From assembly GCF_037081775.1 (NCBI RefSeq), contig NZ_JBAMHQ010000001.1, positions 1,240,001 through 1,304,000 on the forward strand: 64,000 nucleotides of DNA. The letters run 5' to 3'. Position 1 is the first letter of the stretch, and every line of letters starts with the position of its first letter. Positions 1-64,000 of the stretch are shown piece by piece. A model generated the notes under the pieces. The model was not told where the DNA came from. It worked only from the letters and a program-made list of their open reading frames with translations, and ran no database searches. The DNA comes from Haladaptatus sp. ZSTT2 (GTDB lineage Archaea > Halobacteriota > Halobacteria > Halobacteriales > Halococcaceae). The translations under genes were made by a program, and so were the position numbers.

Positions 1-370
1 ACTCCCAGCAGGGGAAATCACGTAGGCACGCTTCGCACTCAACTGGTTCTGCGCTCGATGTAGGTTCGACAGCCCCACCATCGGCCATGATACGCTCGAC
101 CTTCTGAGCTGCCTGCAAGATGGGAGCGCGAATCGCGACGGCGAGTCGATGCTTGCACGCACCCTCGAAGCGGGCATTAGCGGGACAGGTACAGTCGACT
201 GGGATGCCGTTCGTGATAGTGACGAGGTACTCGTGATTCTCGGAGTCTGCGTAACTGCCGTTTCTGACGAGGACGCCGCGATCGGTGAGTGAGAATTCGA
301 AGGCCTCGTACTGGGCGCGTTTCAGTGAGCGATTCGTGTACTGCAGTCGGTCGAGAAGGTGTTTCGACAT
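1..370 (-). CDS. SWIM zinc-finger protein (3' part beyond window)
   Basis: The gene reads leftward and runs off the window, so only the first 123 residues are visible. It starts MSKHLLDRLQYTNRSLKR. A SWIM zinc-binding signature (Cys-x-Cys, then Cys-x-His) lies at about residues 59-73, reading CTCPANARFEGACKH. SWIM domains bind nucleic acids or proteins, and stand-alone SWIM proteins are common in haloarchaea. The start at 368-370 is supported by a TATA-like element 54 nt upstream whose surrounding block is repeated upstream of the TFB remnant at 1320-1454. The family call is firm; the function is not known. Confidence 0.8.
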   Translation of the reverse strand, partial: MSKHLLDRLQYTNRSLKRAQYEAFEFSLTDRGVLVRNGSYADSENHEYLVTITNGIPVDCTCPANARFEGACKHRLAVAIRAPILQAAQKVERIMADGGAVEPTSSAEPVECEACLRDFPCWE

Positions 371-395
371 GGGGATTCAGCGGAGCCTGTGAGTG

Positions 396-424
396 GCCCC
401 GCACCCCTCGGGGGCGGATAAACT
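396..424 (-). promoter_or_regulatory. TATA box plus GC-rich palindrome upstream of SWIM gene
   Basis: Reading leftward, the block begins AGTTTATCC (TATA-like) and continues with CCCC-GA-GGGG followed by a GGGGC repeat. An almost identical block stands at 1481-1508, and in both cases the leading A is exactly 54 nt from the start codon. The palindrome sits between the TATA element and the expected transcription start, a position suited to an operator. That role is inference. Confidence 0.55.
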
Positions 425-476
425 CCCAGAATTGTGTATCTAAATTAGTGAATTCAAAATTTATCCACCTCCGATA

Positions 477-908
477 TCAGGGACTGTACGGGTTCGTGGG
501 AGTAGCGAGGCGATATACATCATCTGCAGCGTCGAAATCGTCGTCAAACGCATACAGATACCCCAACCCTTCAGTTTGCATATAGGCTACAATACACGCA
601 TCAACGAAAGAGAAAGGTGCATGTTGTTTAAATAGCGCTTTTGCTGTCGCAAACGCATCCGCAGTCAGAAACTCGACGTGAAACCGTTGATTCTCTTCAA
701 TCCGGTTCAAGAGGTCAACTGACGCAGCATGTCCCGCATGCGTTGTAAGGCCATTCAGCGTTTCAGCCAGCACATAGTCGAGGACGACACCTTCTGGCAG
801 AGCGTTTTCATCGATACCTTGGATAATCGGAAGCGCCTCAGCGTGTGCGTTGTCCCGGCGATATGCTGCTGCAAAAAGAACGGATGTATCGATGAGTGCA
901 CGGGGCAT
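477..908 (-). CDS. vapC: VapC-type PIN-domain toxin (ribonuclease)
   Basis: The 143-residue PIN domain opens MPRALIDTSV. Candidate metal-binding acids are D7, E49, D103 and the D122-D124 cluster, the pattern of VapC endoribonucleases that cleave RNA with Mg2+. Length is typical. Its start codon directly follows the stop of the AbrB-type gene at 909-1160, so the two form a standard antitoxin-toxin operon. The RNA target cannot be predicted. The pair lies between a SWIM gene and a TFB remnant, consistent with insertion as an accessory module. Confidence 0.88.
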   Translation of the reverse strand: MPRALIDTSVLFAAAYRRDNAHAEALPIIQGIDENALPEGVVLDYVLAETLNGLTTHAGHAASVDLLNRIEENQRFHVEFLTADAFATAKALFKQHAPFSFVDACIVAYMQTEGLGYLYAFDDDFDAADDVYRLATPTNPYSP

Positions 909-1160
909 CTACTCGACGTCAACTCCCCAAGCATCATGCTCCGATGTGACATCCGTTTCTTCAGCCCCATCGTATCCATCGAAATTGGCGAAGGTCCCCG
1001 TCCGCTGCTGAACAACTTCGATCCTGACGCTCCCATCCGATTCAACATGCCACCGAAGGCGATCGCCATCATTAATCCCAAGCTCACGACGGATCCGAGC
1101 AGGGATGTTCGCTTGATTGCCCGAGACTTTACTCTCAGCGTCAACCCGTTCACTACTCAT
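909..1160 (-). CDS. vapB: VapB-like AbrB/SpoVT antitoxin
   Basis: This 83-residue protein has an N-terminal swapped-hairpin AbrB/SpoVT DNA-binding segment (about residues 8-50, around QANIPARIRRELGINDGDRL). An acidic tail (about residues 55-83) is suited to wrapping the toxin. It is the first gene of the vapBC operon and its stop abuts the vapC start without a gap. By analogy it neutralises VapC and autorepresses the operon. No clear operator was identified in 1161-1319. Confidence 0.85.
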   Translation of the reverse strand: MSSERVDAESKVSGNQANIPARIRRELGINDGDRLRWHVESDGSVRIEVVQQRTGTFANFDGYDGAEETDVTSEHDAWGVDVE

Positions 1161-1319
1161 ATCGCTCAGTTTGTATTCCAGTTACAAAAGGGTAGTGTGC
1201 AGGCACACTACGCGCACTGGCATTCGGATTTGAGTCAACACAATGGCTACCTTCGACGATTGAGTACTGAGTCAATTTCATATGTAGCGATGGCAGACGG
1301 GCCACAGTACGGACACGGG

Positions 1320-1454
1320 TCATCGAAGCCACCGACAGTCGTCACACACCGTCTCGTGTGAATTTGTAGTAACGCTTCCCGCACATTCAGGGCAGGTGTT
1401 CGTTGGCTGTACGTCTTCGTCGAACGCTTTTTCGTAGATGTTGCTCGTCGCCAT
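1320..1454 (-). pseudogene. TFB (TFIIB-like) N-terminal zinc-ribbon remnant
   Basis: A 44-codon frame begins MATSNIYEKAFDEDVQ and carries two zinc-ribbon Cys pairs (CPEC near residue 21, CDDC near residue 37). This matches the N-terminus of haloarchaeal TFB factors, which usually exceed 300 residues. The frame ends just after the second Cys pair; removing one base there would extend the ribbon a little, but no cyclin-fold repeats follow before vapB. It is best read as a frameshifted, truncated general transcription factor gene. A functional micro-zinc-ribbon protein is the alternative. Confidence 0.6.
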
Positions 1455-1480
1455 TCGAAGTCACGAGGAACTCAGGAGAG

Positions 1481-1508
1481 CCCCTCGCCCCTTAGGGGCA
1501 GATAAACT
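1481..1508 (-). promoter_or_regulatory. TATA box and palindrome upstream of the TFB remnant
   Basis: Reading leftward, AGTTTATCT is followed by a perfect GCCCC-TA-AGGGGC-type inverted repeat and then GAGGGGC. It matches the block at 396-424 at most positions and has the same 54-nt spacing to the ATG. Its survival suggests that the decay of the TFB gene is recent, or that the short product is still expressed. Confidence 0.55.
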
Positions 1509-1623
1509 GGCATTCGTCACACCGGGCAAGATACACACGTCGCCCGACTGCACAAGGACCCCAGTCGCCCGACTGCCAGCGTGGTCACGACCGGACGCTC
1601 GGTGTGCGGGAGGCACCCTGACG

Positions 1624-1693
1624 GTGACATCCTCCCCGTCGTAAACGACGGGGCTTCCCCGACACGGGGACTCAGGCACTCGGCCTGAAGGTT
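1624..1693 (-). ncRNA. Candidate omega-RNA scaffold and right end of the TnpB element
   Basis: Downstream of the tnpB stop, two hairpins are visible. One is 1634-1653 (8-bp perfect stem, loop TTTA on the transcribed strand) and the other is a short CCCC/GGGG stem at 1657-1669. The first is followed by GGATGTCAC at 1624-1632. The same hairpin-GGATGTCAC arrangement occurs as an orphan at 31637-31666. In IS200/IS605 elements the transposon right end forms the 3' part of the guide RNA used by TnpB. The RNA itself is inferred, and its 5' limit probably lies inside tnpB. Confidence 0.5.
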
Positions 1694-2935
1694 TCAGTCC
1701 TGATACGTCGTGAGGGTCATTTGCGCTGGTGCGCTCGTCTCACGGTGGACTGTGGCGGTGTCACAACCGCTCCCGTCCTGTGGCGAGTCATCGCCTGCCT
1801 GTTTCCACGGCAGCCTCCCTCCCCACGGGTCTACGCGACGTGCGATATTCGCACTCGCGTTAATATCCGCTTGAAACGTCGAAACGTGACACTCAGGGTT
1901 CTTGCACGTGAACTCGGCTTGCCGAGGCCGATACCCGATGTGCTTGCACGAGTGACACGTCTTCGAGGTGTACTGCGGGTGAACGTATCGAACCGGGATG
2001 CCAGCGTCCTTCGCCTTGTCTTCGATACGCCCCTGCAACCGAGCGAAGGCCCACGAGTGCAGGCGTCGATTCATGTACTTCCCGTAGTCCAGCGACTCGC
2101 GGATGTATGCTAAGTCCTCCATCACGATGACGGGGTTCTCGAACTGACGGGCGTACTCCACGGACTCCCGAGATGCTTTCTCGATGAGGTCGGTGAGGCG
2201 GTTTTGGTAGTACGAGAAGCGTTCTTCGACGCGCCACTCAGAAGCGTCTCGCTCTTGGAGTCGCTTGAGCGTCGTGAACATCTCTTTTCGAATTCGTTTG
2301 GCCTCTTTCCCGTTAATTAACAGAGGTTTGGTGGGAGTGTTGTGTTGGAGGGCACAGCCCGTGACCAGCATCGACTCCCCAATATCGAATCCAACCCGAG
2401 TCGGATTCTCGGGCAGTTCGGAGGTGTTCTTGAGTTCGTATTCGACGGTGACGTGGAGTGTCCACGTCTTCCGGTGTTTCTGCAAGCGAAGTTCGCCCAC
2501 TTTCGTACTCGACTCGTCATCGAGCATCTCACCCCACAGTTCCTCTTGTTCGGGGTTCAGTCGAAGTGGTATCCAGAAGTTGGTTCCGCGACCGGGTTGC
2601 GGAACGTTCCAGCAGATTTCGTATTCACGCGAGGAGTTTCGGTCGAACTTCCCGGCTCGATTCACGAATCTGAGCGGGTGTTCGTCGTCCAACTCTTTGG
2701 CGTTGTACGTCTTGTGGAGTTTTGGGACGTAGGATTTGAGGGCGTCTTTCGCTTGGTACGGTAGGTTGTATGGAGTTACCACGTCGTTCGTGGCGTTCAT
2801 CGTCGTGCAACCGTTGTTGAACGCCTCGTGGAGTGCCTCTCGGTACTCGGCGAGGGTTTGCTGGAGGCGTTGCTCTTTGCACCGCGTTGGGGGTGCAAGC
2901 GTGGCTTCCAGCGTCTTGTTCGCGGTTGCAGACAC
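1694..2935 (-). CDS. tnpB: IS200/IS605-family TnpB RNA-guided nuclease (OrfB, IS1341-type)
   Basis: The 413-residue protein has the RuvC-like catalytic triad D184 (in GFDIGES), E273 (in VIVMED) and D357 (in QADINASANIA). A zinc finger (C327, C330, C344, C349) lies between the last two acids. This is the full TnpB architecture at normal length, and no lesion is visible. No tnpA (Y1 transposase) is in the window, so the element is non-autonomous or IS1341-type. TnpB enzymes cut DNA guided by an RNA from the element's right end. A small divergent gene lies upstream at 2990-3139, as is common for haloarchaeal copies. Confidence 0.92.
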   Translation of the reverse strand: MSATANKTLEATLAPPTRCKEQRLQQTLAEYREALHEAFNNGCTTMNATNDVVTPYNLPYQAKDALKSYVPKLHKTYNAKELDDEHPLRFVNRAGKFDRNSSREYEICWNVPQPGRGTNFWIPLRLNPEQEELWGEMLDDESSTKVGELRLQKHRKTWTLHVTVEYELKNTSELPENPTRVGFDIGESMLVTGCALQHNTPTKPLLINGKEAKRIRKEMFTTLKRLQERDASEWRVEERFSYYQNRLTDLIEKASRESVEYARQFENPVIVMEDLAYIRESLDYGKYMNRRLHSWAFARLQGRIEDKAKDAGIPVRYVHPQYTSKTCHSCKHIGYRPRQAEFTCKNPECHVSTFQADINASANIARRVDPWGGRLPWKQAGDDSPQDGSGCDTATVHRETSAPAQMTLTTYQD

Positions 2936-2989
2936 AGTAACCTGTACGATTTAGGCACACTTAAACGTAACTAATACGTAACACAAGAC

Positions 2990-3139
2990 ATGACGAAGTA
3001 CGTAAAAATCGAGTTCGATAACGAGGAGCAGTACGAGTCATTGAAAGAGACGAAAGACCACTACGGGTTTACGTGGAAAGGGATGTTACTGAAGGCGCAA
3101 CGCACGTTGGAGTCCCAGCCGAGCGACGAAGAGCAGTAG
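2990..3139 (+). CDS. Small conserved protein divergent from tnpB
   Basis: A 49-residue charged protein begins MTKYVKIEFDNEEQYESLKE and continues with a DHYGFTWKGMLLKA segment. It starts 55 bp upstream of, and divergent from, tnpB. Similar short proteins accompany TnpB genes in haloarchaea. The fold is probably a ribbon-helix-helix-like DNA-binding peptide (beta strand KYVKIEF followed by two helices), which would suit a repressor of the element. That role is inference. Confidence 0.65.
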   Translation: MTKYVKIEFDNEEQYESLKETKDHYGFTWKGMLLKAQRTLESQPSDEEQ

Positions 3140-3160
3140 TTCAGCAGGTGTCGGATTCCC

Positions 3161-3180
3161 TCCCGGCCTGAAGGCCGGGA
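3161..3180. repeat. 9-bp perfect hairpin beyond the small gene (candidate element end or terminator)
   Basis: TCCCGGCCT and AGGCCGGGA pair perfectly around a 2-nt loop, 21 nt after the stop at 3139, followed by T-rich TTCCTTCCTT. The shape resembles the hairpins at the other IS200/IS605-type ends here. It could mark the far (left) end of the tnpB element, be a relic of a second copy, or simply terminate the small gene. Confidence 0.45.
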
Positions 3181-3423
3181 TTCCTTCCTTGTAGGGAGAT
3201 GGCCGAACCCCAGCGAGGGACTCTCAACGATGAGAAACTCATCGATGCGAGCGAGCGTGAACCCGTGAACATACATGAAAACAGATTGTAAAATAGAGGA
3301 CTCCGAACCCGTCTCGTGAGACTCTGCCACGATAATTCGGGACGATACGCCGCTGAGACTGGAAAACAGAGCATGTCGAGCTGGCGTGTCCAGTGATAGC
3401 AGTCACGTTAGCTAGGGAACACG

Positions 3424-3431
3424 TTTATTAT
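3424..3431 (+). promoter_or_regulatory. TATA box of the sensor-kinase operon
   Basis: TTTATTAT lies 29 nt before the ATG at 3453. That is the distance expected for a leaderless haloarchaeal transcript, and it supports 3453 rather than the upstream in-frame 3393 as the start. Confidence 0.55.
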
Positions 3432-3452
3432 CGGATATTGTGTTTTACCCGT

Positions 3453-6050
3453 ATGGAAACTCCTGAGAAAAAATCCCCCACCACTCTCGAGGGCACACTA
3501 CGGGTGTTCGACGATATGGATCACCCGTGTACGCCACATACCGCTCAGGAGGTGGCAGACGAACTGGGAAGTACCCGCAACATCGCACAAGAACACCTCG
3601 CCCGACTCACAGAACAGGGCACGCTTGGCTCAAAAATCGTCGGCGACACTCGCATCTGGTGGCGCCTCGCCGATCGGACACACCGGGAAGCAGAACTCCG
3701 CCGCGAGCGCGAGCTGACCGAACAACTCCTGAAGACGGCGCCAGTCGCCATTTCCGTCCAGAATGCAGCCGGTGAGACGATACTAGCGAATCAGCGCTCC
3801 CAGGATCTCCTCGGGTTGTCAGAACGAGAAATCCTGGACGAACCCGAAGACATCGACGAATGGAAGATTTTCGACGCCACTGGCGACGTCCTGAACCCCA
3901 AGGACACGCCATCAGCGCGGGTCCATCAAACCGGTGAGCCGGTGTTTAACGAAGAAGTTGCCATCAGACGCCCATCTGGAGAGCAGATGTGGTTCTCGGT
4001 CAACGCCGCTCCGATGTTCGACGCCAACGGCAACCTCGACCGAGTGGTTTCCGCTGGTGAGGATATCACCGAACTCAAGAGCCGAGAGCGACAGCTCGAA
4101 CACCGAAAGAGCGAACTCGAGACGGAATTGAGCGAAATTCTCGGGCGGATTTCAGACGGCTTCTACGCACTCGACGATGAGTGGTGCTTTACGCACATAA
4201 ACAGCCGCGCAGAAGAGATTCTCAGGCGCACAGGAGCGGACCTCCTTGGAAAGCGAATCTGGTCGGAGTTTCCGGAAGCCAACGACGGGCTGTTTTCAAA
4301 GCGGCTTCGAGAAGCGATGGACACCCAAGAGCCCGTCTCGTTCGAAATGTATTCTGAGCGAGTCGATGCCTGGCTCGAAGTGAACGCCTATCCATCCGAG
4401 ACGGGACTGTCGGTGTACTTCAGAGACATCAGCCTGCGCGTCGAGCGCGAACGCCAACTCGAACGCTACGAGAAGATTATTGAGACTATTCAAGATGGCG
4501 TGTATGCGGTCAATGCCAACAACCGATTTACGATGGTCAATGACGCCTACGCGCAGATGGTCGAATATCCGCGCGAAGAGCTCATCGGGATGCATTCCTC
4601 GATGATCGTCGATACGGAAACCATTGAATCAGCCCAACAGATTCAACAGAGACTCGGAGGCGGCGAGACGGAGACCGCAAAGCTCGAAGCTGACATGCGG
4701 ACTGCCACGGGCGATACAATTCGAGCAGAAGCCACGCTTGCCCACCTGCCCGGAGTTGGTGAGAGTTGCGAGCGAGTTGGCGTCGTTCGCGACGTCAGCG
4801 ACCGCGTTGCACGCGAGCGCACCCTCAAGTCGTACGCTCGCCAGCAACGAGCCGTCTCGGAACTCGGCCAACTAGCACTCGAAAATCCCGAGCTTGACGA
4901 CTTGTTTACGCACGCGGCACAACTCGTCGCCGACGTCCTCGATGCGGACTACTGCAAAGTGCTCGAACTCGACGCCGCCGCAGAGTGCCTCCAGGTACGC
5001 CACGGAGTCGGGTGGCGTGACGGAGTCGTCGGCTCGGTCTCGGTTTCGAGCGTCGAACCGGAGTCACAAGCCTCGTACACGCTTCTCTCTGGAGAACCCG
5101 TCGTGGTGACCGACCTTCCGAACGACACGCGATTCTCCGGGCCCCACTTGCTCACCTCTCACGGCGTCACCAGCGGTGTCAGTTCCATCATCGGGTCAAT
5201 CGAGTCGCCGTGGGGAATCCTCGGAGTCCACGATACAGCACAGCGGTCGTTCACTGAAGAGGACGTCTCCTTCGTCCAGAGCGTTGCCAACATCCTCGCA
5301 GAAGCCATCGAACGCCACCGATATCAAGACGAACTCGAAGCCCTCATCGAAGAACTCAAAGAGTCGAACGAACGCCTCGAACAGTTCGCCTACATCGCCT
5401 CACACGACCTCCAAGAACCCCTGCGGATGGTCTCGAACTATCTCCAACTCATCGAAAGACGATACAGCGGGGCACTCGATGAAGACGGTCGCGAGTTCAT
5501 TGAATTCGCGGTGGACGGAGCAGAGCGAATGCGGACGATGATCAACGACCTGCTCAGATATTCACGCGTCGATACGGAAACCGAACCGTTCGAACCGACA
5601 GATAGCGAGGCGGTCGTCGAGCGAGTGCTTTCGAATCTCCAGATGCAGATTGAGCAGACTGGAATCGAGGTAGCTGTCGAGTCGCTACCGACGGTCATCG
5701 CAGACCGCAACCAACTCGAACAGGTGTTCCAGAACCTCCTCTCAAACGCCATCAAATATCGGAGCGACGAGGCACCACGCGTCGAAATCGACGTCACAGA
5801 ACGCGAGACCGACTGGCTGTTCGCCATCTCAGACAACGGAATCGGAATCGCGGCCGACCGCCAAGACCGCATCTTCGAAGTGTTCAGACGTCTTCACTCT
5901 CGCGAAGAATACCCAGGGACGGGCATCGGCCTCGCCCTCTGTCGGAAAATTGTCGAACGACACGACGGCCGCATCTGGGTGGAGTCGACACCCGGCGAGG
6001 GGTCGACGTTCTACTTTACTCTCCCACGAGTGGAGGCTCACCATGAATAA
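3453..6050 (+). CDS. Multi-sensor histidine kinase (HTH-PAS-PAS-PAS-GAF-HisKA-HATPase)
   Basis: The 865-residue protein has no membrane segment, so it is a cytoplasmic sensor. In order it shows an N-terminal winged-helix-like segment (about 10-75), three PAS domains (about 85-205, 225-340, 345-465), a GAF domain (about 475-625), a HisKA helix pair with phospho-acceptor His in ASHDLQEPLRMV, and a HATPase domain with N box (NAIKYRS), DNGIGIA and GTGIGLAL boxes. Its stop overlaps the start of the response regulator at 6043 by 8 nt, so the two are translationally coupled and probably cognate. A DNA-binding-like HTH fused to a kinase N-terminus is unusual outside haloarchaea. The ligand is unknown. 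Confidence 0.88.
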   Translation: METPEKKSPTTLEGTLRVFDDMDHPCTPHTAQEVADELGSTRNIAQEHLARLTEQGTLGSKIVGDTRIWWRLADRTHREAELRRERELTEQLLKTAPVAISVQNAAGETILANQRSQDLLGLSEREILDEPEDIDEWKIFDATGDVLNPKDTPSARVHQTGEPVFNEEVAIRRPSGEQMWFSVNAAPMFDANGNLDRVVSAGEDITELKSRERQLEHRKSELETELSEILGRISDGFYALDDEWCFTHINSRAEEILRRTGADLLGKRIWSEFPEANDGLFSKRLREAMDTQEPVSFEMYSERVDAWLEVNAYPSETGLSVYFRDISLRVERERQLERYEKIIETIQDGVYAVNANNRFTMVNDAYAQMVEYPREELIGMHSSMIVDTETIESAQQIQQRLGGGETETAKLEADMRTATGDTIRAEATLAHLPGVGESCERVGVVRDVSDRVARERTLKSYARQQRAVSELGQLALENPELDDLFTHAAQLVADVLDADYCKVLELDAAAECLQVRHGVGWRDGVVGSVSVSSVEPESQASYTLLSGEPVVVTDLPNDTRFSGPHLLTSHGVTSGVSSIIGSIESPWGILGVHDTAQRSFTEEDVSFVQSVANILAEAIERHRYQDELEALIEELKESNERLEQFAYIASHDLQEPLRMVSNYLQLIERRYSGALDEDGREFIEFAVDGAERMRTMINDLLRYSRVDTETEPFEPTDSEAVVERVLSNLQMQIEQTGIEVAVESLPTVIADRNQLEQVFQNLLSNAIKYRSDEAPRVEIDVTERETDWLFAISDNGIGIAADRQDRIFEVFRRLHSREEYPGTGIGLALCRKIVERHDGRIWVESTPGEGSTFYFTLPRVEAHHE
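6032..6036 (+). promoter_or_regulatory. Shine-Dalgarno GGAGG for internal gene 6043-6492
   Basis: GGAGG ends 6 nt before the ATG at 6043, inside the 3' end of the kinase gene. It decides the start of the response regulator, whose frame stays open further upstream. Confidence 0.6.
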
Positions 6051-6492
6051 CCGCGACACACGGCCAATCGACATTCTGTTAGTCGAAGACAACCCCGGCG
6101 ACGTACGACTCACAGAAGAGGCGTTCAACGAGGGCAAGATCAACAACGAACTCCACGTCGTCACCGACGGCGTGGAAGCCCTCGATTTCCTGTATCGACG
6201 TGGTGAGTACGAATCGGCGATTCGACCGCAACTCATCCTCCTCGACCTCAATTTACCGAAGATCGACGGCCTCGAAGTGTTAGAGCAACTCAAATCGGAT
6301 GCAAAGTTGAAACACATTCCGATCGTCGTCCTGACGAGTTCGGCAGCAGAAGCGGACATCGTCAAAAGCTACGAGTTACACACAAACGCCTATCTGACAA
6401 AGCCAATCAATCCTGATGAGTTCATCAGCCTCGTCCAGACGTTCGAGCAATTCTGGTTTGAATTCGTCCAGTTGCCACGGCAGGAGGACTGA
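6043..6492 (+). CDS. Single-domain response regulator (Rcp1-like REC)
   Basis: The 149-residue protein is a lone receiver domain. The acidic pair is in LLVEDNPGD (E15-D16), the phospho-acceptor is D68 in ILLDLNLP, and conserved Thr/Ser (VVLTSS) and Lys (LTKPIN) follow. Features such as the EALDFLYRRG segment match the Rcp1-like regulators paired with phytochrome-type kinases. There is no output domain, so it probably relays phosphate or acts by protein contact. It sits between the kinase at 3453 and the REC-GAF-HTH protein at 6499, a three-gene signalling operon. Confidence 0.9.
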   Translation: MNNRDTRPIDILLVEDNPGDVRLTEEAFNEGKINNELHVVTDGVEALDFLYRRGEYESAIRPQLILLDLNLPKIDGLEVLEQLKSDAKLKHIPIVVLTSSAAEADIVKSYELHTNAYLTKPINPDEFISLVQTFEQFWFEFVQLPRQED

Positions 6493-6498
6493 CTCCAC

Positions 6499-8190
6499 AT
6501 GGCCGAACACGAATCCACGTTCGACAACGCACTCACGATACTCATCATCGAAGACAATCCCGGTGATGCCCGATTCATCAGAGAGTTACTCCGCGGGGTT
6601 GAAGAACTGTCTGAGCGTGCGTCGCCTCCGGGCGGACCCTCACTCACAGACCAGGCCCGTACGGTGTCCCCGTCTGAGCCAGCGTTCGTCCACGAAACGC
6701 GGCTGTCAGACGGTCTCGAACGGCTCTCAGAGAGCCCAATCGATGTTATTCTGCTGGATCTGAACCTGCCAGACAGCGATGGGCTCGCGACGGTCGAAAC
6801 GGTTCGAGCGCACGCGAACGACACGCCGATCGTCGTGCTCACTGGGCTTCGTGACCGGAAACTTGGATTGGAGGCCCTCCGCAGAGGGGCCGAAGAGTAT
6901 CTCGTCAAAGACGAAATCAACGCGGATATGGTGATTCGGTCGGTGCACCACGCAATCGAGCGGAAAGCCCACGAACGTGAACTCGAGCGACAGCGAAACC
7001 AACTCGCGACGCTCAATTCGCTCAACGAACTCGTCCACGAGATTTCACATCTCGTGATCGAATCGACCACCCGCGAACAGATCGAACAACTGGTCTGTGA
7101 ACACCTTGCGGATGCAGAGGCGTACGAATTCGCCTGGATTGGCGAGATAAACCCCACCAAAGAGACGGTCACCATTCGCGCCGAAGCCGGCGTCAATGGC
7201 TATCTCGATTCGACGACGATTCGAATCGACGACAGCGACGAAGGGCAGGGCCCAACTGGGAAGGCGATTCGAACCGGCGAGGTACACGTCGTCCAGAACA
7301 TCTTAGAAGAGACGAGTTATGCACCCTGGGTAGACCATGCTCGCGAACACGGCGTGTGTGCGTCTGCGGCCATTCCAATCGAGTACGAAGGCACCATCTA
7401 CGGCGTGTTGAACATTTATTCTGCGGTTGCGAATACGTTCGATGAGAACGAACGGCTGGTCATCGCCCGGCTTGGGAAAGTGATTGGCCACGCGATTAAC
7501 GCTATCGAGCGAAAGCAAGCGTTGCTCAACGAGGAAGTGGTCGAACTCAGATTCAAGGTACAGAACGTGCTTGGCCTCCCCACCCCGTCCACTGGAAAGA
7601 TAACCTTCGATCGGACGATTCCGCTTGGTGAGGACAACTTCCTGCAGTATGGTACTGTGACACAAGACGCGATGGAGACGCTCACTGCCCTCGTTTCCGA
7701 ACAGCCCCACTATCGAAACGTGACGATTGACGCTCCCGAGGCAGACGAATCTCGATTCGACCTGCAGCTTTCAGCGCCGCCCGCCATCTCCTCGATAGCC
7801 GCGATCGGGGGACGAATTAACACGGTAACCATCGAGGATGGAGATATCAACATCGTGGTGCACATTCAACCGGGGGCAGATGTTCGCCGGATTGTTGACG
7901 CCGTCAAAGCTGAGTACCCGTGTGCGGAGATGATAGCCAACCGTCAGACGGTTTGCACCACGGAAGCAACACCCAATCTCCACCAGGTATTACACGACCA
8001 ACTCACCGAGAAACAACGAACGGCGCTCGAAACCGCCTACTTCGCTGGCTTCTTCGACTGGCCGCGCAGGAAATCAGGCGAGGATATCGCCACGTCAATG
8101 GGGGTATCCCCGTCTACGTTCCACGAACACATCCGCACGAGTCAGCGCAAACTCATCCGCTCAATTTTCGACAATTCCGGACGAACATAG
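6499..8190 (+). CDS. REC-GAF-bat/HTH_10 response regulator
   Basis: The 563-residue protein has a receiver domain (about 11-150) with phospho-acceptor D87, then a coiled stretch, a GAF domain (about 170-330), a bacterio-opsin-activator-type middle region (about 345-480) and a C-terminal HTH_10 (about 500-555, around LTEKQRTALETAYFAGFFDWP). The receiver carries an insertion of roughly 25 residues (about 38-62, rich in Pro and Ser) after its first helix. It is the likely transcriptional output of the operon begun by the kinase; the gap to the preceding gene is 6 nt. Target genes are unknown. Confidence 0.88.
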   Translation: MAEHESTFDNALTILIIEDNPGDARFIRELLRGVEELSERASPPGGPSLTDQARTVSPSEPAFVHETRLSDGLERLSESPIDVILLDLNLPDSDGLATVETVRAHANDTPIVVLTGLRDRKLGLEALRRGAEEYLVKDEINADMVIRSVHHAIERKAHERELERQRNQLATLNSLNELVHEISHLVIESTTREQIEQLVCEHLADAEAYEFAWIGEINPTKETVTIRAEAGVNGYLDSTTIRIDDSDEGQGPTGKAIRTGEVHVVQNILEETSYAPWVDHAREHGVCASAAIPIEYEGTIYGVLNIYSAVANTFDENERLVIARLGKVIGHAINAIERKQALLNEEVVELRFKVQNVLGLPTPSTGKITFDRTIPLGEDNFLQYGTVTQDAMETLTALVSEQPHYRNVTIDAPEADESRFDLQLSAPPAISSIAAIGGRINTVTIEDGDINIVVHIQPGADVRRIVDAVKAEYPCAEMIANRQTVCTTEATPNLHQVLHDQLTEKQRTALETAYFAGFFDWPRRKSGEDIATSMGVSPSTFHEHIRTSQRKLIRSIFDNSGRT

Positions 8191-8379
8191 TGTGACGTCG
8201 GGCGACATAACTGTGAGAGGTTCGAAATCAGATGAATTTTCAATGCAGCCAATTTCACCCAGAAAAGGCGATATGGAGCCTGTAGAGCAAATTTTACAAT
8301 AGTTAGAGATGCTGTAAGAAAATAAATCCGAAAATATTGGGTGGTAGAATATTGGCGATTCCCCATATATGATATATCA

Positions 8380-8859
8380 ATGATGCACTCAGAGTTAGGC
8401 CTCGCTGAACACTTACGGCACTTCAAGGCTCAGTTGCGAAAGTGGCAGCCGACCCACACCGACGCGACAAGTAGCGACACAGCGGACGCATCGACCGAGA
8501 GTGAGCGGGCTGTCGAACGAACCGACACGCCCGAAGAGGGAGCCGAACTAACGGGTATCTCTGCTGAGTTAGAGACCCCTGCTGACGTGTTGATTGAACT
8601 AGGACAGCTGCCAGCAGAGTTCGTCGTTCACCTACTCGAAGAGAATGGTGGACAACTGAAGCAAAAGGCGTTCACCGAATACACCTCCTGGTCTCCCTCG
8701 ACGATTAGTCGTCTCCTCACGGAAGTAGAAGAAGAGGGGCACATCGTCCGTGTGCAGATCGGTATCGAAAAAATCGTATATCTTCCCGAAGCGGCACCAA
8801 CTTCCGAGATCGACGCACACAGTGCGCCCAATCGCAATGCGTCAGTAACCCACGATTGA
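8380..8859 (+). CDS. Winged-helix (MarR-like, DUF7343-type) regulator
   Basis: The 159-residue protein has an acidic low-complexity N-terminal half and a C-terminal winged helix (about 75-135) around EFVVHLLEENGGQLKQKA and SPSTISRLLTEVEEEGHIV. The ATG at 8380 is preferred to an in-frame GTG at 8341. It resembles haloarchaeal MarR-like regulators in which this wHTH is often attached to a membrane domain; here none is present. The stop codon lies in the loop of the hairpin at 8848-8869. Its position after the signalling operon suggests a linked regulatory role. Confidence 0.7.
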   Translation: MMHSELGLAEHLRHFKAQLRKWQPTHTDATSSDTADASTESERAVERTDTPEEGAELTGISAELETPADVLIELGQLPAEFVVHLLEENGGQLKQKAFTEYTSWSPSTISRLLTEVEEEGHIVRVQIGIEKIVYLPEAAPTSEIDAHSAPNRNASVTHD

Positions 8860-8869
8860 ATTCGTGGGT
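8848..8869. repeat. Hairpin over the stop codon of the wHTH gene
   Basis: ACCCACGA and TCGTGGGT form a perfect 8-bp stem around a 6-nt loop containing the TGA stop. The CCCACGA/TCGTGGG stem is shared with the orphan element end at 21653-21672. It may be a relic of an IS200/IS605-type end or a terminator-like structure. Confidence 0.4.
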
Positions 8870-8902
8870 GTTCTCACGAAACTGGAGAGTCTTCCTCAAA
8901 GG

Positions 8903-9118
8903 TCAGAAATCGGCGCGCTTGAGCCACTCGATGGCGATGAGAACGAACCAGGCCATCCAGACGGTGAAGCTGACCAACAACGCGCCGTAGTAGGCCTCAT
9001 TCGACCCAATCAGCCTCGCACCGAAGAACGCGATGGCGACGACGAGAAGTGCGGCCACGTTACGTTGCCAGTCACTGAGCGCCTCGATTAACGCAGTCGT
9101 CCCAGTGTGTGCGCCCAT
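8903..9118 (-). CDS. Small two-helix membrane protein
   Basis: This 71-residue protein has two hydrophobic helices (about 22-40 and 44-64), separated by a short GSNEAYYG turn, and ends IEWLKRADF. No family was recognised. The reading frame has membrane-protein composition and sits alone between a + strand regulator and the - strand OB-fold gene. Confidence 0.6.
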   Translation of the reverse strand: MGAHTGTTALIEALSDWQRNVAALLVVAIAFFGARLIGSNEAYYGALLVSFTVWMAWFVLIAIEWLKRADF

Positions 9119-9148
9119 ACAAACTAATCGGCCAGCGACCGCATTAGT

Positions 9149-9937
9149 CTACTTCCACCACGCACCCCGCTCTGGGAACTCCGTATTCGACCACCACGTC
9201 AACCCAATCGAACACCGACCCTCGTACCAGTTTTTCTCGGCAGACCGGAATCGCACCCGCTCACCCTCCCTGACCATCGCTTGCTCGGATTTCTTCCACA
9301 CCGTGAACCGAATTCGACCCGTATCGTCTTCGAGCAGGCCAACTTGTTGAACTGCTGGATGTGAGGGCGTCCACAACTGCGTAACCCGACCTTCAACCGT
9401 CACCTCGCCTCTCGGCACTTCCCCCACCTTCGCGATTGGCACGATGCCACCCGGTCGCGTCCACTGGTTTTCGATGACCGCGCCTGCCGCACTCACCAAC
9501 TCCTCGCCACGCACCAGCCGTTCGGCCAACTGTTTCGAGAGCACCGCCCGAGAGATGCTGCTTTTGACCATCTGATGAATGCGCGTCGCCTGCTGATTCA
9601 CCGCCGCTAACTCCCCCCGGCTCAGACCCTCACGAGGGTCAGCCCGACCCGGCTCCAACCTTCTATCGACGCTCCCCGCCCGTCTCTGAAACTCGACTCG
9701 CCGCGCTCTGCTTTGGTCGCTCACCATCCGCCGCGTCCGCGCCTCCCGGTCTGACTCTTGTCTATCGTCCCACCGCGTCCGCGTCTTCGCAATCTCCCAT
9801 TCCCGCGCTCTCATGCGCTCTTCTGCTTCGAGCGTGAGTCCCGACACTCCCGCATCCGGGTGATTCGTATCCACCTTCGCCTGAATCTCCAACTCGACCG
9901 TGGGCCGCAGAACATGGCGTGTAGGCACCTCAAACAC
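9149..9937 (-). CDS. RPA-like OB-fold nucleic-acid-binding protein
   Basis: The 262-residue protein has a long charged, probably coiled-coil N-terminal half (about 35-120, rich in Arg and Glu). The C-terminal half has an OB-fold (about 165-250) reading EVTVEGRVTQLW, then GLLEDDTGRIRFTVWKK, as in RPA/Ssb domains. Related haloarchaeal proteins are annotated as ssDNA-binding proteins. It is shorter than replicative RPA and carries no obvious zinc finger. It stands alone without rpa partner genes. An accessory role in DNA repair or RNA binding is possible. Confidence 0.7.
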   Translation of the reverse strand: MFEVPTRHVLRPTVELEIQAKVDTNHPDAGVSGLTLEAEERMRAREWEIAKTRTRWDDRQESDREARTRRMVSDQSRARRVEFQRRAGSVDRRLEPGRADPREGLSRGELAAVNQQATRIHQMVKSSISRAVLSKQLAERLVRGEELVSAAGAVIENQWTRPGGIVPIAKVGEVPRGEVTVEGRVTQLWTPSHPAVQQVGLLEDDTGRIRFTVWKKSEQAMVREGERVRFRSAEKNWYEGRCSIGLTWWSNTEFPERGAWWK

Positions 9938-10270
9938 CCGAATTCGAGAGGTTCAAGTTTTCAATACACTCCGTTCGCGCCGCGAGCACCCAGTTCCACA
10001 CTCAGGTTCGAATCTCCACAATGACGTCTCTTCCGGGGATTTCACCCGATTGTGCAAGACATTCGATTGAACGTCAGACTTCAGGAAGCGTTTCAACAGC
10101 AATGACGGGCTGGACGACACTCGGTTTCCTCGAGAAAGGTCAGTGGTCGGATTCGCAGTTCCGTACATCGTGTTCGATTTCGAGAAGGCATGGCTACCGA
10201 ATCTACCATGATGAGACTCGGCGGCTCAGTTCATCCAGACAGCTAGCGTATCTTCAGGTGAAGAAAAATC
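9938..10270. other. Intergenic region, no gene recognised
   Basis: About 330 bp separate the OB-fold gene (leftward) from the SRPBCC gene (rightward), so it should hold both promoters. No strong TATA element, RNA gene or element end was found. Confidence 0.5.
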
Positions 10271-10951
10271 ATGGCGAAGTCAACAACGCAACCAGCAGAA
10301 CCACGAACGCCCGCACGATGGCGGTATCTCGTCGTCGGTGGGTTCGCCACGTTGCTTGGGTACATTGCAATACGCCCTTGGATGAACAATTGGGGAGCGA
10401 CGACCCTCGAAGTCGAGAAACCCCTGCCCGGTGATGACCTCATTCCGGAGCCAGCTTCGCAGATGACGCGAGCGATTACGATCAATGCGCCACCCGAGGA
10501 CGTGTGGCCGTGGCTCGTCCAACTTGGCAATGAGAAAGGGGGCCTCTACAGCTACGACTGGCTCGACATCCTGTTTGGCTACCTCGAAAAGCCGAGTGCG
10601 ACGGAGATTGTCCCCGCGTTCCAGCAGCTCGACGATGGCGACCATATCTCACTCGGGAGGGGTGGCGACCTCATCGTCAAACGAATCGAGCCCGAGCGTG
10701 TGCTCGTCACAATACCCGAAGCACTCCCCGAGGGGGCACTCATCTGGTCGTTCATCCTCGAGCCAGCCGGAGACGGAAAGACTCGACTCCTGACGCGGAA
10801 TCGAGCAAGTGCCAACGGGTCGCTTCGGTGGCGGATGACGATGTGGCTCATTGAGCCAGCTGCGTTCCTGATGACCCGCAAGATGTTGCTCGGCATCAAG
10901 GAACGGGCTGAAGGTCGGGTGGGCACGACAGTAGAAATTGTGAGCCCATGA
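10271..10951 (+). CDS. SRPBCC (START-like) family protein with N-terminal membrane anchor
   Basis: The 226-residue protein has one N-terminal hydrophobic segment (about 19-36). A SRPBCC ligand-binding domain follows from about residue 65, with the typical opening RAITINAPPEDVWPWLVQLG and later DGDHISLGRGG. These domains bind hydrophobic ligands. Single gene with no operon partners. The ligand cannot be predicted. Confidence 0.8.
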   Translation: MAKSTTQPAEPRTPARWRYLVVGGFATLLGYIAIRPWMNNWGATTLEVEKPLPGDDLIPEPASQMTRAITINAPPEDVWPWLVQLGNEKGGLYSYDWLDILFGYLEKPSATEIVPAFQQLDDGDHISLGRGGDLIVKRIEPERVLVTIPEALPEGALIWSFILEPAGDGKTRLLTRNRASANGSLRWRMTMWLIEPAAFLMTRKMLLGIKERAEGRVGTTVEIVSP

Positions 10952-11009
10952 CGTTGAATGCTAATCGCTTGAATTCGGTTGTTTGAGGGCCTAAGAATGG
11001 CGTGAACAG

Positions 11010-11081
11010 ACGAAAGCTACCCCTCACTCATTGTTTTCGAGTTGCAAATGGTAACCTCTGGTAGCTCACGAAAGCTACCCC
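11010..11081. repeat. Direct repeat of ACGAAAGCTACCCC in a gene-free stretch
   Basis: The 14-nt word occurs at 11010-11023 and 11068-11081. The second copy also pairs with an upstream GGTAGCT to form a hairpin. It lies in the 296-bp gap 10952-11247 upstream of the TRAM gene, which otherwise shows nothing. It may be a regulatory site or a relic. Confidence 0.4.
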
Positions 11082-11247
11082 GTGAGCGTGAACCTCCTCG
11101 GGCCATGCCCCGATGCACTCTGCCGTGATTTCTGTAAAACAGTGGAGGGCTGTGATGAATCAACCTCGCTGTTGAGGACGAGCGACAAATGCTAAGCGGT
11201 AACTACAAGGCTCACCCCTCGAAATTCTGCCAGAAGAGGCGATACTA

Positions 11248-11682
11248 ATGGAGTTTTTAGAGCAATTTCAGTGTCTGTTTTCTGCACAAATCGAAAAGCA
11301 CGGAGAGGCGTACCACATCGAAGTTCCAGAACAGGAACTACGCGTTGGCGACCTCGAAACGGGCAAAACGTACCGCGTAGCAATCGTCTCAGAGCCGACC
11401 GAGACTGAGCCTGCGTCTGAACATCGCGAAGGAGAACCAGTACAATCCCCAGAATCGGGTGTGTCTGTCGAGGCGGAACAACCGGTTTCAGAAGGCGAGC
11501 AGCGCACGGTCGAAATCGAGAGTCTCGGTGAACAGGGCGACGGCATCTCCCGTGTCGAACGTGGGTTTGTCGTCATCGTTCCCGACACAGAGCAAGGCGA
11601 ACGAGTCAGGGTCAAAATCACCGACGTGCGACAGAACGTTGCCTTTGCCGAGGTCGTAAAGCGTCTCAGTTATTACGAGTAA
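11248..11682 (+). CDS. TRAM-domain protein
   Basis: The 144-residue protein has an N-terminal segment (about 1-50), an acidic linker, and a C-terminal TRAM domain (about 85-144) with EIESLGEQGDGISRVERGF and GERVRVKITDVRQNVAFAEV. TRAM is an OB-like RNA-binding domain. Small TRAM proteins are abundant in haloarchaea and have been proposed to act as RNA chaperones. The start at 11248 gives MEFLEQFQCLFSAQIE, an N-terminus of the sort seen in the family. Confidence 0.85.
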   Translation: MEFLEQFQCLFSAQIEKHGEAYHIEVPEQELRVGDLETGKTYRVAIVSEPTETEPASEHREGEPVQSPESGVSVEAEQPVSEGEQRTVEIESLGEQGDGISRVERGFVVIVPDTEQGERVRVKITDVRQNVAFAEVVKRLSYYE

Positions 11683-12164
11683 GGGGACGGGTCAAGTAGC
11701 CCGCTCGTTGGTTTGTGAAAACCTCACAAAAATCGGTGAGTTCGTCATCAGTATGAAGACCAGACAGGGGGTAGAGTTCGTCTGTTCGAGATTCGCGACA
11801 AACCAGTCCAACTAACCGTCGCTCATCGAGATGTCCGCACGGACTGGGTGACGTTGCAAGTCATCGCACAGCAGAGAGCACGCGGCCAGTTTTTCTTACC
11901 AAACATAGGCCTCAAAGTCAGTTCCTGCTGGTTGATACGATTCCGTTAGCCACCGGAAGCGGCCGGTTCCTGCAACGAAGCTCAACCGTTGGAGCACGCA
12001 TCTTGGGGGTTGCAGCCAGAACGGGAAGGCTATAGCTTGCAAAATGAGGGGATGGAGCAGGGGCGCAAGCTGGTTGACCCACAAAGACGCCTCCGAGACG
12101 TGAGGCCACGACCTCTCTCCCACCGAACGCTTATCCCCAGTATCCCCCTCTCTTGAGAGGACAC
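11683..12164. other. 480-bp region without a supported gene
   Basis: A 75-codon frame on the - strand (11896-12123) is rich in Trp, Pro and Leu and lacks the acidic bias of the neighbours, so it is not accepted as a gene. TTTTTCTTACC near 11891 could terminate transcription. Nothing else was recognised. Confidence 0.4.
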
Positions 12165-12344
12165 ATGGGGTTTTTCAAGCGCGTTGGCCGGCAGGTCGAA
12201 CAGTTCACGCAAACAGCCAAACAGACAGCCGAAGAGAACGCAGCGTATCGCTGTCGGGCGTGTGATGCTCGATTTCACACCTCGCATGACCAGTGCCCAG
12301 AGTGCGGAGCAGAGACCGTCGTTCGGGCGTCGACTGAAGAGTGA
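12165..12344 (+). CDS. Small zinc-ribbon protein
   Basis: This 59-residue protein has a basic/amphipathic N-terminus (MGFFKRVGRQVEQFTQ) and a four-Cys ribbon CRACDARFHTSHDQCPEC. Such one-ribbon proteins are very common in haloarchaea and mostly uncharacterised. The ATG at 12165 with GAGAGG just upstream is preferred to an in-frame TTG at 12153. Confidence 0.75.
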   Translation: MGFFKRVGRQVEQFTQTAKQTAEENAAYRCRACDARFHTSHDQCPECGAETVVRASTEE

Positions 12345-12515
12345 GTTCAGTGATGTGTGCCTTCGGTGGCGTCCGTCTCCGGCATGCCTTGTGACTGCCA
12401 CTCGCGACTAAGAGTAACAATAACAGACTGTTCAATATACTTATATTCCTGACGTGCGTTTTGTGAATCAATAGACTCCGCTCGAGGGAGCAATTCCCCA
12501 CTCAGGAGGACAGCC

Positions 12516-13019
12516 ATGACCGACCGTACAACCATCCTCGTCCCCATCCGATATCCGCTAACGCAACAGAGTGCACACACGCTTCGATTCGCCGCGAAGC
12601 TAGCTCAAGAAACAACCGCTGCTGAGCTTGTAGTGTTACACGTGAACCTCTTTCAAACGAATGACAATGCACGCATGAGCGAGATCAGTCAATCGATTGT
12701 CCCGCTCTTAGACGGAGTTGAGGCAACGGTACTCACCCGACGGGGGTTCCTCGTCGAGGACGTGATTTTCGAAGAAGCCGCCCAAACGGAGGCGACCACC
12801 GTCGTCGTCGGCGCGAATCAACGCCCGACGTGGCGCAAACTACTCAGTCGGCTAACCGGGAACGAAATTGTCGTCGCCGACTACCTCCGTGAGCGGCTCA
12901 CAAACGTCGAAATCGTGGAGGTTAACTCGCAAGGAGACGCACACGCAACCACGACAAAGCGAGGGGCAAGCCGGAGCCACTGGAACCGAACCGTCGACCG
13001 CGCAACTGACCTCGATTGA
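12516..13019 (+). CDS. Universal stress protein (UspA) family
   Basis: The 167-residue protein has the Usp fold: ILVPIRYPL near the start, LVVLHVNLF, and VVVGANQRPTWRKLLSRLTG near residues 90-110. The ATP-binding GxxG-S/T motif is degenerate. GGAGGA at 12505-12510 precedes the ATG, so translation uses a Shine-Dalgarno here. The C-terminal 30 residues form a polar tail. It is one of two Usp proteins in the window. The exact role is unknown. Confidence 0.8.
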   Translation: MTDRTTILVPIRYPLTQQSAHTLRFAAKLAQETTAAELVVLHVNLFQTNDNARMSEISQSIVPLLDGVEATVLTRRGFLVEDVIFEEAAQTEATTVVVGANQRPTWRKLLSRLTGNEIVVADYLRERLTNVEIVEVNSQGDAHATTTKRGASRSHWNRTVDRATDLD

Positions 13020-13087
13020 GTCCACGCGGCACGTATTCACCGACGAATTCCCTCTTTCATCCTTCGTAAAAACAGGAAATTTCGCGC

Positions 13088-13831
13088 TTACAGCGTCAAG
13101 TCTTCCCACGCGACCGATCCTTCGCTCACGATGTTCTCCGGAGTGAGTTCCGGTGCGCCGAGGACGTCCCCAGCGTTCGGAATTGGGAGTGGTCCGTAGG
13201 TGTCAGCGGGGACGTTTCCGTCGCCGGAGACCACTATTCGCACAACCATCCCGAGTTCAAGGTGTGGTAGACACAGGATGTCGTACACGCCTTGGGTAGT
13301 GAACCGGTAGAGCCACGAATCGTCGGTCGACATCGGCGGTGACGTGAATCCGTAGTTCGTCGCCACGCGGTCTGGGAGGGTGAAGAACGGTGGTTCGCTA
13401 AACTTCGGGTGGAAGGAGGTCACTGTGTGCAGCCCGTTGTGGTCGGTGAAGTTGACGACTTCGCCCGGTCGGACGTGGAGTCCAACTGGGTCGAAGAAGG
13501 TCTCGACGGGGATCTCCTCGCCATTTTCATCGAGTGGGAAGTCCGGGTGGTCGCCCGCCCCCTCGTGGATGTGAAGCGTTACGGTGTGGTCAACGAGTCC
13601 TGCGGGAACGTTGTCGTCGGCCGAATACGGGGCCCCATAGGTGTCATCGATTTTCATACCCTGCCGTGAGTCCGGTAGTGCTGCTGCGGTCCCGCCGAAT
13701 ACCGAGAGGGCAGCACCCGCACCGAACACCTTCATCAGGAGCCGGCGGCTCACTCCATGGTTCTTCAATGCGGTAATGAGTTCTGCGTCACTGAGTGTCA
13801 GGTCGTCTACTGCGTCGTTCTCAGGCCTCAT
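13088..13831 (-). CDS. Tat-exported cupredoxin (type-1 copper protein)
   Basis: The 247-residue protein has a twin-arginine signal (SRRLLMKVFGAGAALSVFGG, about 28-47) after a 25-residue acidic lead. One cupredoxin domain follows, with candidate copper ligands H135 (GLHTVTSF), C187 and H190 (CLPH), and M195 (LGMVV). It would act outside the membrane as an electron carrier or copper protein. It is larger than ordinary halocyanins. It is divergent from the bat-type regulator at 14138, with 306 bp between them. Confidence 0.85.
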   Translation of the reverse strand: MRPENDAVDDLTLSDAELITALKNHGVSRRLLMKVFGAGAALSVFGGTAAALPDSRQGMKIDDTYGAPYSADDNVPAGLVDHTVTLHIHEGAGDHPDFPLDENGEEIPVETFFDPVGLHVRPGEVVNFTDHNGLHTVTSFHPKFSEPPFFTLPDRVATNYGFTSPPMSTDDSWLYRFTTQGVYDILCLPHLELGMVVRIVVSGDGNVPADTYGPLPIPNAGDVLGAPELTPENIVSEGSVAWEDLTL

Positions 13832-14109
13832 CGCACTAGTGGGATTCGCCCAATTGATGGAAAGTTATGCGCGGACGTGATCCATTAATATGCCATAAAT
13901 GGAACTAGTTAGTTGAGCGTCATATTGCACGCCCTATTCTGGTTAGAGAGGTGGTTGGAAAAGTTCAATTAAGATAGTTGTTATGAAAATGAAGGTCAGA
14001 ATACATGTCCAATCAGACATTCGGATGAAGTGGCCAAACTGTCAGCAAATCTTCGAACAGTCGCAATCGACCTTGTCGGGGACGCGTGGTCGAACGCAGC
14101 CAAGACCCA

Positions 14110-14116
14110 TTTATCC
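14110..14116 (+). promoter_or_regulatory. TATA box of the bat-type regulator
   Basis: TTTATCC lies 28 nt before the ATG at 14138, consistent with a leaderless mRNA. It decides the start, because the frame is open for 36 codons further upstream. Confidence 0.6.
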
Positions 14117-14137
14117 ATGCGTCCGATAGAGTGGCCA

Positions 14138-14788
14138 ATGGACGCTGGAATCCACGTCCGTCTGGTTGTCCGCGGTGTTGATGCATGTCCCGTTGCCTCC
14201 TTGAGCGAGGACTTCGAGGTCGAGTCAATCACCACTGACCGCCGAGCTGACGCTGCAGGCGGTGGAATCGTCGGTGAGGTCACGATAGACCACACCGTCG
14301 CGTCTGCAACCGAACCGAAACAAGCCGATCTCGTCTTCCGTGACGGCGACCGCTCGGTGTACAGGTACACGAACGAAAGCGGTGAGTGCCCGTGTGGGCG
14401 TATCCCTGACTCCGGGTGTCCGATCCGAGCCCTCCGCGCTGGGGATGGGGCACTCGTCGTGACCTTCATCGCACCGGACATAGAGACAGTCCAATCGGTC
14501 GTCGCAGACCTCCACTCGTGCTGTTCAAGCGTCCGCGTACAGCGACTGACGCAGCGGACGGCAGACGACCGAACGGCACTCCTGTTCGTCGATCGAACCG
14601 CGTTCACCAACCGGCAGTTCGAAGTGCTTCAGACCGCCCACGAGATGGGGTATTTTGAACAGCCAAAGCAAGCTGACTCGGCGGACGTGGCCACAGCACT
14701 CGGTATTTCGGTCGCGACGTTTAGCGAACACCTCGCTGTCACCCAGGAGAAACTGCTCGACCAGCTCCTTCCCGAGTCAGAGGTGTGA
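14138..14788 (+). CDS. bat/DmsR-like HTH_10 regulator with Cys cluster
   Basis: The 216-residue protein begins MDAGIHVRLVVRGVDACPV. It has a middle Cys-rich motif reading ECPCGRIPDSGCPIRAL and a C-terminal HTH_10 (about 155-210) with LTNRQFEVL-type helices reading AFTNRQFEVLQTAHEMGYFE. The Cys cluster could bind a metal or sense redox state or NO, as proposed for DmsR/NarO-type haloarchaeal regulators; this is inference. It lies 94 bp upstream of, and in the same direction as, a truncated haemoglobin, and divergent from a cupredoxin gene. Regulation of one or both is a reasonable guess. Confidence 0.8.
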   Translation: MDAGIHVRLVVRGVDACPVASLSEDFEVESITTDRRADAAGGGIVGEVTIDHTVASATEPKQADLVFRDGDRSVYRYTNESGECPCGRIPDSGCPIRALRAGDGALVVTFIAPDIETVQSVVADLHSCCSSVRVQRLTQRTADDRTALLFVDRTAFTNRQFEVLQTAHEMGYFEQPKQADSADVATALGISVATFSEHLAVTQEKLLDQLLPESEV

Positions 14789-14817
14789 CTGTGGGATGCG
14801 TTTTCTTAGCACGGAGC

Positions 14818-14824
14818 TATAAAG
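14818..14824 (+). promoter_or_regulatory. TATA box upstream of the truncated haemoglobin
   Basis: TATAAAG would place transcription start near 14846, leaving a leader of about 37 nt before the ATG at 14883. The leader is long enough to carry a control element. Confidence 0.45.
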
Positions 14825-14882
14825 ACCCGAATAGCTTCGCAATCGGTCGTATCCCCATTCGGCTCTGAGGCACATCTAGTCA

Positions 14883-15242
14883 ATGTCCCAGACTGTATAC
14901 CGAGAAATCGGCGGACGAGAGGTAATCGAGAACGTCGTTGAAGACTTTTATTCCTCCGTACTCGCAGACGACCGACTCGTTGAATTCTTCGAAGGGATGG
15001 ACATGCAAGCACTCAGAGCCCACCAGGTTCAGTTCATCAGTTCAGTCACTGGTGGCCCCGTCGAATACGCTGGGGCAGACATGCGAGAAGCGCACGCGCA
15101 TCTCGATATCGACGAAACCGACTTCGATGCCGTTGGCACACATCTCGAACGCGCCCTACGGGAAAATGGTGTTGAGGAGGACGCGGTCACCGACATCATG
15201 TCGAAGGTAGAATCGCTCAAAGACCCGATTATCGACGCGTGA
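14883..15242 (+). CDS. Group I truncated haemoglobin
   Basis: The 119-residue globin matches trHbN length. Visible are the B10 Tyr (Y23 in DFYSSVL), the E-helix segment LRAHQVQFISSVTGGP with Q48 at the E11-like position, and the proximal His (H71 in DMREAHAHL). Group I truncated haemoglobins bind O2 and NO, and several detoxify NO to nitrate. The upstream bat-type regulator with a Cys cluster supports a link to O2/NO sensing. A reductase partner is not evident nearby. Confidence 0.92.
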   Translation: MSQTVYREIGGREVIENVVEDFYSSVLADDRLVEFFEGMDMQALRAHQVQFISSVTGGPVEYAGADMREAHAHLDIDETDFDAVGTHLERALRENGVEEDAVTDIMSKVESLKDPIIDA

Positions 15243-15395
15243 AACGCCACTCGGCCCAGCCGTTCTACGTGAAGCGAAACTAACGCTGCGCACACGGCGC
15301 GCCTCACCTGCTGCAGTGGTGTGCCGTGACCACAGCAAACAGATTGGCGTGAGCCACTCGTGGAACGACGTATGGATTTTTCTCAATGGGGACGG

Positions 15396-15402
15396 CTTAT
15401 CA
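15396..15402 (+). promoter_or_regulatory. TATA-like element of the amidohydrolase gene
   Basis: CTTATCA stands 28 nt before the ATG at 15424. That supports this start over the in-frame ATG at 15406, which would lie upstream of the transcription start. Confidence 0.5.
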
Positions 15403-15423
15403 GGTATGACATTAGGTAACGAG

Positions 15424-16299
15424 ATGCAAGTCCTTGACGTCCACTGCCACTATTCGACGGACGAAGCCTACGTGTTCAGGACAGAAGAAGACCGAGAGCG
15501 AGCGACCGTCAATTTCCGCCGGGAAGTCGAGTTGGGCACGGAAGCGGAGATGCTCGAAGACCTGCGGGGGGCGGGCGTGCGGGTCATGATAAACATCGGG
15601 TGTACCACCGACCTCCCCATCGAAGAGGTGCGAGCGCTCCACGACGACACCGCGCGAATCATCAGCGAGAACCGGGATGTCTTCATCGGCCAATGGATCA
15701 TGATTGACCCGAACGAGGACACACTCGAAGAGTTCGAGCGCTGTCTCACGGAATTGGATATGGGACTTGTGGGGTTCACCGTGAACGGAGCATCAACGAA
15801 CGTCGCCGCCTCGGATGAGGCGTACCATCCCTTCTACGAACTCTGTCTCGAACACAATGCGCCCGTCCACGTCCAACTCGGGTACACGGGCATTGGCGCG
15901 CGCCACCCCGGCGGCGACGGGCGAATACTCCAGTACTGCCACCCGAAACACGTCGACAAGCTCGCTGCTGACTTCCCGGAGATGCAGATTATCATCGGCC
16001 GTCCGGCGTGGCCGTGGCAGAGCGAAGCCATCGCGACGTTCATCCACAAAGAGAACATCGTCGGGTACGAACTCCACGGCTGGAGTCCGCGGTGGTGGCC
16101 AGAAGAACTCAAACAGAGCATCGAACACCGCCCCGGATTCCAGGGGAAAATCATGTTCGCCTCGGACTACCCCATCTTCTCACACGACGAACTGTACGAG
16201 GCGTGGGAAGAACTCGACCTGAGCCGAGAGCAACTCGAAGGCATCTATCACGACAACGCCGTGGAGATTTTAGGGCAGTTCGACGGGGCCGACCTGTAG
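15424..16299 (+). CDS. Amidohydrolase-family metal-dependent hydrolase
   Basis: The 291-residue TIM-barrel enzyme starts MQVLDVHCHYS, with the metal-binding HxH on strand 1 (H7, H9). Later segments include PVHVQLGYTG, IIIGRPAWPW and the C-terminal FASDYPIFSH with its catalytic Asp. This is the Amidohydro_2 class, which includes ACMSD-like decarboxylases and lactone hydrolases. It is convergent with the PaaK-like CoA ligase at 16314, with 14 bp between the stops. Aromatic or lactone catabolism is plausible, but the substrate is unknown. Confidence 0.85.
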   Translation: MQVLDVHCHYSTDEAYVFRTEEDRERATVNFRREVELGTEAEMLEDLRGAGVRVMINIGCTTDLPIEEVRALHDDTARIISENRDVFIGQWIMIDPNEDTLEEFERCLTELDMGLVGFTVNGASTNVAASDEAYHPFYELCLEHNAPVHVQLGYTGIGARHPGGDGRILQYCHPKHVDKLAADFPEMQIIIGRPAWPWQSEAIATFIHKENIVGYELHGWSPRWWPEELKQSIEHRPGFQGKIMFASDYPIFSHDELYEAWEELDLSREQLEGIYHDNAVEILGQFDGADL

Positions 16300-16313
16300 A
16301 GGGTGTCCCGACC

Positions 16314-17714
16314 TTAGCGCCGGTCTTCGAACCGATCGATTTTCGTTTTCTGCCCGATTTTCGTGAGGGAAGCCAACTCGCCGGGCGCTTTCACCTCGAC
16401 GGCGATTGAAACGTCGAACGCTGCGTTGAGCATGGCTTCGAGTTCGGCTTCGAGTTCGGGGATGGTGGACGAATCGCCCGGTTTGTGTTCGACCAGTGCG
16501 GTGAGCGTCGTGTTTCGGTTGTCGTCTGCGTCGGCAAAGATGAAGTACTCAGCAGAGACGCGGTCGTGGTCGGTGAGCACTTGACCCACGGCTTCCGGCC
16601 AGACGTTGATGCCGCGAACCTTGACCATGTTGTCACCGCGGCCCAGAAAGTCCGTGAGGCGGTGCATCTTGCTCCCACAGGCACAGGGGGTTTCGACCAT
16701 GGCAGACAGGTCTTTGATGTTGTACCGAACCTGTGGCGCGCCGGTTTTGTACAGTTCGGTCACGACGATTTCCCCGGTCTCGCCCGGTTCGACTTCTTCG
16801 CCGGTTTCAGAATCGACGATTTGGATGTGAAACAGGTCTTCGAAGATGTGCATTCCGTCTCGCTCCGCACACGAGGCAGAAATCGTGTTGACCTCGTGGA
16901 AGGCGTAGTTGTTGTACACCGGCACGCCCCACGCCTCCTCGACGAGGTCGCGTTCGTTCTGCGGGCCATACGTGGAAATCGTCTTGAGATTGAAGTCGGT
17001 TTTCGGGTCATAGCCCTGTTGCTCTGCGACCTCTGCGAGTCTGAGCAGGTACGATGGGAAGGCGTAGATGGTGTCTACGTCCCAACGCCGCGCGTGTTCG
17101 AGCTGCTCGGTGCTCGGGGTGACGGTGCCCGTACTCGTCGTGATGTCGGTCACGCCAAGCCAGTGGTAGAAGCCGTAATCGACGATCCACGCGCCGTTGT
17201 GAGTCGAAAACGCCCAGGTGTTGAGCGCCACGTCGCCGGGGCGGATGCCGTGCATGTACATCGCCCGAGCAATCGAGAGCGCCTGAATCACGCGCTCGTC
17301 GGCAGTGAAAATCTGTGGGCGCGGCGCACCGGTCGTCCCACCGCTCATGAACATTCTGAGTGGTGCGTCGTCCGGGTTGTGCAGCGCAGCACCTTGATAG
17401 TCCCCGTACGGCGGGTGGTCGTCGATGCTCTTTCTGATATCTTCGATGGTATAGATTGGAATCTTGTTGATATCGTCAAGGCCGTTTATGTCGTCGGGCG
17501 TGATGCCCGCCGCCTCCCAGCGCCGTCGGTAAAACGGAATCTCCCACGCCTGTTCGACCTTCCATTTGAGCCGCTGTTCTTTGCGTTCGCGGATCTCCTC
17601 ACGCGACGCATAAAAGAAACCGTCGTCCGCGAGAAACTCTTCTGGGGGCGGATACTCCGTTTCGATTCGGTCGAAATCAACCGCTCGATGCAGTCTATGA
17701 GGGTAGTCAGCCAT
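16314..17714 (-). CDS. Phenylacetate-CoA ligase-like adenylate-forming enzyme
   Basis: The 466-residue protein belongs to the ANL superfamily, PaaK branch. It has the phosphate-binding loop MSGGTTGAPRP (about 123-133), an adenine-site YGPQNE, GETGEIVVTEL, and the C-terminal hinge region GRGDNMVKVRGINVWP. A Cys motif CACG precedes the hinge, as in other PaaK proteins. It should activate a carboxylic (probably aromatic) acid to its CoA thioester. No other paa genes are in the window, so phenylacetate itself is uncertain. Confidence 0.88.
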   Translation of the reverse strand: MADYPHRLHRAVDFDRIETEYPPPEEFLADDGFFYASREEIRERKEQRLKWKVEQAWEIPFYRRRWEAAGITPDDINGLDDINKIPIYTIEDIRKSIDDHPPYGDYQGAALHNPDDAPLRMFMSGGTTGAPRPQIFTADERVIQALSIARAMYMHGIRPGDVALNTWAFSTHNGAWIVDYGFYHWLGVTDITTSTGTVTPSTEQLEHARRWDVDTIYAFPSYLLRLAEVAEQQGYDPKTDFNLKTISTYGPQNERDLVEEAWGVPVYNNYAFHEVNTISASCAERDGMHIFEDLFHIQIVDSETGEEVEPGETGEIVVTELYKTGAPQVRYNIKDLSAMVETPCACGSKMHRLTDFLGRGDNMVKVRGINVWPEAVGQVLTDHDRVSAEYFIFADADDNRNTTLTALVEHKPGDSSTIPELEAELEAMLNAAFDVSIAVEVKAPGELASLTKIGQKTKIDRFEDRR

Positions 17715-17733
17715 GCTAGAACTGGCAGTGGCG

Positions 17734-17742
17734 ATTATTTAA
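17734..17742 (-). promoter_or_regulatory. TATA box of the CoA-ligase gene
   Basis: TTAAATAAT on the - strand lies 28 nt from the ATG at 17714, the leaderless spacing seen throughout the window. Confidence 0.6.
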
Positions 17743-18233
17743 CTTGTTTTGTCATTTCCACGTCAATTGCCATCACCCCACATGTTTGGATTGAAATCAG
17801 TTCGACCAGGATGCACTCGATATCGGCTCAGCAACTGAACCTGACTGGTTCTGGACGTACATGCGGTGCAAACCACTCCGTTCATCGGCTTGAGTCGCGC
17901 CCCAACCAGTTCGTCCCGCAGGTGTGTGACTCCAGGTTTCCAGCGACATGGAATGGTGGCGAAAAAGTCAATAGTACTGAATGTCATATTAGCATGAATT
18001 AAATGGTGGATTTACACTCCCGACTGCAAGAGATTCGTCGAAAACGCCCCTAACGGTGATTCTCGCGCCTTGAACAATGCGGCACAACCCGTCGAAGTCG
18101 ACGGATGAACCACACTCAAGGGAGATACAGGGTGGTACAGAATGATGTCGAGTACGATGTCAGTGACGCGCAGCAATCGGGTGGGCGGATGAGGGTTAAT
18201 GGTTAAAGTGAACGATGGTGGTCGAGACGGTCA
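17743..18233. other. Gap between the CoA ligase and a PAS kinase
   Basis: About 490 bp separate the two divergent genes. Short frames on either strand lack coding character. A TTAAAG element at 18203-18208 may serve the kinase. Nothing else was seen. Confidence 0.45.
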
Positions 18234-19349
18234 ATGGAGGGATGGCGCAAGCGCGTTCGTCCCGCCAGTATGCAGAGAGCGTGGACAGGCATGAAGTCCG
18301 AATCAATCGAACTCTACGAACAGATAATCGAAGTGATGGGCGACGGAATTTACGTCCTCGATTTGGACGGCCGATATGTGAAAGTAAACGATAGATTCGT
18401 TGAGCTTACGGGGTACGAACGGGAGGAGCTGCTCAAGAATCACCCCTCAATTCTGTTGGACGATGCGGCTGTCGAGCAGTTCATGCAGGCAATTCACCGA
18501 CTCATCACGACAGAGTCGACAGCCATTGAGACGGTCGAAGCGGCCATCACGACCGCATCCGGAGAGCGCGTTCCGTTAGAGGCCACGCTCACAGTGCTCT
18601 GGGAAGATGGGAAAGCAATGGGAACAATCGGAGTGGTTCGTGACATCACAGAGCGAAAAGCGCGTGAGTTGGAGTTGAAACGGCAGAACGAGCGCCTCGA
18701 AAAGTTTGCTGCGGTGGTCACACACGACCTCCGAAATCCACTGACGGTCGCGATGGGGCGACTTGAGATGGCAGAAAGGACGGGTGAGTCAATGCATTTC
18801 GAGGCGATTGCAAATGCCCAGGAACGGATGAAACGCATCATCGAAGATGTTCTAGCGGTGGCTCGACAAGGCAACGCTGTCGAAGAAACAGAGTCGGTTT
18901 CACTCGATACGGTTGCCCACCGCGCGTGGGACACCGTCGACACCGGCACAGCCACACTTGTCGTGGAGACCGACAGACGAGTCGACGCCGACGTGGGCCG
19001 CCTCACGCAGGTATTCGAGAACCTGTTTCGGAACAGCGTCCTGCACGGCTCAACCGGCGACCAACCGATGGACACCCGCGCCGACGAGCCTCAGGAACAT
19101 GCACTGACCGTACGCGTCGGATGGCTCGACAACGACACGGGGTTCTACATCGAGGATACGGGCCCCGGTATCCCGCCGGACAAGCGCGAGAGCGTGTTCG
19201 AGTACGGGTACACCACCGACTCCGAGGGAACCGGTTTCGGGCTCGCAATCATCAATGAAATTACATTGGCACACGGCTGGGAAATCGACATCAGGGAAGG
19301 AGCGGAGGGTGGGGCTCGGTTTGAGTTCGTGACGGAAACGACCCAATAA
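18234..19349 (+). CDS. PAS-domain histidine kinase
   Basis: The 371-residue soluble kinase has one PAS domain (about 25-145), a HisKA with phospho-acceptor in TVVTHDLRNPLTV (about 165), and a HATPase (about 250-368) with NLFRNSVLHG, DTGPGIP and GTGFGLAI boxes. The start is uncertain: ATG 18234 fits the TTAAAG at 18203, but ATG 18291 (MKSESIELYEQ) would give a more usual N-terminus. No response regulator is adjacent. Confidence 0.87.
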   Translation: MEGWRKRVRPASMQRAWTGMKSESIELYEQIIEVMGDGIYVLDLDGRYVKVNDRFVELTGYEREELLKNHPSILLDDAAVEQFMQAIHRLITTESTAIETVEAAITTASGERVPLEATLTVLWEDGKAMGTIGVVRDITERKARELELKRQNERLEKFAAVVTHDLRNPLTVAMGRLEMAERTGESMHFEAIANAQERMKRIIEDVLAVARQGNAVEETESVSLDTVAHRAWDTVDTGTATLVVETDRRVDADVGRLTQVFENLFRNSVLHGSTGDQPMDTRADEPQEHALTVRVGWLDNDTGFYIEDTGPGIPPDKRESVFEYGYTTDSEGTGFGLAIINEITLAHGWEIDIREGAEGGARFEFVTETTQ

Positions 19350-19437
19350 GCGCAGAGCTCGAATGACAGGAAGAACAGGAGCCGTCTCACCCACAGCCAC
19401 AACAAGAACAAAGATACTCGCTCACAATGGGTGACAT

Positions 19438-19887
19438 ATGGTACTCCTCGTTCCTTTCGACGGCTCTGCGCTGTCCGAAACCGCTCTCGAACGTGCCGCG
19501 TTGTTCGGCGAGGCGTTTTCGAAAGACGTCGTCGCACTCGTCGTCATCCCCGACGACGAAACGTACGCACAAGAGCGCGGTTGGGCGGATGGTGGAAGTT
19601 TCGATGCGGAGGGCTTCACTGAAAACCTGCGCGAACGCGTCGAGAACATTGCCCCTGAAGCGACCTTCCGCGTCGAACACGCCCGCGACCCCGAAGACGA
19701 ACCGTACTCGTCGGTGACGATGAACATCGTGCGCACCGTCCGAAAGGTCGCAGCCGAGGTCGATGCAGACATCGTCTTTATCGGCAGCGAGAATGCCGGG
19801 CGCGTCTCCCAGCCGCTCACGAGCGTCGGCGCACCGGTTTCTGCCGACCCGCAGTACGATGTGCACATCGTCCGTCACGCGAAGTGA
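19438..19887 (+). CDS. Universal stress protein family (divergent)
   Basis: The 149-residue protein begins MVLLVPFDGSALSETALERA, the typical Usp strand-helix start. It has ALVVIPDDE and a late VDADIVFIGSENAGR, with no clear nucleotide-binding glycine loop after it. It is a monocistronic second Usp in the window. The function is unknown beyond stress association of the family. Confidence 0.8.
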   Translation: MVLLVPFDGSALSETALERAALFGEAFSKDVVALVVIPDDETYAQERGWADGGSFDAEGFTENLRERVENIAPEATFRVEHARDPEDEPYSSVTMNIVRTVRKVAAEVDADIVFIGSENAGRVSQPLTSVGAPVSADPQYDVHIVRHAK

Positions 19888-19940
19888 CGCGACAGCGGAC
19901 AAACAAAGTGCGTAAGCCCCCCGGTTGAGAACTCCTTCGC

Positions 19941-20498
19941 ATGTGGCCATGGGGACATCTCGCGGTCGGGTATCTGCTGTACTCGTTGTATTATCGCGCG
20001 AAAGGCACGGACATCCCCAGTGCGGGCGTGTTCCTCGTCGCCCTCGGCACGCAGTTTCCAGACCTCATCGACAAGCCACTCGGCTGGACATTCGGCCTCC
20101 TCCCGAGCGGGCGGTCGCTCGCCCATTCGCTCTTCACGACGCTCGTCGTCATCGCCATCGCCGTTGCCATTGGGAAACGCCTCTCGCGGGTGCGGTTGGG
20201 GTGGGCGTTCGCGCTTGGCTACCTCTCACACCTCGTGGCCGACGGCCTCTATCCCGTGCTCGAAAGGGAGTTTATCTTCCTCTCGTATCTCGGCTGGCCG
20301 CTGCTTCCGGTTGCGCCCTACGAACACGAACCGGCGAGCATCCTCGCTCACTTCCTGTCGATGCAGTGGTCTGCGTACTTCGCCCTCGAACTGGTCCTCA
20401 CGGCACTGGCGCTCGTCGTGTGGGTGGCAGACGGCCGACCCGGCCTCAACGTACTCAGACAGCAGGTCAGTGGACGCAGACAGGCGAGCGACGAGTAG
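19941..20498 (+). CDS. Membrane-bound metal-dependent hydrolase (YdjM/DUF457 family)
   Basis: The 185-residue membrane protein starts MWPWGHLAVGYLLYSL. Family residues are in DIPSAGVFLVALGTQFPDLIDKP, then SLAHSLF (His) and SHLVADGLYP (His, Asp). The His/Asp pattern in membrane segments defines the YdjM-like family, named as hydrolases on weak evidence. It is convergent with the ZIP transporter: its stop codon at 20496-20498 abuts that gene's stop. Confidence 0.8.
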   Translation: MWPWGHLAVGYLLYSLYYRAKGTDIPSAGVFLVALGTQFPDLIDKPLGWTFGLLPSGRSLAHSLFTTLVVIAIAVAIGKRLSRVRLGWAFALGYLSHLVADGLYPVLEREFIFLSYLGWPLLPVAPYEHEPASILAHFLSMQWSAYFALELVLTALALVVWVADGRPGLNVLRQQVSGRRQASDE

Positions 20499-21329
20499 CT
20501 ACCCGAGTGAGATGTCGAGATACAGCATCACGACGGCCCCGAAAATCACGCCGAGGGTGGCGACGCGCTCGTTGCCGCTCGTGTGCGTCTCGGGGATGAT
20601 TTCGTCACTGATGACGAACAACATTGCACCCGCGGCGAAGCCCATCGCGTAGGGGAGGAGGGCAGAAACAGTCTGGACGGCGTACGCGCCGAACACGGCG
20701 AGGGGGATTTCGACGACGCCCGAGCGAATCCCGGCGAACGCGGCGTAAAAGCGCCGGTCTAATCCGGCGTTGATGGCGGCAACCGACACCGCAAGCCCCT
20801 CTGGAATGTTCTGAATGCCGATGGCGAGCATGAGCGGGATGGCCGTGTCGATGTTCCCACTGCCGAAGCCGACGCCGACAGCGAGCCCCTCTGGCATGTT
20901 GTGAAGCGTGATGGCAAGGATGAACAGGATGACGCCGGACAGTCGCTCGTCCGTCACGGGCAGGTTCGTCGAAGGGTGGGCGGCGTCCGGGCGCGAGCGA
21001 CCCGAAAGCAAATAGTGAGCGTGCGGGACGAGCATGTCAGAGCGGTCTAAAAACAACGCGCCGAGGACGACGCCCACGAGGACGGGGACGGGATTGCCGT
21101 TCGAATACTGCTCGATGCCGGGGATGATGAGGCTCGTGAAACTCGCCGCGAGCATGACGCCTGCAGCGAAGCCCAGTGCGGCGTCGAGCGCTTTCTCAGA
21201 AGGGTTGCGCCAGACGAGCACCAGCGACGCACCGAGCAGGTTGAACGAGGCGATTATCATCCCGCCAATCAGCCCGTGGATGACGGGATTAGACCCAAAC
21301 AAACGGATGAATTCGTCAGCGAGCACCAT
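20499..21329 (-). CDS. ZIP-family metal transporter
   Basis: The 276-residue protein has about eight transmembrane helices. The ZIP signatures on helices 4 and 5 are clear: HNMPEGLAVGVG and QNIPEGLAVSV, plus DEIIPE near the C-terminus. A short His-containing loop (VPHAHYLLSG) precedes helix 4. ZIPs import Zn2+, Fe2+ or similar cations into the cytoplasm. The metal cannot be told from the sequence. Confidence 0.92.
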   Translation of the reverse strand: MVLADEFIRLFGSNPVIHGLIGGMIIASFNLLGASLVLVWRNPSEKALDAALGFAAGVMLAASFTSLIIPGIEQYSNGNPVPVLVGVVLGALFLDRSDMLVPHAHYLLSGRSRPDAAHPSTNLPVTDERLSGVILFILAITLHNMPEGLAVGVGFGSGNIDTAIPLMLAIGIQNIPEGLAVSVAAINAGLDRRFYAAFAGIRSGVVEIPLAVFGAYAVQTVSALLPYAMGFAAGAMLFVISDEIIPETHTSGNERVATLGVIFGAVVMLYLDISLG

Positions 21330-21415
21330 GGCTACTCTTGGTCATACGAGAGGATTGCGAACCAGCGATTAAATCGTTGTGACATTGGCATATCCGGCGG
21401 CTGTATCGAGGAAGG

Positions 21416-21649
21416 TCAGCGCGGGTCTCCACGAGAGGTCATCGATTCAGCCGTGTCGCGGCGTGCGACGCTGGTCGGTTCAATCGCCCGAAGGAAGCGA
21501 ACGACCAACACCAGTCCGAGAAGGCCCAACACCGCGAAGATGACAACCTGCGGGAGGACAACTGGCTGTCCATCACGCACCATGAACGCAATCATCGCAA
21601 GGACGGCCAAACCGAGCGTCGTGCCTTTCACGAGGAGGATGCCGGTCAT
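21416..21649 (-). CDS. Small two-helix membrane protein
   Basis: The 77-residue protein begins MTGILLVKGTTLGLAVLA and has two hydrophobic helices (about 8-25 and 35-52) and a polar tail. The frame extends upstream to 21724, but that part only reads through the hairpin at 21653-21672, so the ATG at 21649 is chosen. No family was recognised. Confidence 0.6.
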   Translation of the reverse strand: MTGILLVKGTTLGLAVLAMIAFMVRDGQPVVLPQVVIFAVLGLLGLVLVVRFLRAIEPTSVARRDTAESMTSRGDPR

Positions 21650-21652
21650 CGA

Positions 21653-21672
21653 CCCACGACTAAAGTCGTGGG
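21653..21672 (-). repeat. Orphan IS200/IS605-type end hairpin
   Basis: CCCACGACT and AGTCGTGGG pair perfectly. On the - strand it reads GGAAGCCC-stem-TTTA-stem-GGGTCGATGAC, close to the tnpB right end at 1624-1660. There is no transposase gene beside it, so it is a relic or a miniature element end. It abuts the start codon of the gene at 21649. Confidence 0.5.
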
Positions 21673-21794
21673 CTTCCTCCATGCATCTCTGGATGTGAGA
21701 CTGCGAAGCCACCACCGCCGTCAACGGTTATGGCAGTGGTCTGAGTATGGAGCCTGTACAGAGTCACACCGTACAGTCATCTACGCACCTCCCA

Positions 21795-22508
21795 ATGTCA
21801 CGTTTTCACAACCTCCTGTCATTCCCCGTCTCGATGGGGTGGCGACACGTCCTATTCGCAAACTGGTCGGTTGCCCCCGAAGTCGTCGCAGCACACCTCC
21901 CCGACTCGCTTTCGGTGGACACGTTCGACGGACAGGCGTGGCTCTCTGCGGTTCCGTTTACGAACGTCGCGGTGCGCCCGGCCGGTGGGCCAAAACGAAT
22001 GGGCTTTCGACTCCCAGAACTCAACTTGCGCACCTACGTCACCCACGACGGCGAGCCGGGCGTCTATTTCTTCAGCCTCGACGCGCAGGGCGTCTTCGGT
22101 GTGGTCGGAGCGCGCCTCTTTCACCACCTGCCCTACTACTACGCCCGGATTTCCCTCACTTCCGAAGCCGACCGCATCAAGTTCTCGAGTCGGCGCGTCC
22201 ACCCGGGCGCGCGGCCGGTTCGCTTTCACGCGACCTATGGCCCGACCGGCGAGCAGTTCCGCGCTGACCCGGATTCGCTCGAAGCCTTCCTCACAGAACG
22301 CTATCGATACTACACGGAAGCCCTGAGCGGGGAACTTCGCTACGCGGCGGTGAGCCACGAACCGTGGTCACTCACCGAAGCGAGCGTCGAGTGGGGTGAA
22401 AACGGGTTGTTTCGGGCGAACGGGTTTGCCGACCCGGCGAGCGACCCGGTGTATCTCTACAGTCCTGGCGTGGACACTGTCGCCTCGGGAAGCGAGCGAC
22501 TGGAGTGA
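21795..22508 (+). CDS. DUF2071 (YqjF-like) protein
   Basis: The 237-residue protein starts MSRFHNLLSFPVSMGWRHVL and has the family segments HLPDSLSVDTFDGQAWLSAVPF and LRTYVTHDGEPGVYFFSLDA. DUF2071/YqjF resembles the acetoacetate decarboxylase fold, but its reaction is unknown. An in-frame ATG at 21747 would add 16 residues that overlap the relic region, so 21795 is preferred. Confidence 0.8.
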   Translation: MSRFHNLLSFPVSMGWRHVLFANWSVAPEVVAAHLPDSLSVDTFDGQAWLSAVPFTNVAVRPAGGPKRMGFRLPELNLRTYVTHDGEPGVYFFSLDAQGVFGVVGARLFHHLPYYYARISLTSEADRIKFSSRRVHPGARPVRFHATYGPTGEQFRADPDSLEAFLTERYRYYTEALSGELRYAAVSHEPWSLTEASVEWGENGLFRANGFADPASDPVYLYSPGVDTVASGSERLE

Positions 22509-22601
22509 TTGGAACCGCGACGGGGTGCCAAACAGTGACGCGATTCCCACTGCCTGAGACTCGATAGAGCCGCTATACTCTGTCAACTCGAATTATCAGA
22601 C

Positions 22602-23006
22602 ATGAACCAGCAATCGACACAACATCTGGCTGGTGCGGGCATCGGCCTCGGTGCGGGGTTCGGGGGGTTCGTCGGCACGCTCGTTGCGCTCCTCACAGAC
22701 GTGGAGGTCTCCATCGGCCTCACCTACGGGGCGGGTACCGGGGTGCTCATCGGGTTGCTCACCGGTTCGTTCATCGTCCGAGACCGCCTCCGAGGCGAGC
22801 AGACCAACGGCGTCGTGAGTGGTGTGCAAGTCGGCATTCCCGTGGGTGCCAGCGTCGGCCTCCTCACCGCGTGGAGTCTCGACGCAAACCTCGCAGCCGG
22901 GCTCGTCTTCGGGGTGGTGGCGGGATTTGTCATCGGCTTCGTCCTCGGACCCATCCTCGCACGGTTGCCAGCGCGCGAAGACGTAGAACAACCCACCACC
23001 CAGTGA
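22602..23006 (+). CDS. Glycine-rich four-helix membrane protein
   Basis: The 134-residue protein has four transmembrane helices rich in Gly, Ala and Val, with GxxxG-type packing (GAGIGLGAGFGG), a basic loop RDRLRGE in the middle, and a polar C-terminus. The two halves look like an internal duplication of a two-helix unit. No function is known. Confidence 0.7.
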   Translation: MNQQSTQHLAGAGIGLGAGFGGFVGTLVALLTDVEVSIGLTYGAGTGVLIGLLTGSFIVRDRLRGEQTNGVVSGVQVGIPVGASVGLLTAWSLDANLAAGLVFGVVAGFVIGFVLGPILARLPAREDVEQPTTQ

Positions 23007-23093
23007 GGTTGAATGAGTCGCTCCGCGAGGGCACCGAGTAACTCACGTTATCTAGGCAAACTACAATCTACGAGAAGCGTGTAACGTGTCCCA

Positions 23094-24281
23094 ATGACGA
23101 CAGCAACAACTTCGCGGTGGGCGCGCCGGTACGTCGTCTTGAGCGCCATATTCCTCGTCGGGTGGCAGGTCAGCGTGCTTTGGGGAGTCCCCCGACACAC
23201 AGAGGTGCTCCTTGGTGTCTTCGGATTCGCCCTCCACATGCTGTTCGGAAAGGCGTACTCGCTGGTTCCGTCGTACTTCAACCGCCAGTTAGCAGTTCGG
23301 TGGGCCCCGGGTAGCCAGTTTTCGCTCACCGTCACCGGAACCGGCAGTCTCATACTCGCGTCACTCGGTGTCGGTCCCAAGTGGCTCGCGGCCCTCGGCG
23401 CGTTCCTCTGGCTGGGTGGCGTCGCACTCTTTTTGAGCGCGCTTCTCTGGACGGTTCGAGGTAATCTAACAGGGCGTGAAACCGCGACCGGGACGACGAA
23501 TACCAGCCGTCGCCCTATCGACCGAATGGCCAACGGATTCGTGCCGGTCGCACTCGGGTATCTGGCCATCGGGTCGTACGAAACAGCGGCCCGATACTCC
23601 GTCCTCCCGACACTTCTTGATGGGTACTTCCCCCGCGTGACGCACCTGCTCGCCGCCGGAACGGCAGCCCTCCTCCTTTTCGCGCTGGGGTTTCGACTCT
23701 TGCCTCGGTTTTTCGTCGCGTCGCCCCCTCGGTGGCTCGTCGCCGTTGTCCTCCCTGCCGGTGCGCTCGGCCCGGCGCTACTCGCAACCCAGTTGGGTGG
23801 CGGGCGCTGGTTTCGGCTGGGGGCGGTCATAGAGAGCGTCGCCGTGATTGGCTTTGCACTCGCGGTTTGGACGCTTTTCGCGCGGTCTGACCGACGGCGC
23901 GTGGGCTTCTACGGCGTCCTCGCGGGTACCGCAGCCGGCGTCCTTGGCGTGCTGCTCGGGCTCTCGTTCGCCTTCGGACACCTAACCGCCGAACTCGTCA
24001 CCGTACACCTTCGGGTGAACGTGCTCGGCTTTCTCGGCCTCTCGATTATCGGCGTCGCCTACCAGTTTTACCCGCCCGCCGTCGGACAGCTTCCTGGCGT
24101 CTCGAATCGGTCGGCGCTGTTCGCGATCGGTGCAATCGCAGGGGGGTTGGTCAGCCAACTCATCGGCGTCGCCGGGCACGTCCTCGCCGTGACAGTCGTG
24201 GGTGAGGGATTGACCGCGCTCGGCGCGTTGGTGTACGCGTACGTGCTTGGGGCGGTGTTCCACGCCCGCCCGAGCAAATGA
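23094..24281 (+). CDS. Polytopic membrane protein, haem-copper-oxidase-I/NnrS-like pattern
   Basis: The 395-residue protein has about eleven or twelve hydrophobic helices. Histidines lie within or at the edge of helices: HTEVLLGVFGFALHMLFGKAY, RVTHLLAAGTAALL, and TVHLRVNVLGFLGLSIIGVA. Such spacing recalls haem-binding helices of oxidase subunit I relatives and NnrS-type proteins, often annotated simply as hypothetical in haloarchaea. No copper-site HHxxW-type motif is apparent, so a respiratory role is not claimed. Confidence 0.6.
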   Translation: MTTATTSRWARRYVVLSAIFLVGWQVSVLWGVPRHTEVLLGVFGFALHMLFGKAYSLVPSYFNRQLAVRWAPGSQFSLTVTGTGSLILASLGVGPKWLAALGAFLWLGGVALFLSALLWTVRGNLTGRETATGTTNTSRRPIDRMANGFVPVALGYLAIGSYETAARYSVLPTLLDGYFPRVTHLLAAGTAALLLFALGFRLLPRFFVASPPRWLVAVVLPAGALGPALLATQLGGGRWFRLGAVIESVAVIGFALAVWTLFARSDRRRVGFYGVLAGTAAGVLGVLLGLSFAFGHLTAELVTVHLRVNVLGFLGLSIIGVAYQFYPPAVGQLPGVSNRSALFAIGAIAGGLVSQLIGVAGHVLAVTVVGEGLTALGALVYAYVLGAVFHARPSK

Positions 24282-24303
24282 AAACCGGGTGAAAGCAGGG
24301 ACG

Positions 24304-25269
24304 TTAAGCTGTGAGCAGGTCGTGCACGCTCTCTTCGATGGAGTGTCTGACCTCCCAGCCAAGGCGCTCGTGGGCCCCAGAGGTATCGACCGTGAACGAA
24401 TCGACGAGTGTCTCAGTTCGCGGATTGTCGAGCAGCTTGATGTCGAGGTCGGTGCCGAGCAGGGAGGCGGCGTGGTGTTGAACCAACTCTGCGACGTCCA
24501 TCACGCTCGGGTCTTCGTCGCTCGCAATCTCGTACTTCTCGACGCCGGTTTCGCCCGCGTCGAGCCGGTCGACGAGGCGCTCTGCGCTGCGGACGTAGGC
24601 GTTGGCAACGTCTTTGACGTGGACGTAGTTTCGCGCTTGCGTGCCGGGTTTGTACACCGTCAAGTCCTCACCTGCGAGCGCGCGGTTGACGAAGAAGTTG
24701 ATGACCGTATTCTTCGAGATGGTCTGCCCTTCGAGTTCGTGTTTGCCGTACACGTTCGAAATCATGAACAGGTGAGCCGGAAACGCACCCTCAGCCATCG
24801 TCTCGATTGCGCGCTCGCCAAGCAGTTTCGTCCGCCCGTACCAGTTGAGCGGGGCACGCGGCTGGTCTACGGTGATAGGGAACGTTTGGGGGTCGCCGAG
24901 GACGGCCATGCTGAACGGGAAGACGAGTGCCGCGCCGGTCTTCTTACAGAACCACGCGACGTTGTTCGTCCCTTGGACGTTCACCTCGTAGGCGAGGTCT
25001 GCGTTCTGGTCGCAGTCTTTGACGCCGCTCACGGCGGCGAGGTGGATGACCACGTCAGCGCCTTCGAGGGTTTCCTCTAAGCGGTCGCGCTGGCGGATGT
25101 CGAGGTGGGAGATGTCCACGTCGCCCACCGAGCGCACCTGCCCGAGATAGAAGTTGTCGAAGGCGACGAGTTCCCAGTCGGGGTGTTCCTCCTGTAGTTT
25201 CGAAATGACGCGACTGCCGATGTAGCCCGCGGCCCCCGTGATGGCGACGCGCGGCGTGTCCGTGCTCAT
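24304..25269 (-). CDS. NAD-dependent epimerase/dehydratase (extended SDR)
   Basis: The 321-residue protein begins MSTDTPRVAITGAAGYIGSR, giving the Rossmann GxxGxxG. It has VIHLAAVSG and an active-site Tyr-x3-Lys in LNWYGRTKLLGE. It is the last gene of a three-SDR operon: its ATG overlaps the upstream gene's TGA (ATGA). It likely modifies a nucleotide sugar; substrate unknown. A longer frame upstream (to 25320) has no support. Confidence 0.88.
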   Translation of the reverse strand: MSTDTPRVAITGAAGYIGSRVISKLQEEHPDWELVAFDNFYLGQVRSVGDVDISHLDIRQRDRLEETLEGADVVIHLAAVSGVKDCDQNADLAYEVNVQGTNNVAWFCKKTGAALVFPFSMAVLGDPQTFPITVDQPRAPLNWYGRTKLLGERAIETMAEGAFPAHLFMISNVYGKHELEGQTISKNTVINFFVNRALAGEDLTVYKPGTQARNYVHVKDVANAYVRSAERLVDRLDAGETGVEKYEIASDEDPSVMDVAELVQHHAASLLGTDLDIKLLDNPRTETLVDSFTVDTSGAHERLGWEVRHSIEESVHDLLTA

Positions 25270-26198
25270 GGTTGTCTGAAGTGGTCTGCGAGTTCGCGGA
25301 CGCCCTCGCGGAGCGTCCATTCGGTCCTGAAGCCGGTGTTCGCCAGCCGGTCGAAGTTGACGTGATACGACGGGCCGGGGTGTTTGTCCTCTAAGTAGGT
25401 GATGTTGACCTCGCCTACCTCCTCGCTCACGACCTGCGCGATTTCTGCGATGCGGAAGTTCTGGTCGTTCGACCCAACGTTGTAGACGAATTCGTCCCAG
25501 TCGTCGGGGTTGAGCGCGGCGTGGGCGTAGGCGCGCGCGGCGTCTTTGACGTGGATGAACGGTCGCCAGTTGCTCCCGTCGCCGTAGACGGTCAGCGGGC
25601 GGCGCGTCAGCGCGCGAAAGACGAAGTGGTTGACGACGAGGTTGAAGCGCACGCCGGGGGCGTAGCCGTAGTTCGTACTCATGCGGAGTGCGACCCCTTG
25701 CATCCCCGACTCGTCGATGGTGTCGCGCAACAACTCCTCTGCGGCCTGTTTCGACTCGGCGTAGGGGTTGAGCGGGTCGGTCGGCGTGTCCTCGGTGAGG
25801 TCCATGCTCGTCGCCCGGCCGTAGTTGTTACACGACGAGGCGAAGACGACGTTTTCGACGTCGAGCTTGCGGGCGGCAGTGAGGACGTTTTTCGTCCCTT
25901 CAAGGTTCACGTCGAAGGTCTCCTCGCGGCGGTCGTGGGTGCTGTCTGCGCCCGTGATGGCGGCGAGGTGAATCACCGTCTGCACGTCGCGCATGGCACT
26001 TTCGACGTCGCCGTACTCGCGGACGTCGCCCCGGCGAAAGTCGATAGAATCGTCTAAGTTCGCCCCCATCAGGTTGCGCGGCGACCCGAGCGAGTAGTTG
26101 TCGAGGATGACGATGTTCTCGATTTCAGGGCTCTGCTGGAGCAGGGGGACGAGCGCGCTACCGATGTAGCCACACCCGCCGGTGACGAGCACGTTCAT
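25266..26198 (-). CDS. NAD-dependent epimerase/dehydratase (extended SDR)
   Basis: The 310-residue protein has MNVLVTGGCGYIGSALVP at the N-terminus, HLAAITGADS, a Ser/Tyr-Lys site (ASSCNNYG, then NPYAESKQAAEE) and a C-terminal substrate domain. It most resembles UDP-glucose 4-epimerase/dTDP-glucose dehydratase relatives. It is the middle gene of the operon: 3 bp after the SQD1-like gene, with ATGA overlap to the next. Confidence 0.88.
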   Translation of the reverse strand: MNVLVTGGCGYIGSALVPLLQQSPEIENIVILDNYSLGSPRNLMGANLDDSIDFRRGDVREYGDVESAMRDVQTVIHLAAITGADSTHDRREETFDVNLEGTKNVLTAARKLDVENVVFASSCNNYGRATSMDLTEDTPTDPLNPYAESKQAAEELLRDTIDESGMQGVALRMSTNYGYAPGVRFNLVVNHFVFRALTRRPLTVYGDGSNWRPFIHVKDAARAYAHAALNPDDWDEFVYNVGSNDQNFRIAEIAQVVSEEVGEVNITYLEDKHPGPSYHVNFDRLANTGFRTEWTLREGVRELADHFRQP

Positions 26199-26201
26199 CG
26201 C

Positions 26202-27371
26202 TTAGTCCTCTAAGACGCTCGGAAGGAAGCGGTCTTCGTAGGCGGTGATGGTGTCCTCATAGCGTGCGAGCGTCGTGAGGATGTCGCGGGTGCCGCTCTC
26301 GAAGTCCTGGGCCTGCTCGCCGATGAGCGCCATGTACTTCTCGTTTGCAATCTCCATCTTGTGCGTCTCGTCTTCGTCGCGTGGGTTCTCGAAGTGCTTG
26401 ACAGCGGCGTCGTAGTCGAACTCCTGGGCGACGTCGGAGATGGTGTTCGCCATCTCGACGATGCTGATGGCGCGGGTGACCTGGTTGTAGACGGTGAGGT
26501 CGTCGGGTCGGTCGTCTGGGTCTGCGAGGGCGAGTTGTGCGAGGCCCTCGACGGCGTCTTCTAAGCTGATGAACGGCTTTCGCTGTTCGCCCTTGCCGTA
26601 CACCGTGAGCGGGTAGCCCGCGACAGCCTGTGCGGCAAAGCGGTGGGAAACGACGCCGAAGTAGTAGTCGAAGTCAAAGCGGGTCTTCAGGCGGCTGTCC
26701 TCGCGGGTTTCCTCAGTTTCCGTGCCGTAGGTGATGGCCGTACGCACGTCGGAAATCGGGATGCCGAACTGCTTGTTTGCGAGGCGAAGGTTCGCCGCGT
26801 CGTGGCTTTTCGTGAGGTGGTACCAGCTGCCGGCCATGGCGGGGAACGGCACTTCGTCGCGCTCGCCTTGGTTCTCCATCGTCGCGCCGCCTTCGGGAAT
26901 CGGGAAGGTCGGTGCGCCGTAGACGCCCGTCGTCGTGGTCTCGATGAAGTGGGTGTCGGTCAGGCCGTGTTCCTCTAAGCCCCAGACGAGGTTGCGAGTG
27001 GCCTGCATGTTGTTGTGCTGGGTGTAGTTCGCGCGCTCGCCGTTGATTTGCGAGTAGGGCGCAGACGGCTGGGCCGCGGTGTGGACAATCGCGCGCGGCT
27101 CGTGGACGGTCAGGAGTTCATCGACGAACGACTTCTCGGTGAGGTCGCCTTCGATAAACGAGAGGTTCGAGAGGCCAAGGGACTCCTCTGCGGCCGCGAG
27201 GCGCTGGTCGATGCTCATGATGGGGACGGCGCTCGTCGCGCCGACCTCTTCGACCCAGCCGCGACGGGCGAAGTTGTCGACGAGAATTACGCGGTCGTCG
27301 GTGCGATCTGCGATGCGGAGGGCGGTTGGCCAGCCGATGTAGCCGTCGCCGCCAGTGACGAGAATGGACAT
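26202..27371 (-). CDS. UDP-sulfoquinovose synthase-like enzyme (SQD1/Agl3 family)
   Basis: The 389-residue extended SDR starts MSILVTGGDGYIGWPTALRI, closely matching the SQD1 opening GGDGYxGW. It has HTAAQPSAPYSQ, an active-site Thr in TTTTGVYGAP and the Tyr-Lys in SWYHLTKSHDAAN, all as in SQD1. SQD1 converts UDP-glucose plus sulfite to UDP-sulfoquinovose, the head-group donor for sulfolipid or sulfated glycans (Agl3 in Sulfolobus). It leads a three-gene operon with two more SDRs; no glycosyltransferase is adjacent. Confidence 0.85.
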   Translation of the reverse strand: MSILVTGGDGYIGWPTALRIADRTDDRVILVDNFARRGWVEEVGATSAVPIMSIDQRLAAAEESLGLSNLSFIEGDLTEKSFVDELLTVHEPRAIVHTAAQPSAPYSQINGERANYTQHNNMQATRNLVWGLEEHGLTDTHFIETTTTGVYGAPTFPIPEGGATMENQGERDEVPFPAMAGSWYHLTKSHDAANLRLANKQFGIPISDVRTAITYGTETEETREDSRLKTRFDFDYYFGVVSHRFAAQAVAGYPLTVYGKGEQRKPFISLEDAVEGLAQLALADPDDRPDDLTVYNQVTRAISIVEMANTISDVAQEFDYDAAVKHFENPRDEDETHKMEIANEKYMALIGEQAQDFESGTRDILTTLARYEDTITAYEDRFLPSVLED

Positions 27372-27522
27372 TAGTTACTCTAGTTCTGAGTAACTAAGTT
27401 TTTCATTAAATACTTTCCCGTTACCGGCACAAGCACATGGTAACACATTACAGGGATGGTACCGTTTGTCTGACAATCATAAGATTAGAAACAATTATGC
27501 TTCTTGCGAGAGGCTATCAGCC

Positions 27523-28212
27523 ATGAGCCCCGGTGCGCTGGAGGAGGCGGACGTACTGGAGTTTGGGCGAGCACTGACCCAGCTAAAACAAGCTGGAAGC
27601 ATGGTTCTCGTGACCGGAAGTGTTCCTCAAGCAGCCTTTAGCGCCGTCTCGCGCCAGATGCTCGGGGATTCCACGCTACCACGACGACGGCTGTTCGTGC
27701 TTACAGACACCACCGCAGATGCCATCCGCGAGCGCGTGCCAGGAACTGCAGACCCACGCCAGATGCGTATCATCGAGCAGTGTTCGGTCACGCGAAGTGT
27801 CGCCACCGCGACGACGGGGAGTGACCAGACCGTTGAATACGTCTACGACGATGAGTTGCCAGCACTCATCGAGACCACGTTCGACGCCATCGCCGCACTC
27901 GAAGTGGGCGCTGCGCCCGCAGAGTTGCGCGTGTGTGTCGATTCGCTTACGTCGCTCATCGAGCACTATGGCGAACAACGTACCTTCACGGCGTTACACG
28001 CGCTGTGTTGGCGCGTTCGCCACGCGCGCGGGCTTGGCCACGCCCACTTACAAACCGATGCAGCGGACGTCGTCGCGCTTTTTGCCGAGCTGTTCGACGC
28101 TCATGTCGAACTTCGGGAACGAGCGGGCACGTTCCAACAACGATGGCATCTCCGCGACGATGATGTGACAACGGCGTGGCTGACATTCGAGGCGGTGGAT
28201 AACCTACCATGA
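27523..28212 (+). CDS. DUF7504-type RecA/KaiC-like protein
   Basis: The 229-residue protein resembles a RecA-superfamily core. The N-terminal strand SMVLVTGSVP stands where a Walker A would be but lacks GKT. VCVDSLTSLIEHYGEQ is the Walker B-like strand, followed by FTALHALCWRVRHARGLGHAHL. The C-terminus has AHVELRERAGTFQQRWHL. This matches the haloarchaeal DUF7504 family. The missing GKT suggests an inactive scaffold or sensor. The start at 27523 is preferred over an in-frame TTG at 27466. It is 73 bp upstream of the CHAT-domain gene, same direction. Confidence 0.72.
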   Translation: MSPGALEEADVLEFGRALTQLKQAGSMVLVTGSVPQAAFSAVSRQMLGDSTLPRRRLFVLTDTTADAIRERVPGTADPRQMRIIEQCSVTRSVATATTGSDQTVEYVYDDELPALIETTFDAIAALEVGAAPAELRVCVDSLTSLIEHYGEQRTFTALHALCWRVRHARGLGHAHLQTDAADVVALFAELFDAHVELRERAGTFQQRWHLRDDDVTTAWLTFEAVDNLP

Positions 28213-28285
28213 CAACGCACAGTATCTCTAAGCTAGTAGATACATTTTTACCTTCATACAACAGTAAGGTAGCAACGACTGTCAG

Positions 28286-30403
28286 GTGTGGGAGAGCCGG
28301 ACAATCACCGAGGTGAGCGCACACGTGTATATTACGTATCGAGAATTAGACGGGGGAACCGGGCTAGAGATCACTGATGCCATCGAACGGCGGCGGTATT
28401 CACTCCTCTCGAAAACGCCAGTCACACCGACGGGTATCGACACAGACGAGTTTGCATTTCCGATTGACGGCGCAGTCTCTATCCGCACCGAACGGCTTAC
28501 CCTCCCAACCGTTGTGCCGGTGTACGTCCGCGACGCGGCTGGCGAAATGATAGCCGAAGCAGAACACTTCGCTGACGCAGTGCTGCCAGAAGGTGAGTAC
28601 AGCCTCGAACTGTGCGCACCGATGAAGATCTACCTGCGTGCACGCGGGCCGCTCACCCTCGCAGGCGACGCACAGCAACTGCACATCGAGTTCGACGAAC
28701 CGACCGAAGTGCTCGTCGGAGCGCGCTCACACCACAAGCACCCGGCTGGAACCGTCACGACGACCGAAGACCCGCGCGACTTGATGGCAGCCGTCTCGAC
28801 GTTCGGCTCTGCGCTCAAAACCACGACGCCAGAGCGCTCATACCCCACGCTCAGAGGTCACCCGCCGCTGGTCGAACTCGGTGACGAACTCCACATCCCC
28901 GAGGATCTAGTGCACCCCGACACGGGCGTCACCATCGAGGTGCCCCCAGAGACGGGATACATCTTCTGTGCCGCGCCGCTGGTGTACTACCTCGGGGCCG
29001 ACCTCGTCCCCGGCTTCGACGCCCGACTCGTCACCGAGGAGGGCTTTACGTTCCCGCTTGGCGACACGCCACGGGAGTTCGAAAACACGGTCGAAGCCGT
29101 GCTCAAACACGTATTCTTCTTAGACTGCATCACGCGCACGGAAGGGCTGTATAAGCTGAATCTCCACGAGCGCCACGAGATAGAAGAACGCGTCTCGCTC
29201 GACTTCGCCGCGCTCTACGACCAGCCGCTCACCGCGCAGCTCGAAGCGTACCTCTCTGTGCCCTTCGAGACCGTCGAACCGTTCTTGCCCGAGTGGAAGC
29301 TCACCTCGCACGTTTCGCTGTCGCCAACGAGCGTCGAGACGCTACCGTTCCTCGTCGACGACCTCGCGGTCGTGCGCACGCCACAGGCAGAACAGGTCGC
29401 GCACGCGGACGCACAGATGGCGCTCGTCGATGAGTTCCTGCGCGACGGCAGTTTCATGCGCAGTGCGTCTTCAGCGTCTGCAGCACCTACATCGTACGTA
29501 AAGCCACAGGCGGTCACGTCGCTCGAACAGGCGTGGGTTGGTGACGGCGCGCCACTCGGCGCGAGTAAGACGACGACGCAGGCGTTCCACAACCACCTCG
29601 CGCGCGAACTGTCGGACGGTGACATCGACATCACCGTCGTCTGCAACGACCCGCAGATGGACGAAGAGCGCGACATCGTCGACCGCGTCTACGGCTCGCG
29701 CTCTGAGTTGCTGTTCGACGTGAGCATCAAACACGACCTCACGACCGCAGAACTCGCGGATGTGCTCACGAGTCAGACCGAGTTCCTCCACTACATCGGC
29801 CACATCGATGCAGAAGGCTTCGAGTGCGTAGACGGGAAACTCGACGTGTCCACGCTCGACGACGTGGGCGTAGACGCCTTCTTCCTCAACGCCTGTTCTT
29901 CCTACGACCAGGGAATGGCGCTCATCGAGAAGGGCGCGATTGGCGGCATCGTCACGCTCTCTGATGTCATCAACAGCGGGGCGGTTCGTATCGGAGGTAC
30001 GGTTGCGCGCCTACTCAACGGCGGCTTCCCGCTTTCGTCTGCGCTCAAGGTTGCCAAAGGCGAGAGCATCGTCGGCGGCCAGTACGCTGTGATTGGCGAC
30101 GGTGGCCTCGCGGTTGCACAGGCCGACAGCGGAACGCCGTTGCTCTGGGAAATTACCCGGACTGCTGGAGGAGAGACCTACGAAATCAATATGCAAACGT
30201 TCCCCACGGCAGACCGCGGCCTTGGCAGTCTTGTGGTGCCGTACATCCAGACGAACAACGAGTACTTCCTGAGCGCTGGCGATATCGAACCGTTCGAAGT
30301 CGCACGCGATGAGCTCTTACAACTGTTTGTGCTTGAGGATTTCCCGGTGAGAATAGACGGTCAACTTCGGTGGTCGAGCGACGTGACGCACAACGAACTA
30401 TAA
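28286..30403 (+). CDS. CHAT-domain (caspase-like) protease, putative
   Basis: The 705-residue protein starts at a GTG. A long N-terminal region (about 1-400), conserved in haloarchaea and without recognised repeats or membrane helices, is followed by a CHAT domain (about 440-620). The candidate catalytic dyad is H506 in FLHYIGHIDAEG and C537 in FFLNACSSYDQG, the hallmark spacing of CHAT peptidases (clan CD, as caspases and separase). CHAT proteins in bacteria act in anti-phage or cell-death pathways after a sensor activates them. Here the neighbour is a RecA-like DUF7504 protein, and a small hydrophobic peptide gene converges on it with 8 bp between the stops. Protease activity is predicted, not shown. 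Confidence 0.82.
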   Translation: MWESRTITEVSAHVYITYRELDGGTGLEITDAIERRRYSLLSKTPVTPTGIDTDEFAFPIDGAVSIRTERLTLPTVVPVYVRDAAGEMIAEAEHFADAVLPEGEYSLELCAPMKIYLRARGPLTLAGDAQQLHIEFDEPTEVLVGARSHHKHPAGTVTTTEDPRDLMAAVSTFGSALKTTTPERSYPTLRGHPPLVELGDELHIPEDLVHPDTGVTIEVPPETGYIFCAAPLVYYLGADLVPGFDARLVTEEGFTFPLGDTPREFENTVEAVLKHVFFLDCITRTEGLYKLNLHERHEIEERVSLDFAALYDQPLTAQLEAYLSVPFETVEPFLPEWKLTSHVSLSPTSVETLPFLVDDLAVVRTPQAEQVAHADAQMALVDEFLRDGSFMRSASSASAAPTSYVKPQAVTSLEQAWVGDGAPLGASKTTTQAFHNHLARELSDGDIDITVVCNDPQMDEERDIVDRVYGSRSELLFDVSIKHDLTTAELADVLTSQTEFLHYIGHIDAEGFECVDGKLDVSTLDDVGVDAFFLNACSSYDQGMALIEKGAIGGIVTLSDVINSGAVRIGGTVARLLNGGFPLSSALKVAKGESIVGGQYAVIGDGGLAVAQADSGTPLLWEITRTAGGETYEINMQTFPTADRGLGSLVVPYIQTNNEYFLSAGDIEPFEVARDELLQLFVLEDFPVRIDGQLRWSSDVTHNEL

Positions 30404-30411
30404 CTTCTTAT

Positions 30412-30546
30412 TTACGGGCCACTGACCGTTCCAGCCACACCGGCTGCCGCGTTCCCGACGGAGCTGAGCAAGAGCATCAGCATGAACAGTGCGCCGGTCA
30501 TCTGTGGGTTCTCTGCGAGGTAGGCTTTGAATGAGCTGCTGGACAT
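30412..30546 (-). CDS. DUF7503-type hydrophobic small peptide
   Basis: The 44-codon gene encodes MSSSSFKAYLAENPQMTGAL, then a methionine/leucine-rich membrane helix (FMLMLLLSSVGNAAAGVAG) and SGP at the end. It matches the pattern of DUF7503 peptides (MSS.SFKAYLAENP...), which accompany DUF7504/CHAT loci in haloarchaea. Its stop lies 8 bp from the CHAT gene's stop on the opposite strand. An AT-rich TATA region lies about 28 nt upstream. It would insert in the membrane; it may be the target, effector or sensor of the CHAT protein. Confidence 0.75.
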   Translation of the reverse strand: MSSSSFKAYLAENPQMTGALFMLMLLLSSVGNAAAGVAGTVSGP

Positions 30547-30569
30547 TACAACTTCTCATATGAAGGCAG

Positions 30570-30579
30570 AGAATATATA
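30570..30579 (-). promoter_or_regulatory. TATA box of the small hydrophobic peptide gene
   Basis: TTATATATTC on the - strand ends about 24-33 nt from the ATG at 30546, in a notably AT-rich stretch (30560-30650) unlike the surrounding DNA. Confidence 0.55.
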
Positions 30580-30755
30580 ATTATTCTAATATATCTGCTA
30601 AGTAATTAATGGAACAAATTATTCGTAATAAAGGTTACTGCTGGCGCTAGCAAATGACACAGAAAAATAGTCGGGAAGCAAGAACAAAATTCTTTTCCCC
30701 GCCTAGACACGACGTAGACGTAGAAATTCCGCGCTTTCCGTTCTCCCATACTTCC

Positions 30756-31331
30756 ATGAACTCGGACACTTCTCGTCAACAAAACTCCATGACTGCGCGG
30801 CTTCGAGCGGCGATTGCCGAATCGAAAGTTGGCAGGTTCAGCGCCACACTATCGCTGGCAATCGAAAACTCGGCCATCTCGCGCGCTGGACAGAAGCTTT
30901 CTCACTGGGTACAACAGTCGTACCTCTTTCGCTGGCTCACCGCGGAGCCAGAACCAGAGGTTATCGTCATCGACCTGCGCGAGTCGTGGTTCGTTGGCCC
31001 CGTTATCGTCGCACTCGACCGGTTTACGAAAGCGGTTGTACCCGCCGTAGAGACGTCGAGGATGCGGCGCGCGACGAAGCGGCTTACAGCCCGTCTCTCG
31101 CGTGCGCCACTGCGGTTCGCTGGCCTCGCGGGCGTGGTCGCCTTCTCCACGCTGGTCGCGGCTGCGCTCCTCACCGGGACGCTCACACGGCCTGCAATGG
31201 GTGCGTATGCTATCTGCCTCGGCCTCGCACTCGCTGGGACGCGCGTGGGGCTGTCATGGCGCGAGCTCGGCGAAACGAAAATCGGAAAAGCAGTTTCGGC
31301 GGCGTTCGTTCCGCCCGAATACGACGACTGA
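30756..31331 (+). CDS. Two-helix membrane protein near the CHAT locus
   Basis: The 191-residue protein starts MNSDTSRQQNSMTARLRAAI. It has an amphipathic N-terminal half, the segment EPEVIVIDLRESWFVGPVIVALDR (about 68-91), and two closely spaced hydrophobic helices (about 130-148 and 152-168). No family name was certain; similar proteins occur in other haloarchaea. The frame is open upstream to 30654, but that stretch is not acidic and lies in AT-rich DNA, so 30756 is preferred. Link to the CHAT locus is by proximity only. Confidence 0.6.
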   Translation: MNSDTSRQQNSMTARLRAAIAESKVGRFSATLSLAIENSAISRAGQKLSHWVQQSYLFRWLTAEPEPEVIVIDLRESWFVGPVIVALDRFTKAVVPAVETSRMRRATKRLTARLSRAPLRFAGLAGVVAFSTLVAAALLTGTLTRPAMGAYAICLGLALAGTRVGLSWRELGETKIGKAVSAAFVPPEYDD

Positions 31332-31389
31332 TTATACGGATTCACGGAGAATACTGCGGCTTTAGCCACAGGATGAATCCAACAATTAA

Positions 31390-31666
31390 AGCCACAGATT
31401 ATCGTATTGGAGCCTGTGCGTGGAAAACTGGCAGTTGGTTCGGTGTTTGCCGCGACCTCCAGTCGAAATCAAAAAGTAAGCCGACCACGCCGACCGTCGT
31501 TAAACAATCAGGTAACTCGAAGCCCTCTACGGGATACGAGTAACGGCTTCGTGGCAGAGCCACTGGCTGACGGTCCAGCAAACCTTAGACTCCCAACCCT
31601 CAAGATTGACCTGCCCGGCCAACACCGGGTGGGAGGCCCGCGCCTTTAGGCGCGGGAGGATGTCAC
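31390..31666 (+). mobile_element. Orphan IS200/IS605-type right end / relic element
   Basis: The right edge shows two hairpins: CCCGG...CCGGG at 31614-31629, and a perfect 8-bp stem with TTTA loop at 31637-31656. Then comes GGATGTCAC at 31658-31666. Loop, order and terminal word match the tnpB right end at 1624-1660. No transposase or tnpB frame remains; the left limit is a guess. The terminal word overlaps the glmS stop codon (31663-31665), so the element sits exactly at the glmS 3' end. Confidence 0.6.
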
Positions 31667-33462
31667 TCGACCGTCACACTCTTTGCGAGGTTGCGCGGCT
31701 TGTCAATCGACCGCCCGAGCTGTGCGGCCGTGTAGTAGGCGAGCAACTGGAGCGGGACGTTCCCGAGAATCGGCGCGGTGCGCGGGTGGCTCTCAGGGAT
31801 GCGAATGACGTGGTCTGCGTAGCGTTCGACGTCCGACTGGCCGTCGGTGACGGCGATGACCGGCGCGTCGCGTGCCTCGACTTCTTTGACGTTGCCGATG
31901 GTTTTTCGCGCAATCTCGTCGTCGCCGGTGACGATGGCGATGACCGGCGTCTTATCGGAGACGAGCGCGAGCGGGCCGTGTTTGAGTTCGCCCGCGGCAA
32001 AGCCCTCTGCGTGCTTGTAGGTAATCTCCTTCATCTTGAGCGCGCCCTCAAGCGCGACGGGGAAGTTGAGTCCCCGGCCGATGAAGAAGTACGCATCGGC
32101 ATCGAGATACTTCTCTGCGATGGCTTCGGTGAGAGGCGCTTCGTCGAGAATCGCCTGCACCGCGCTCGGGAGGTCGCGGAACGCCTCGATGATGTCGCGC
32201 TTGGTCGAGGATTTGACCGGCGCGGTTGCCATGACGAGCAGCGTCATCGCGGCGAGCTGCGAGGCGAACGTCTTCGAGGCGGCGACCCCAATCTCGGGGC
32301 CAGCGCGGATGTAAAAGACGTGGTCGCACTCCCGCGAAACAGTGCTCCCGATGACGTTGGTGACCCCAAGCGTGGTCGCCCCACGGCGCTTTGCCTCGCG
32401 CAGCGCAGAGAGCGTGTCTGCGGTCTCACCGGACTGGGTGACACCGATGACGAGGTCGTCGCCCGCGGGCGGTGGCGAGGTGGTGAACTCGCTCGCGAGG
32501 AACGCTTGGGCCGGAATCCCGGCTTCGCGGAACAGTTCTGCACCGTACATCGCAGCGTGATACGAGGTCCCACAAGCGACGAACTGGACGCCCGTTGGCT
32601 GTAACTCACCGAGTTCTTCGATGGTAATCGAGCCAGTGAGTTCGTTCATCCGGCCGCGGAGACACTGACGCAGCGCGCGGGGCTGTTCGTGAATCTCCTT
32701 TATCATGAAGTGGTCGTAGCCACTCTTGCCCGTCTCCTCTGCGTTCCACTCGATGGTGTGAACCTCTTTGTCGTGGTGTGTCCCCGAGTGGTCGGTCACG
32801 TACCACTCGCGCTCGTTGATGACGGCGATTTCACCGTCTTCTACGTACACCACTTGGTCGGTGTAATCGCGAAAGGCAGGAACGTCACTGCCGAGGTACG
32901 TCGCGTCTTCTGCGATGCCGAGGACGAGCGGCGAGTCTTGGCGCGCCGCGTAGATGGTGTCGTGACCCGCGAACACGGCGAGAATCGCGTAGCTCCCCTC
33001 GATGGTCTTGATGGCGTCGTAGAACGCCTCTTTCTGCGTCATACCCGCGTCGAGATTTCGCTCGATGAGGTGGGACACCACTTCCGTGTCAGTGTCGCTT
33101 TGGAACTCGTGGCCCTGCTCTGTGAGTTCGTCACGCAGCGTCTGGTAGTTCTCGATGATGCCGTTGTGAATCACCGCCACATCGCCCGTGCAATCTTGAT
33201 GCGGGTGGGAGTTGCGGTCGTTTGGCGGGCCGTGGGTTGACCACCGGGTGTGGCCAATGCCGAGGCGACCGCTCAAGCCGGTTCCCTGAACCGCCTGCTC
33301 TAAGTTGACGAGTTCCCCCTGGCGCTTGACGACGGAGATGTCATCGTTTACGAGCGCGACACCCGCCGAGTCGTAGCCGCGGTATTCGAGCTTCGACAGC
33401 CCGTTCATCAGTACATCTAACGTTTCCCCCTCTCGGCCAACGCAGCCAATAATTCCACACAT
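31663..33462 (-). CDS. glmS: Glutamine-fructose-6-phosphate aminotransferase (isomerizing)
   Basis: The 599-residue enzyme has the N-terminal nucleophile Cys2 (MCGIIGCVG), a glutaminase domain (about 1-220) with RGYDSAG and HTRWSTHG, and two SIS domains (about 280-420 and 450-590) with CGTSYHA and TQSGETADT. It makes glucosamine-6-phosphate from fructose-6-phosphate and glutamine, the entry step to UDP-GlcNAc. Its ATG shares one nucleotide with the stop of the upstream nucleotidyltransferase (TAATG), indicating coupling. Confidence 0.97.
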   Translation of the reverse strand: MCGIIGCVGREGETLDVLMNGLSKLEYRGYDSAGVALVNDDISVVKRQGELVNLEQAVQGTGLSGRLGIGHTRWSTHGPPNDRNSHPHQDCTGDVAVIHNGIIENYQTLRDELTEQGHEFQSDTDTEVVSHLIERNLDAGMTQKEAFYDAIKTIEGSYAILAVFAGHDTIYAARQDSPLVLGIAEDATYLGSDVPAFRDYTDQVVYVEDGEIAVINEREWYVTDHSGTHHDKEVHTIEWNAEETGKSGYDHFMIKEIHEQPRALRQCLRGRMNELTGSITIEELGELQPTGVQFVACGTSYHAAMYGAELFREAGIPAQAFLASEFTTSPPPAGDDLVIGVTQSGETADTLSALREAKRRGATTLGVTNVIGSTVSRECDHVFYIRAGPEIGVAASKTFASQLAAMTLLVMATAPVKSSTKRDIIEAFRDLPSAVQAILDEAPLTEAIAEKYLDADAYFFIGRGLNFPVALEGALKMKEITYKHAEGFAAGELKHGPLALVSDKTPVIAIVTGDDEIARKTIGNVKEVEARDAPVIAVTDGQSDVERYADHVIRIPESHPRTAPILGNVPLQLLAYYTAAQLGRSIDKPRNLAKSVTVE

Positions 33463-34655
33463 TATCTCATCACCTCTGCCCCTTCTACAATGTAGCCCGA
33501 AATCTGCACCCCCGTGTGGAGGTGGGCTCCCGAACCCACGAGCGTGCCCGGTGCGACGCTGATTGCCCCCTCTGCTCTAACTCGGTCTGCGAACACCGCG
33601 CCGAGTTCTTGATTTTCGTACACCTGTGCGTTGATGCGCACGTCCGCCGGACCACCGGGCACGATGGTACTCGCGCCGAGGTGGACGTCCTGGCCGGTCA
33701 CACAATCGATGAGGACGCTGCCGGGGCCGACCCGGGTGTCCGCGTCGATGACCGACTGCTCGACGGTCGCGTTGGCACCAATCGTGACGTTACGCCCGAG
33801 GGCGACGTTCGGGCCGACGACCGACCCGGGGCCGACCACACAATCGGGACCGATGACGACGGGGCCGAGCAGCGTTGCGTCCTCGTGGACGAGCGCGCTG
33901 TCTGCAACCCACACCTCACCGTCTTCGCTTGGCTCCTCGACGCGCCCACGCGCGAGCAGTTCACGGTTCATGTGGAGGATGTCCCACGGGTAGGTTGCAT
34001 CCACCCACATGCCTTCGGTGCGCACGCCGCGAACCACGGTGCCCTCGTCGATGAGCCGCGAGATAGTCGCGGTGAGCGCGAGTTCGCCGTCTTCGCGGGG
34101 CGTCTGGTCGATGGCGTCGAAAATCGACGCATCGAAGGCGTACACCCCGGCGTTGATGAGCCGTGAGATGGCCACGTCCGGCTTCTCGACGAGCTGTTGG
34201 ATGCGTCCGCCATCTAAGACGACCGTCCCGTAGCGGTTCGGGTGGTCGCGTTCGAGGACGGCGAGCGCGGGCGTGCCGTACTGTTCGTAGGCATCTATCA
34301 CGTCTTTGATGATGCCCGCCTCAAGCGCGCGGTCGCCGTTTACGACGATCATCGACTCGGTGACGGCCTCCTGGACCTGTAACAGGGCGTGGCCGCTCCC
34401 GAGCTGTTTTTCCTGGATGTGGTACGTAAGTGGTACGTTCCGGTAGGAGTGGCCGAAATACTCCTGGACGCGGTCGCGCTTGTAGCCGACGACCACGTGA
34501 ATCTGTTCGATGCCTGCGTCGATGAGCGCATCAAAGACGTAGGCCATTACCGGACGGTTCGCCGCCGGAAGCATCGGCTTCGGACGGTTGCGCGTCAACG
34601 GATGTAAGCGAGTCCCCTCCCCTGCCGCCAGTACGACGGCTGTTCTAACACCCAT
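33462..34655 (-). CDS. GlmU-like bifunctional sugar-1-phosphate nucleotidylyltransferase/acyltransferase
   Basis: The 397-residue protein has an N-terminal nucleotidyltransferase domain (about 1-235) with VVLAAGEGTRLHPLTRNRPKPM, then a left-handed beta-helix of hexapeptide repeats (about 250-390). Archaeal members make UDP-GlcNAc or dTDP-glucose from the sugar-1-phosphate. With glmS next, UDP-GlcNAc supply is the likeliest role. The ATG at 34655 (MGVRTAVVLAAGEG) fits the family; a longer frame upstream reads into non-homologous sequence. Confidence 0.9.
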   Translation of the reverse strand: MGVRTAVVLAAGEGTRLHPLTRNRPKPMLPAANRPVMAYVFDALIDAGIEQIHVVVGYKRDRVQEYFGHSYRNVPLTYHIQEKQLGSGHALLQVQEAVTESMIVVNGDRALEAGIIKDVIDAYEQYGTPALAVLERDHPNRYGTVVLDGGRIQQLVEKPDVAISRLINAGVYAFDASIFDAIDQTPREDGELALTATISRLIDEGTVVRGVRTEGMWVDATYPWDILHMNRELLARGRVEEPSEDGEVWVADSALVHEDATLLGPVVIGPDCVVGPGSVVGPNVALGRNVTIGANATVEQSVIDADTRVGPGSVLIDCVTGQDVHLGASTIVPGGPADVRINAQVYENQELGAVFADRVRAEGAISVAPGTLVGSGAHLHTGVQISGYIVEGAEVMR

Positions 34656-34716
34656 GTACACTACATTGACATCAGGGAGTAAGAACGTTCTGTGTAAAGA
34701 CCTATAATGCGACAGG

Positions 34717-35532
34717 TCAGGCGAGTGTAAGCACTCCGCCAAGAATGGCGAGTGAGCCAAGCCCAACACAGATCGCCCAGAACGCAACCCGGTGGACGAC
34801 TCGCATGAGCGCGTCGATGGTCAGATAGCCCACGACGGCGGCGACACCGAGCGCGAACAGCGCCGGGCCGGGGTCGATGGCCGGAACGCCCTCGGTGAGC
34901 ACGGTGAGCGCACCCGCGGCGAACGCAGCCGGAATCGAGAGCAAAAACGAGAGACGAAGTGCAGACGGCCCGTCGTGGCCGCGAAGGAGCAGCGCGCTCG
35001 CGGTGGTTCCAGACCGCGACACACCCGGGAGGATGGCAAGGCCTTGGAGGCCGCCGACGAGCACGGCGTCGAACAGGGTTGGTTCCTCGCGAGTCCCGAG
35101 CGAAAGCCGGTCTGCGCTCCGGAGGACGATGCCGGTCACGACGAGCAAGACGCCGATGAGCGCGACGAACGCACTGCCCGTGAGCGCCGAGGCGAGGTCC
35201 ATGAGCGCAGTGTAGGCGACGAGGCCGACTACGCCCGAGGCGAGCGTGGCGAGGGCGAGAAACGAGAGGTCTGCCGTGTCGCTCTCGAAGGCCTCGCGCG
35301 GTCGCCACTGTGGGAGCGAGGCGAGCACCGAGACCACTTCGTCTCGGTAGTACGCGAGCGCGGAGACGGCCGTCCCGCCGTGGAGAAACAGCGAGAACTG
35401 GACGGCAACTTGCGGCGAGACGCCCTGAAACGCCGTGAGAAAGAGGGTGATGTTTCCCTCGCTGGAGATGGGGAGCCACTCGAAGATGCCCTGTAAGATG
35501 CCGACGACGAGGGCAAGCAGCCACGAATTCAT
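34717..35532 (-). CDS. uppP: UppP/BacA-like polyprenyl-diphosphate phosphatase
   Basis: The 271-residue membrane protein shows the BacA motifs QGIFEWLPISSEGN (about 14-27) and PGVSRSGTT. The catalytic-site Glu, Ser and Arg are present. Compared with the bacterial motif (SSTGH), the Thr is Glu25 and the His is Asn27. The family recycles polyprenyl diphosphate at the membrane; in archaea this would be dolichyl or undecaprenyl carriers of N-glycosylation. It lies upstream of glmU-like and glmS, same strand, 61 bp before the next gene. Confidence 0.88.
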   Translation of the reverse strand: MNSWLLALVVGILQGIFEWLPISSEGNITLFLTAFQGVSPQVAVQFSLFLHGGTAVSALAYYRDEVVSVLASLPQWRPREAFESDTADLSFLALATLASGVVGLVAYTALMDLASALTGSAFVALIGVLLVVTGIVLRSADRLSLGTREEPTLFDAVLVGGLQGLAILPGVSRSGTTASALLLRGHDGPSALRLSFLLSIPAAFAAGALTVLTEGVPAIDPGPALFALGVAAVVGYLTIDALMRVVHRVAFWAICVGLGSLAILGGVLTLA

Positions 35533-35687
35533 ATCCTGACAGATTCGCGGGAGTACAAAGGTAGTTCGGATTTCCTGAGCGGGAGGTTTTCAGCCCAGCC
35601 ACCGTATCTCCATAGAGAGGTGAACGGTGAGGGTGCTAGGTGAACGGATGGGATGGAGAATAGAGAGGTGAAAAACCAGACACAATC

Positions 35688-35987
35688 ATGCAATTCATCG
35701 CAACGCTCACACACAGCCCAGACCATTGCTGGGCGCGCGAAGACCGAGCCGACGACGCCCGCGAGTGGATTTCGACCATGCACACCCGTGCAGAGGAACA
35801 GGGAATCCACCTCCAGGGCGCGTACGTCGCAACCAACGAACACACGTTCTACTTCATTCTCGAATCTGACGACTTTGGGGCCGTCTCTTCGTTCCTTGGC
35901 CCACCACTGCTGACCGACCACACGGCTCACATCACGCCCGTTGGAAACCTAGAGGAAATCGCCCGCATCTTCATCGAGATGGAGTGA
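35688..35987 (+). CDS. Small DUF3303-like protein
   Basis: The 99-residue protein begins MQFIATLTHSPDHCWARED, includes TNEHTFYFILESDD and ends in an amphipathic helix. The strand-helix-strand pattern fits a dimeric alpha-beta (ferredoxin-like) fold like DUF3303. No neighbours suggest its function. Confidence 0.6.
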   Translation: MQFIATLTHSPDHCWAREDRADDAREWISTMHTRAEEQGIHLQGAYVATNEHTFYFILESDDFGAVSSFLGPPLLTDHTAHITPVGNLEEIARIFIEME

Positions 35988-36000
35988 CGGCGACACCACG

Positions 36001-36008
36001 TTTTATCT
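36001..36008 (+). promoter_or_regulatory. TATA box of the mscS-like gene
   Basis: TTTTATCT lies 30 nt before the ATG at 36031, the leaderless spacing. Confidence 0.55.
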
Positions 36009-36030
36009 CGCGTCTGCCCAACTGTCAGCT

Positions 36031-37137
36031 ATGACAACGGTGGCGGAAATCGAACTGTTACTGCGCGAGGCGCTGCTCGCGCTCCCGCCGTGGCAAGGGG
36101 TGTTGGTGACGATTACCGTCTCGCTCCTCGTCGCAAAAGGGATTGAACTACTCGGGAAGACGGTCATTCCGCATCTGACCGCGCGCATCGAGGGCGAAGT
36201 TGATGACGTGATTTTCAAGACCATCCAAGCGCCGCTCTACGTCTCGGTCGTCCTCATCGGGGCGTACATCGCAACCGTCCCGCTCGGCCTCGCGCCGACG
36301 GTGGATGCACCACTGCTCGCCGGGACGCTTTCGACGCTCACCGTCCTCTGGGCGTTCACGCTCACCCGCCTCGGGCGGAAGGTGTCGAAAGTGGTCACCA
36401 ACGAACGTGAGTTCGACCAAACGGTTGTCCCGATCTTCCAAAACGTCTGGACGGCGGTCATTCTCGGCGCAACCATCTTCCTCTTGCTTACACTCTGGCA
36501 GATCGACATCACGCCGTTTCTCGCGTCTGCGGGGATTATCGGTATCGTGGTTGGCCTTGCCGCCCGCGACACGATTGCAAACTTCTTCGGCGGCATCGCA
36601 CTCTACTTCGACGGCACCTACGCCGTGGGTGACTACATCGTCTTAGAGTCGGGCGAACGCGGTCGGGTCGAGGATATTTCGATTCGCAGCACCGTCATTC
36701 GCACGCGCGACGACATGCTCGTGACGGTGCCAAACGCCGTGCTCAACTCCGCGCGCATCGTGAACGAATCGACCCCCGAGCGCGAGCGCCGGATTCGTCT
36801 CCCCGTGGGCGTTGCCTACGGCACTGACATAGACCGCGTCGAGGAGGTGTTGCTCGCAGAGGCGGATGCTGAAAACCTCGTCCTCGAGCAGCCCCATCCA
36901 CGCGTGCGATTCCGGGGCTTTGGCGACTCAGCGCTCGACTTTGAACTGCTGTGTTGGATTGGCGACCCCGTCTTGCGCGGCCGAGCCACCCACGAGATGA
37001 ACAAGCGCATCTATCAGGCGTTCACCCGCGAGAGCATCAAAATCCCGTTCCCACAGCGCGTGGTCACGATGGCCGACGAGCCGCCAGCAGCGCCGGTTGC
37101 CACCCCCGACAGCGTCGTCGGTGACGGCGGCGAATGA
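36031..37137 (+). CDS. MscS-family mechanosensitive channel
   Basis: The 368-residue protein has four or so N-terminal transmembrane helices. The pore-lining helix and beta domain region (about 165-260) reads GIIGIVVGLAARDTIANFFGG, then YAVGDYI, VEDISIRSTVIRTRD and VTVPNAVL, the MscS signature. A C-terminal alpha-beta domain follows. It opens under membrane tension to release solutes on hypo-osmotic shock, relevant to a halophile. Confidence 0.94.
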   Translation: MTTVAEIELLLREALLALPPWQGVLVTITVSLLVAKGIELLGKTVIPHLTARIEGEVDDVIFKTIQAPLYVSVVLIGAYIATVPLGLAPTVDAPLLAGTLSTLTVLWAFTLTRLGRKVSKVVTNEREFDQTVVPIFQNVWTAVILGATIFLLLTLWQIDITPFLASAGIIGIVVGLAARDTIANFFGGIALYFDGTYAVGDYIVLESGERGRVEDISIRSTVIRTRDDMLVTVPNAVLNSARIVNESTPERERRIRLPVGVAYGTDIDRVEEVLLAEADAENLVLEQPHPRVRFRGFGDSALDFELLCWIGDPVLRGRATHEMNKRIYQAFTRESIKIPFPQRVVTMADEPPAAPVATPDSVVGDGGE

Positions 37138-37205
37138 CCCGCCTCGAATAATATATGTTTTTGGGATAGTCACAGTTCAAAGGACGACCCTATAGCGGTC
37201 TCCAT

Positions 37206-37475
37206 ATGACACTATTCGATAACGTCCGCAAGTTTCTTGCTGTGACGGGCAGAACAGTGGATATGGGGAAGTACGGGATAATCACCTGTCCAGTCTGTGG
37301 CCAACGCTACGTCCGGAGTGGGGTGGAGGCCACAGACCGAACGACGTTGAAAGAACTGGCTCGAACCCACCTCAAGACGCACCGACTCGACGAGAGCAAG
37401 CGCGGCATCTACGGCGTGTTGATGGTCGAACAGATGGAGCGAGTGGGAGCCATCGAGGACGAAATCGCCACCTAA
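37206..37475 (+). CDS. Small CxxC zinc-finger-like protein
   Basis: The 89-residue protein has CPVCGQRY (about 28-35) followed by a helix containing two His (ARTHLKTH), a possible C2H2-type zinc site. No family was recognised with certainty. It lies 68 bp after mscS in the same direction, with its own upstream AT-rich element. Confidence 0.65.
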   Translation: MTLFDNVRKFLAVTGRTVDMGKYGIITCPVCGQRYVRSGVEATDRTTLKELARTHLKTHRLDESKRGIYGVLMVEQMERVGAIEDEIAT

Positions 37476-37690
37476 CCGTGCACCGATACTGCCACGACGT
37501 GCCACCAATCGGATGAGACCGCTGTTTTTCGTCCCGAGAGACGCGAGCGGACGCGACGGGATAGTTCAGAAAAATAACCCGAAATCGCCCGTCTGCGGGC
37601 GCTGAAACACCAGAAACGCAGATGAACAGTCAGCCCAGTTGATGTTAGCTAACCTATAGTTAGGTGCGAGATTCGTCTTTTGTCAAACAC

Positions 37691-39451
37691 ATGTCCCGAC
37701 CCGCCAGACGGACGTTCCTGAAAGGTATCGGCATCACCGCCGCAACTGGCCTGCTTGGTACGAACGCGCTCGCAGTCGCTCCGGCCGGTGAGGAGCCTGA
37801 CTGGCCCGTGAGCCGCGGCACAGTCGGGCGGACGGGATACACTACAGGACAGGGGCCACGCCCCTATGCAGCCCCCGGCTGGACACCCGGTGACGACCTC
37901 TCTGGAGACCCGACCGACGTGACGGTGGTCTCCGGAACTGCCTACATCGGCACGATCGCGTCCTACGACATCGACGAGAGTCGCGGCGAAGTTGCGGCGT
38001 ACAATGCCACCAGTAGCGGCGTCCGGTGGATTCGCTCTGACGACACGATTGGCGCGGTGATGGCGGCCCCGACCGTCGCTGACGGCCGCGTGTTCGTCGC
38101 CGCAAAACCCGCAGTCGTCTACACGGGCGGCGACCGACAGGACGAAACCCCGCCGAACGGCGGCGTCATGGCGCTCTCCGCAGAGACCGGCGAGACGCTG
38201 TGGACGAGCATGGAACCGAGAGAACCCGATGACGCGGTACTCGTCCGCGACGGGACGGCCTACGCCGTCTCAGGGGCGACAATCTACGCCCTCGACGCAG
38301 CGACGGGCGACGTGCAGTGGACGGCGGAGATAGCCACCGACAACAGCATTCGCGCCCAAGCGGCGGGTGGGGACGCACTCTACGTCGCCACGCCACAGAC
38401 GATTGGCGCAGTTGGCTTTGACGGCACCGTCCAGTGGGAAGCACCGCTGCCAGACGGCGCGGACGCCGCGTCCCTCGCGGCCACCGACGACCAGCTCTAT
38501 CTGACGATGAGCGACGGCGCGGCACCGACTTCGGACACGGTATGGGCGCTCTCGACTGGAGATGGCTCGGTCGTCTGGGAGACGCAGGTGTTTGCGAACT
38601 TCGCAGACAGCGTCCCGAATCGGCTGAGCGCGCCCGCCGTGGCAGACGGGACGGTGTACGTCGCAAGCGACGACAGCACCGAACGCGCCGCAAACGGGCC
38701 GGCCGCACCGGAAGACAACGAACGCGTTGGCGCGCTCCACGCGCTCTCCGCCGAGACGGGTGAAGAACAGTGGCAGTTCACGACGGCAGCCGAGTTGCGA
38801 AGCATTCCGTCGGTCAGTGCCGGAACGGTATATGTCGGCGGAACCTACCCGACTGAAGCCTCCGTCATAGACGAAAAAGAGCTGGGCTACTTCGAGCACG
38901 GTTCGACGTACGTCGGGTCGAGTTACGCCCGCCCGGTGGTGTTCGCCATCTCCACTGACGGCGCAGAACAGTGGAGCTACGGCGTAGACGAGAACGCAGA
39001 CGACAGTTACGTCAGAACGGCCGTCCCGGCGAACGACCACCTCTATGTGCAGGTGACTGGCCCAGGAGTGCCACCGAACGGCGAGGTTGGAAGCATCCAC
39101 GCGCTCGCCGCAAGCGAGAGCGCCCCCGGCCCGGAACACACGCTTGTCGATGACACGCCGTATCAGGAAACCGCACCCGTCGAGGCGGTCATCACGACCG
39201 ACCCGGAAAACGCGGAGAATCTTGACTTTGACTCGGGCGCGGTGGTGACCCTCTCAGGGAATGAATCGAGTTCGCCAAACGGCGAGATTGTCTCCTACGA
39301 GTGGGACATCGACGGAGACGGCGAGTACGAACGAACGGGTGAAACCACCGAGGTCGAACTCGACTACTGCGGTATCCTTGAGATGACCCTGCGGGTCACC
39401 GACGAAACCGGTGCGACCCAGACGAGTTCCATCGAACTCTCGACCGTATAA
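37691..39451 (+). CDS. Tat-exported PQQ-like beta-propeller protein with C-terminal PKD domain
   Basis: The 586-residue protein has a twin-arginine signal (RPARRTFLKGIGITAATGLL), an acidic body of repeated PQQ-enzyme-like blades (e.g. GGVMALSAETGETLWT, IYALDAATGDVQWT, LHALSAETGEEQWQF), and a C-terminal PKD domain (about 500-586) with SYEWDIDGDGEYERTGE. No cofactor-binding residues of PQQ dehydrogenases were noticed, so a binding or adhesion role is as likely as an enzyme. ATG 37691 is chosen over an in-frame GTG at 37664 because it begins directly at the signal peptide. Confidence 0.85.
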   Translation: MSRPARRTFLKGIGITAATGLLGTNALAVAPAGEEPDWPVSRGTVGRTGYTTGQGPRPYAAPGWTPGDDLSGDPTDVTVVSGTAYIGTIASYDIDESRGEVAAYNATSSGVRWIRSDDTIGAVMAAPTVADGRVFVAAKPAVVYTGGDRQDETPPNGGVMALSAETGETLWTSMEPREPDDAVLVRDGTAYAVSGATIYALDAATGDVQWTAEIATDNSIRAQAAGGDALYVATPQTIGAVGFDGTVQWEAPLPDGADAASLAATDDQLYLTMSDGAAPTSDTVWALSTGDGSVVWETQVFANFADSVPNRLSAPAVADGTVYVASDDSTERAANGPAAPEDNERVGALHALSAETGEEQWQFTTAAELRSIPSVSAGTVYVGGTYPTEASVIDEKELGYFEHGSTYVGSSYARPVVFAISTDGAEQWSYGVDENADDSYVRTAVPANDHLYVQVTGPGVPPNGEVGSIHALAASESAPGPEHTLVDDTPYQETAPVEAVITTDPENAENLDFDSGAVVTLSGNESSSPNGEIVSYEWDIDGDGEYERTGETTEVELDYCGILEMTLRVTDETGATQTSSIELSTV

Positions 39452-39458
39452 CCTGCAC

Positions 39459-39968
39459 TCACTTTTTGCTCGTTGCCGCGAGCCAGTCGCCGTCCGTGCC
39501 AATCGGTTCGTGAAGCCCCTGTCTGAACGCCCTCACTGTCCGGAGCGCAACCCAGCAGAGCGCAAGAACGACCGCCCCGATGAACACCAAATACACTGTG
39601 TTGCCGGTGTCGAGACTCCACTGGGTGATTGCAACGAGCAGTGAGCCGACGACGAGGAGCGTTGCGAGCGCCACGAGGACGTGGAGGAGATGACGTGCGA
39701 GGCGCAACCCTCGACGGCCTTGGTGTAAGTACGCGAAGCCGTGGAGTCTGACCGCAGCGATGTCGGAGGCGACTTGCGCACCGACGATGACCGCGGCGAA
39801 ATGGAGCGCGTTTGCTGCAGTCCCGGTGAGCAGCGACGCTGCGCCTGCGGCTCCTGCGAGCAGTTCGACGCTGTAGACGAGAACGGACGCAGTCGGAAGG
39901 GTGAACAACAGAAATGCGCCAAACCAGACGGCTGCGGTGGTGAGAAGCGGACGGTTAGAGGACGCCAT
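39459..39968 (-). CDS. Four-helix membrane protein
   Basis: The 169-residue protein begins MASSNRPLLTTAAVWFGAFL and has four hydrophobic helices (about 9-29, 42-62, 90-110, 122-142) with a short polar tail. The reading frame continues upstream but without membrane character, and a TTAAGATAT element sits near the expected promoter distance of ATG 39968. No family recognised. Confidence 0.65.
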   Translation of the reverse strand: MASSNRPLLTTAAVWFGAFLLFTLPTASVLVYSVELLAGAAGAASLLTGTAANALHFAAVIVGAQVASDIAAVRLHGFAYLHQGRRGLRLARHLLHVLVALATLLVVGSLLVAITQWSLDTGNTVYLVFIGAVVLALCWVALRTVRAFRQGLHEPIGTDGDWLAATSKK

Positions 39969-40074
39969 ACACGCCGGTTCGTGAGCGGCACCCAAATATC
40001 TTAACCAACTAACACGTTCGCGCAAGCTACAGTAAAACCAAGACTGTTAATCCGAGCGGGACACAGATTCGATA

Positions 40075-41358
40075 ATGACGATTCTCGACGATGCGCGAGC
40101 GGTCGGAGAGAACGGCCCCGTCTGCGATTCCTGTCTGGGCCGGGTGTTCGCCGAGCGGAGCTTCGGCCTCACCAACGAACAGCGCGGGAACGCGCTGCGG
40201 ACCGCCGTGGCATTGGCAGACGACGAACCCTACGAACCCACCGACGTTTCGGAGTGCTGGGTCTGTGAAGGCCTCTGTGCGACGTTCGACGAGTGGGCAG
40301 CGCGCGCCGCCGAATCGGTCGAGGGCCTCGAATTCGACACGTATCAGGTCGGCACGCGCACGCCACCGCTCATCGAGGAGAACGAACTGCTCTTGCGCGA
40401 GAGCGCGGGCCTCCCCGAGGACGCAGGCGAGCAGTTCAAATCCGAGTTCAACCGCGAGGTGGGCAAGCGCATCGGGCGGCTCACCGAGACGGAGGTTGAC
40501 TTCGGCCGCCCGCACGTGATGTTCACGCTCGATTTAGAGGGCGATACAGTCGAGATGCGCAACCACTCGACGTTCGTCTACGGCCGATATCGCAAACTCG
40601 AACGCGACATCCCCCAGACGAAGTGGCCGTGTTCTGAGTGCAACGAGACGGGGACGATTCGCGGCAAGCCATGTCACGTCTGTGCCGGAAGCGGGTATCG
40701 CTACCCCGAAAGCGTCGAACAGCTCGCGGCACCGCCGCTGCTCGAAGCGATGGATGGCGAGGCAACCACGTTTCACGGCGCGGGCCGCGAGGACGTAGAC
40801 GCGCTCATGCTCGGGACCGGCCGCCCGTTCGTGATGGAGATTTCGAATCCGAAGATTCGCCACGTCGATTTGGCCGCGCTTGAGGACGCGGTCAACGAAC
40901 AGGCAGATGGGAAAATCGAGGTCGAAGGTTTGCGCGCGTGCACCTACGAGATGGTCGAGCGCGTCAAGGAACACGACGCGTCGAAGACCTACCGCATGGA
41001 CGTGAAGTTCGCGCATCCGGTGACCGTTGAAGACTTACAGGCGGCAATCGGGGAACTCGACGGCGCGACCGTAGAGCAGTACACGCCCCAGCGCGTCGAC
41101 CACCGCCGGGCGAACCTGACCCGCGTGCGCGAGGTGTACGACATCGAAGGCGAACTGGTGGACGAATACCACGCAGACCTCACCATCCACGGCGCGGGTG
41201 GGCTCTACATCAAAGAACTCGTGAGCGGGGACGACGGCCGCACCGAACCGAGCTTGGCCGGCATCCTCGGGGTGAACGCCGTCGTGACCGCCCTCGACGT
41301 GCTCGCGGTCGAAGGCGAAGACGAACCGTTCGAAGCCGAGGAGTTCTTCCTCGACTAG
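40075..41358 (+). CDS. pus10: tRNA pseudouridine(54/55) synthase Pus10
   Basis: The 427-residue protein has a THUMP-like N-terminal region with zinc ligands (CDSCLGRVF near 17-25; CWVCEGLC near 61-68), a central Cys-rich insert (CSECNETGTIRGKPCHVC, about 182-199) and the synthase domain with catalytic Asp in GAGREDVDALMLGTGRPFV. It converts U54 and U55 of tRNA to pseudouridine in archaea, taking the role TruB plays in bacteria. TATA-like TTAATCC lies about 29 nt upstream. Confidence 0.95.
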   Translation: MTILDDARAVGENGPVCDSCLGRVFAERSFGLTNEQRGNALRTAVALADDEPYEPTDVSECWVCEGLCATFDEWAARAAESVEGLEFDTYQVGTRTPPLIEENELLLRESAGLPEDAGEQFKSEFNREVGKRIGRLTETEVDFGRPHVMFTLDLEGDTVEMRNHSTFVYGRYRKLERDIPQTKWPCSECNETGTIRGKPCHVCAGSGYRYPESVEQLAAPPLLEAMDGEATTFHGAGREDVDALMLGTGRPFVMEISNPKIRHVDLAALEDAVNEQADGKIEVEGLRACTYEMVERVKEHDASKTYRMDVKFAHPVTVEDLQAAIGELDGATVEQYTPQRVDHRRANLTRVREVYDIEGELVDEYHADLTIHGAGGLYIKELVSGDDGRTEPSLAGILGVNAVVTALDVLAVEGEDEPFEAEEFFLD

Positions 41359-41370
41359 CGGGCAGAAACG

Positions 41371-41378
41371 TTTTTTAG
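41371..41378 (+). promoter_or_regulatory. TATA/T-rich promoter element of rnhB
   Basis: TTTTTTAG is 29 nt before the ATG at 41400 and 12 nt after the pus10 stop. The T-run could also terminate the pus10 transcript. Confidence 0.45.
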
Positions 41379-41399
41379 TTGCTCTGCAACGTTCGGGTG

Positions 41400-42047
41400 A
41401 TGACTGGGCACTTTGGTGCTGACGAGGCCGGGCGCGGGCCCGTCCTCGGGTCGATGTTCGCCGCCGCCGTGAGCGTGCCCGACGAGGACGTACTCCCGGA
41501 CGGCATCACCGACTCGAAGTTTCTCACGCCCGCCCGCCGCGAAGAACTCGCAGACGCCCTCCGCGCCTCGCCGAACGTCGCCATCGGCATCGCGGAGGTG
41601 ACGGTTTCGCAGATTGACGACCCCGAAACGGACCTGAACACGCTCACCGTCCGCGCGCAGGCAGACGCTCTCCGCCAGATTCTCGCAGACGACATGGAAG
41701 GCATCGTAGACGCCTGTGACACCGACGAAGCGCGCTTCGCCCGTCGCGTAGCCGGCAAACTCGATAAGAACGTCACCCTCCGCGCGGAACACGGCGCAGA
41801 CGAAAATTACCGCATCGTGGGCGCGGCGAGCATCATCGCCAAAGTCGCCCGCGACGCCCACGTCGCGGAGTTAGTCACGGAGTACGGCGACGTCGGCAGC
41901 GGCTATCCGAGCGACCCGACGACGAAGACGTTTCTCACGGAGTTCGTCGAACAACACGGCGAACTGCCCGGCTGTGCGCGCGCGTCGTGGCAGACGAGCA
42001 AAGATGCCCTCGCTGCCCGCGAACAAGCGGGCCTGAGCGAGTTTTAG
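41400..42047 (+). CDS. rnhB: Ribonuclease HII
   Basis: The 215-residue enzyme starts MTGHFGADEAGRGPVLGSM with the DEAGRG active-site motif (D8, E9). Later comes the GAASIIAKVARDAHV segment and the Asp in GSGYPSDP. It removes ribonucleotides and RNA primers from DNA. The ATG at 41400 is preferred to a TTG at 41379 as it yields the conserved N-terminus and fits the promoter. Confidence 0.95.
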   Translation: MTGHFGADEAGRGPVLGSMFAAAVSVPDEDVLPDGITDSKFLTPARREELADALRASPNVAIGIAEVTVSQIDDPETDLNTLTVRAQADALRQILADDMEGIVDACDTDEARFARRVAGKLDKNVTLRAEHGADENYRIVGAASIIAKVARDAHVAELVTEYGDVGSGYPSDPTTKTFLTEFVEQHGELPGCARASWQTSKDALAAREQAGLSEF

Positions 42048-42093
42048 AGCGAAAACAGCAGATATAGCGGGCGGGCGGACAAAGCAGTCGACA

Positions 42094-42417
42094 ATGTCGT
42101 GGAATCTACTGTTCGTCGCGGGGCTGTTCGAGATTGCGTGGGCAATTGGCCTTGGCTACTCTGAGGGCCTCACGAAACCCATTCCGACCGCCGGAACCGT
42201 CGTCGCGCTCGTCATCAGCATGGTGCTGCTCGCGAAAGCCGTCGAGACCCTCCCCGTCGGGACGGCCTACGCCGTGTGGACGGGCATCGGTGCGGTTGGA
42301 ACCGCGATTCTCGGGATGTACCTGTTCGACGAACCAGCCACGCTCTCGCGGCTCGGCTTCATCGGCCTCATCGTCGTCGGGGTGATTGGGTTAAATCTCG
42401 TCTCGGGTGGCCACTGA
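42094..42417 (+). CDS. SMR-family efflux protein (SugE/Gdx-like)
   Basis: The 107-residue protein has four transmembrane helices and the essential Glu13 in AGLFEIAWAIGL. The segments VGTAYAVWTGIGAVGTAILG and LIVVGVIGLNL are standard for small multidrug resistance proteins. The sequence SEGLTKPIPT resembles the SugE/Gdx branch, which exports guanidinium. It stands as a single gene; homodimer action is expected. Confidence 0.92.
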   Translation: MSWNLLFVAGLFEIAWAIGLGYSEGLTKPIPTAGTVVALVISMVLLAKAVETLPVGTAYAVWTGIGAVGTAILGMYLFDEPATLSRLGFIGLIVVGVIGLNLVSGGH

Positions 42418-42453
42418 ACGCGGAATTAAGTGATGATGTGCTGAACGGTTCGT

Positions 42454-42816
42454 ATGGAACGGGCTGTTCGCTACGCGCTATCTGTCGCTGTCGCCATTGG
42501 CGTCACGGGGTTCGTCTATCTGTTTGCGCCGCCGCCTGAGACCTCGTGGTTGGTCTTGCTCGGCGTCGCCCAAGTGTACGGCGTCGGAACGGCGCTCTGG
42601 ATTCGCTATGCAGAGCTGCTGCGAAGCACTGAAGGGCCGAGCTGGGTCAGCGGTGCGTTCGCCGGGGTGACGACGTTCGGGAGTATTGCATTGCTGAACG
42701 GGAGTGCGACCGAGATGACTATCGGGATTGCTGCACTCGGATTCGGATTAGCGTCGTTCGGGTTCGCTGCGGGCGTGGGCTTCGAACACGGGCGAGAGGC
42801 GAGTGCAGAAAATTAA
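42454..42816 (+). CDS. Small membrane protein
   Basis: The 120-residue protein has four short hydrophobic helices (e.g. YALSVAVAIGVTGFVYLF) and a polar C-terminus (HGREASAEN). No family recognised. It follows the SMR gene by 36 bp and is convergent with secD. Confidence 0.65.
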   Translation: MERAVRYALSVAVAIGVTGFVYLFAPPPETSWLVLLGVAQVYGVGTALWIRYAELLRSTEGPSWVSGAFAGVTTFGSIALLNGSATEMTIGIAALGFGLASFGFAAGVGFEHGREASAEN

Positions 42817-42828
42817 AAACGAGCCGCG

Positions 42829-44385
42829 TTAGTCGATGTTCATCAGGTTGCGCAGCACGTCACCGTAGGCCGGGCGGGTGACGAGCACGCCGATGAGCAC
42901 ACCAACGATGGTGATGATGGCGAATCCTTGGAGGTCACCGAGGCTGAGCACCGCGAGCGGACTCATGGCGACGATAGTCGTCGCGGCGGCCGCACCGATG
43001 ACCCAGAACGCCTTGCGGAAGCGGTCGCGGAACACGCGACTGGTCTTGATTTCTCCCGACTGGATGATTTCGTCTGCGATAATCACCAAGTCGTCCACCC
43101 CGGTGCCAATCACGGCGATGAGCCCCGCAATGTGCGAGAGGTCGAGCGCGAGGTCGATGGCCGCGGCGAAGCCGAGCAGGATGACGACTTCTGCGAGCGC
43201 GGTGACGACCATCGGCGCGGCGATTTCGAGTTTGCCGTAGCGAAGGTAGGTCATCCCGGCGACGGCGAGGACGGCGATGATGCCGGTGATGAGGCTGAAC
43301 AGCTTGAACTCGGAGGCGAGTGCGGGTTCGAGGAAGTACGTCGTCCCTTCACCCTCGATGTCGAGGGACGTCGGGAGCGCACCGGCCTGCAGGTTGACCT
43401 GCAGGGCGCGCGCCTCGGACATGTTCGTCGTCGTCATGGTGAACGACGGGTCGTTGACGAAATCGCCGTTCTGGATGATGCCCGCGAGGCCGGAGGACAT
43501 CGACGCCGAGTAGACGACTTGGCCGTCAACGACGGTGTGCAGACAGTAGCCGGGGTCGTCGGGCGTCGATTCGTACCGACAGTTCTGGATGCCCTGTTGG
43601 CTCGTGAAGCCGAACTTCTGCATCCCGTCTGAGAAGTTCTGGGCGGCTTCGTCGTTCAGCGCGACGGGTACGGATGGCGGGTCGTTGCCCTGCCCCTGCT
43701 GGGGCGCGCCGATTTCGGTGAAGTCACCCTGCGTGAGCATCGAAACCTGTCGATATTCGGTCGTGCCGTTGCCTTGGGCGGGGAACTCGGCGACGATTTC
43801 GACCTTCCCGCGGTCGCCGATGAGGTTGATAACGTCAGAGCGGTTCTGGTTTGGCACCTCAATCAGAATGAACGTCTCCTCTGTGGTCTCGACCTGCTGG
43901 ACCGTCCCGCCAGAGAGACCGATGCGGTTGATTTTCTCCGTGAGCACCGCAACGGCCGTTTGACGGGTTTCTGCGGTGACGCCATCGCGGATGCTTTCCT
44001 CGCTCGCATCGAGGCCCGCCGCTTGCAGGGCGCTTGCGAACTCGGCTTTCGTCACGTTGTTCGTGAACACCTCGACCGTCCGGGTCTGGGGCGCAACGCG
44101 AACGTCCGTCCGCGAGATGTTGAGTTGGGAGGCGACGGTGCTTGCGACCTCGCGGTCGTTGTCGCCGGTGACCGCAACGTCCTCTGCGGTGAAGCCGACG
44201 AGCGGCGCGCGGATGCGCGTCCCGCCGGAGAGTTCGAGGCCGTACTTGAGGTTGGTCGGCCCCGTATCAGCGGTTCCGGCTTGACCGTCGCTTGCGCCGC
44301 CGGGCGGCGCGAACAGGGCGACCCCCGAGAGGACGATGAGGATGACCAACAGGTAAATCCGCCAGTTTTCGCGGACGGAAATCAT
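42829..44385 (-). CDS. secD: Protein translocase subunit SecD
   Basis: The 518-residue protein has an N-terminal helix, a large extracytoplasmic P1 domain (about 45-345, with LKYGLELSGGTRIRAPLVG) and five C-terminal helices with GTGVDDLVIIADEI. SecD-SecF forms a membrane complex that aids Sec export using the ion gradient. It is the second gene of the secFD operon, its ATG overlapping the secF stop by 4 nt (ATGA). Confidence 0.96.
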   Translation of the reverse strand: MISVRENWRIYLLVILIVLSGVALFAPPGGASDGQAGTADTGPTNLKYGLELSGGTRIRAPLVGFTAEDVAVTGDNDREVASTVASQLNISRTDVRVAPQTRTVEVFTNNVTKAEFASALQAAGLDASEESIRDGVTAETRQTAVAVLTEKINRIGLSGGTVQQVETTEETFILIEVPNQNRSDVINLIGDRGKVEIVAEFPAQGNGTTEYRQVSMLTQGDFTEIGAPQQGQGNDPPSVPVALNDEAAQNFSDGMQKFGFTSQQGIQNCRYESTPDDPGYCLHTVVDGQVVYSASMSSGLAGIIQNGDFVNDPSFTMTTTNMSEARALQVNLQAGALPTSLDIEGEGTTYFLEPALASEFKLFSLITGIIAVLAVAGMTYLRYGKLEIAAPMVVTALAEVVILLGFAAAIDLALDLSHIAGLIAVIGTGVDDLVIIADEIIQSGEIKTSRVFRDRFRKAFWVIGAAAATTIVAMSPLAVLSLGDLQGFAIITIVGVLIGVLVTRPAYGDVLRNLMNID

Positions 44386-45254
44386 CGGGCCACCCCCTCG
44401 AATTTGTACCAGCGAAGCAGGCTCAGATTGAGCATGTATGTGTTCATCAGGTCAGCGGTGAGGCCAAAGACGAGGACGATCCCAATCGACGGCAGCAACG
44501 GAATCCCAAAGAGGAACGCTGTGACCGTCATCACAGCCATCGCGGTGAGCGACGTGAGCGTCATCGTGACACCCGTACGCATCGCACGATACGTGGATTC
44601 ATAGAAGTCGCCGCTTCGGCGCAGGATGTGGTTGTTGAGCAGGAGGTCAGAGTCGACGCTGTAACCAATCAGCATCAACAGCGCAGCGACCGTCCCGAGC
44701 GAGAGTTTGATGCCGAAGATGTTCATCAGCGCAATCGGAATCACGATGTCCGAGAACGCAGAGAGGACGACGGCAATCGACGGGACGAACGAGCGAAACA
44801 GGATGAAGACGATGGTGCTCATCCCGAGGAACGCGATGAGCACGCCAAGCAGCGCAAGTCGCTGGGTCTCAGCCCCGAAACTCGGGGAGCGACTCTGTGA
44901 GGACTCGACGGTGTAGCCTGCATCCCGCGCCTGTTGCTCGATGGCGGTGGCGGACGTGCCGTCATCGGTCGCTTGGAACGTCACGATGTAGGTATCGTCC
45001 GTGGAACGAATCGGTTGGATTGACTCGACCGGCGTGTCGAACGTCGCTTCGATTTGGGCCGGTGAATCGGTCGTCTGTATCTGTAATTCGGTGCCGCCGG
45101 TGAACGCGATGCCAGGGGTGACCGGCGCACCCGTCATCGCGGTCCACCCAGCGATGATGAGCAGCGCAACGGCGAGCACTCCGAGGGGCACCGCCGCCAA
45201 CTGGCGGTTGGTGTACCGGGAGAAATCGACTTCCGGTACCTCGAACTCGACCAT
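44382..45254 (-). CDS. secF: Protein translocase subunit SecF
   Basis: The 290-residue protein has six predicted membrane helices, the extracytoplasmic segment with PGIAFTGGTELQI, and the helix-4/5 motif MLIGYSVDSDLLLNNHILRR that is diagnostic of SecF. It precedes secD, the usual archaeal order. A GGCTTATTC element near 45282 is about 28 nt upstream. Confidence 0.95.
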   Translation of the reverse strand: MVEFEVPEVDFSRYTNRQLAAVPLGVLAVALLIIAGWTAMTGAPVTPGIAFTGGTELQIQTTDSPAQIEATFDTPVESIQPIRSTDDTYIVTFQATDDGTSATAIEQQARDAGYTVESSQSRSPSFGAETQRLALLGVLIAFLGMSTIVFILFRSFVPSIAVVLSAFSDIVIPIALMNIFGIKLSLGTVAALLMLIGYSVDSDLLLNNHILRRSGDFYESTYRAMRTGVTMTLTSLTAMAVMTVTAFLFGIPLLPSIGIVLVFGLTADLMNTYMLNLSLLRWYKFEGVAR

Positions 45255-45364
45255 ACCTGTGGGTCCTTATTCCCGTCGAATAAGCCTTCTTATACGAAAT
45301 TGTGAAGTGAACGAAATTCGTCTGTCCCACAAGGTGCTTGTGGATGGCACGCATAGGAGATGCC

Positions 45365-45679
45365 ATGAGCGATGCAGCGCGCGTTGTCGTCTCCTACCCG
45401 GCAGACCTGAGCGGGTGGGGACGGGGGCAACTCGACACGCCGTGGTTCCGCGCATATCTCACGAAAACCCTCGGGAAACCCGCCGTTGGCGACGTATACG
45501 ACGAGTTTCTCGACGTGGGCTGTTGTGGCGATTCACTCGACGTGCCGCTCAGAATAGAGGCCATAGAGGGTGGCGAGCGCGTCGGCAAAACCACCGAAAT
45601 CGAGTACGTAGAGCGCGAAGCCTGTGGGATTCGGGGCGGCTGGCTCGTCCAGAGTCAGGCCGCGCCTCAGGGCAAGTAA
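45365..45679 (+). CDS. Conserved haloarchaeal protein of unknown function
   Basis: The 104-residue acidic protein begins MSDAARVVVSYPADLSGWGR and has a Cys pair (CCGD, about 53-56) and another Cys in EREACGIRGGW. It is divergent from secF and convergent with the gene at 45667, whose 3' end it overlaps by 13 nt. ATG 45365 is preferred to the in-frame start at 45338. Confidence 0.65.
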   Translation: MSDAARVVVSYPADLSGWGRGQLDTPWFRAYLTKTLGKPAVGDVYDEFLDVGCCGDSLDVPLRIEAIEGGERVGKTTEIEYVEREACGIRGGWLVQSQAAPQGK

Positions 45680-46128
45680 CGAACCGCCACGACGCCCGCC
45701 TGCGCACGGATTTCGACGCGGTTGACCCCGAGGCGCGCGGCACGCTCGCGGGTCGCTTGGTCTTCAAGAACGTCTTCGACGGCCGCGTCAGTTCGGTCAG
45801 CGTCGACGGTCAGGACGTGAATCTCGCCGATGCCCGCGCGTTCGCGTGTGGTGAGTTCTCCTGTTTCTTGTGCCGCAGCGAGGTCTTTTTCGAGTTGCGT
45901 CGGCGTCTCGTCGCTGCGTTCGACTGGAATCTGCCAGCGGCGTTCGACGGAGACGAGTTCCCACGACACCTCCATCGGCGGTTCGGGCGCGAGGGTTCCC
46001 TCGATGGCGTCGCCCTCCTCGATGCCGGGATTCGACCCGAGGGTATGTACCTGCCCGGTCGAAACGTCGGTGAGAATCGCAGACTCCGCCTCGGCGTGCG
46101 TACAAAGAAACGTGCCCGTCTGTTCCAT
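45667..46128 (-). CDS. DUF5812-like conserved haloarchaeal protein
   Basis: The 153-residue protein begins MEQTGTFLCTHAEAESAILT. It has GQVHTLGSNPGIEEGDAIEG and ERAGIGEIHVLTV, and ends VVAVRYLP. The pattern fits DUF5812 as remembered; the name is tentative. Two related alpha-beta segments are suggested. Function unknown. Confidence 0.7.
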   Translation of the reverse strand: MEQTGTFLCTHAEAESAILTDVSTGQVHTLGSNPGIEEGDAIEGTLAPEPPMEVSWELVSVERRWQIPVERSDETPTQLEKDLAAAQETGELTTRERAGIGEIHVLTVDADRTDAAVEDVLEDQATRERAARLGVNRVEIRAQAGVVAVRYLP

Positions 46129-46173
46129 GGGCGGCGCTAGGCGCTCGCGGGTTTTCTGCGTTTCGTGTACGCC

Positions 46174-46968
46174 TCAGCCAGCAAATGACTCGACCGACAG
46201 CTCCATCGATTGCTCCCGATACCGGGCGATGGTCTGTTCTGCCCACGACCGCACCTCCTCGTCTACGACCTGGATAAGCCCCCGAGGCAGGCCGCCTTCG
46301 TCGGCAATCGCAATATCGACCAGGTCGTCGGCCACGGCGACGATGAACGGAATATCGCCGTTGTAGCGCCGGATATCCGCCTGTCCGGAGGCCAAAATAT
46401 CGCGGAACATGGACGCCATCTGCTCGTCGTTCTGGATGGTGTCGATGACATCGTGGGTGAGGATGGCGTCGATGGTCAGGTCACCGGCAGTGGTGCGCCG
46501 CCAGATGACCTCGATGTTCTGGGGGGCGGTTGCGTTCGTGAGCACCGTAAGCGACGACGCTTGGCGCTGAGTGTGAGCCGCGTGACGGTAGGGTGCAAGC
46601 GGGTCTGAGTGCGTGGGGATGGTCACCGAAGCGTCTTCGAGTCGGTCGATGTCGAAGCCGAAGTCTTCGACCGGCAGCCACGGCGCGAGTGGCTGCAGCT
46701 GGGCGACCGTCTCCATGGTTTCGAAAAATGTCTTGTACGCGTTGGCGACGAGGCGACCAAGCCCGGTCACCTCGTACTGTCGCCCACGACGACGTATCCA
46801 CCCCCGGTCGGTGAGGTCTGCGAGAATGCGGCCGAGCGTCACGCGAGATGCTCCAGTCTCTGCTTCGAGTTCGTCGCGGGTGTGCGGTCGCTCTGTGACG
46901 GCAAGTAAAACGGCAGGCCGATTCTCAGACCCGGCGAGAAACGCCAAGTCGTCGAAGGCTGTGCCCAT
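46174..46968 (-). CDS. wHTH regulator with FilR1-like middle domain
   Basis: The 264-residue protein has an N-terminal winged helix (about 5-75: HTRDELEAETGASRVTLGRI, then GRQYEVTGLGRLVA) and a C-terminal domain resembling the FilR1 middle domain of methanogen regulators (about 110-250), which may bind a ligand. The ATG at 46968 agrees with GTTTAAGTG at about -30; the frame's earlier start at 46992 lies in the promoter. Confidence 0.82.
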   Translation of the reverse strand: MGTAFDDLAFLAGSENRPAVLLAVTERPHTRDELEAETGASRVTLGRILADLTDRGWIRRRGRQYEVTGLGRLVANAYKTFFETMETVAQLQPLAPWLPVEDFGFDIDRLEDASVTIPTHSDPLAPYRHAAHTQRQASSLTVLTNATAPQNIEVIWRRTTAGDLTIDAILTHDVIDTIQNDEQMASMFRDILASGQADIRRYNGDIPFIVAVADDLVDIAIADEGGLPRGLIQVVDEEVRSWAEQTIARYREQSMELSVESFAG

Positions 46969-47010
46969 GGTAGATGCTAGAAGGCGCCACACTTAAACCG
47001 TTGACAAATT

Positions 47011-47568
47011 TTAACGCAGGCGGCGATGGACTGCAAAGATAAGGAGGGCGGCCAGAAGCGGTGGCAGTAGGCTCGTGAGTGGTGGCAGTGCATAGAGGAG
47101 AGAGATCACCGGCGCAAACAGCCCGGTTGGTGGGTCACGACACGTCAACTGGCCATCAAGGACGAAGCACTCTGGCACCGAGATGACGAGGCCGATGTAG
47201 AGCGAGCACAGAAACACGTAGCCTGCAACCGCGAGGAACGTGTCGTAGTTGTCGCTCACGGGCAGGTTGCGGCGGTGGCGACGGGCGACAAAGAGGATGG
47301 GTGCGAGCAGCGGGCCGAGGACGAGAATCCCGATGACGACGTAGAACGACCGCGAGAGAGTGAGCGAACCGCCGGGAACGTTCGACGTGGCGGCGATGAG
47401 TACGATAAGCGCGAACGTGATGATGAGCGTGACGAGCACCGAGGCGAGCGAGCCAACGACGACGTACGACCGAAACAGCAGTGAGTCGCTCGCCCGAAGC
47501 GCGTAGGGAATCGCGCCGAGCACGCCACGGTAGGCGTCGTCCGACTCGTTGGTACCACCGGCTGTCAT
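47011..47568 (-). CDS. Membrane protein with several helices
   Basis: The 185-residue protein begins MTAGGTNESDDAYRGVLGAI and has four to five hydrophobic helices (about 35-60, 75-95, 110-130, 145-175). A loop (ECFVLDGQLTCRDPP) holds a Cys pair outside. The ATG 47568 is 28-30 nt from a GTTTAATC TATA-like element. Function unknown. Confidence 0.65.
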   Translation of the reverse strand: MTAGGTNESDDAYRGVLGAIPYALRASDSLLFRSYVVVGSLASVLVTLIITFALIVLIAATSNVPGGSLTLSRSFYVVIGILVLGPLLAPILFVARRHRRNLPVSDNYDTFLAVAGYVFLCSLYIGLVISVPECFVLDGQLTCRDPPTGLFAPVISLLYALPPLTSLLPPLLAALLIFAVHRRLR

Positions 47569-47687
47569 GACCCGACGTTGGCGAGCGACCCGATTAAACC
47601 ACGCGATATGCTCGTTCTGTCGGGCCACAGGAGACGGCGGCTGACAGCTTCTGTCGCATACCTCTCACGGCCGTGATACACCAATCA

Positions 47688-47695
47688 TTTTATCC
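47688..47695 (+). promoter_or_regulatory. TATA box of pgi
   Basis: TTTTATCC lies 28 nt upstream of the ATG at 47716; a leaderless transcript is expected. Confidence 0.6.
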
Positions 47696-47715
47696 TTCCA
47701 CCCGAGGGGTTCCCT

Positions 47716-49005
47716 ATGCACCTGGACGTCGGAAACGCACTCGCCTCGGTCGCAAAGCCCGGTGTGACCGAAGCGGCCCTAGAACGATTAGATGCGCGTG
47801 TCGCGCTCGCCCACGAACGCATCGAACAGGGCCGCACGGCGCACGAACACGGCTACGAAGCGCTCAACCTCCCGCAGCGAACGGAGGCAGCCGAGATTCA
47901 TGACGCCGTCTCCTCGCTCATGGACGCAGAGGCCGTCCTCACCGTCGGTATCGGTGGGAGCGCCCTCGGTGCGGCCACCATCTCCACCGCACTCGGCATC
48001 GAGAACGCCTACGTCCTCGACAACGTTGACCCCGAACACACCTCCGCCGTCCTCGACAACCTCCCGCTCGACAAAACCGCCGTCAACGTCGTCTCGCGCT
48101 CGGGCACGACCGTCGAAACGCTCGCCACCTTCCTCATCGTCCGCGACGCGATGGAAACCGCAGGCGTCGATTGGGCCAGCAGGACGCTCGTGACGACGGG
48201 TGACGAGGGACCGCTCCGGGAACTCGCAAACGCCCACGACCTCCCGACGCTCAAGGTTCCTGACGGCGTTCCGGGCCGGTTCTCTGCGCTCTCTGCGGTC
48301 GGGCTCGTCCCGGCGGCCATCATGGGCGGCGACATCGAAGGCGTCCTCGAAGGCGGTAGAGAGGCGATGAAGTCGCTTTCTGGGTCGCTGTTCGACTCGC
48401 CTGCCTACGCCTACGGCGCGATTGCCTACGCGCTCGACCTCCGCGGGGCGAGCATCAACGCGATGGTGCCCTACGCAGAGGCGTTAGAGCCGTTCGCCGA
48501 GTGGTTCGCCCAGCTCTGGGCCGAAAGCTTGGGTAAAGACGGCATGGGCCAGACGCCGGTGCGCGCGCTCGGGGCGACCGACCAGCACTCACAACTCCAA
48601 CTGTACCGCGCCGGGCCGAACGACAAGCTCGTGACGCTCGTTCGCCCGCGCGACCGCGAAGACCGCGAGATTCCGGAGACCGACGCAGAAGAGCTTGCCT
48701 ACCTCAGTGGGAACTCGCTTGGCGACCTCTTAGACGCCGAGTTCCGCGCGACCGAAGCCTCGCTCGCGGCGGCGAACCAGCCGAACGTCCGCATCGAACT
48801 CGACCGCGTCGATGCGGAAGGTATCGGGAACCTGCTCTACCAGATGGAAGCCGCGTGTGTGCTCGCGGGCGAACTCTACGGCGTCGAGACGTTCACCCAG
48901 CCCGCAGTCGAGTGGGGCAAGCGCGCCGCCCGCGGCCTGCTCGGTGGTGGCGACTTCGAAGAAGCGCAGGCCGTCGAGGACAAAGAACCGTATTGGATTC
49001 AGTGA
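47716..49005 (+). CDS. pgi: Glucose-6-phosphate isomerase
   Basis: The 429-residue protein has two SIS subdomains with TVGIGGSALGAATIS (about 76-90), VSRSGTTVETLATF and LWAESLGKDGMGQTP. It interconverts glucose-6-phosphate and fructose-6-phosphate and so feeds fructose-6-phosphate to GlmS. It belongs to the classic PGI family rather than the cupin type found in some archaea. Confidence 0.96.
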   Translation: MHLDVGNALASVAKPGVTEAALERLDARVALAHERIEQGRTAHEHGYEALNLPQRTEAAEIHDAVSSLMDAEAVLTVGIGGSALGAATISTALGIENAYVLDNVDPEHTSAVLDNLPLDKTAVNVVSRSGTTVETLATFLIVRDAMETAGVDWASRTLVTTGDEGPLRELANAHDLPTLKVPDGVPGRFSALSAVGLVPAAIMGGDIEGVLEGGREAMKSLSGSLFDSPAYAYGAIAYALDLRGASINAMVPYAEALEPFAEWFAQLWAESLGKDGMGQTPVRALGATDQHSQLQLYRAGPNDKLVTLVRPRDREDREIPETDAEELAYLSGNSLGDLLDAEFRATEASLAAANQPNVRIELDRVDAEGIGNLLYQMEAACVLAGELYGVETFTQPAVEWGKRAARGLLGGGDFEEAQAVEDKEPYWIQ

Positions 49006-49044
49006 GACCGTAGCGATTTTAGCCGTCCCCGCCTACCACCCGGT

Positions 49045-50142
49045 ATGTCACAGAGCCCTGCGGCCAGCGTAGGGGTCGCGCTTGCAGGCGTCGCCCTCGC
49101 CGCCGCGTTCCTCCCGTGGATGGGCGCGGGAACGACCGTCGCTGGCCTCACCGTTGGCAGCGTTGTCGGAGCCGCTCTCGCCGGCGTTGCCCTGCTCGCC
49201 TTCCTCCTTCGCCGCCACGAACTGCTCCCCCGGGCATGGGGCGCGCCCCTCGCGGGACTCGCAAGCGGTGCCGTCGTCTGTGCCGCCATCTACACGCTTC
49301 TCGCGCCGGCGCTCACCGATGCAACCGCTGGAGCGCTCGGCAGCGGCCTCCCAGTCGCCGCGTTTTCCGGGCTGTTCGCCCTCGGGGCGGCGGTCGCAGA
49401 CGGCGCAGCTATTTCGGCAAAGCGCCTCTCACGGATGGTTCGCGACGTGGCGATTGCGTCTGCGGTCGGCCTCATCAGCTTCCTCGTCGGGATGGCACTT
49501 TCTATCATCCCAACCTCGATTGTCGCAGACGTTGGCTTCGCCGTCCAGTTCGGCGTGTTCACAACCTTCTTCGGCCTCGGACTCGCCCTCTCTGCGATTG
49601 CGTATCTGAAACTCCGGGAGATTGGCCTCGACTACATCGACATTCGGATGCCGAGCAAACGCGACCTCGCCTACGCCGTTGGTGGCGTGGTCGTGCTCTA
49701 CGGCGCGGCAATCGCCATCAGCATCCTGCTCCAATCGCTCGGGCTGTCGGGCGCAGAGAGTAGTATCGAGCAACAAGCGCGCGAGGGGAATCCGACGCTG
49801 TTGCTCGTGCTTATCCCGCTGTCGTGGCTCGTCATCGGCCCGGGCGAGGAACTCGTGTTCCGCAACATCGTCCAAAAATCGCTCTACGACAGCTTCTCAG
49901 AGCGCGCGGCCGTCGTCGTCGCAAGCTGTATCTTCGCGCTCATCCACATTCCCCAGTACTACAGCGCGACGAACCCCGCCTCTACGTTCACGACGCTCGT
50001 CGTGATTTTCATCCTCTCGCTGCTACTCGGTGAGACCTACCGGCGAACCGGCAACCTCGTCGTCCCCATTCTGATTCACGGAACGTTCAACGCAGTCCAA
50101 TTCTTCCAACTCTACATCCAGCTGGCTGGCAGCCCGGTCTGA
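49045..50142 (+). CDS. CPBP-family intramembrane metalloprotease
   Basis: The 365-residue protein has about ten hydrophobic helices, with the Abi/CPBP motifs in the C-terminal part: GPGEELVFRNIVQ (EExxxR), FALIHIP and LIHGTFNAVQF. These are the Rce1-like metal ligands. Such proteases cleave membrane substrates; the substrate here is unknown. TTTTAG at about 49017 gives leaderless spacing. Confidence 0.92.
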   Translation: MSQSPAASVGVALAGVALAAAFLPWMGAGTTVAGLTVGSVVGAALAGVALLAFLLRRHELLPRAWGAPLAGLASGAVVCAAIYTLLAPALTDATAGALGSGLPVAAFSGLFALGAAVADGAAISAKRLSRMVRDVAIASAVGLISFLVGMALSIIPTSIVADVGFAVQFGVFTTFFGLGLALSAIAYLKLREIGLDYIDIRMPSKRDLAYAVGGVVVLYGAAIAISILLQSLGLSGAESSIEQQAREGNPTLLLVLIPLSWLVIGPGEELVFRNIVQKSLYDSFSERAAVVVASCIFALIHIPQYYSATNPASTFTTLVVIFILSLLLGETYRRTGNLVVPILIHGTFNAVQFFQLYIQLAGSPV

Positions 50143-50159
50143 CGGTTGTCTGACGGAAA

Positions 50160-50167
50160 TTTATATG
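50160..50167 (+). promoter_or_regulatory. TATA box of a small RHH-like gene
   Basis: TTTATATG stands 30 nt before the ATG at 50190 and 18 nt after the preceding stop; it supports this short gene as real. Confidence 0.6.
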
Positions 50168-50189
50168 TCAAAGTGTGGTACAAACCCTC

Positions 50190-50321
50190 ATGCGCCACTA
50201 CTCACTCGTCTGTGAGGACCATCTTGCAGAGCAGGTCGCTCGGCTGGCGCAAGAGTACGGTCTCACGGAAGAAGAGGTGCTCAGGCAGTTGATTTCTGCC
50301 GGGCTTTCCTCGCTCGATTAG
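50190..50321 (+). CDS. Small ribbon-helix-helix-like protein
   Basis: The 43-residue protein reads MRHYSLVCEDHLAEQVARLA and continues with a helix LTEEEVLRQLISAGLS. A short strand and two helices suggest a CopG/RHH-like DNA-binding dimer. Its 3' end overlaps nob1 (opposite strand) by 4 nt. Confidence 0.65.
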   Translation: MRHYSLVCEDHLAEQVARLAQEYGLTEEEVLRQLISAGLSSLD

Positions 50322-50782
50322 GCACTACTTGGATTCTTACGGGTGAGTCCAGTGCCGCAAATCGGACAGCGGTCTTTGTTCTCATCATAGACGCGGCCAC
50401 AGCCCTGACACTGGAACTTCCAGTTGCGCTGTTGGTCAATGCCGTCCTGTGCGATGACCTCGACGGTGACTTCGAGGCGCTCTGCGACGTTCTGCATCGC
50501 GTAGTCGTCGGTGACGAGAATGCCTTCGAGTTCGTAGGCCGCCGCAATCAGCCGGAGGTCCGTATCTGAGAGTTCGGCTAAGTCGCCCGACTTGCGCGCG
50601 GCGCGCTCGACGGTTTCGACCGACTGCTCGTCGGGGATGTGGATGTACATCCCAGCGCCTTCCATCGCGTCGAAACGGAAGGCGTGTTCGGCTTCGAGCT
50701 CCTCGCGGACGAGCGGGATAGAGGCCTTCTTCGCTTGCGTATGATACTCGTGGATAAAAGCGGACGTGTCGAGAACGTGCAT
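50318..50782 (-). CDS. nob1: Nob1 endoribonuclease (PIN + zinc ribbon)
   Basis: The 154-residue protein has a PIN domain starting MHVLDTSAFIHEY (metal Asp5), with further acids in ELSDTDLRLIAAA and LVTDDYAMQN. A C-terminal four-Cys ribbon reads CQGCGRVYDENKDRCPIC. Nob1 cleaves pre-16S rRNA at its 3' end during small-subunit maturation. It lies directly after the PRC-barrel gene: the ATG at 50782 abuts the previous stop at 50783. Confidence 0.93.
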   Translation of the reverse strand: MHVLDTSAFIHEYHTQAKKASIPLVREELEAEHAFRFDAMEGAGMYIHIPDEQSVETVERAARKSGDLAELSDTDLRLIAAAYELEGILVTDDYAMQNVAERLEVTVEVIAQDGIDQQRNWKFQCQGCGRVYDENKDRCPICGTGLTRKNPSSA

Positions 50783-51028
50783 TTAACGACGGATGACGAT
50801 GTGGTCTTTGACTGCCTGGACGCGGTTTACGGGCACCTTGAACCGCCCGCTGTCGTTGACGCTGAAATCAACGTTGCGCGTGTTGGTCTGTTCTGTTGGT
50901 TCGACGATGAGTTCGTGGAGCGACCCCGTTTTGAGGTCCATCGTGATGTTGTAGAGCATCCCGATTTCAGCCCCGTCTGAGCCCATCACGGCCTTCCCCG
51001 ACAGATTCTCGGCGAGTATTTCGGGCAT
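50783..51028 (-). CDS. PRC-barrel domain protein
   Basis: The 81-residue protein covers one PRC-barrel (about 3-79): EILAENLSGKAVMGSDGAEI, GSLHELIVEP, then FKVPVNRVQAV. Archaeal single-domain PRC proteins are often linked to RNA processing or cell division (CdpB-like), and its pairing with nob1 fits an RNA role. The TTTATATG element at about -28 supports ATG 51028. Confidence 0.85.
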   Translation of the reverse strand: MPEILAENLSGKAVMGSDGAEIGMLYNITMDLKTGSLHELIVEPTEQTNTRNVDFSVNDSGRFKVPVNRVQAVKDHIVIRR

Positions 51029-51134
51029 ACCCACCAGTTCCGAGCCAATTCATATAAACGGCACGGGGATGTCTGACACCCGTCGGCCAACACAGTAGCA
51101 AACGTTGATACATCGACACTCCGTAGCCCGGGTT

Positions 51135-51632
51135 ATGGATAGACGAACCCTCCTCAAACGCGGCGTCACGGTCGCTGGGCTCTCGTTTCTCGCCGGGTGT
51201 ACCGGCGGCGGCGACGAAGAGACCACAACGACCGCGACCACCGAGTCAACAACGACGGAGCCGACGACGGAGGAAACAACCACAGCGCAGGCCACGACGA
51301 CCACGCAAACGACGACCGCAGAACAAACGCCCGTCCAGTCGGCCATCACCATTACGGTCGGCCAAGGCGGCAACCTGCGCTTTTCGCCCACCCGCGCGTC
51401 GGTCAAAGTCGGCGGCGAGGTGACGTGGACGTGGGATTCGTCTGGTCACAACGTGCGCCCGCGTTCGCAACCAGATGGCGCGAATTGGGAGGGAACTCCC
51501 GGCGGTGACGGCACCACGTACAGTAAGGGCGAGGAGTTCAGTTTCACCTTCGACGTTCCCGGCACGTACGAGTACTACTGTGCGCCCCACCAGAGCTTTG
51601 GAATGGAAGGCATCCTCGAAGTCGTCGAATAG
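51135..51632 (+). CDS. Halocyanin-like blue-copper lipoprotein
   Basis: The 165-residue protein has a signal with RRTLLKRG and a lipobox LAGC (C22), a Thr/Glu-rich linker (about 25-65) and a cupredoxin domain with Cu ligands H105 (SGHNV), C149 and H152 (CAPH) and M157 (FGMEG). It is a membrane-anchored electron carrier. The Thr-rich linker is a likely O-glycosylation region. It is monocistronic. Confidence 0.92.
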   Translation: MDRRTLLKRGVTVAGLSFLAGCTGGGDEETTTTATTESTTTEPTTEETTTAQATTTTQTTTAEQTPVQSAITITVGQGGNLRFSPTRASVKVGGEVTWTWDSSGHNVRPRSQPDGANWEGTPGGDGTTYSKGEEFSFTFDVPGTYEYYCAPHQSFGMEGILEVVE

Positions 51633-51788
51633 CGCCGGAACACGGCGACACGGTCGCCGTTCACCGTCCCTGTTGTCGGAGAGCCGCGAGCGAACTTGGG
51701 AAGCGACACCCACGTGTACACCCTTTTGAAAGACTTTTAAGCGGAGAATTGCTGGTCTAGGTAAGAACCTTTGTTACGGGTGGATTTC

Positions 51789-53588
51789 ATGTCGGACAAT
51801 AACACACCAGATACACATTCACTGCGGACTCCCATCGTCGCCGTCCTCGGTCACGTAGACCACGGCAAGACGAGTCTGCTCGATAAGATTCGCGGCTCCG
51901 CCGTCATCGAAGGCGAAGCCGGTGCGATTACCCAGCACATCGGGGCGACGGCCGTCCCCCTAGAGGTCATCTCTGACATCGCCGGTGACCTCGTCAACCC
52001 CGATGACTTCGACCTGCCGGGCTTGCTGTTCATCGACACGCCGGGCCACCACTCGTTTTCGACGCTCCGCTCGCGCGGTGGGGCGCTCGCAGACATCGCC
52101 GTGCTCGTCGTAGACGTAAACGACGGCTTCCAGCCCCAGACGCTCGAAGCCATCGACATCCTGAAACGCACCCAGACGCCCTTCATCGTCGCGGCAAACA
52201 AAATCGACACCACGCCCGGCTGGAACGCCCAGCCAGACGCGCCCGTGCAGGCGACGTTCGACAAGCAGTCAGACCGCGCCCGCCAGAAGCTAGAGCAGAA
52301 ACTCTACGAAGTCATCGGCAACATGAGCGACGCGGGCTTCTCGGCTGACTTCTACTGGCGCGTCCAGAACTTCCAGAAGAACATCGGTGTCGTCCCCGTC
52401 TCCGCGCTCACCGGCGAAGGCGTGGCCGACCTCCTGACCGTCCTGATGGGCCTCTCCCAGCGCTACATGAAAGAGGCCATGGAAATCGACGTGACCGGCC
52501 CCGGCGCGGGGACGGTCCTCGAAGTCAAAGAAGAACGCGGCTTCGGCGCAACCCTCGACGTGGTGCTCTACAACGGGAGCGTCCGCGAAGGCGACACCAT
52601 CGTCGTCGGTGGGAAAAACGACCCCATCGTGACCGACGTGCGCGCCTTGCTGAAACCGCGCCCACTCACCGAGATTCGCACCGAGAAACGCTTCGACCGC
52701 TTCGACGAGGTGACCGCGGCAGCGGGTATCAAAATCGCCGCCCCCGACTTAGACGACGCGATGGCCGGTGCACCCGTGCGCGTCGTCCGCGACCGCCCAA
52801 TCGAGGAGGTCATCGAGGAAGTCGAAGCCGAGCTCTCCGAAATCGACGTCCATACCCAAGACGACGGTGTGGTCGTGAAAGCCGACACCCTCGGCAGCCT
52901 CGAAGCGATTGCGAGCGCACTCAAGGAGGCAGAGGTGCCCATCATGCGCGCCGAAGTCGGTGACGTTGCCCCGCGCGACATCTCCGTCGCCTCCACCGCA
53001 GACGAAGAGCTGAATCGCGTCATCCTCGCGTTCAACGTCGGCATCTTAGACGACGCAGAACGCCGCGCAGAGGAGTCGGAGGTGAAAATCTTCGAATCCG
53101 ACGTCATCTACCAACTCATCGAGGACTACGAGGAACACGTCGATGAGATCAAGCGCGCCCAGCAAACGGCCGTCCTCGACAAGATTCGCCGCCCGGCACG
53201 CTTCCAGATTCTCCAAGACCACGTCTTCCGCCAGTCGAACCCGGCCGTGGTCGGCGTCGAAGTGCTCTCGGGAACGCTCAAGCGCAACACCCCGGTCGTT
53301 GACTTCGAAGGCGCAGAACCGAAACGCGTCGGCATGGTCAAGGGCATCCAAGAACAGGGCGAAGACGTAGACGAAGCCCGCGCCGGAACCCGCGTGAGCG
53401 TCGCCATCGACGGCCCAACCGTTGGCCGCCAAATCGACGAAGGCGACACGCTCTGGGCGGAACTCCCCGAGAAACACGCGAAGATTCTCGAACAAGAGCT
53501 GAAAGAGGACATCCCGGCAGACGAGCGCGAGGCGCTCAGCATGTACCTCCAGAAACACCGCAAGCGCGACCCGTTCTGGGGGAAGTAG
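51789..53588 (+). CDS. infB: Translation initiation factor aIF5B (IF-2 homologue)
   Basis: The 599-residue GTPase has G1 [13 protein letters not shown]3 DTPGHHSF, G4 [11 protein letters not shown], then domains II-IV with the family-typical ending. It promotes subunit joining in archaeal initiation. Its length is normal for aIF5B, without an intein. ATG 51789 ([11 protein letters not shown]) is chosen over an in-frame alternative start at 51771. Confidence 0.97.
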
Positions 53589-53657
53589 CCTCAGAAATCG
53601 GTTTTGCGAGTGGGGCCCGCGAAAAGAGCTAAGTGACAACCGTTTGTAGTTTTTATC

Positions 53658-54308
53658 ATGCCCCTCACGCGACGAACGCTCCTGCTCGGGAGTCTCGTTG
53701 CCTTGGCCGGTTGTCTCTCAGAGAGCGACGAAACTCAACAGCCGACAGAGCAAACCACGATACAGACGACGAGCCAAACGACTGCGACAACGCCCGCAAC
53801 AACGACGACGGAATCGACACCGACAGAGACGAGCAAGCCAACCACTACCAAGCCCGATGAAACACGAGCGTTTGGCGACTCATATGCGTTTTCTGGACTC
53901 GAAATTACAGTTGGCACGCCAGCTATCTCGACGACCTTTGACCATGACAGAGAAACGTACACGATGCCCGACGGGGACGCATTGCTGTTCGCTCCGTTGA
54001 CCTTCTCCAACACCGCAGACGAACTCCGTCCGATTGCTGGCCCAGTGTTCACGGTGTTCGATGGCGAGGCGAGTAGCCGTGAAACCCACAGCGTTAGACA
54101 CCCCGTGTTCGACCCCTCAATTCGAATCCGCGAGATGGACGACGTGCCAACCACGGGTCGCTGGAACGCAGAAGGAAGCGTGGTTGAGCCAGACGAGCAA
54201 CTGTCAGGAACCGCGGTTTTTGAGGTGTCAGAGCGTATCGACGCAACGGATGTCAGTATCGTATTCGACTCTCAATTCAGGGAAACGATCGTTGCGTGGT
54301 CCGGCTGA
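53658..54308 (+). CDS. Lipoprotein with Thr-rich linker, unknown
   Basis: The 216-residue protein has MPLTRRTLLLGSLVALAGC (Tat-like signal with lipobox C19), a long Thr/Glu/Pro-rich linker (about 25-68) and a C-terminal beta-rich domain (about 75-216) like secreted haloarchaeal proteins (DUF4352-like). Function unknown. It follows infB by 70 bp with its own AT-rich upstream. Confidence 0.75.
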   Translation: MPLTRRTLLLGSLVALAGCLSESDETQQPTEQTTIQTTSQTTATTPATTTTESTPTETSKPTTTKPDETRAFGDSYAFSGLEITVGTPAISTTFDHDRETYTMPDGDALLFAPLTFSNTADELRPIAGPVFTVFDGEASSRETHSVRHPVFDPSIRIREMDDVPTTGRWNAEGSVVEPDEQLSGTAVFEVSERIDATDVSIVFDSQFRETIVAWSG

Positions 54309-54387
54309 GTTGAATCCGAGCCACACACCGAGATAGCTGACCGCTAGCCGCCACTGCTAAAAGGGTTCAGTCGGTCACTGGGATACA

Positions 54388-54645
54388 ATGGTACTGAAGC
54401 GACTGGGCCACCGCCTGCTCTCGCTCGTCGTGGCCGTCTGGCCCGGCGAGACGGCGTACGACGCCGTGCTGGTGGTGATTCCAGTCGGGCTCGTTGTAGG
54501 TGTCGTTGCAGGCTGGTGGTTCGCGGTGCCGATGTACCTCGCCGTGTTGCTCGGCGCACTGCCGGTGCTCGCGGCGATGGGCTACGTCTTGTTTTATAAT
54601 CCGCCCGACCCGGCTACCGGGCCGTCGCGTCAACGTCAGAATTGA
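54388..54645 (+). CDS. Small membrane protein
   Basis: The 85-residue protein has two or three hydrophobic helices (about 25-43, 45-66) and a C-terminal polar tail. Its 3' end overlaps the gene at 54614 on the other strand by 32 nt. No family recognised. Confidence 0.65.
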   Translation: MVLKRLGHRLLSLVVAVWPGETAYDAVLVVIPVGLVVGVVAGWWFAVPMYLAVLLGALPVLAAMGYVLFYNPPDPATGPSRQRQN

Positions 54646-54997
54646 GCGATTGTTTGACCTGCAGGGCCGCCTGTGCGGCGAGGCTGCGAGCGACTTCTTC
54701 GCGGTCTTCGGCGCTGATGATGCCGCCTTCGCGCTCGAAGTCGTCGTCGTCCGGCGAGATGCCGGCGCTTACGGGCGAGCCAATCGGCGGGTGGACTGCC
54801 ACGAGGGCGTGGGGCGTGCCGTCGAGTCCGGCGGTGAGCTCCGTGCCGATGACGTACTCGTCGGGCAGAAACGCCCGCGTTCGCGTCGCAACACCGACGA
54901 CGCCCCGCCGGAGTTCACGGCGCTGGTCGGGCGTCAGCACGGCCTGTGCTGCCCGGTCGGTGCTGTCGTCGCCCGCATACGGGGTGTTTCCATACAT
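54614..54997 (-). CDS. DUF5811-like conserved haloarchaeal protein
   Basis: The 127-residue protein starts MYGNTPYAGDDSTDRAAQAV and has LTPDQRRELRRGVVGVATRT and a C-terminal DREEVARSLAAQAALQVKQ. The family name is recalled tentatively. It is widespread in haloarchaea with no known function. Confidence 0.75.
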   Translation of the reverse strand: MYGNTPYAGDDSTDRAAQAVLTPDQRRELRRGVVGVATRTRAFLPDEYVIGTELTAGLDGTPHALVAVHPPIGSPVSAGISPDDDDFEREGGIISAEDREEVARSLAAQAALQVKQSLNSDVDATAR

Positions 54998-55078
54998 AAA
55001 ATTGCTATCGTTCGTAGCAACTACTGAGGTAAAAACCCTCCGACGGCGTGCGAGTGGTTCGCACGGTTGTGTCGGCTA

Positions 55079-55558
55079 TCAGATGATTGGCTCGCTCTCG
55101 CCGTAGGCGGCCACCACGAGCGCGGTGACGTACTCGGTCGAATCGGCCGGTGCGGACGCGAGTTGCACGTTCGTCTCGCCAAACTCCCAGTTGCGGAGTG
55201 CCTTGCCCGCCTCCAGCCCTTCTTCGACGCGGGTGCGCACGTCCGCTGGGTCGTGTCCCGACGCTTCGTAGAAGATGCCTTTCCCCGAGGGCGTCTGTGC
55301 CCACGCGAGTGCCGCGACGGCGGTGTCACCAGAAGCAGGTGCGACGGTTGCCTTGCCTTCGACCACCGTCAGGCGATTTCCGACGGGCCCGAGGTCGGGT
55401 GCCGTGCCGACGGCTTCGACGGCCACGTCGTCTGGAATCACCGACGAGACGGTGACAAGGTTGTAGTTGTGGATATTGGCCTCTCTGAGCGCGGCGTCGA
55501 ACGAGGCCATGGGGGTGGGTGCGCTCGCCGTCCCCCAGACGACGCGGATGTGACTCAT
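55079..55558 (-). CDS. pdaD: Pyruvoyl-dependent arginine decarboxylase
   Basis: The 159-residue proenzyme has the self-cleavage site in NLVTVSSVIP (S38/S39), which yields the pyruvoyl group. The GTAPDLGPVG and GKGIFYEASGHD segments follow. It makes agmatine from arginine, needed for agmatidine in tRNA-Ile and for polyamines in archaea. Single gene. Confidence 0.93.
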   Translation of the reverse strand: MSHIRVVWGTASAPTPMASFDAALREANIHNYNLVTVSSVIPDDVAVEAVGTAPDLGPVGNRLTVVEGKATVAPASGDTAVAALAWAQTPSGKGIFYEASGHDPADVRTRVEEGLEAGKALRNWEFGETNVQLASAPADSTEYVTALVVAAYGESEPII

Positions 55559-55603
55559 AGGTGTGGAAAACAGCGAAACAACGTAAGCGGTTACGATTCT
55601 CCC

Positions 55604-56824
55604 TCAGTAGAACGCAACCGGCTGGCCGACCGTCTCCTCTTCGGACGTGAGTTTCTCGAGGGCGGCATCGAAATCTGCCATCTCGACTTCCGTCCGCTCG
55701 TCACGTAGTGCGAACATCCCGGCTTCAGTGGTCAGACTTTCGAGTTCTGCGCCGCTGAATCCCTCCGTTTCAGCTGCGAGCGTCTCGAAGTCAATCTCCT
55801 CTGCCAGATTCATCCCGCGGGTGTGAATCTGGAGAATCTGGTGGCGACCCTCCTCTTCCGGTGCGGGAACCTCGATGAGGCGGTCGAACCGACCCGGCCG
55901 AAGGATGGCGGTGTCGAGCATGTCGTAGCGGTTGGTCGCCGCGATGATGCGGATGTCGCCACGGTCGTCGAAGCCGTCCATCTCCGAAAGCAACTGCATC
56001 ATGGTCCGCTGAACCTCGGCGTCGCCCGACGTTTTCGAGTCCGTGCGCTTGCTCGCGACGGCGTCGATTTCGTCGATGAAGATGACGGCGGGTTCTTTCT
56101 CTGCGGCGAGTTTGAACAGGTCGCGGACGAGCCGTGAGCCTTCGCCGATGAACTTCTGGACGAGTTCCGAACCGGCCATCTTGATGAAGGTGGCGTCGGT
56201 CTGGTTGGCGACGGCTTTCGCGAGCATCGTCTTCCCCGTGCCCGGTGGGCCGTAGAGGAGGACGCCGCCCGGTGGCGTAATCCCGACTTCTTCGAACTGC
56301 TCTGGGTTCACGAGCGGCAGTTCGACGGTTTCGCGCACTTCGCGGACTTGGTCGTCAATGCCGCCGATGTCCTCGTAGGACACCTGCGGGTTGGCGGTGA
56401 CTTCCATCGCCTGTGCGCGGGCGTCGGTTTCCTGTTCGAGGCGCGTCTGGATTCCAAACGAATCGTTGATAGCGACACGGTCGCCGGCTTCGAGGCGCTC
56501 TTTGAGCTGCTCTGAAACCTCGACGAACACTTCCTGATTGTTGCCGTGTTGCTTGATAACGACACCGTCCTCGGTGATGTCTTCGATGGTGGCGAGGTAC
56601 AGCGATGCCGTCTTCAGCGCCTCGTTTTCGCGTTCGAGTCGCGAAATGTCATCGCGCAACGTCTGGCCGTGTGCTTTGGTTTTCTCGATCTGTTCTCCGA
56701 GTTCGCGGTTCACTTGCAGTATTTCGGTGAAGTGGTCTTCGAGAACCGCGAGGCGCTCGTCTTCAGACAGGTCGCTATCCAAATCCAACCGCGGCCTGTC
56801 AGGGAGAGAGGGACTACGTGACAT
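55604..56824 (-). CDS. pan: Proteasome-activating nucleotidase (PAN)
   Basis: The 406-residue AAA+ ATPase has an N-terminal coiled coil (about 20-70), an OB region (about 75-130), Walker A GPPGTGKTML (about 194-203), Walker B IFIDEIDAV, and the SRH with RPGRFDR. It unfolds proteins for the 20S proteasome. The extreme C-terminus reads VAFY; the classic HbYX gate-opening motif would have Tyr in the second-last place, where there is Phe. Confidence 0.96.
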   Translation of the reverse strand: MSRSPSLPDRPRLDLDSDLSEDERLAVLEDHFTEILQVNRELGEQIEKTKAHGQTLRDDISRLERENEALKTASLYLATIEDITEDGVVIKQHGNNQEVFVEVSEQLKERLEAGDRVAINDSFGIQTRLEQETDARAQAMEVTANPQVSYEDIGGIDDQVREVRETVELPLVNPEQFEEVGITPPGGVLLYGPPGTGKTMLAKAVANQTDATFIKMAGSELVQKFIGEGSRLVRDLFKLAAEKEPAVIFIDEIDAVASKRTDSKTSGDAEVQRTMMQLLSEMDGFDDRGDIRIIAATNRYDMLDTAILRPGRFDRLIEVPAPEEEGRHQILQIHTRGMNLAEEIDFETLAAETEGFSGAELESLTTEAGMFALRDERTEVEMADFDAALEKLTSEEETVGQPVAFY

Positions 56825-56940
56825 CAGACAACGCCGACTAAGAACTCACCGTTAGAAGTGCTTTTGGGTCGCGGTTGATTTCGGCAACACTTGCTTGGAA
56901 ACGTGAAAATCGACCGCATGCACTCGAAAAATGCCGGTGA

Positions 56941-58728
56941 TTACTGCAGGCTGGCGAACTCGTCGAGATAGTCGCCGTACACCGAGAGCGCGGCTTCGAC
57001 TGGCTCTGGCGAGGCCATATCGACGCCCGCCCCACGCAGGAGTTCGAGCGGGTACGCCGCAGAGCCACCGCGCAGGAAGTCGATGTAGTCGGTTGCTGCG
57101 GCGTCGCCGCCGTCTAAAATCCCTTCTGCGAGCGCGACCGCAGCGCTGATACCCGTCGAGTACTGGTAGACGTAGAAGGCGCGGTAGAAGTGCGGGATGC
57201 GCATCCACTCGCGCGCGATGTGGTCGTCTACGACCGCTGGTTCGTAGAACTCCTTTTTCAGGTCGCGGTAGAGGCCGTCTAAGCGGTCTGGCGTGAGCGG
57301 TTCGCCGTCTTCGACCAGTTTGTGCGTCTGGTGTTCGAAGTCAGCGAACATCGTCTGACGATAGAGCGTCGAGCGGAACCGTTCTAAGTACTCGTTTAAG
57401 ATGTGACGGCGCAGGTTCTCGTCTTCGACGGTGTCGAGCAGGTGGTGGGTCAACAACGTCTCGTTGACTGTACTCGCCACCTCGGCGACGAAGATTTCGT
57501 AGCCGCTGTAGACGTACGGCTGGGAGTCGCTCGTGTACTCAGAGTGCAGCGAGTGGCCGAGTTCGTGGGCGAGCGTGAACATCGAGGAGATGTCGTCTTG
57601 GTAGTTCATCAGGATGAACGGCTGGGAGTCGTAGGTGCCCCCAGAGTACGCACCAGACTGCTTGCCCTTGTTCTCATAGACGTCAACCCAGCGCGAATCG
57701 AGTCCCTTCGTGAGCCGCGACTGGTAGTCCGAACCGAGTGGCGCGACCGCGTCGATGATGTACTCACAGGCTTGGTCGTACGGGATTTCAGGAGTCTCTG
57801 AATCGACCATCGGCATGTAGATGTCCCACATCTGGAGTTCGTCGACGCCGAGGCTATCGCGCTTGAGTTCCGCGTGCTGGTGGAGCAAGTCGAGGTTGTC
57901 GCGCACCACTGACAGCAGGTTGTCGTACACCGAGACGGGGATGTTCGAGGAGTCGAGAGCCGCTTCGCGTGCGGAGTCGTAGTTGTGTGCCCGAGCGAGT
58001 TTCACGTCGGCTTTCACGCTGTTTTTGTACGAGGAGCCAACCGCGTTGCGGATGGTCTCCCACTCGCCGTAGAACGTCTCGTACACCTTGCGCCGAAGTT
58101 CGCGGTCTTGTTCCTGCTGGAGCTTGGTGAAGTTGCTCTGGGTAATCGCAATCTCGTCGCCGTCGTGTTGGACAGCGGGGAAGGTGAGGTCTGCGTTCGT
58201 GAGCATGTTGTAAATCTCACCGGACGCACCGGTCACCTCACCGAGTTCTGCGAGCAGGTTTTCGACCTCCGCAGAGCGGGTGTGGGGCTTCATCCGGAGC
58301 ACTTCGTCGAAGTAGTGGTCGTACTCTGCGAGCGCCGGCTCCTCTTCCATGAACGCCTCTAGTTGCTCAATGGAGGACTGCTGAAGTTCTGGCTCGATGT
58401 AGCTCGCTGCACTGGAGGCTTGTGAGATGAGCGTCTGTGCCTTGCCAAGGAGGGCTTGGGCGTCTTGGTCGCGGGTGTCTTCGTCGCGGCGCATACGGGC
58501 GAATGACGCCACGTTCGACACCGTCCGCATCACGTCTTCGCGGAGTCGAAGAATCGCAAGCAGCGTCTCCGCATCGTCGGTGACGTGCCCTTCGTACTCC
58601 TCTAAGTCAGAGATTTGGGCGGCGACCGATTCGTAGCGCTCCTCCCACGTTTCGACGGAGGCAAAGAGGCTGTCGAGGTCCCACTTGTGCTCAGCAGAGA
58701 TTTCACTTCGTTCGGGAACCGAACTCAT
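56941..58728 (-). CDS. pepF: Oligoendopeptidase F (M3B family)
   Basis: The 595-residue metallopeptidase has the zinc motif HELGHSLHSEY (HExxH, about 385-395) and a distal Glu segment (GYEIFVAEVASTVNETLL). It degrades oligopeptides in the cytoplasm. It lies downstream of truA on the same strand with 37 bp between, probably with its own promoter. Confidence 0.95.
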   Translation of the reverse strand: MSSVPERSEISAEHKWDLDSLFASVETWEERYESVAAQISDLEEYEGHVTDDAETLLAILRLREDVMRTVSNVASFARMRRDEDTRDQDAQALLGKAQTLISQASSAASYIEPELQQSSIEQLEAFMEEEPALAEYDHYFDEVLRMKPHTRSAEVENLLAELGEVTGASGEIYNMLTNADLTFPAVQHDGDEIAITQSNFTKLQQEQDRELRRKVYETFYGEWETIRNAVGSSYKNSVKADVKLARAHNYDSAREAALDSSNIPVSVYDNLLSVVRDNLDLLHQHAELKRDSLGVDELQMWDIYMPMVDSETPEIPYDQACEYIIDAVAPLGSDYQSRLTKGLDSRWVDVYENKGKQSGAYSGGTYDSQPFILMNYQDDISSMFTLAHELGHSLHSEYTSDSQPYVYSGYEIFVAEVASTVNETLLTHHLLDTVEDENLRRHILNEYLERFRSTLYRQTMFADFEHQTHKLVEDGEPLTPDRLDGLYRDLKKEFYEPAVVDDHIAREWMRIPHFYRAFYVYQYSTGISAAVALAEGILDGGDAAATDYIDFLRGGSAAYPLELLRGAGVDMASPEPVEAALSVYGDYLDEFASLQ

Positions 58729-58765
58729 GGCTCACTCTTATACAGAGAGGGAAGTAAGCCTTCGG

Positions 58766-59578
58766 TCAGTTTTCGCCCGACACGCCCGCCCGAAGCTGGT
58801 CTGCGACGCGGGTTGCCGCCCGGTGATACTCGGCGTCTGCGGTGAACACGCGACGGGCGCTTTTCGCCGCTTGCTCGTCCACCACGAAGTCGAGCATCGG
58901 GTACTCGACATGGCGCAACACGAGCGGTTCTGGAGCCGCCGGGCCGATGCCGTCCCCACCCGACAGCACCTCAGCGGAAAGCGCCCGGTCGATGAAAGAG
59001 CGAGGGCGCTGGCCCGTCGAAACCTCTTCGACCACGGTCACGAACCGCCGGACGAACTGGCGTGGAAAACCATCCGACGATATTTCGAGCACGAGAAAGT
59101 CACCGGCGCGTTCGACGGTTGCCTCGACGACGCGCTCAGTGTTGCGCGAGTCGGGCGTGAAGTTGTGGTAGTCGTGTGCGCCCGTGAGTGCGGCGAGAAG
59201 CGCGGAAACGTGGTCACGAGACCGGTCGGGCGCGTAGAGGTGGTAGGTGTAGTGACGCCGCGTCGCGTCGTGGGTCGCGTGAAAGTTCTCCGGAACCTCC
59301 GCCATCGCCCACGCACGAATCGACGCGGGCAACTCGCCGTTGAACGCCCGTGGTGTGAGCCAGTCTGGACACTCGAAGGAAACGGTTTGCCCGAGCGCAG
59401 AGACGCCTGCGTCCGTCCGACCGGAGCCGGCGTAGTACGGCGGAACGCGGGCGTCTTCCGGCATCGCACCGAGTTTTTTGAGATTCCGAAAAATGGTATC
59501 TTCGACGGTCTGTCCGTGTGGCTGGCGCTGGAAGCCGCGGTACTGCTTTCCGTCGTAGGAAACCCGAAACGCACGCAT
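58766..59578 (-). CDS. truA: tRNA pseudouridine(38-40) synthase TruA
   Basis: The 270-residue enzyme has the catalytic Asp56 in GSGRTDAGVSALGQ, NFHATHDATRRHYTYHL and the C-terminal RQFVRRFVTVVEEVSTGQ. It modifies uridines in the anticodon stem. It lies between hisS (upstream) and pepF on the - strand. Confidence 0.95.
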   Translation of the reverse strand: MRAFRVSYDGKQYRGFQRQPHGQTVEDTIFRNLKKLGAMPEDARVPPYYAGSGRTDAGVSALGQTVSFECPDWLTPRAFNGELPASIRAWAMAEVPENFHATHDATRRHYTYHLYAPDRSRDHVSALLAALTGAHDYHNFTPDSRNTERVVEATVERAGDFLVLEISSDGFPRQFVRRFVTVVEEVSTGQRPRSFIDRALSAEVLSGGDGIGPAAPEPLVLRHVEYPMLDFVVDEQAAKSARRVFTADAEYHRAATRVADQLRAGVSGEN

Positions 59579-59625
59579 GGCTCAGCGTTGGGAGAGCGAA
59601 CTAAAAGCGTACTAGATTGTATCGG

Positions 59626-60930
59626 CTAGTCGAAGTCAGCGACGCGCGGTTCGTCGTACTCCTCGGGGAAGCCTGCGACCGGAACCTGCACTTGGTCGCC
59701 CGATTTCATGTCCTTCAGCGTGACTTCGTCGTTTGCGAGGTCTTGCTCGCCGACGATGACGACGGTTGTTGCGTTGATGGAGTCTGCGTACCCCATCTGC
59801 GCGCCGAAGCTCCGGCTCGACACGTCAGATTCCACGACGTGGCCCTGCTCGCGGAGCGCGCGGGCGATGTTCGCGGCCTCTTTGCGCGTGTCACCGACTT
59901 GCAGGATGTAGTAGTCCGTCGAGAGTTCTTCTTCGGGCCAGACACCCGCGCGCTGGAGGAGTAGCGAGAGCGTTGCGTCACCGACGGCGAACCCGACGGC
60001 GGGGGTTGGCTGGCCGCCGAAGCCTTCGATGAGGTCGTCGTAGCGCCCGCCGCCGAACACGGCGCGGCTGACTTCCCCAGTCGAGTCGAAGCACTCGAAG
60101 ACGACGCCCGTGTAGTAGTCGAGCCCGCGGGCGGTTTCGAGCGAGAGGGTGCAGTACTCGCGCGCGCCGAAGTCGTCTGCGGCGGCGAGGACTTCTTGAA
60201 GGTTGGTGACCGCGTTCTCGACGCGCTCGGTTCCCGCGAACTCGATGAGGTCGTCTAACTCGTCGGGGTCGCACTCAAGCAGGTCATCGAACTGCTCGGC
60301 CTGCTCAGCGGAGAGGCCTGCAGCGACGAGCAGGTCCATGTACTCGGCGTGGCTGATTTTGTCGCTCTTGTCCACCGTGCGGATGGCTTCCTCGGTGTCA
60401 ACGTCTGCGTCGAACGATTCGAGGAGTCCTCCCAAAATGTCGCGGTGGGATACGCGGAACTCGAAGTCATCGTTTTCGAGGCCGAGATTGGTGAGCGCGT
60501 CTGCGGCGGTGGCGATAATCTCAGCGTCCGCCTCCGGCTCTGCGGAGCCGAAGATGTCGATGTTGGTTTGGTAGAATTCGCGAAAGCGACCCTGTTGAAC
60601 CTGCTCGTAGCGCCAGAAGGGGCGCGTCGAGAACCACTTGATTGGCTTCGAGAGTTCTTGTTGTTTGGCGACGACCATCCGCGCGACGGTCGGCGTCAGT
60701 TCGGGCGTGAGCGCAATGTCGCGCCCGCCCTTGTCCTCGAAGCTGTACAGTTCCTCGACGATTTCCTCGCCGGATTTGTCCACGTACATCTGCGTGCGTT
60801 CGAGCGCGGGCGTTCCGATTTCACGGAAGCCGTAGCCTTTGGCCGTGGCTTCGAGCGTGTCGAAGGTGGCGCGGTAGGCCTGCATCTCGTCGGGGTAGAA
60901 ATCCCGAAAGCCCTTGATGCGGTCGTACAT
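59626..60930 (-). CDS. hisS: Histidyl-tRNA synthetase
   Basis: The 434-residue class II synthetase starts MYDRIKGFRDFYPDEMQAYR. It has motif 2 (FWRYEQVQQGRFREFYQTNI), the His-A signature ARGLDYYTGVVFE and motif 3 (FGGGRYDDL, AVGFAVGDATL), then the anticodon-binding domain. The frame extends upstream to 61050 but that part is not synthetase-like, so ATG 60930 is used. Confidence 0.97.
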   Translation of the reverse strand: MYDRIKGFRDFYPDEMQAYRATFDTLEATAKGYGFREIGTPALERTQMYVDKSGEEIVEELYSFEDKGGRDIALTPELTPTVARMVVAKQQELSKPIKWFSTRPFWRYEQVQQGRFREFYQTNIDIFGSAEPEADAEIIATAADALTNLGLENDDFEFRVSHRDILGGLLESFDADVDTEEAIRTVDKSDKISHAEYMDLLVAAGLSAEQAEQFDDLLECDPDELDDLIEFAGTERVENAVTNLQEVLAAADDFGAREYCTLSLETARGLDYYTGVVFECFDSTGEVSRAVFGGGRYDDLIEGFGGQPTPAVGFAVGDATLSLLLQRAGVWPEEELSTDYYILQVGDTRKEAANIARALREQGHVVESDVSSRSFGAQMGYADSINATTVVIVGEQDLANDEVTLKDMKSGDQVQVPVAGFPEEYDEPRVADFD

Positions 60931-60970
60931 GCCCGCCCGTTGGGGCAGGGGTCGCTTGAAGCCTTTTGTT

Positions 60971-61561
60971 CTAGCGCCGCGCGACAACGCGCGTCTGGGT
61001 GTGGGCGGGGAACACCTGCGAGACGGTCTCGTCGTCGTACAGCTCGGCAATCAGCGCGCGCAAATCGACTTCGTAGTCGCCTTTCGGGATCTCCTCGCTC
61101 GGCCCGCTCTCGATTTCGAGCGTCTTTTCGACCATTTTATCGACCGCGTTGCGCCCGATGCCGGTCAGCGGGGCGAGGTAGTCGATGCCGTGGCGATCCT
61201 CTAAGCTCTGGGCTTGGGCGCGCGAGACGCTCGGGACGCGGTCGTCGCGGCGCGTCCCGTCCGCGATGGCGTCGAACTCCATCGCTGCGACAGTCTCTAA
61301 GGTGTGGCGGTGAACCTGCTGGATGCCGTTTCGTGGAAAGCCGTCTTCGACCATCTGTTCGACCGCGCGCTTCGCAACGTCGCGATCGAGCAGCACCTCC
61401 TCGAAGTCGTAGCCGAGGGCGGTGGCGGTCTTTCTGGCGTGTTTCCACGCGCCGGTCACCTCGAAGTGCGCGCTCACGAGCGTCACGTCGTAAAATTCGT
61501 CTAAAAGCAACGCGGTGAGCGAGGAGTCTTTCCCACCGCTGAACAGTAAGCCGACCTCCAT
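60971..61561 (-). CDS. PP-loop ATPase (Dph6/asparagine-synthase-like)
   Basis: The 196-residue protein has the pyrophosphatase loop LFSGGKDSSLTALLL (about 6-20), VSAHFEVTGAWKHA and DAIADGTRRDDRVP. Such PP-loop enzymes adenylate a substrate, usually tRNA or a carboxylate. It is coupled to the PDCD5-like gene (TGATG, one shared base). A tRNA modification role is a guess. Confidence 0.82.
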   Translation of the reverse strand: MEVGLLFSGGKDSSLTALLLDEFYDVTLVSAHFEVTGAWKHARKTATALGYDFEEVLLDRDVAKRAVEQMVEDGFPRNGIQQVHRHTLETVAAMEFDAIADGTRRDDRVPSVSRAQAQSLEDRHGIDYLAPLTGIGRNAVDKMVEKTLEIESGPSEEIPKGDYEVDLRALIAELYDDETVSQVFPAHTQTRVVARR

Positions 61562-61914
61562 CAGCGACGACGGATGTTGAAGCTCTTGTCGTCGGGTTTC
61601 AGTTCACGCAGGAGGTTTTTCATCTGGTCTTCGTCGATGCGTCCGTCGAGACGGCCGCTCTGGGCGAGGGCGAGAATCTGTTGTTCGACTTGGTCTGCGA
61701 AGTCTGGTTTCGACATGCGCACAGAGTTGAGCCGCTTGCGCGCGCCGTCGGTCAGGTACTGGCGAAGCAGGGCGGTCTTCTGGGCTTCTGCCTGCTGTCG
61801 CTGGGCTTCCTGGGCGGCCTCGTTGGCTCCGCCCTGGCCCTGTTGGTCCTGTAGTTGCTGCATTTTCTTGCGTCGAAGCTCCTCAAGGTCGTCTTCGTTC
61901 GGTGCGCCACTCAT
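61561..61914 (-). CDS. PDCD5-like DNA-binding protein
   Basis: The 117-residue protein starts [20 protein letters not shown] and has the TFAR19/PDCD5 core (about 45-110: [20 protein letters not shown], then [17 protein letters not shown], and [12 protein letters not shown]). Archaeal members bind DNA in vitro. It lies between rps19e and the PP-loop gene, a conserved archaeal order. Confidence 0.92.
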
Positions 61915-61996
61915 GGCTGTCACTTATAGATTGGTCGCCAAAACAATTACGGAGCGCTCAGAACGCAGAAAGCCTCAAGACCGCCGGCAGACGGAC

Positions 61997-62452
61997 TTAG
62001 GCGTAGCGTTCGAGGTCGGGACGGTCTAAGTCCGAAAGAACGTCGCCCGCGACGGAGTCGAGCAGGCTGCGGCCTTCGGCGGTGACGATGCGCCCGGCGC
62101 TGCCTTCGGTGCCGACGTAGCCCGCGTCCTCTAGCTGCTGGAGGATGGTGCGGATGATTTTCTTGCTGCCCGAGCCTTTGTGGGCGGGAGCGACTTGGTA
62201 GCGGTTCGACCCCTTCTTGGTCTTCCCGTAGGCCGTCGAGAGACGGTCGACGCCGACGGGGCCGTCGGTGGCGACTTTGCGGAGCAGACTCGCGGCGCGA
62301 ATGTGCCAGAAGTTGTCCTGTTCTGGCGGCAGTTCTCGGTCCGAGCCGGTCTTTGCGACGGCGGCCCATTCGGGCTCCTCGACTTCGTCTGCAAGACGTT
62401 CGGCGAGCGCCTCGATAAGCGCATCTGCCGGCACGTCATAGAGCGTTGGCAT
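61997..62452 (-). CDS. rps19e: 30S ribosomal protein S19e
   Basis: The 151-residue protein has MPTLYDVPADALIEALAERL, the conserved PPEQDNFWHIRAASLLRKV and GVDRLSTAYG. It is a small-subunit protein specific to archaea and eukaryotes. It precedes the PDCD5-like gene by 82 bp on the same strand. Confidence 0.97.
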   Translation of the reverse strand: MPTLYDVPADALIEALAERLADEVEEPEWAAVAKTGSDRELPPEQDNFWHIRAASLLRKVATDGPVGVDRLSTAYGKTKKGSNRYQVAPAHKGSGSKKIIRTILQQLEDAGYVGTEGSAGRIVTAEGRSLLDSVAGDVLSDLDRPDLERYA

Positions 62453-62491
62453 GGCTACGCCTTCCTTCGCACGAGGTTTAAATTCACTGTT

Positions 62492-63511
62492 TCACGTCCG
62501 GTTGGCGATGACTGCGGTTACCCCGCCGCCAAGCGCGGTTGGTAACCAGTAGGTGCCAAGCCGGTGGAGCACCACCGCCGCCCCTGCCGTCGCCGGGTCG
62601 ATGCTCGTCACCGGAACGAGCAACCCAACCAAGACTGCTTCGACGCCGCCGAGGCCACCGGGCAGCGGCGTGATGCTCGCAACGCTCCCGAGCGGGATGA
62701 CGAGCAACACCACCGGGAAGGGGACGGCGTGACCGAGCGAGAACAGTGCGAACCAGAGCGAGGTCGAGAGCGCGACCCACCCGAGCGCAGAGAAGCCAAG
62801 CGCACGCGCGAGCGACCACCGACTCGACGCGACGCGCTCGATGGAGCCAAAGAAACTGTCGATGCGCCGGATAACGCCTTCTCGCTCTGGCGGTTCGACG
62901 CGCGGGAGCACGCGCGCGACGAGGCGCGCGGTCGGAGTGAGTGCATTCACAATCCAGCTTTTCACCGTCTCACGGTTCTGCCAGAGGAGAAAGCCCGCGA
63001 CGGGGACGGCAACCGCGAGCACGCCAACGGCGATGATAGCGACTTCGAGGCGGCCGCCGACGGTTGCCGTTGTCAGAAAATAGCCAACGGCAAAGAGGCC
63101 AAGGCCAATCGAGGGCACAAAATTGAGCGTATCGACGCTGGCGATGGCGGCGAGGCCAGTTTCGTACTCCGTCTTCGTCGTCCGCGAGATGAGGAGGGCG
63201 CTGAACGGTTCGCCACCGGCCTGCCCAAACGGCGTGATGTTGTTCGCGAAGATGGCCGCAGAATAGAGCAAGATGGCGCGAACCGCACTCATCGGGCCGT
63301 TGAGCACGTTCACGACCGTCCAGAGCGCAAGCCCCCACGCCACAATCCAGACCGCCCCGGAGACGAGCACGCCGAGGAAAATCACCGGATTGGACGTCGA
63401 GAGCGCAGCGACGATGGCGTCGATACCGACGAGCCAGAACACCACGGCGAGAACGACGAGCGCGCTCAGAAATCCGAGGATGATGGTGCGAACGTCAGCG
63501 TCGAGGCCCAT
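62492..63511 (-). CDS. Flippase-like (UPF0104/LPG-synthase TM) protein
   Basis: The 339-residue protein has about eight membrane helices and the family segments ANNITPFGQAGGEPFSALL (about 89-107) and SITPLPGGLGGVEAVLVGLL. The family includes AglD-like and MprF-like flippase parts and is often in polyprenol or lipid transport. The function is a guess. The start MGLDADVRTIILG at 63511 matches the first helix. Confidence 0.85.
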   Translation of the reverse strand: MGLDADVRTIILGFLSALVVLAVVFWLVGIDAIVAALSTSNPVIFLGVLVSGAVWIVAWGLALWTVVNVLNGPMSAVRAILLYSAAIFANNITPFGQAGGEPFSALLISRTTKTEYETGLAAIASVDTLNFVPSIGLGLFAVGYFLTTATVGGRLEVAIIAVGVLAVAVPVAGFLLWQNRETVKSWIVNALTPTARLVARVLPRVEPPEREGVIRRIDSFFGSIERVASSRWSLARALGFSALGWVALSTSLWFALFSLGHAVPFPVVLLVIPLGSVASITPLPGGLGGVEAVLVGLLVPVTSIDPATAGAAVVLHRLGTYWLPTALGGGVTAVIANRT

Positions 63512-63608
63512 TTGGTCAGACGAACGAGTGTGGGGCGCTTCAACCCTCCGACTACGGGAGTTCAGGCAAACCGGACGCATTTTTGCCTCGGCACTGAAAC
63601 CACCAGCC

Positions 63609-64000
63609 ATGGATGAGCGGGCCGCCCTCAGACGCATCGCAGCAACCCTGCCAGCCGCGGGTGACGACGCCGCTGTCGTAGACGGGCAGGTCATCACCAC
63701 CGACATGCTCCACGAGCGGACGGATTTTCCCGAGGGGACCACCCGCTACACCGCCGGATGGCGCGCCGTCGGCGCATCGCTTTCTGATGTGGCCGGGATG
63801 GGCGCACAGGCGACGGTCGCGGTGTCTGCCTACGCCGCCCCGTCGTTCGACGAGGCGGAACTCGAAGCCTATCTCGAAGGCGCACGCGACGTGTGCGACG
63901 CCGTGGGCGCAGAGTACGTCGGCGGCGACTTAGATACGCACGCGGAGTTCACCGTAGCGACGACCGCGCTTGGCGAGACCGACACCCCGGTGCTGCGCTC
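63609..64000 (+). CDS. thiL: Thiamine-monophosphate kinase (3' end beyond window)
   Basis: The visible 130 residues start MDERAALRRIAATLPAAGDD. They include GDDAAVV, then TTDMLHERTDFPEG and ASLSDVAGMGAQ, the metal and substrate loops of ThiL. It phosphorylates thiamine monophosphate to thiamine diphosphate. The gene is cut by the window end. It is divergent from the flippase-like gene, 97 bp apart. Confidence 0.9.
   Translation, partial: MDERAALRRIAATLPAAGDDAAVVDGQVITTDMLHERTDFPEGTTRYTAGWRAVGASLSDVAGMGAQATVAVSAYAAPSFDEAELEAYLEGARDVCDAVGAEYVGGDLDTHAEFTVATTALGETDTPVLR

Follow-up and report, generated by a model that had tools for sequence, protein, structure and literature searches.

Stand-alone omegaRNAs that act in trans have been reported for IscB. 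The sotRNAs of haloarchaeal tnpB genes, reportedly described by Gomes-Filho in 2015, are encoded in cis with tnpB. In the sections of the literature cited here, a sotRNA is demonstrated in Halobacterium salinarum, and the haloarchaeal sotRNAs or omegaRNAs (Rfam RF02656) occupy the right end of their elements (PMC12558985). For TnpB with cis-encoded guides, one such section proposes that sites which have lost the element are cut and that repair then restores it (PMC8612924). Palindrome-associated transposable elements (PATEs) were described in Haloquadratum walsbyi; they have no transposase gene, carry palindromes near IS605-related ends, and show neither inverted terminal repeats nor target duplication (PMC3119063, in the part considered). 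One of them, HqIRS71, includes part of a transposase C-terminal region and some are treated as degenerate ends; an RNA scaffold, covariation and stop-codon insertion are not mentioned in that part of the paper (PMC3119063). Work on halovirus HRTV-DL1 and Halorubrum lacusprofundi describes a 489-bp PATE whose end alone is strongly expressed, nearly all in one direction, and for which a role as ncRNA is proposed; it is treated as a single element, in the cited sections without a family model or a link to a TnpB acting in trans (PMC10544981). Finally, a PATE-like IS605 sequence of about 271 nt, consisting of ends only and with no protein gene, is known from the bacterium Halanaerobium as a single copy, for which the part of the account used here gives no RNA analysis (PMC7290912).

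The window, that is, the whole 64,000-nucleotide stretch of DNA analysed (G000:C1:1240001-1304000), carries a sequence of this kind at the 3' end of glmS (Table 1). By all features tested it is a complete, non-autonomous miniature IS200/IS605-type element of the PATE type, a kind already known from haloarchaea, and its placement at the glmS stop is real and precise. It fails as an autonomous IS200/IS605 element, which would carry tnpA and/or tnpB inside, and its 331 bp leave no room for a transposase gene. The palindromes near its two ends are IS605-related, both ends are held in common with tnpB elements of the congener G002, and comparison of its flanks with the empty sites of the congeners G001 and G002 reveals no target duplication. 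In these respects, and in having no inverted terminal repeats, it resembles the PATEs of H. walsbyi as set out in the sections cited above, and in possessing ends with no protein gene it resembles the Halanaerobium sequence. Occupied and empty sites, together with dispersed copies, mark the family as mobile. The original prediction, made from the window alone, had taken the sequence for an orphan end starting at 31390; its two TTTA-loop hairpins and the motif GGATGTCAC are indeed there, as is the glmS stop within that terminal motif, and the left end had been missed, the element beginning at 31336 and being complete. The left-end hairpin, which has one mismatch in the window, reads CTGGTGGC-TTTA-GCCACCAG in several relatives. 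TTAT lies directly 5' of the left end, at a fixed offset, in 25 of 41 family copies, and the right terminus is GTCAC in 93 of 100 copies and GTCAA in five. Also correct was the statement that no protein gene is left: the longest frame in the element (80 aa, 31407-31649) has no Pfam match at E<=10. A coding remnant was considered and rejected because this frame, open in several relatives, is broken in the alignment by gaps of 4 and other sizes that are not multiples of three.

Table 1. Coordinates of the element and its surroundings in the window
Feature	Position	Strand	Basis or remark
Miniature IS200/IS605-type element (PATE type)	31336..31666	+	Ends common to relatives; empty site in G001 and G002
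TTAT target tetranucleotide, left of element	31332..31335	+	ATAA on the glmS strand (last base of Glu codon plus TAA stop, empty site)
Left-end subterminal hairpin, CTGcGGC-TTTA-GCCaCAG, one mismatch	31354..31371	+	TTTA loop
Right-end hairpin CCCGCGCC-TTTA-GGCGCGGG, perfect; last helix of the predicted RNA scaffold	31637..31656	+	
Right end GGATGTCAC	31658..31666	+	Terminal motif of the element
Conserved core of the family	31414..31666	+	64 matches, 48/391 haloarchaeal genomes, E<=1e-9
omegaRNA/sotRNA-like scaffold (predicted)	31491..31666	+	R1 199.8 bits; covariation; sot0042 E 7.8e-9, below gathering score
Would-be guide, 20 nt past the right end, antisense to last glmS codons	31667..31686	+	Position inferred from known TnpB/omegaRNA layout
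glmS, 599 aa, host gene with swapped stop	31663..33462	-	SIS and glutamine amidotransferase domains
glmS stop TGA, supplied by the element	31663..31665	-	Empty-site comparison
Convergent reading frame, 225 aa	30654..31331	+	Family matches: none above cut-off

GlmS is 98% identical to its counterpart in G001 and 93% to that in G002, the closest congeners, and in both the site is empty: G001 reads ..GACTAC|TCGAC.. and G002 ..GACTGACTAT|TCGAC.., compared with ..GACTGATTAT[element]TCGAC in the window, or, over a longer stretch of the + strand, ..CGACGCTGACTAC|TCGACGGTCACAC and ..GCGACTGACTAT|TCGACGGTCACAC compared with ..GACGACTGATTAT[331 bp]TCGACCGTCACAC. The place of TTAT is taken in the two congeners by CTAC and CTAT. 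These empty sites, and tnpB-less relatives that have the same two ends, bear out one of the alternatives first proposed, a miniature element inserted precisely at the stop. If the window's flanks are joined, glmS ends in ..GTC GAA TAA; with the element it ends in ..GTC GAG TGA. The target ATAA and the last four bases of the element, GTGA, stand in the same register, so that GAA TAA becomes GAG TGA and the last amino acid is kept. The element thus provides the stop as well as the wobble G of the codon before it, leaving the GlmS protein unchanged, and because the new stop comes from the element's own end the protein goes unharmed. On the other side, the stop TGA (31329-31331) of the convergent 225-aa frame directly adjoins the TTAT target. 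The possibility that the sequence stands behind glmS in all relatives as a normal terminator, which had been named as counter-evidence, does not agree with 25 other haloarchaeal glmS 3' ends (L079-L103), none of which has the element, and this absence suggests that the insertion is recent. In one of them, from another genus (L083 in G016), the glmS TGA leads into the right end (TTCAC) of a different TnpB element, with the C-terminal part of an L031-type TnpB encoded just inside; judged by sequence, this is a second, independent and convergent insertion in the same glmS stop codon.

The register applies generally. Read on the opposite strand, the target TTAT becomes A-TAA and the terminal TCAC becomes G-TGA, so that insertion at an antisense NNA-TAA gives NNG-TGA. 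The frequency of such exchanges was taken from 100 copies with different flanks, namely 60 left from 67 loci after removal of four without a right end and of L051, L054 and L074, and 40 later loci drawn from the top of the list returned by R1 (the covariance model described below) rather than at random. In 18 of the 100 the stop of an antisense gene is replaced by the TGA of the element, against 11 of 502 control TTAT sites in the same flanks under the same test (Fisher 1.7e-8) and 10 of 325 control sites outside open coding frames (2.1e-6), the coding frames being called with a crude codon score for which six genes of the window served as training set. Open best-coding antisense frames that reach the element fall into the swap phase in 20 cases and into the other two phases in 5 and 3 (binomial p 4e-5), a count taken from the element's edge and hence slightly different from 18. 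When 20 swap-site proteins were scanned against Pfam (17 that pass the test besides glmS, plus the long-frame extras L064, L065 and L048), 15 had a match at E<=1e-4, with the domain ending near the C-terminus in most; examples are a short-chain dehydrogenase, MoaC, enoyl-CoA hydratase, IGPD, a glyoxalase and a histidine kinase. The signal is weaker for tnpB-bearing elements, which replace a stop in 3 of 34 cases. Base composition by itself would be expected to produce some enrichment, as most TTAT sites in GC-rich genomes are intergenic or overlap TAA stops, and 6 of 101 TTAT sites in the window pass the same stop test; nevertheless, both sets of controls pass far less often than the insertions do, and composition as the sole cause is somewhat unlikely. 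The excess at antisense stops may come from targeting or from survival, either one.

Copies of the element core, up to 92% identical where they come from other genera, are found with different flanks across the haloarchaea, and at least eight close copies occur in a single genome (G079), compared with no second copy at E<=0.001 in the genome of the window. A tblastn probe set found no tnpB inside the element at any of the 67 loci or at the 40 further ones (107 in all); as a control, 10 of 10 known TnpB loci were recovered by other members of the set. Fragments of tnpB lie near, but outside, the element at 7 of the 67 loci (L044, L063, L113, L124, L135, L138 and L139, that of L124 being only 30 aa long and lying on the opposite strand) and at 5 of the 40 (L172, L192, L199, L200 and L201). 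The loci L185 and L186 and their sister matches in G200 and G313, which are multi-copy, tnpB-less and score 76-79 bits, are probably further PATE families with a related RNA.

In structure and position the right half of the element is as expected of an omegaRNA, with a predicted structured scaffold located at the right end. Its parts are a closing helix, a CTCG/CGAG helix, a GGCTT/GAGCC hairpin, a CTCCCA/TGGGAG helix and the terminal hairpin. The alignment A1 holds 49 of 59 listed sequences (L056, L063, L109, L124, L127, L133, L140, L073, L074 and L077 being omitted), and A2 holds 47 of these (without L067 and L139), with the structure drawn on the window's own copy. Standard pairs make up 89.3% of cells in the 47-copy alignment, against 73.0% after shuffling, and 24 of 38 base pairs show two-sided changes. 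Covariation scores 0.384, compared with 0.129 for shuffled alignments and no more than 0.130 for slid ones. None of 500 shuffles reached the observed measures of pairing and covariation, but shuffles lose relatedness, so these values are not probabilities; the slid control retains it. A long-range helix (alignment columns 3-9 with 84-90) has 93.5% of cells paired and two-sided change in 4 of 7 pairs, and RNAalifold, applied to the wider 49-copy alignment, independently predicted 31 pairs, compensatory changes being seen in 17. The covariance model R1 was built from 47 tnpB-less copies; no sequence matches it better than the window's copy, at 199.8 bits, which is also one of the source sequences. 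The Rfam model sot0042 (RF02656), which represents the sotRNA of haloarchaeal tnpB genes, matches 31510-31657 at 39.6 bits (E 7.8e-9, 601 bases being searched), under its gathering score of 88 bits. It matches 12 of the 15 family copies given, all of them likewise under that score, compared with 5 of 5 TnpB-linked loci given, 4 of them above it. By cut-off, therefore, the predicted RNA is not a member of RF02656, though homologous to it, and it differs from the sotRNAs as well in coming from a miniature without tnpB. With R1 the sot0042-type TnpB loci score 24-50 bits (30 of 30; the best TnpB locus 55.8) and the sampled tnpB-less loci 77-200 bits, a difference that arises partly by construction since R1 was built from tnpB-less copies, and that covers matches down to about 75 bits and, below this, the TnpB loci. 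By sequence the miniature RNAs form a sister lineage of the TnpB-linked ones. That the signal exceeds chance is borne out on three counts: the recurrence of the core in other genera, the sot0042 match and an RNA fold z-score of -3.1.

A TnpB that could serve such an RNA is present in the same genome. The TnpB C-terminal family is matched 12 times there, and one of these matches, on contig C2, is a TnpB of the sot0042 type (L034, G000:C2:249368-250621) that is 93% identical to that of G002. Among genomes with the element 42 of 48 have a sot0042-type TnpB (E<=1e-60), compared with 229 of 343 non-carriers (Fisher p 0.003); for TnpA, present in 38 of 48 genomes with the element and in 229 of 343 without it, the association is weak (p 0.10; 267 of 391 genomes overall). 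These tallies were counted by hand from match listings, and may reflect total mobile-element load. TnpA itself gave no match at E<=0.001 in the window's genome, and the window's own copy is thus probably immobile at present. TnpB-linked ends are GTCAA in 32 of 34 cases, as opposed to the GTCAC of the miniatures, so the two kinds of element may use different TnpAs. The L034 protein has GDL at its presumed RuvC-II motif, perhaps an alternative or a lost catalytic site. In many TnpBs EDL stands at this position, and the substitution makes the cleavage activity of L034 uncertain. The would-be guide has 1-2 mismatches to glmS of the congeners, but CTAC or CTAT stands there in place of TTAT beside the match, and these genes are therefore doubtful as targets.

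The explanation that we regard as very probable is that a PATE inserted behind TTAT at the glmS stop and that its right half is the omegaRNA scaffold of a tnpB-less lineage, a guide RNA kept by selection and probably served by TnpB in trans. A TnpA encoded elsewhere, needed for any movement of the element, would have placed it there. Transcription of the + strand would yield an RNA consisting of the scaffold followed by a guide taken from the 3' end of glmS, and a TnpB from elsewhere, the sot0042-type protein of contig C2 being a candidate, would load this scaffold in trans. Once loaded, TnpB would cut copies of the site that had lost the element, and repair would restore it. Across haloarchaea, the lineage, which has no tnpB, keeps its helices by compensatory change. 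That transcription occurs is made plausible by the strongly expressed PATE end reported in the cited sections on HRTV-DL1 (PMC10544981). The guide RNA for a distant TnpB that had been suggested at the outset accordingly gains from the homology to omegaRNAs, from covariation where there is no TnpB in cis and from the sot0042-type TnpB elsewhere in the genome; that the RNA is made, that it is loaded in trans and that the element profits from the cutting of emptied sites is what we infer.

A plain relic of internal deletion, in which a tnpB element that once sat at glmS shed its core and kept only its ends, the RNA part being a functionless fossil, would fit the mismatch in the left hairpin, the single copy and the missing TnpA match in this genome, and the loss of cores reported for Haloquadratum IS605-type elements (PMC3119063, in the part considered). 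It is already disfavoured, and we hold it to be improbable: the same tnpB-less core recurs at independent sites in many genera and several times within G079, a fossil would not keep its helices through two-sided changes, and the window's copy, although among R1's source sequences, matches the model best. Rather less improbable, yet still clearly unlikely, is that the terminal structures are kept just for transposition by TnpA in trans and have no guide function. The Y1 TnpA of IS200/IS605 needs a right-end hairpin and a GTCAC end such as these, TnpA is widespread among the genomes searched, and transposition by itself would be enough to make the terminal hairpin covary. What weighs against such a limited role is that covariation reaches about 175 nt inwards, to helices unlike the hairpins bound by TnpA and including the long-range one, and that the scaffold has a homologue among the curated RNAs associated with TnpB.

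Co-option of the element as a glmS 3' region or regulator, through antisense RNA or TnpB-based repression, is the least probable reading, and indeed highly unlikely. In its favour, the would-be guide lies antisense to the 3' end of glmS, and transcripts of that gene must run on into the element. The latter agrees with the early suggestion that the end now serves as a 3' UTR; that suggestion is only partly sustained, for the right-end hairpin, tested as an intrinsic terminator, lacks a T run behind it on the strand of glmS. The element's absence from the other glmS loci speaks against a regulatory role, no sign of site-specific selection was seen, and the resident element parts the target motif from the guide match. 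The only terminator-like matches lie inside the element around 31479-31496 (-), where a hairpin with a T run on the glmS strand might end glmS transcripts about 170 nt past the stop.

With trans service by TnpB as the preferred reading, the family resembles the IscB system in that the guide RNA is apart from the nuclease gene, and differs from it in the nuclease family and in that the RNA resides in a small mobile element. A wider proposal, which we put forward tentatively and would not yet bet on, is that haloarchaea harbour a lineage of mobile stand-alone omegaRNAs selected for TnpBs encoded elsewhere, for which harmless insertion at antisense stops makes gene ends a preferred safe harbour. 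PATEs have so far been described partly as IS605-type leftovers; if their RNA is selected in elements without a nuclease gene, they would be parasites of the TnpB system, with guide and nuclease in separate elements, and would offer a natural test of omegaRNA action in trans. The exchange of stops offers a simple mechanical explanation of how elements of the IS200/IS605 type can settle at no cost in essential genes such as glmS; a limited literature search turned up no paper that states it. What is new here is a strongly covarying RNA lineage without tnpB, together with the replacement of stop codons in frame and the statistics of that replacement.

The nine-letter motif GGATGTCAC was rejected as evidence by itself, being weak against shuffles: the window has three copies against 0.57 expected, and three were reached in 2 of 100 shuffles. 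The copy at 946-954 (-), which by eye lies inside a small AbrB-like reading frame, is probably a coincidence. An actual tnpB right end is found at 1624-1700 (-), and from 1624 to about 3300 (-) extends a TnpB element (L038) with an open 418-aa frame and the end GGATGTCAC. As a possible conserved promoter upstream of the core, 10 of 47 copies have TTTAA or TTTAC at -43 relative to the anchor TGGC[AG]GT[TC]G, with no clear AT peak. A weak R1 match of 22 bits at 21645-21739 (-), with the hairpin CCCACGACTTTAGTCGTGGG, is possibly another PATE end.
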